Counted from the first letter of the stretch, positions 1 through 10,623 are shown. The stretch: 10,623 nucleotides of DNA from Candidatus Desantisiibacteriota bacterium (GCA_016209155.1 JACQWU010000270.1:1-10623); one strand, 5' to 3'. Numbers and translations are program-made. Notes: generated from the letters alone by a model not told the origin.

Positions 1-3000
1 ATCCAGAGCGAAACCGAAGGTGGGAAATTTGTGGTTAGTAATCCGCCTGAAGCTAAAGCTCCCAATACCGAGTACATGCTGTGGGTAACAAGCGCGGCAG
101 AGGAGGTTTCACCCGGGACAATGGTAACTATAACCATACATGTAAAAAATAACAGTGATGCGGATTTATCAGGAGGGCGTATATTTATAGATGCAGGCCA
201 TGTGTGGCGGGGGACTATAGAAACCGACGTTAATATTCCTGCTCATACGGAAACAAGCTTCACGTATTCGAGAGAGTGGAATCAAAGCGGAACGTTTTTT
301 GTGATATTATTTGATGGGGTTGGAAAAAAAATTGCATCAGGGGATAAAGGTATATGGGTTATTAATCCGGAAGCAGGGGTAACTTTAAGCACGGATAAAA
401 CTACATATAGAAAGGGAAGTATAGTAAATATTTATGAAACAACAAATAATTTAGCTTCAATAGCTTATGATTGTATTGTAAAAACGTATATAGTTAGTCC
501 CGGAAATATAAAGATATATGATAATATGCAACTTATAAATTTAGCAGACAAAGAAAATTTTGGTTTATCATATAGTGTTAACCTGCCCGCTGATTGTCCT
601 TTTGGTACATACATTGTATACACGGATATATTTGATACAAAATATAAAAAAATAGGCGGGAATTTAGCAAGTTTTACTGTTCCATACAGTGAAGTAAATA
701 TTGGACTTAATTTACCTGAAACATGGAAAGCATATTTCGATCTGAATATTGATTGCCGTACTGGTCAAGGTTGTGTTTATGTAGAAGATAAGAACAAAGA
801 CAATAAAGTTTCGTTTTTATTAAGTAACAGCAGTATTATAAATATAGATAATGCAAAATTTACAATAAAAATGAAGGATCCTGAATATAAAAATTATATA
901 TTCAATTCAACCATAATTGTTGATTTACCTGCTAATCAATCTGCAAATTTAGACTTTTATATTGGGGTACAAACACTTCATTTTGGTGATTATATTTTGG
1001 AATATAATCTGATTTACGGAACTAAAGAAGAAAAAGGTGAAGAAATAATTCCATGTAATGTTATCATTTCTGACTATAGTCTTGATAAAACATGGTATTC
1101 AATAAAAGATAATATAGATTTAACTTTTAAATTATTAAATGTTGGTAAATTTGAATTGCCAATTAGTGTAACGCATCCTGAAGGTAATGGTATTTTAGTT
1201 ATTGATGAAGGTATTATTTTACCTTCTAATTCTGTTATATGCAATTTAAAACATCCTCCAAACCCGGAATATATAACGCCAGGTATATACAAATTAAATA
1301 TCAGCGCGGATATAGTTAGATTGGATTGTACCTGGAATGAGCAGATTTTTGAATGCTGCTATCAAACGATTACGGATACTCAAACATTAAGTGATATTGA
1401 TATTACTATCCCCGATTACAATCTTGAATTTAATTTGCCGTCCGGAACATTTGATACATTAAGTACAATACCTGTTACAACTACAAATATTGGAGGGGTG
1501 GCATTCCATGGTAATGTGGAAATCACTTTGCGCGATAAGAATTTTGCGGATATATATACTAAAATAGAAAATAATATTGAGCTCGGAACACATAAATGGG
1601 ACATCCCTATTCCTCATGAAATCCTAAGCGGTGAATATACTATATTGGCTTATTGTTATGATAGTGCTAATAAAATTGCAGGTTCAGCAAATAGCAAAAT
1701 AAGCATTAATGGAACAGATATTGATTTGAATGTGTCAACAGATAAAGAGATATATACAACAGATGAAAATATCACTTCAAATTTTGTTTTTAATGTTAAA
1801 TCCGGAAGTCTTGAAAATGTAAAATTTAGTTATGAACTAATACAGGAGCAGGGCGCTATACAAAGTTATACCGGTATCAGTCTTAATGATGTCGTAAGCA
1901 TGGCAAAAGAGCAAAATGGGACTATGTGGTTTGGAATAGATGGAGGCGGGGTAATTAAGTATCAGAATACAGGTGCAATCTGGACTCAGTATACAACAAA
2001 TCAAGGATTGGAAAATAATTCAGTCCAATGTGTGCTGGTAGATGAAAGCGGTGATAAATGGTTTGGTACACATAATGGATTAACAAAATTTAATGGTACA
2101 AATCTTAGAACATATACTAAAAAAGATGGCCTTAGCGGAAATGATATAATAAGTATTATTCAGGATAAATATGGAGTTATATGGGCAGGAACAAATAATG
2201 GCGGAATAAGCAGGTTTGAAGGCAATATCTGGAATAGTGTTATAAATCCAATAGAGAATGCGGAAATAAGAGATATAGTTGAAGATAGTGTGGGGGCAAT
2301 TTGGTTTGCGACTGATAAAGGTATATCAAATTATAATAATGGTTCCTGGCTAAATTATGATTCAGCCACCGGGTTAAACACTAATAATATAACATGTTTA
2401 TATGCTGATAATGCCAATAATGTGTGGTGCGGGACATGGGGAAATGGTGTTTTAGAATTTAATGGTACTGAATGGAAAAAAATTGATATTTTATCCGGGA
2501 TATCAAATTTGTTTATTCGAGACATAACAGGAGATGATCAAAGCAATATATGGGCAGCAACTGATTATGGATTAAATAAAATTGGAGGACATGCGTCTGA
2601 CCTTTCAATACAGAAAATTTTCAAAGAAGCCGGACTTTTAGATAATAAAATAGAATCATTGCAAATTGATTCCAGTGGAAAATTATGGGTTGGAACAGCA
2701 AAAGGATTGAATAGATTAGATATAATAACAAATGCAGCAACCGCGGGCTATTCGACTATCCCAAACCATGAAGGGCAATCAGGTCTCCATATATTTAGTT
2801 TATTGCAGGATGCAAATGCGCTATGGATTGGAACAGAAAATGGCATAACAAAATATGATAGCACAGGCTGGACAAATTTTTCTGATATTACTAATAAAAG
2901 GGTAACAAGTATTGCGCAGGATTCACAGGGTTATTTATGGCTTGGAACATGGGGCGGAGGGATACTAAAGATAAATAAAAATCAAAATACAATAGTTAAC

Positions 3001-6000
3001 AGATATAAAAGGGCAGATGGATTATTAAGTGATTATATTAATTCAATTTATATTTCTCCTGATGGAAATATTTGGTCTGCTGCATGGCTTGGTGGTTTAA
3101 GTAAGTTTAATGGAACCACATGGGTATCATATACAAAAGCTGATGGATTGGGAGGAGAGACCGTATATTCAATCGCGCGTGAAGCGGCCGGAATATATTG
3201 GTTTGTTACAGATGATGGATTAACTAAATTTGATGGTACAACATGGAAAAATCATACAATCCTAAATGGTTTACCAATGGGTAATATTTCATCAATAGCA
3301 ATAGATTCAACAAATACAAAATGGATTGGTACTCGCGGCAGAGGGATAATAAAATATAATAATACAGTCAATACCGTATATACAAAAGCAGATGGATTAT
3401 CAGATAATTACATTTTACAGGTGAATGTTGATAATAACGGGAAGGTATGGGGTGCGACAAATAATGGCGGAATATCTGTTTATAATGGAAATAGTTGGGA
3501 GACAATAGATAATGAAAGAGGATTACCGGATAATAAAATATTTTCTTTATCAATTAATTCAGGGAAAACATGGCTGGGTAGTTTTGGAGGATTGATACTT
3601 GGGGCTCAACCGGGTAATATTATTTTAGAGAAAAATGAATTTATAAATATTACATCATCTTTTGATATGCCCATTACTTTAGATAAAATTACAACACCCG
3701 GGAAAATATATTTAAAATCAAAAATACTTACCAAAAAAGATACTTATAATGGAATAACCAAAGAAGAACAAATTGTTGATGAAGCTGTAACATCTTTCTA
3801 TGTAATAGATAAAAATCAGCATTTGATTGTAACATTGAATACAGATAAAATAGCTTATAAACCAAATGAACCAATAAAAGTTATTGGAAAAGTAATTAAT
3901 AATAAAGGTGAAGATATAGCAAAAGTGACTTTAAATATAACAAAAATTGAAACAGGAGAAATTTTATATACCGATGAATTTCCACTTAACGCAAGTTCAA
4001 TATATAGTTTTAGTTTTACTTTTACAGCAAGCAGCACTTTTACATTGCAGGCTTCAGCATCAGCGTCACCTGCTGTTATAATTTTTGAAAAAATAATTAT
4101 AGCAGAACCTGAACTTAGAGCAGAACTTAATGTTCCTGAATTTGTCGGCAGAAAACCATTCAATGCAACATTAAAATTAGAAAATATCGGGCAGATAGAT
4201 GCAAATATAACCTGTGATTTTGGTGATAAAAAGGAAGAAATTTTATTGCCAAAAGGAAAAACAATTTTTATGACAGGTGAAATAATTGCTCCATTATCAA
4301 GAGACGAAAACGGAGAATTTAAAGTAACTGCAAATATTTCAGGGGATGTGGAATATAATATATTCAAAAAAACAAAATTTAAAGAGGAAGTTAATTTTTT
4401 AATAAATGCACAGGAGGAGTATTCTGAAGGGCAGATTGAAATACCATATAGTTTTACAAACACAGGACTTGTAGATTCGGAAGTAAAAACAGAATTTAAT
4501 ATAGTAGATAGTAATCAGAATACGATAAACATGGAAAATAAAATACATTATATCCCAATAGGCCAGACATTATCGAATAAGCTACATCTTAATCTGCCAA
4601 AAGGTGAATATACATTATCATATAAGGAAATTCCCGGTAATAATGCTGAGTATGTTATTAATGATGGACAAATAAATTTTGTTGTTAAAAAATATAATGA
4701 TCTGGATATGGATATAATTAGTAATTCAAATACTACTGATGGAAAAATAAATTTAAATATAAATATTAGCAATAATGGGATAAATGATTTTTCAGGGTAT
4801 TTATATATTGAATCCGGTTTTTATATTTCTAAAGAGGAAATAAATATCAGCAAAGAGACTGCTTCAAATTTAAATTATTCTCTGACACCGTCAGGGATTA
4901 ATCATGGACAATCTAATATCGCAATTTTTTTAATTCAAAATGGTAAAGTAATATTGCAAAAAAATGTTTCAGCGGATATTTACGCTCCAGCGTTTGAGTT
5001 TGTATCTATACCGCATGTCCCTGTTTATCGATTAGGTAAATTGGAGTCGATAAGCTTTATCGTGAAAAATACAGGGAATTTGCAAGGAGAAGCAGAAATA
5101 AATTTTACCATGCTTGATATTTTAAACAATTCGCAAAGACTCTGGCTCCTTCCGGGTGAAGATGGAACGGTATCTTTTGAATTTATGATGCCTGATGATA
5201 TGGAAGCAAAGGAGCACAAAGCGCAAGTTTCGTTATGTGACAGGCAAAATGCCTGTCCTACCATAGATATACCATTTACTATTGAAGGGATAAAATTAAA
5301 TGTAACAGCATCATTTGATAAAGAGTATTATGCGGTAGGTGAAACAGCAAGATTAACTATGAATGTGGAGAATCAGGATACTACATATATGGCGAGTATG
5401 TTTGCAAGAGTAAATTATCATGCGTTTGATTCAAGTCAGAATTTTACATTAACAGGCGGGACGTCTACCCTGCAATTTGATATACCGGTGGATAAATTTA
5501 ATGGGGAAAAAGTGTTTTATGGTGTTTATATGTCAAGCGGGAGGTCTATCTGGTTAAATACTATTTATTTATACGAACAAAAAAGTATATTAAATTTAAC
5601 AACAAATAAACAGGTATATAAACCGGGTGAGACTGTTTTTGTGACGGCTACGTCAGCATATCCGGGAATATTATCATATAGTTCGTTTGATAATAAAGCA
5701 GACATATCAATTAATGGTTCAGCTTCATTTTCATTTGTCCTGCCCCAAAAACTTACTGCCGGAACATACGGAATAAGTTATACATTTAGCTATGAACAAT
5801 CAGATGTCATCAATCAGCTTTCTGGTACGCATTCATATGATGTCGATGGAATAAGCATAAAAATAGTTGAATGCAATTTGGATAAAGGGCAATATAATTC
5901 TAATGATACAATTAAAACATATATTAATATTGAATCAAATGTAGATATAAATACAAAATTAAACGCGGAGGTTATTAGTCCTGATAATCAAAGTAAAGTA

Positions 6001-8535
6001 TATGTTAATACATATGCGGCTTTAACAAAGGGAGATAATAAAATAAATTTAGCGGGAAGTTTAACAGCACAAGTTCCCGGAATTCATAGATTGGTTTATA
6101 GTTTTTATGATCAAGATGAAACATTGTCTTTAGCCGGCGGGTTTGAAGCCTTTGACGTTGGTGATATGGTTCTGGCAGGCTTAAGTGCGGATAAATATGA
6201 TTATCCGGAAGGATATGAAACAGTATATATAACAGCAAATTTTTATTCACAGGGACAGAATACAGGTAATTTTAAATTATATAAAGATGTTCAGACTTAT
6301 ATTGATGAGCAGGTTGCTTTATCCGGATTTGAAAATAGAATATATAAAATCACACCTTCAGAAACAGGAGATTTAAAGTTAGTTGGAGAATTGGAAACTG
6401 GAAGTTTAAAAAGCACAAAAGAAATTAATTTTGCTTATGGAAGTAACTTGCCGGATTTGGTAATGACAAATTTTATGTTTAGCATGCCTGAGGAATATGG
6501 CGATGAGGAAGGTAGAGTAACAATAGGAGTGAAAAATATCGGGAAGACAGGTACCGCACAGGAAGTGATAGCATCAGTGTCTGGGAATAGTATCAGTGAA
6601 AATATTAATTTTGGCACAATTGCATCAAATTGTGAGTCCGCATTTATATATAAATTTAATATAAAAGGGATATCGACTATACAGTTTAATGCAAGCGTTG
6701 ATATACGGAATTTAATAAGAGAATATCATGAGAATAATAATGATGCGCAGCCGATAAATATATCAATTCCTGGTGCTCCGCAAATTAATCCAATGTATGC
6801 ATATATTAACGACACAACTGCTATTATTAGCGGTATGGGAGCACCGGGAACACAGGTGATAATTTATTTGACCGGTAGAGACGTAAAATTTTACGTCTCT
6901 ACATTAGTAAACGGGCAGGGTGAATTTACAGCAAGTTTAAATACGATTGAAGGTGAAAACACAGTTTGGGTTAGAACAATTGATAACTATGGTAATAAGA
7001 GCTTATGGTCTAATCAAGAGAAATTTATACGGGATACAGAGATACCGCAAGCGCCGACATTAACATCTCCGCAAGATGGAGAAGTTTTATATAACCCTAT
7101 TACCACTATAAAAGGCACATCTGAGCCAAACAGCAAAGTTACAATGAAAATAGGCATTAATACTTATGTGACAAACGCAGATGAAAACGGAGAGTATATC
7201 TTTAGTTTTATACAATTAGAAGAAAACACAAATATATTAGTAATCAATGCGGAAGATAGAGCCGGAAATATAAGCAGCAGTAAAGAGGCAAGCTTAATAC
7301 TCAAATCAGTTAATCTAAATGTTAATAAAAATATATTAAATACACCGCGGGTGTTAATACTCGAAATTAGAAATCCGGGTATACACAATGAAATCATAGA
7401 CGAATTATTTGAAAGTACGGGAATTAATTACTATATAGCAAATACAAAAGATAAATTTAAAAGTGAATTAAGAACTGGTAAATATAATGTGTATATGTTG
7501 ATGGGTAATGATAAGAGTATTGAATTAATAGTAGAAAAGGAATTAAAGGAAAGGGTATATGGAGGAGAAGGGCTTGTTGTTAGCGGAGAAAAATCAGGTA
7601 TATTGGAAAATATGCAGGAAGTTTTGGGAATAAAAAATAAAGGTTATTTATCAACAAAAAATAATATAGTAAATTTTGTAGATACAACATTTACAAAACA
7701 AAACACACTCGCGACTATCGGAAAAGCAGAAAAGGCTGGATTAATCACAGGCCAAAAATTGGGATATATTAAAACAGGAAAAGAAGGAAGCTACTGCGAG
7801 GATCAGGAAGAGCCGGCAGTTATAGTAAATAATTATGGATATGGCAAAGTTGTTTATTTTACAATAGATTTACTGGAATCAAGTAATTCTGAAACAAAAG
7901 CGCAAATAAAAGAAATTGTTAATAGCAGCATAAAATATGTAGCTCCGGAAACAGTTGAACTGGAGCTGCTTGGAGTAGTCCCAATAGGAATAAATATAGA
8001 AAATAAAGGTAAAAGCGTTGAATTGAAAGTAACGGAAACGGTTCCTGAGGAAGTAAAAATAACAGGTGAATGGGTGAATGGGTTGATGAGTGAAGAGATA
8101 AATGCGAAAAGCAGCAGTTTTGCATGGCAATTTAAATTATTGGAAAATGAGAAGAAAATTTTACCTTACTATTTGCAGGTTCCGGATACAAAAGCTGTAT
8201 ATACGACAGTAACAGAAATTAGTTATTTAGATTTTGACAGTAGTTATAGATGGTATGGAAAATACCTGCTTGATATTCAAATTAACAGTGATATGAAAGG
8301 ATTAATAGATGAAATAGCTAATGATTTAAATGCTTTAGCATTAATAGATAAAGAGCAGCAAATAGGTGAAAAGATAGTTGGATTATTGCAGAAAATACAA
8401 AATGAAAAAAATAAAGAAAAAAATATAAGATATTGTTTAAAAGCAATAGATTCATTATCCAAAATAAAATCAATACAGGTGGAATTTATCCGCTATAAAC
8501 TTATTAAACTTTTGAAGGTTTGTGAGAAGATATGA
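1..8535 (+). CDS. Giant multidomain protein (5' partial): Ig/CARDB-like repeats, 14-blade propeller block, GATase-like domain
   Basis: The frame is open from base 1 and ends at TGA 8533-8535; the N-terminus is upstream, so no signal peptide can be judged. Numbering residues from the GTG at 31, the order is: Ig-like sandwiches (about 1-112, 117-219, 222-347, 348-460, 461-561); a sixth (about 563-1260) interrupted by 14 propeller blades (617-1192); roughly ten more sandwiches (1264-2246), the last (2140-2246) a good CARDB match (LPDLVMTNF, VKNIGKTGTA, EYHENNNDAQP); two bacterial Ig-like domains (2251-2336, 2341-2427); a Rossmann-like GATase domain (2439-2637); a final beta domain; and a helical tail (2753-2834). 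Several sandwiches open with the motif T/S-D-K-x-x-Y-x-x-x-E/D, as in macroglobulin-type domains. Such architecture is typical of exported surface or matrix proteins; that role is inferred. No kinase, transmembrane helix, LPXTG or other anchor is visible. The substrate or partner is unknown. Confidence 0.9.
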   Translation: MQSETEGGKFVVSNPPEAKAPNTEYMLWVTSAAEEVSPGTMVTITIHVKNNSDADLSGGRIFIDAGHVWRGTIETDVNIPAHTETSFTYSREWNQSGTFFVILFDGVGKKIASGDKGIWVINPEAGVTLSTDKTTYRKGSIVNIYETTNNLASIAYDCIVKTYIVSPGNIKIYDNMQLINLADKENFGLSYSVNLPADCPFGTYIVYTDIFDTKYKKIGGNLASFTVPYSEVNIGLNLPETWKAYFDLNIDCRTGQGCVYVEDKNKDNKVSFLLSNSSIINIDNAKFTIKMKDPEYKNYIFNSTIIVDLPANQSANLDFYIGVQTLHFGDYILEYNLIYGTKEEKGEEIIPCNVIISDYSLDKTWYSIKDNIDLTFKLLNVGKFELPISVTHPEGNGILVIDEGIILPSNSVICNLKHPPNPEYITPGIYKLNISADIVRLDCTWNEQIFECCYQTITDTQTLSDIDITIPDYNLEFNLPSGTFDTLSTIPVTTTNIGGVAFHGNVEITLRDKNFADIYTKIENNIELGTHKWDIPIPHEILSGEYTILAYCYDSANKIAGSANSKISINGTDIDLNVSTDKEIYTTDENITSNFVFNVKSGSLENVKFSYELIQEQGAIQSYTGISLNDVVSMAKEQNGTMWFGIDGGGVIKYQNTGAIWTQYTTNQGLENNSVQCVLVDESGDKWFGTHNGLTKFNGTNLRTYTKKDGLSGNDIISIIQDKYGVIWAGTNNGGISRFEGNIWNSVINPIENAEIRDIVEDSVGAIWFATDKGISNYNNGSWLNYDSATGLNTNNITCLYADNANNVWCGTWGNGVLEFNGTEWKKIDILSGISNLFIRDITGDDQSNIWAATDYGLNKIGGHASDLSIQKIFKEAGLLDNKIESLQIDSSGKLWVGTAKGLNRLDIITNAATAGYSTIPNHEGQSGLHIFSLLQDANALWIGTENGITKYDSTGWTNFSDITNKRVTSIAQDSQGYLWLGTWGGGILKINKNQNTIVNRYKRADGLLSDYINSIYISPDGNIWSAAWLGGLSKFNGTTWVSYTKADGLGGETVYSIAREAAGIYWFVTDDGLTKFDGTTWKNHTILNGLPMGNISSIAIDSTNTKWIGTRGRGIIKYNNTVNTVYTKADGLSDNYILQVNVDNNGKVWGATNNGGISVYNGNSWETIDNERGLPDNKIFSLSINSGKTWLGSFGGLILGAQPGNIILEKNEFINITSSFDMPITLDKITTPGKIYLKSKILTKKDTYNGITKEEQIVDEAVTSFYVIDKNQHLIVTLNTDKIAYKPNEPIKVIGKVINNKGEDIAKVTLNITKIETGEILYTDEFPLNASSIYSFSFTFTASSTFTLQASASASPAVIIFEKIIIAEPELRAELNVPEFVGRKPFNATLKLENIGQIDANITCDFGDKKEEILLPKGKTIFMTGEIIAPLSRDENGEFKVTANISGDVEYNIFKKTKFKEEVNFLINAQEEYSEGQIEIPYSFTNTGLVDSEVKTEFNIVDSNQNTINMENKIHYIPIGQTLSNKLHLNLPKGEYTLSYKEIPGNNAEYVINDGQINFVVKKYNDLDMDIISNSNTTDGKINLNINISNNGINDFSGYLYIESGFYISKEEINISKETASNLNYSLTPSGINHGQSNIAIFLIQNGKVILQKNVSADIYAPAFEFVSIPHVPVYRLGKLESISFIVKNTGNLQGEAEINFTMLDILNNSQRLWLLPGEDGTVSFEFMMPDDMEAKEHKAQVSLCDRQNACPTIDIPFTIEGIKLNVTASFDKEYYAVGETARLTMNVENQDTTYMASMFARVNYHAFDSSQNFTLTGGTSTLQFDIPVDKFNGEKVFYGVYMSSGRSIWLNTIYLYEQKSILNLTTNKQVYKPGETVFVTATSAYPGILSYSSFDNKADISINGSASFSFVLPQKLTAGTYGISYTFSYEQSDVINQLSGTHSYDVDGISIKIVECNLDKGQYNSNDTIKTYINIESNVDINTKLNAEVISPDNQSKVYVNTYAALTKGDNKINLAGSLTAQVPGIHRLVYSFYDQDETLSLAGGFEAFDVGDMVLAGLSADKYDYPEGYETVYITANFYSQGQNTGNFKLYKDVQTYIDEQVALSGFENRIYKITPSETGDLKLVGELETGSLKSTKEINFAYGSNLPDLVMTNFMFSMPEEYGDEEGRVTIGVKNIGKTGTAQEVIASVSGNSISENINFGTIASNCESAFIYKFNIKGISTIQFNASVDIRNLIREYHENNNDAQPINISIPGAPQINPMYAYINDTTAIISGMGAPGTQVIIYLTGRDVKFYVSTLVNGQGEFTASLNTIEGENTVWVRTIDNYGNKSLWSNQEKFIRDTEIPQAPTLTSPQDGEVLYNPITTIKGTSEPNSKVTMKIGINTYVTNADENGEYIFSFIQLEENTNILVINAEDRAGNISSSKEASLILKSVNLNVNKNILNTPRVLILEIRNPGIHNEIIDELFESTGINYYIANTKDKFKSELRTGKYNVYMLMGNDKSIELIVEKELKERVYGGEGLVVSGEKSGILENMQEVLGIKNKGYLSTKNNIVNFVDTTFTKQNTLATIGKAEKAGLITGQKLGYIKTGKEGSYCEDQEEPAVIVNNYGYGKVVYFTIDLLESSNSETKAQIKEIVNSSIKYVAPETVELELLGVVPIGINIENKGKSVELKVTETVPEEVKITGEWVNGLMSEEINAKSSSFAWQFKLLENEKKILPYYLQVPDTKAVYTTVTEISYLDFDSSYRWYGKYLLDIQINSDMKGLIDEIANDLNALALIDKEQQIGEKIVGLLQKIQNEKNKEKNIRYCLKAIDSLSKIKSIQVEFIRYKLIKLLKVCEKI
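1717..3810 (+). other. Ig-like domain split by the propeller insertion
   Basis: The first half (nt about 1717-1878, residues 563-616) begins with the usual sandwich opening (LNVSTDKEIYTTDENITSNF) and runs to the strand KFSYELIQEQG, but lacks the closing strands. After the last blade, the sequence (nt about 3607-3810, residues 1193-1260) supplies the missing part: an NIILEKNEFINITSSF strand, the proline/glycine turn and strand TTPGKIYLKSKIL, and the terminal strand VTSFYVID. The next domain opens immediately afterwards with LIVTLNTDKIAYKPNEP. The two flanks together have about 120 residues, close to the 95-125 of the neighbouring domains. The split is inferred from this complementarity; a structure prediction was not available. 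Confidence 0.65.
1879..3606 (+). repeat. 14 tandem beta-propeller blades (Reg_prop-type), residues about 617-1192
   Basis: I count 14 units of about 38-47 residues, each built as (hydrophobic)-x-S-I/L-x-x-D-x-x-G-x-x-W-x-G/A-T-x-x-G-L/I-x-K/R-F/Y-x-G, followed by a W/Y strand and a loop ending D/N-G-L. Clear examples are MWFGIDGGGVIKY, KWFGTHNGLTKFNG, LWLGTWGGGILKI and KWIGTRGRGIIKY. This is the two-component regulator propeller repeat known from periplasmic sensors of hybrid two-component systems, where 14 repeats fold as two seven-bladed propellers. The count of 14 therefore suggests two complete propellers here. No Y_Y_Y domain, histidine kinase or membrane segment follows. A ligand-binding or adhesive role is possible but not shown. 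Confidence 0.88.
6781..7311 (+). other. Two consecutive bacterial Ig-like domains of the giant protein
   Basis: Residues about 2251-2336 and 2341-2427 align with each other: A-x-I-S/K-G-x-x-x-P-x-x-x-V near the start, a central N-G-E/Q-F/Y strand, then E-N-T-x-x-x-V and D-N/R-x-G-N-x-S near the end. This is the pattern of stalk-forming bacterial Ig-like repeats (families with D-x-x-G-N near the last strand). They end the extended stalk just before the GATase-like domain. The first copy is about four residues longer than the second between its first strand and the N-G turn, at the place where the 28-bp palindrome lies. Confidence 0.7.
6875..6902. repeat. Perfect 28-bp palindrome inside coding sequence
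   Basis: The left arm GTAGAGACGTAAAA is followed directly by its exact reverse complement TTTTACGTCTCTAC, with no spacer (centre between 6888 and 6889). The flanking bases (G at 6874, A at 6903) do not pair, so the palindrome ends there. It lies within codons for residues 2282-2291 (GRDVKFYVST) and keeps the frame open. Its ends (GTAGAGACG/CGTCTCTAC) resemble dispersed palindromic repeats I recall from cyanobacteria and other phyla, which suggests a genome-wide repeat family; that is recollection, not a search result. Only one copy was noticed in this window. Confidence 0.85.
7345..7941 (+). other. Class I GATase-like (Rossmann) domain lacking the nucleophile cysteine
   Basis: Residues about 2439-2637 change from beta-sandwich to alternating alpha/beta sequence. 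A first strand (RVLILEI) is followed by a helix (NEIIDELFESTG), a second strand (INYYIANT), a strand YNVYMLMG, a helix ending RVYGGE, and strand GLVVSG. The C-terminal part has NNYGYGKVVYFTIDLLES, typical of ThuA/GATase1-like domains in large secreted proteins, where the final strand describes YGYGKVVYF. In active amidotransferases the strand after G-G-E-G ends in a nucleophile elbow with cysteine; here it reads VVSGEKSG, so the domain is probably not a glutaminase. It may bind a ligand or act as a scaffold. The fold call is from pattern only. Confidence 0.6.
8287..8532 (+). other. Charged helical C-terminal tail of the giant protein
   Basis: The last 82 residues (2753-2834) contain no beta-rich pattern. 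They form heptad-like, Lys/Glu/Ile/Leu-rich segments such as LIDEIANDLNALALIDKEQQ and KIVGLLQKIQNEKNKEKN, then a hydrophobic-basic end (FIRYKLIKLLKVCEKI). This suggests two or three amphipathic helices that could associate with a partner or with each other. No sortase, PEP-CTERM, type IX or other known sorting signal was recognised, so surface attachment, if any, must be by another route. Confidence 0.6.
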
Positions 8536-8544
8536 AAATAATTC

Positions 8545-8570
8545 AAAATTAATAATTTAAAATTAATTTT
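8545..8570. terminator. A/T-only inverted repeat between convergent genes; possible weak bidirectional terminator
   Basis: AAAATTAAT (8545-8553) and ATTAATTTT (8562-8570) are exact inverted copies around an 8-base loop. The repeat fills most of the 34-base gap between the stop of the giant gene (8535) and the stop of the convergent ATPase gene (8570-8572). Position suits a shared terminator and the T-run faces both ways, but the stem has no G:C pair and would be weak, so chance in AT-rich DNA is a real alternative. Confidence 0.35.
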
Positions 8571-10330
8571 CAGTTGTTTTCAAATGAAGTTTTTATTAGA
8601 TTATTAAGATAAGATTCGGGATTTATAACTGCTTCTGCTGTAATAATAAAATTTTTTCCCATTTCATGATTATTAATTAGTTTTAATCCTAATTCATAAT
8701 TTTTAAATATTTTCTGGCATTCCAGAACAACGTTTGTATTTTCATTTAAAGCATTTTTTAAAATCAAGTCCATGGCTTCAGTATCAAAGCTGATAGATAT
8801 ATTATTTTTAATTAAAAAATTTTTTTCAAATTCATGTATTTCCCTGCGCATATTAATTATTTGGGTACATGTTTTATTAATTAGTATATCTTCTGCTAAG
8901 GCTATTTCTGTGATTAAATCAACTGCGCATTGTGAAAAAACAATTTCTTCGTTATAATTTTTTTTATAATTCACTGCAAAAATATCTATCTGGTTTTTTA
9001 TTATTTTTTTTTGCTGAGAAATAAAAATTTTAAATAGATTTTCCTGCTCAATATTATCAGGATCATTTAATACTTTGTTTAATTCTATTTCAGGATTTTC
9101 AATTATTCTATCTGTTACGATAAGTTTTTTAATATTTGTGGATGGTAAATTTTTTTCAAATTTTAATAATTTTTTTTCCATCACGCTTATTAAACCTCTT
9201 GCACCTATTTTTTTTTGATAAGTTTGTTTTGCTATTTCATGAAATGCTTCATCCATAAAATATAAATTTATTCCATAAGATTTAAAATCCTGTTTTTTGC
9301 TTTTGACAAGAGGTGAGTTCGGATTTTTAAGAATTTCATGCAGATCCTCAAGCGTAAGAGCATCCAATACTGTAATCACAGGCAATCTGCCAATAAATTC
9401 AGATTCAAAACCATAAGTGATGAAATCTTCTGCCACAGCCTGCCGCAGTATTTCACTGTTGAGTTTGTCATCTAAAGAGGATACGGGTGAAGTGTTAAAA
9501 CCGATATTTTGTTTATTAAGTCTTTTTGCTATAATTTCCGTAAGGCCGTTAAAAGCGCCGCTCATTATGAATAAAATATTTCTGGTATTTATTTTTTTCT
9601 TTTCAATTTTACCGGTTTTTTGGAATTTTAGCGCAATTTCCATTTGAGAAGCAATATCTGAGGGTGATTTTAAATCAACCTCTGTCTCTTCCATAACTTT
9701 TAAAAAATTACGCTGTACACCGGTTCTTGAAACATCCGGGCCATAGGTAGTGCCGCTTGATGCTATTTTATCAATTTCGTCTACATAAATGATTCCGTGC
9801 TCCGCAAGTTCAATATCTCCGCCGGCTTCGTGCGCTAATTCTCTTACAAGATCTTCAACGTCTCTTCCAACATATCCTGTTTCACTGAATTTAGTTGCAT
9901 CGCTTTTAACAAACGGCACCCCGATTTTATCCGCAATTAATTTTACGAGATAAGTTTTTCCTACACCGGTCGGTCCAATCATCAGGATATTACTTTTTAT
10001 GCTGCCGGGAAACATTTTAAGTGTTTTAGCTTTTATTCTGCGGAAATGAGTACATATTTTTGTTGAAAGAATTTCTTTTGCTTCATTTTGTTTAATCACA
10101 TATTGATCCAGATATTTTTCAAGTTCAGCAGGGAGCATATCAAAGTGTATTTTTTGAACCCCGTGTGGTGTAGAGCTGCCTTCATTATCTGTTTTTTCTC
10201 TTTCTGCATCAGGTACAGATGTTTCGCGGGGATGTGATTGTTTTATGAATATATCCATGTCAGCTTTATGAGGTTCTTCATTTATATTTGTAATTATATT
10301 ATTATCTTTTGACATATTATTCACTTTCAT
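8570..10330 (-). CDS. ClpX/HslU-like AAA+ unfoldase with C-terminal extension, no zinc-binding domain
   Basis: The protein (586 aa) is an AAA+ ATPase of the Clp/HslU unfoldase group. Visible motifs are Walker A GPTGVGKT (119-126), pore-1 loop GYVG (152-155), Walker B IIYVDEIDK (180-188), sensor-1 strand NILFIMSGAF (251-260), IGF loop (276-278, the tripeptide by which ClpX docks on ClpP), arginine-finger box EFIGRLPV (R315) and sensor-2 GARGL (R378). The N-terminal 60 residues are polar and low in complexity and lack the four-cysteine zinc domain of ClpX. About 180 residues (from 410) extend beyond the ClpX core and look helical. The start overlaps the DUF362 stop (ATGA); an in-frame ATG at 10315 with GAAAGTGA upstream is an alternative start. 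The likely role is ATP-driven unfolding of proteins for a peptidase such as ClpP, or peptidase-independent remodelling. I recall similar extended ClpX-like ATPases in other bacteria, but have no specific function for them. Confidence 0.88.
   Translation of the reverse strand: MKVNNMSKDNNIITNINEEPHKADMDIFIKQSHPRETSVPDAEREKTDNEGSSTPHGVQKIHFDMLPAELEKYLDQYVIKQNEAKEILSTKICTHFRRIKAKTLKMFPGSIKSNILMIGPTGVGKTYLVKLIADKIGVPFVKSDATKFSETGYVGRDVEDLVRELAHEAGGDIELAEHGIIYVDEIDKIASSGTTYGPDVSRTGVQRNFLKVMEETEVDLKSPSDIASQMEIALKFQKTGKIEKKKINTRNILFIMSGAFNGLTEIIAKRLNKQNIGFNTSPVSSLDDKLNSEILRQAVAEDFITYGFESEFIGRLPVITVLDALTLEDLHEILKNPNSPLVKSKKQDFKSYGINLYFMDEAFHEIAKQTYQKKIGARGLISVMEKKLLKFEKNLPSTNIKKLIVTDRIIENPEIELNKVLNDPDNIEQENLFKIFISQQKKIIKNQIDIFAVNYKKNYNEEIVFSQCAVDLITEIALAEDILINKTCTQIINMRREIHEFEKNFLIKNNISISFDTEAMDLILKNALNENTNVVLECQKIFKNYELGLKLINNHEMGKNFIITAEAVINPESYLNNLIKTSFENN
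10327..10330 (-). promoter_or_regulatory. ATGA start/stop overlap coupling the DUF362 and ATPase genes
   Basis: Reading the minus strand, the DUF362 gene ends GTA AAA ATA TGA, and the ATG of the ATPase frame shares ATGA with that stop. No Shine-Dalgarno sequence is evident just before this ATG, which fits re-initiation by ribosomes finishing the upstream gene. The downstream ATG at 10315-10313, preceded by GAAAGTGA, could be used instead or as well. Confidence 0.6.
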
Positions 10331-10623
10331 ATTTTTACAAGTTCATATTTTCTTGAACCAATACCAAGCTTCTCTCCATATTCAAGTTGTACAGACCAGT
10401 CTATTTCAGGATAAATTGTCTTGAATTTATCAGTACCTTTTTTGTAACTTGAAGATAATTTACTGCCTGTTATCCCGACAGCTTCATTTACCATATCTGC
10501 TGAGCACTGATCAATAGCGACCGGATCAAGTGAAGCCAGAATTCCGATATCCGGTACAATAGGAGCATCGTTACATTGATAACAGTCACATTCAGGAGAT
10601 ACCTGCATTATAAAATTAAAATA
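10327..10623 (-). CDS. DUF362 family protein, C-terminal part (5' end beyond window)
   Basis: The frame is open to the right edge: codons before the internal Met at 10608 read YFNFI, so that Met is not the start. The visible 98 residues match the end of DUF362 proteins: the cysteine cluster CDCYQC, the conserved NDAPIVPDIGILASLDPVAID stretch (broken here as NDAPIVPDIGI then LASLDPVAID), and a C-terminus of the type YPEIDWSVQLEYGEKLGIGS ending YELVKI. DUF362 proteins are often fused to or associated with ferredoxin-type iron-sulfur domains; their biochemical role is not established. It is the upstream gene of the ATPase operon by its 4-base overlap. Confidence 0.85.
   Translation of the reverse strand, partial: YFNFIMQVSPECDCYQCNDAPIVPDIGILASLDPVAIDQCSADMVNEAVGITGSKLSSSYKKGTDKFKTIYPEIDWSVQLEYGEKLGIGSRKYELVKI

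Follow-up and report, generated by a model that had tools for sequence, protein, structure and literature searches.

A perfect 28-bp palindrome in a giant Ig-like gene of Candidatus Desantisiibacteriota is very probably a double-foot REP now read as coding sequence

The perfect palindrome of the analysed DNA (10,623 nucleotides, GCA_016209155.1 JACQWU010000270.1:1-10623, hereafter the window) very probably belongs to the double-foot REPs linked to TnpAREP/RAYT subclass 2.4; it is read as coding sequence and is predicted to supply a turn and a strand of a bacterial Ig-like domain. The membership of the palindrome family in this known kind of REP is secure. The mobilisation of the window copy by a RAYT and the replacement or trimming of host codons are what we infer from the distribution of the family and from protein alignments. 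The features concerned are the following.

6875..6902, no strand assigned: double-foot REP palindrome, perfect over 28 bp, GTAG...CTAC, core TAAAATTTTA
6874..6903, + strand: codons overlapping the palindrome, read GRDVKFYVST
6775..7047, + strand: bacterial Ig-like domain with the palindrome, predicted six-strand fold, mean pLDDT 89
7048..7320 (boundaries approximate), + strand: adjacent Ig-like domain without the palindrome, Big_6/Big_13
1..8535, + strand: host gene, 5' end open, with Reg_prop propeller, MG2/A2M-like, CARDB and Ig-like domains

The palindrome and its dispersed family

The sequence GTAGAGACGTAAAATTTTACGTCTCTAC is palindromic at all 28 of its 28 positions (14 of 14 pairs) and has no spacer, just as the preliminary description had stated. 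The second-longest spacer-less palindrome of the window has 7-bp arms (14 bp in total). In 300 first-order Markov simulations of the window with the same dinucleotide frequencies, the longest arm was 7.6 on average and never exceeded 13, which bears out the earlier judgement that the palindrome is far beyond chance. The strong RNA hairpin that had been anticipated was also found in the predicted fold (-20.5 kcal/mol, z -3.5), and the predicted fold of single-stranded DNA reached -14.1 (z -5.8), both for a 68-nt stretch. An Rfam search of the window gave no match.

The source genome (3.08 Mb in 352 contigs, 79% complete) was searched for the arm pattern GTAGAGACG-N10-CGTCTCTAC, as had been proposed beforehand. 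With up to three mismatches, 55 copies were found both in genes and in intergenic places, and the reversed-pattern control gave 0. The flanks of the copies are unrelated, except for a few shared larger units and paralogues. These copy numbers, the occurrence in many phyla and the presumed transposase alongside agree with the initial reading of a dispersed, copy-spreading repeat. The commonest core in the genome is CAAAATTTTG. The window core TAAAATTTTA occurs there only once, so that none of the other copies stands out as the donor of the window element. Both of its arms depart from those of the common core, and it was found in one other genome (Mastigocoleus), so that it could represent a separate subfamily.

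Template switching can generate perfect palindromes. Together with the uniqueness of the window core in its genome, this would suit an origin in place, by quasi-palindrome template switching or by selection on the protein, with no relation to the dispersed repeats. Such an origin is hardly credible, since both arms agree at all nine bases with a family present 55 times in the genome, and since paralogues of the host gene carry six further copies in frame.

A scan of named genomes detected at least 118 stretches with the palindrome family, mostly from Bacteroidota and Cyanobacteria. The listed matches also include Cloacimonadota, Spirochaetales, Planctomycetes, Acidobacteria, Chloroflexi, Zixibacteria, Deltaproteobacteria, Methylococcales and Moranbacteria/Parcubacteria records. 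Copy numbers in 16 of the scanned genomes (at most one mismatch) ranged from 1 to 353; Dulcicalothrix and Calothrix NIES-4105 each held about 350. In a search of relatives, only 3 of 60 genomes carried the family, the source genome included, and it was not found in the three other genomes of the source phylum, which are all those in the relatives list. Small dispersed repeats, very short and of this size, reportedly occur in filamentous cyanobacteria, where the present family is also abundant; the likeness is one of size and host.

Among 129 cores with exact arms, 32 distinct perfect cores were counted, and the five core pairs were complementary in 83-97% of cases vs 31-44% expected if the two sides were independent. 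Palindromy is thus retained while the core sequence shifts.

Linkage to RAYT genes

The double-foot REPs of TnpAREP (RAYT) subclass 2.4 have 5' GT[AG]G and 3' C[TC]AC forming the foot of a single long hairpin, flank the RAYT gene and also sit in frame inside it, and occur across Cyanobacteria, Bacteroidetes and other phyla; the corresponding RAYTs have the motifs NH[IFV]H, WQ and YIxNNP (PMC6006769). The present family resembles them in its GTAG/CTAC hairpin ends, its dispersed copies, its spread over phyla and in the presence of a RAYT gene with copies of the repeat on both sides. In the window copy, GTAG at the 5' end pairs with CTAC at the 3' end and forms the foot of one long hairpin. The single-tagged GTAG REPs (PMC3733652) were considered as a candidate class and rejected: they share the GTAG terminus, the small size, the dispersed palindromic form and the intragenic position of some copies, but their GTAG is unpaired and present at one end, whereas that of the window copy is paired and the foot is found at both ends.

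An intact RAYT of 191 aa was found on contig 257 of the source genome, with palindromes at 19-46 upstream and at 713-740 at the gene end. Contig 3 ends in a RAYT fragment, with one palindrome inside this fragment and one beside it. Both were recovered by the NCBIfam model, that is, by a search not chosen by palindrome position; a Pfam PF01797 search of the source genome missed these cognate RAYTs. More generally, NCBIfam REP_Tyr_transpos matched every RAYT tested, mostly below the curated cut-off, and Pfam Y1_Tnp recognised only some of the palindrome-linked ones. The other RAYTs in the source genome have no GTAGAGAC palindrome nearby. The contig 257 protein is 58% identical to a Dysgonamonadaceae RAYT which is itself flanked by the same palindrome family. 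Its motifs are NHFH, WQ and YIETNP, the last of which differs from the YIxNNP of subclass 2.4 at one position; among the features examined in the source genome, this residue is the only departure from the published description. Full matches to NH[IFV]H, WQ and YIxNNP were present in four relatives (L067, L122, L172 and L179), and in others NHLH, or a Y motif that ends with NV, was seen.

All 12 RAYT-like frames examined from other genomes have a palindrome copy inside or adjoining the gene. They were picked for palindrome proximity, so that the informative figures are those of the NCBIfam search of the source genome and the stretch statistics. Such a RAYT is present in 11 of the 118 listed stretches (871 kb), where 24 of 26 palindromes lie within 300 bp of it; 8.6 would be expected if the palindromes were placed at random in those stretches. 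Most of the 12 relatives, and likewise the contig 3 fragment, carry palindromes in frame within the RAYT gene itself.

A short mobile repeat of another sort, such as a MITE or an RPE/CGTC REP of the Rickettsia type, would not depend on a RAYT. The in-frame position recalls the Rickettsia palindromic elements, which are likewise read in frame inside protein genes, and some source-genome copies lie inside larger repeated units. The Rickettsia elements are reported as RPE-4/RPE-6 (CGTC type) and the longer RPE-1 (PMC3733652) and are set apart here by their description. The palindromes directly adjoin RAYT genes in the source genome and in a dozen others, and their GTAG/CTAC double foot is that of the REP type published for subclass 2.4 (PMC6006769), which makes a repeat that is not RAYT-driven a most improbable explanation.

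If the family moves as a RAYT-associated REP, the palindrome in single-stranded form would fold into a hairpin, which the RAYT, a HUH/tyrosine single-strand DNA transposase, would recognise by the GTAG foot, cut, and copy or move to new sites. Copies landing in a tolerated open frame would persist inside genes, and the window copy would thus contribute its turn and strand to the Ig-like domain. We found no report of transposition observed for this palindrome family, and the matches listed in a literature text search for GTAGAGACG were all unrelated.

Coding copies in the host protein and elsewhere

The palindrome lies in frame in its gene, as first described, with its codons (6874-6903) inside an open frame at 1-8535. 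This frame encodes 2844 aa and its start is lost beyond the contig start. Pfam detected a two-component-regulator propeller and MG2, A2M-like, CARDB and bacterial Ig-like domains, on account of which the giant protein is probably extracellular; any signal sequence would fall outside the contig. The gene belongs to a family of giant paralogues in the source genome.

In the predicted model of the Ig-like domain, built from a six-sequence alignment (mean pLDDT 89, and 79 for residues 31-40), strands occupy residues 27-33 and 38-44 and the element encodes residues 34-43. The repeat-encoded G-R-D-V is thus predicted to form a turn and K-F-Y-V-S-T most of the following beta-strand. Compared with nine homologues without the element, the domain is 2-3 residues longer. 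The preliminary description, which had made the adjacent domain about four residues shorter, was roughly right, the difference to homologous Ig domains being 2-3 residues and not 4. It had also taken the corresponding residues to be absent next door; the residues do differ there, but an equivalent turn and strand are present. Its simple insertion into a surface loop was not supported, as the net gain is 2-3 residues instead of 9-10 and the model places the element in a turn and a beta-strand.

The giant paralogues of the source genome hold at least seven in-frame copies: besides the window copy, contig 287 has three, and contigs 288, 349 and 285 have one apiece. Single copies on contigs 285, 287, 288 and 349 share one site and therefore the coding copies are not all independent events. 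At this site the element is 75-93% identical among the four paralogues vs 45-78% for the flanking DNA. Elsewhere, in-frame copies were found in a Moranbacteria RecG, a formate-dehydrogenase-like oxidoreductase, a pullulanase, a beta-galactosidase, LdpA and a plasmid polyketide synthase. Two of the three reading frames of the element are open (VETxxxxSL and xRDxxxxVST) and the third hits TAG, which would explain why coding copies survive in genes.

As a lead only, in-frame copies were also seen right after apparent signal peptides or lipoprotein boxes, judged by eye, in two loci of the source genome (L016 and L033) and in five elsewhere (L088, L117, L142, L243 and L252). The binding protein of L117 had no match in the PDB.

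A plain insertion would lengthen the protein by 9 to 10 residues. The cases compared were picked for good alignment and not at random, and the homologues without the element are distant. Against these homologues, the window domain showed a net change of +2 to +3 (nine homologues), the contig 287 copy at 5575 one of about -1 to +1, RecG -2 to -3, pullulanase +1, the oxidoreductase +3 to +5 and beta-galactosidase 0 to +6. Two copies look like real additions: that on contig 287 at 9466, where one paralogue is without 24 residues, and that in LdpA, whose domain is 9 residues longer than the Pfam profile over the whole domain. As judged from these alignments, the near length-neutral copies are compatible either with host codons having been replaced or with an insertion that was later trimmed.

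The in-frame insertion of REPs into genes is not new: it was described for subclass 2.4 (PMC6006769), and GTAG and CGTC REPs were listed inside many genes (PMC3733652). Unlike the subclass 2.4 example, the window copy is situated not in a RAYT but in a giant Ig/MG2-type paralogue family, and it is near length-neutral in the protein. The less ordinary parts are this near length-neutrality of coding copies and the paired arm changes at an orthologous site.

Orthologous sites and paired arm changes

The comparison of orthologues for an empty site, which had been suggested at the outset, yielded only filled or non-homologous sites. Two flank patterns searched in the own genome returned filled sites and no empty one. 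Sites from two Parabacteroides-group genomes (G062 and G097) were set against their counterparts in close relatives: every site that aligned was filled, and the others had non-homologous flanks. A plasmid search with one variant gave three cyanobacterial records, one of them inside the polyketide synthase gene, and the site was filled in both Planktothrix plasmids. Neither the window copy nor any of the three Parabacteroides-group sites searched yielded a clean empty orthologue, so that insertion is deduced from dispersal and RAYT linkage and was not seen as such.

Between orthologous sites of the Parabacteroides group the element often shows no difference, with flanks 84-92% alike. At one in-frame lipoprotein site in three genomes of this group, the core is TAGCGCGCTA in one vs GAGCGCGCTC in another, with both arms changed, and GGGCGCGCTC in the third. 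Both arms were also changed in the contig 285 copy relative to its paralogues. This frequent identity of elements, the paired changes at the lipoprotein site and the pairing retained across very diverse cores are what one would expect of a conserved DNA or RNA site (a regulatory hairpin, a protein-binding or a recombination site) kept for its function. We consider such a site very unlikely, since the copies occur in unrelated genes and intergenic places with flanks that are not shared, RAYT recognition of the hairpin accounts for the pairing with no host function, and templated repair within the hairpin would also keep the arms matched.

For the double-foot REP that we prefer, a further suggestion can be made, which we regard as doubtful. 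The family may enter genes mainly by overwriting host codons of about its own length, not by adding 28-30 bp; its open frames would then provide ready-made structural peptides, and the arm-matched changes would reflect hairpin-templated correction after capture.

With this assignment, what looked like an odd palindrome can be recognised as a mobile repeat whose genome, from a lineage that has been little sampled, also holds a RAYT. The coding copies open a neglected question to testing, namely how a 28-bp mobile hairpin can join a folded domain with almost no change in length, and whether hairpin-templated repair goes on shaping it after capture.

Surroundings of the window gene and its contig 285 paralogue

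On the minus strand of the window lies a protein similar to ClpX/HslU-type ATPases, which is followed by a DUF362 fragment:

8570-10330, minus strand: AAA protein, 586 aa (AAA_2, ClpB_D2-small)

The paralogue of the window gene on contig 285 of the source genome may be a decaying copy since one TAA stop was found inside the aligned stretch.

Larger units and decayed elements

Several REP copies (fetched stretches L017, L031, L044 and L048) are enclosed by a larger repeated unit with the inverted ends AGTTATTGGTGGTAATCGATATTTT ... ATTAGCTG, which is possibly a MITE carrying the REP. In the Parabacteroides group (L239, L253, L224 and L225), half or decayed elements (GTAGAGACGTAGC...) occur in runs and adjoin intact ones.

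RAYTs and REP families of the source genome

On contig 89, a RAYT reading frame is nested in frame in a gene that reads like one for a DNA methyltransferase:

L056 1045-2145 (contig 89 about 5132-6232): RAYT and DNA methyltransferase-like stretch, 367 aa, open throughout

Methyltransferase-like sequence both precedes (TGSFYTPREIVNYMV) and follows (ILDPACGSGAFPMG) the RAYT, and copies of a repeat family (GTAGG...CAGGCATTCCTGCCTG) other than the main palindrome family border the RAYT. The palindromes in or next to the RAYTs of contig 106 (L057/L277) and contig 349 (L054/L270) belong to different families (GTAGGGAACGG..., GTAGGGCAA...), and therefore several REP families, each with its own transposases, seem to coexist in the source genome.
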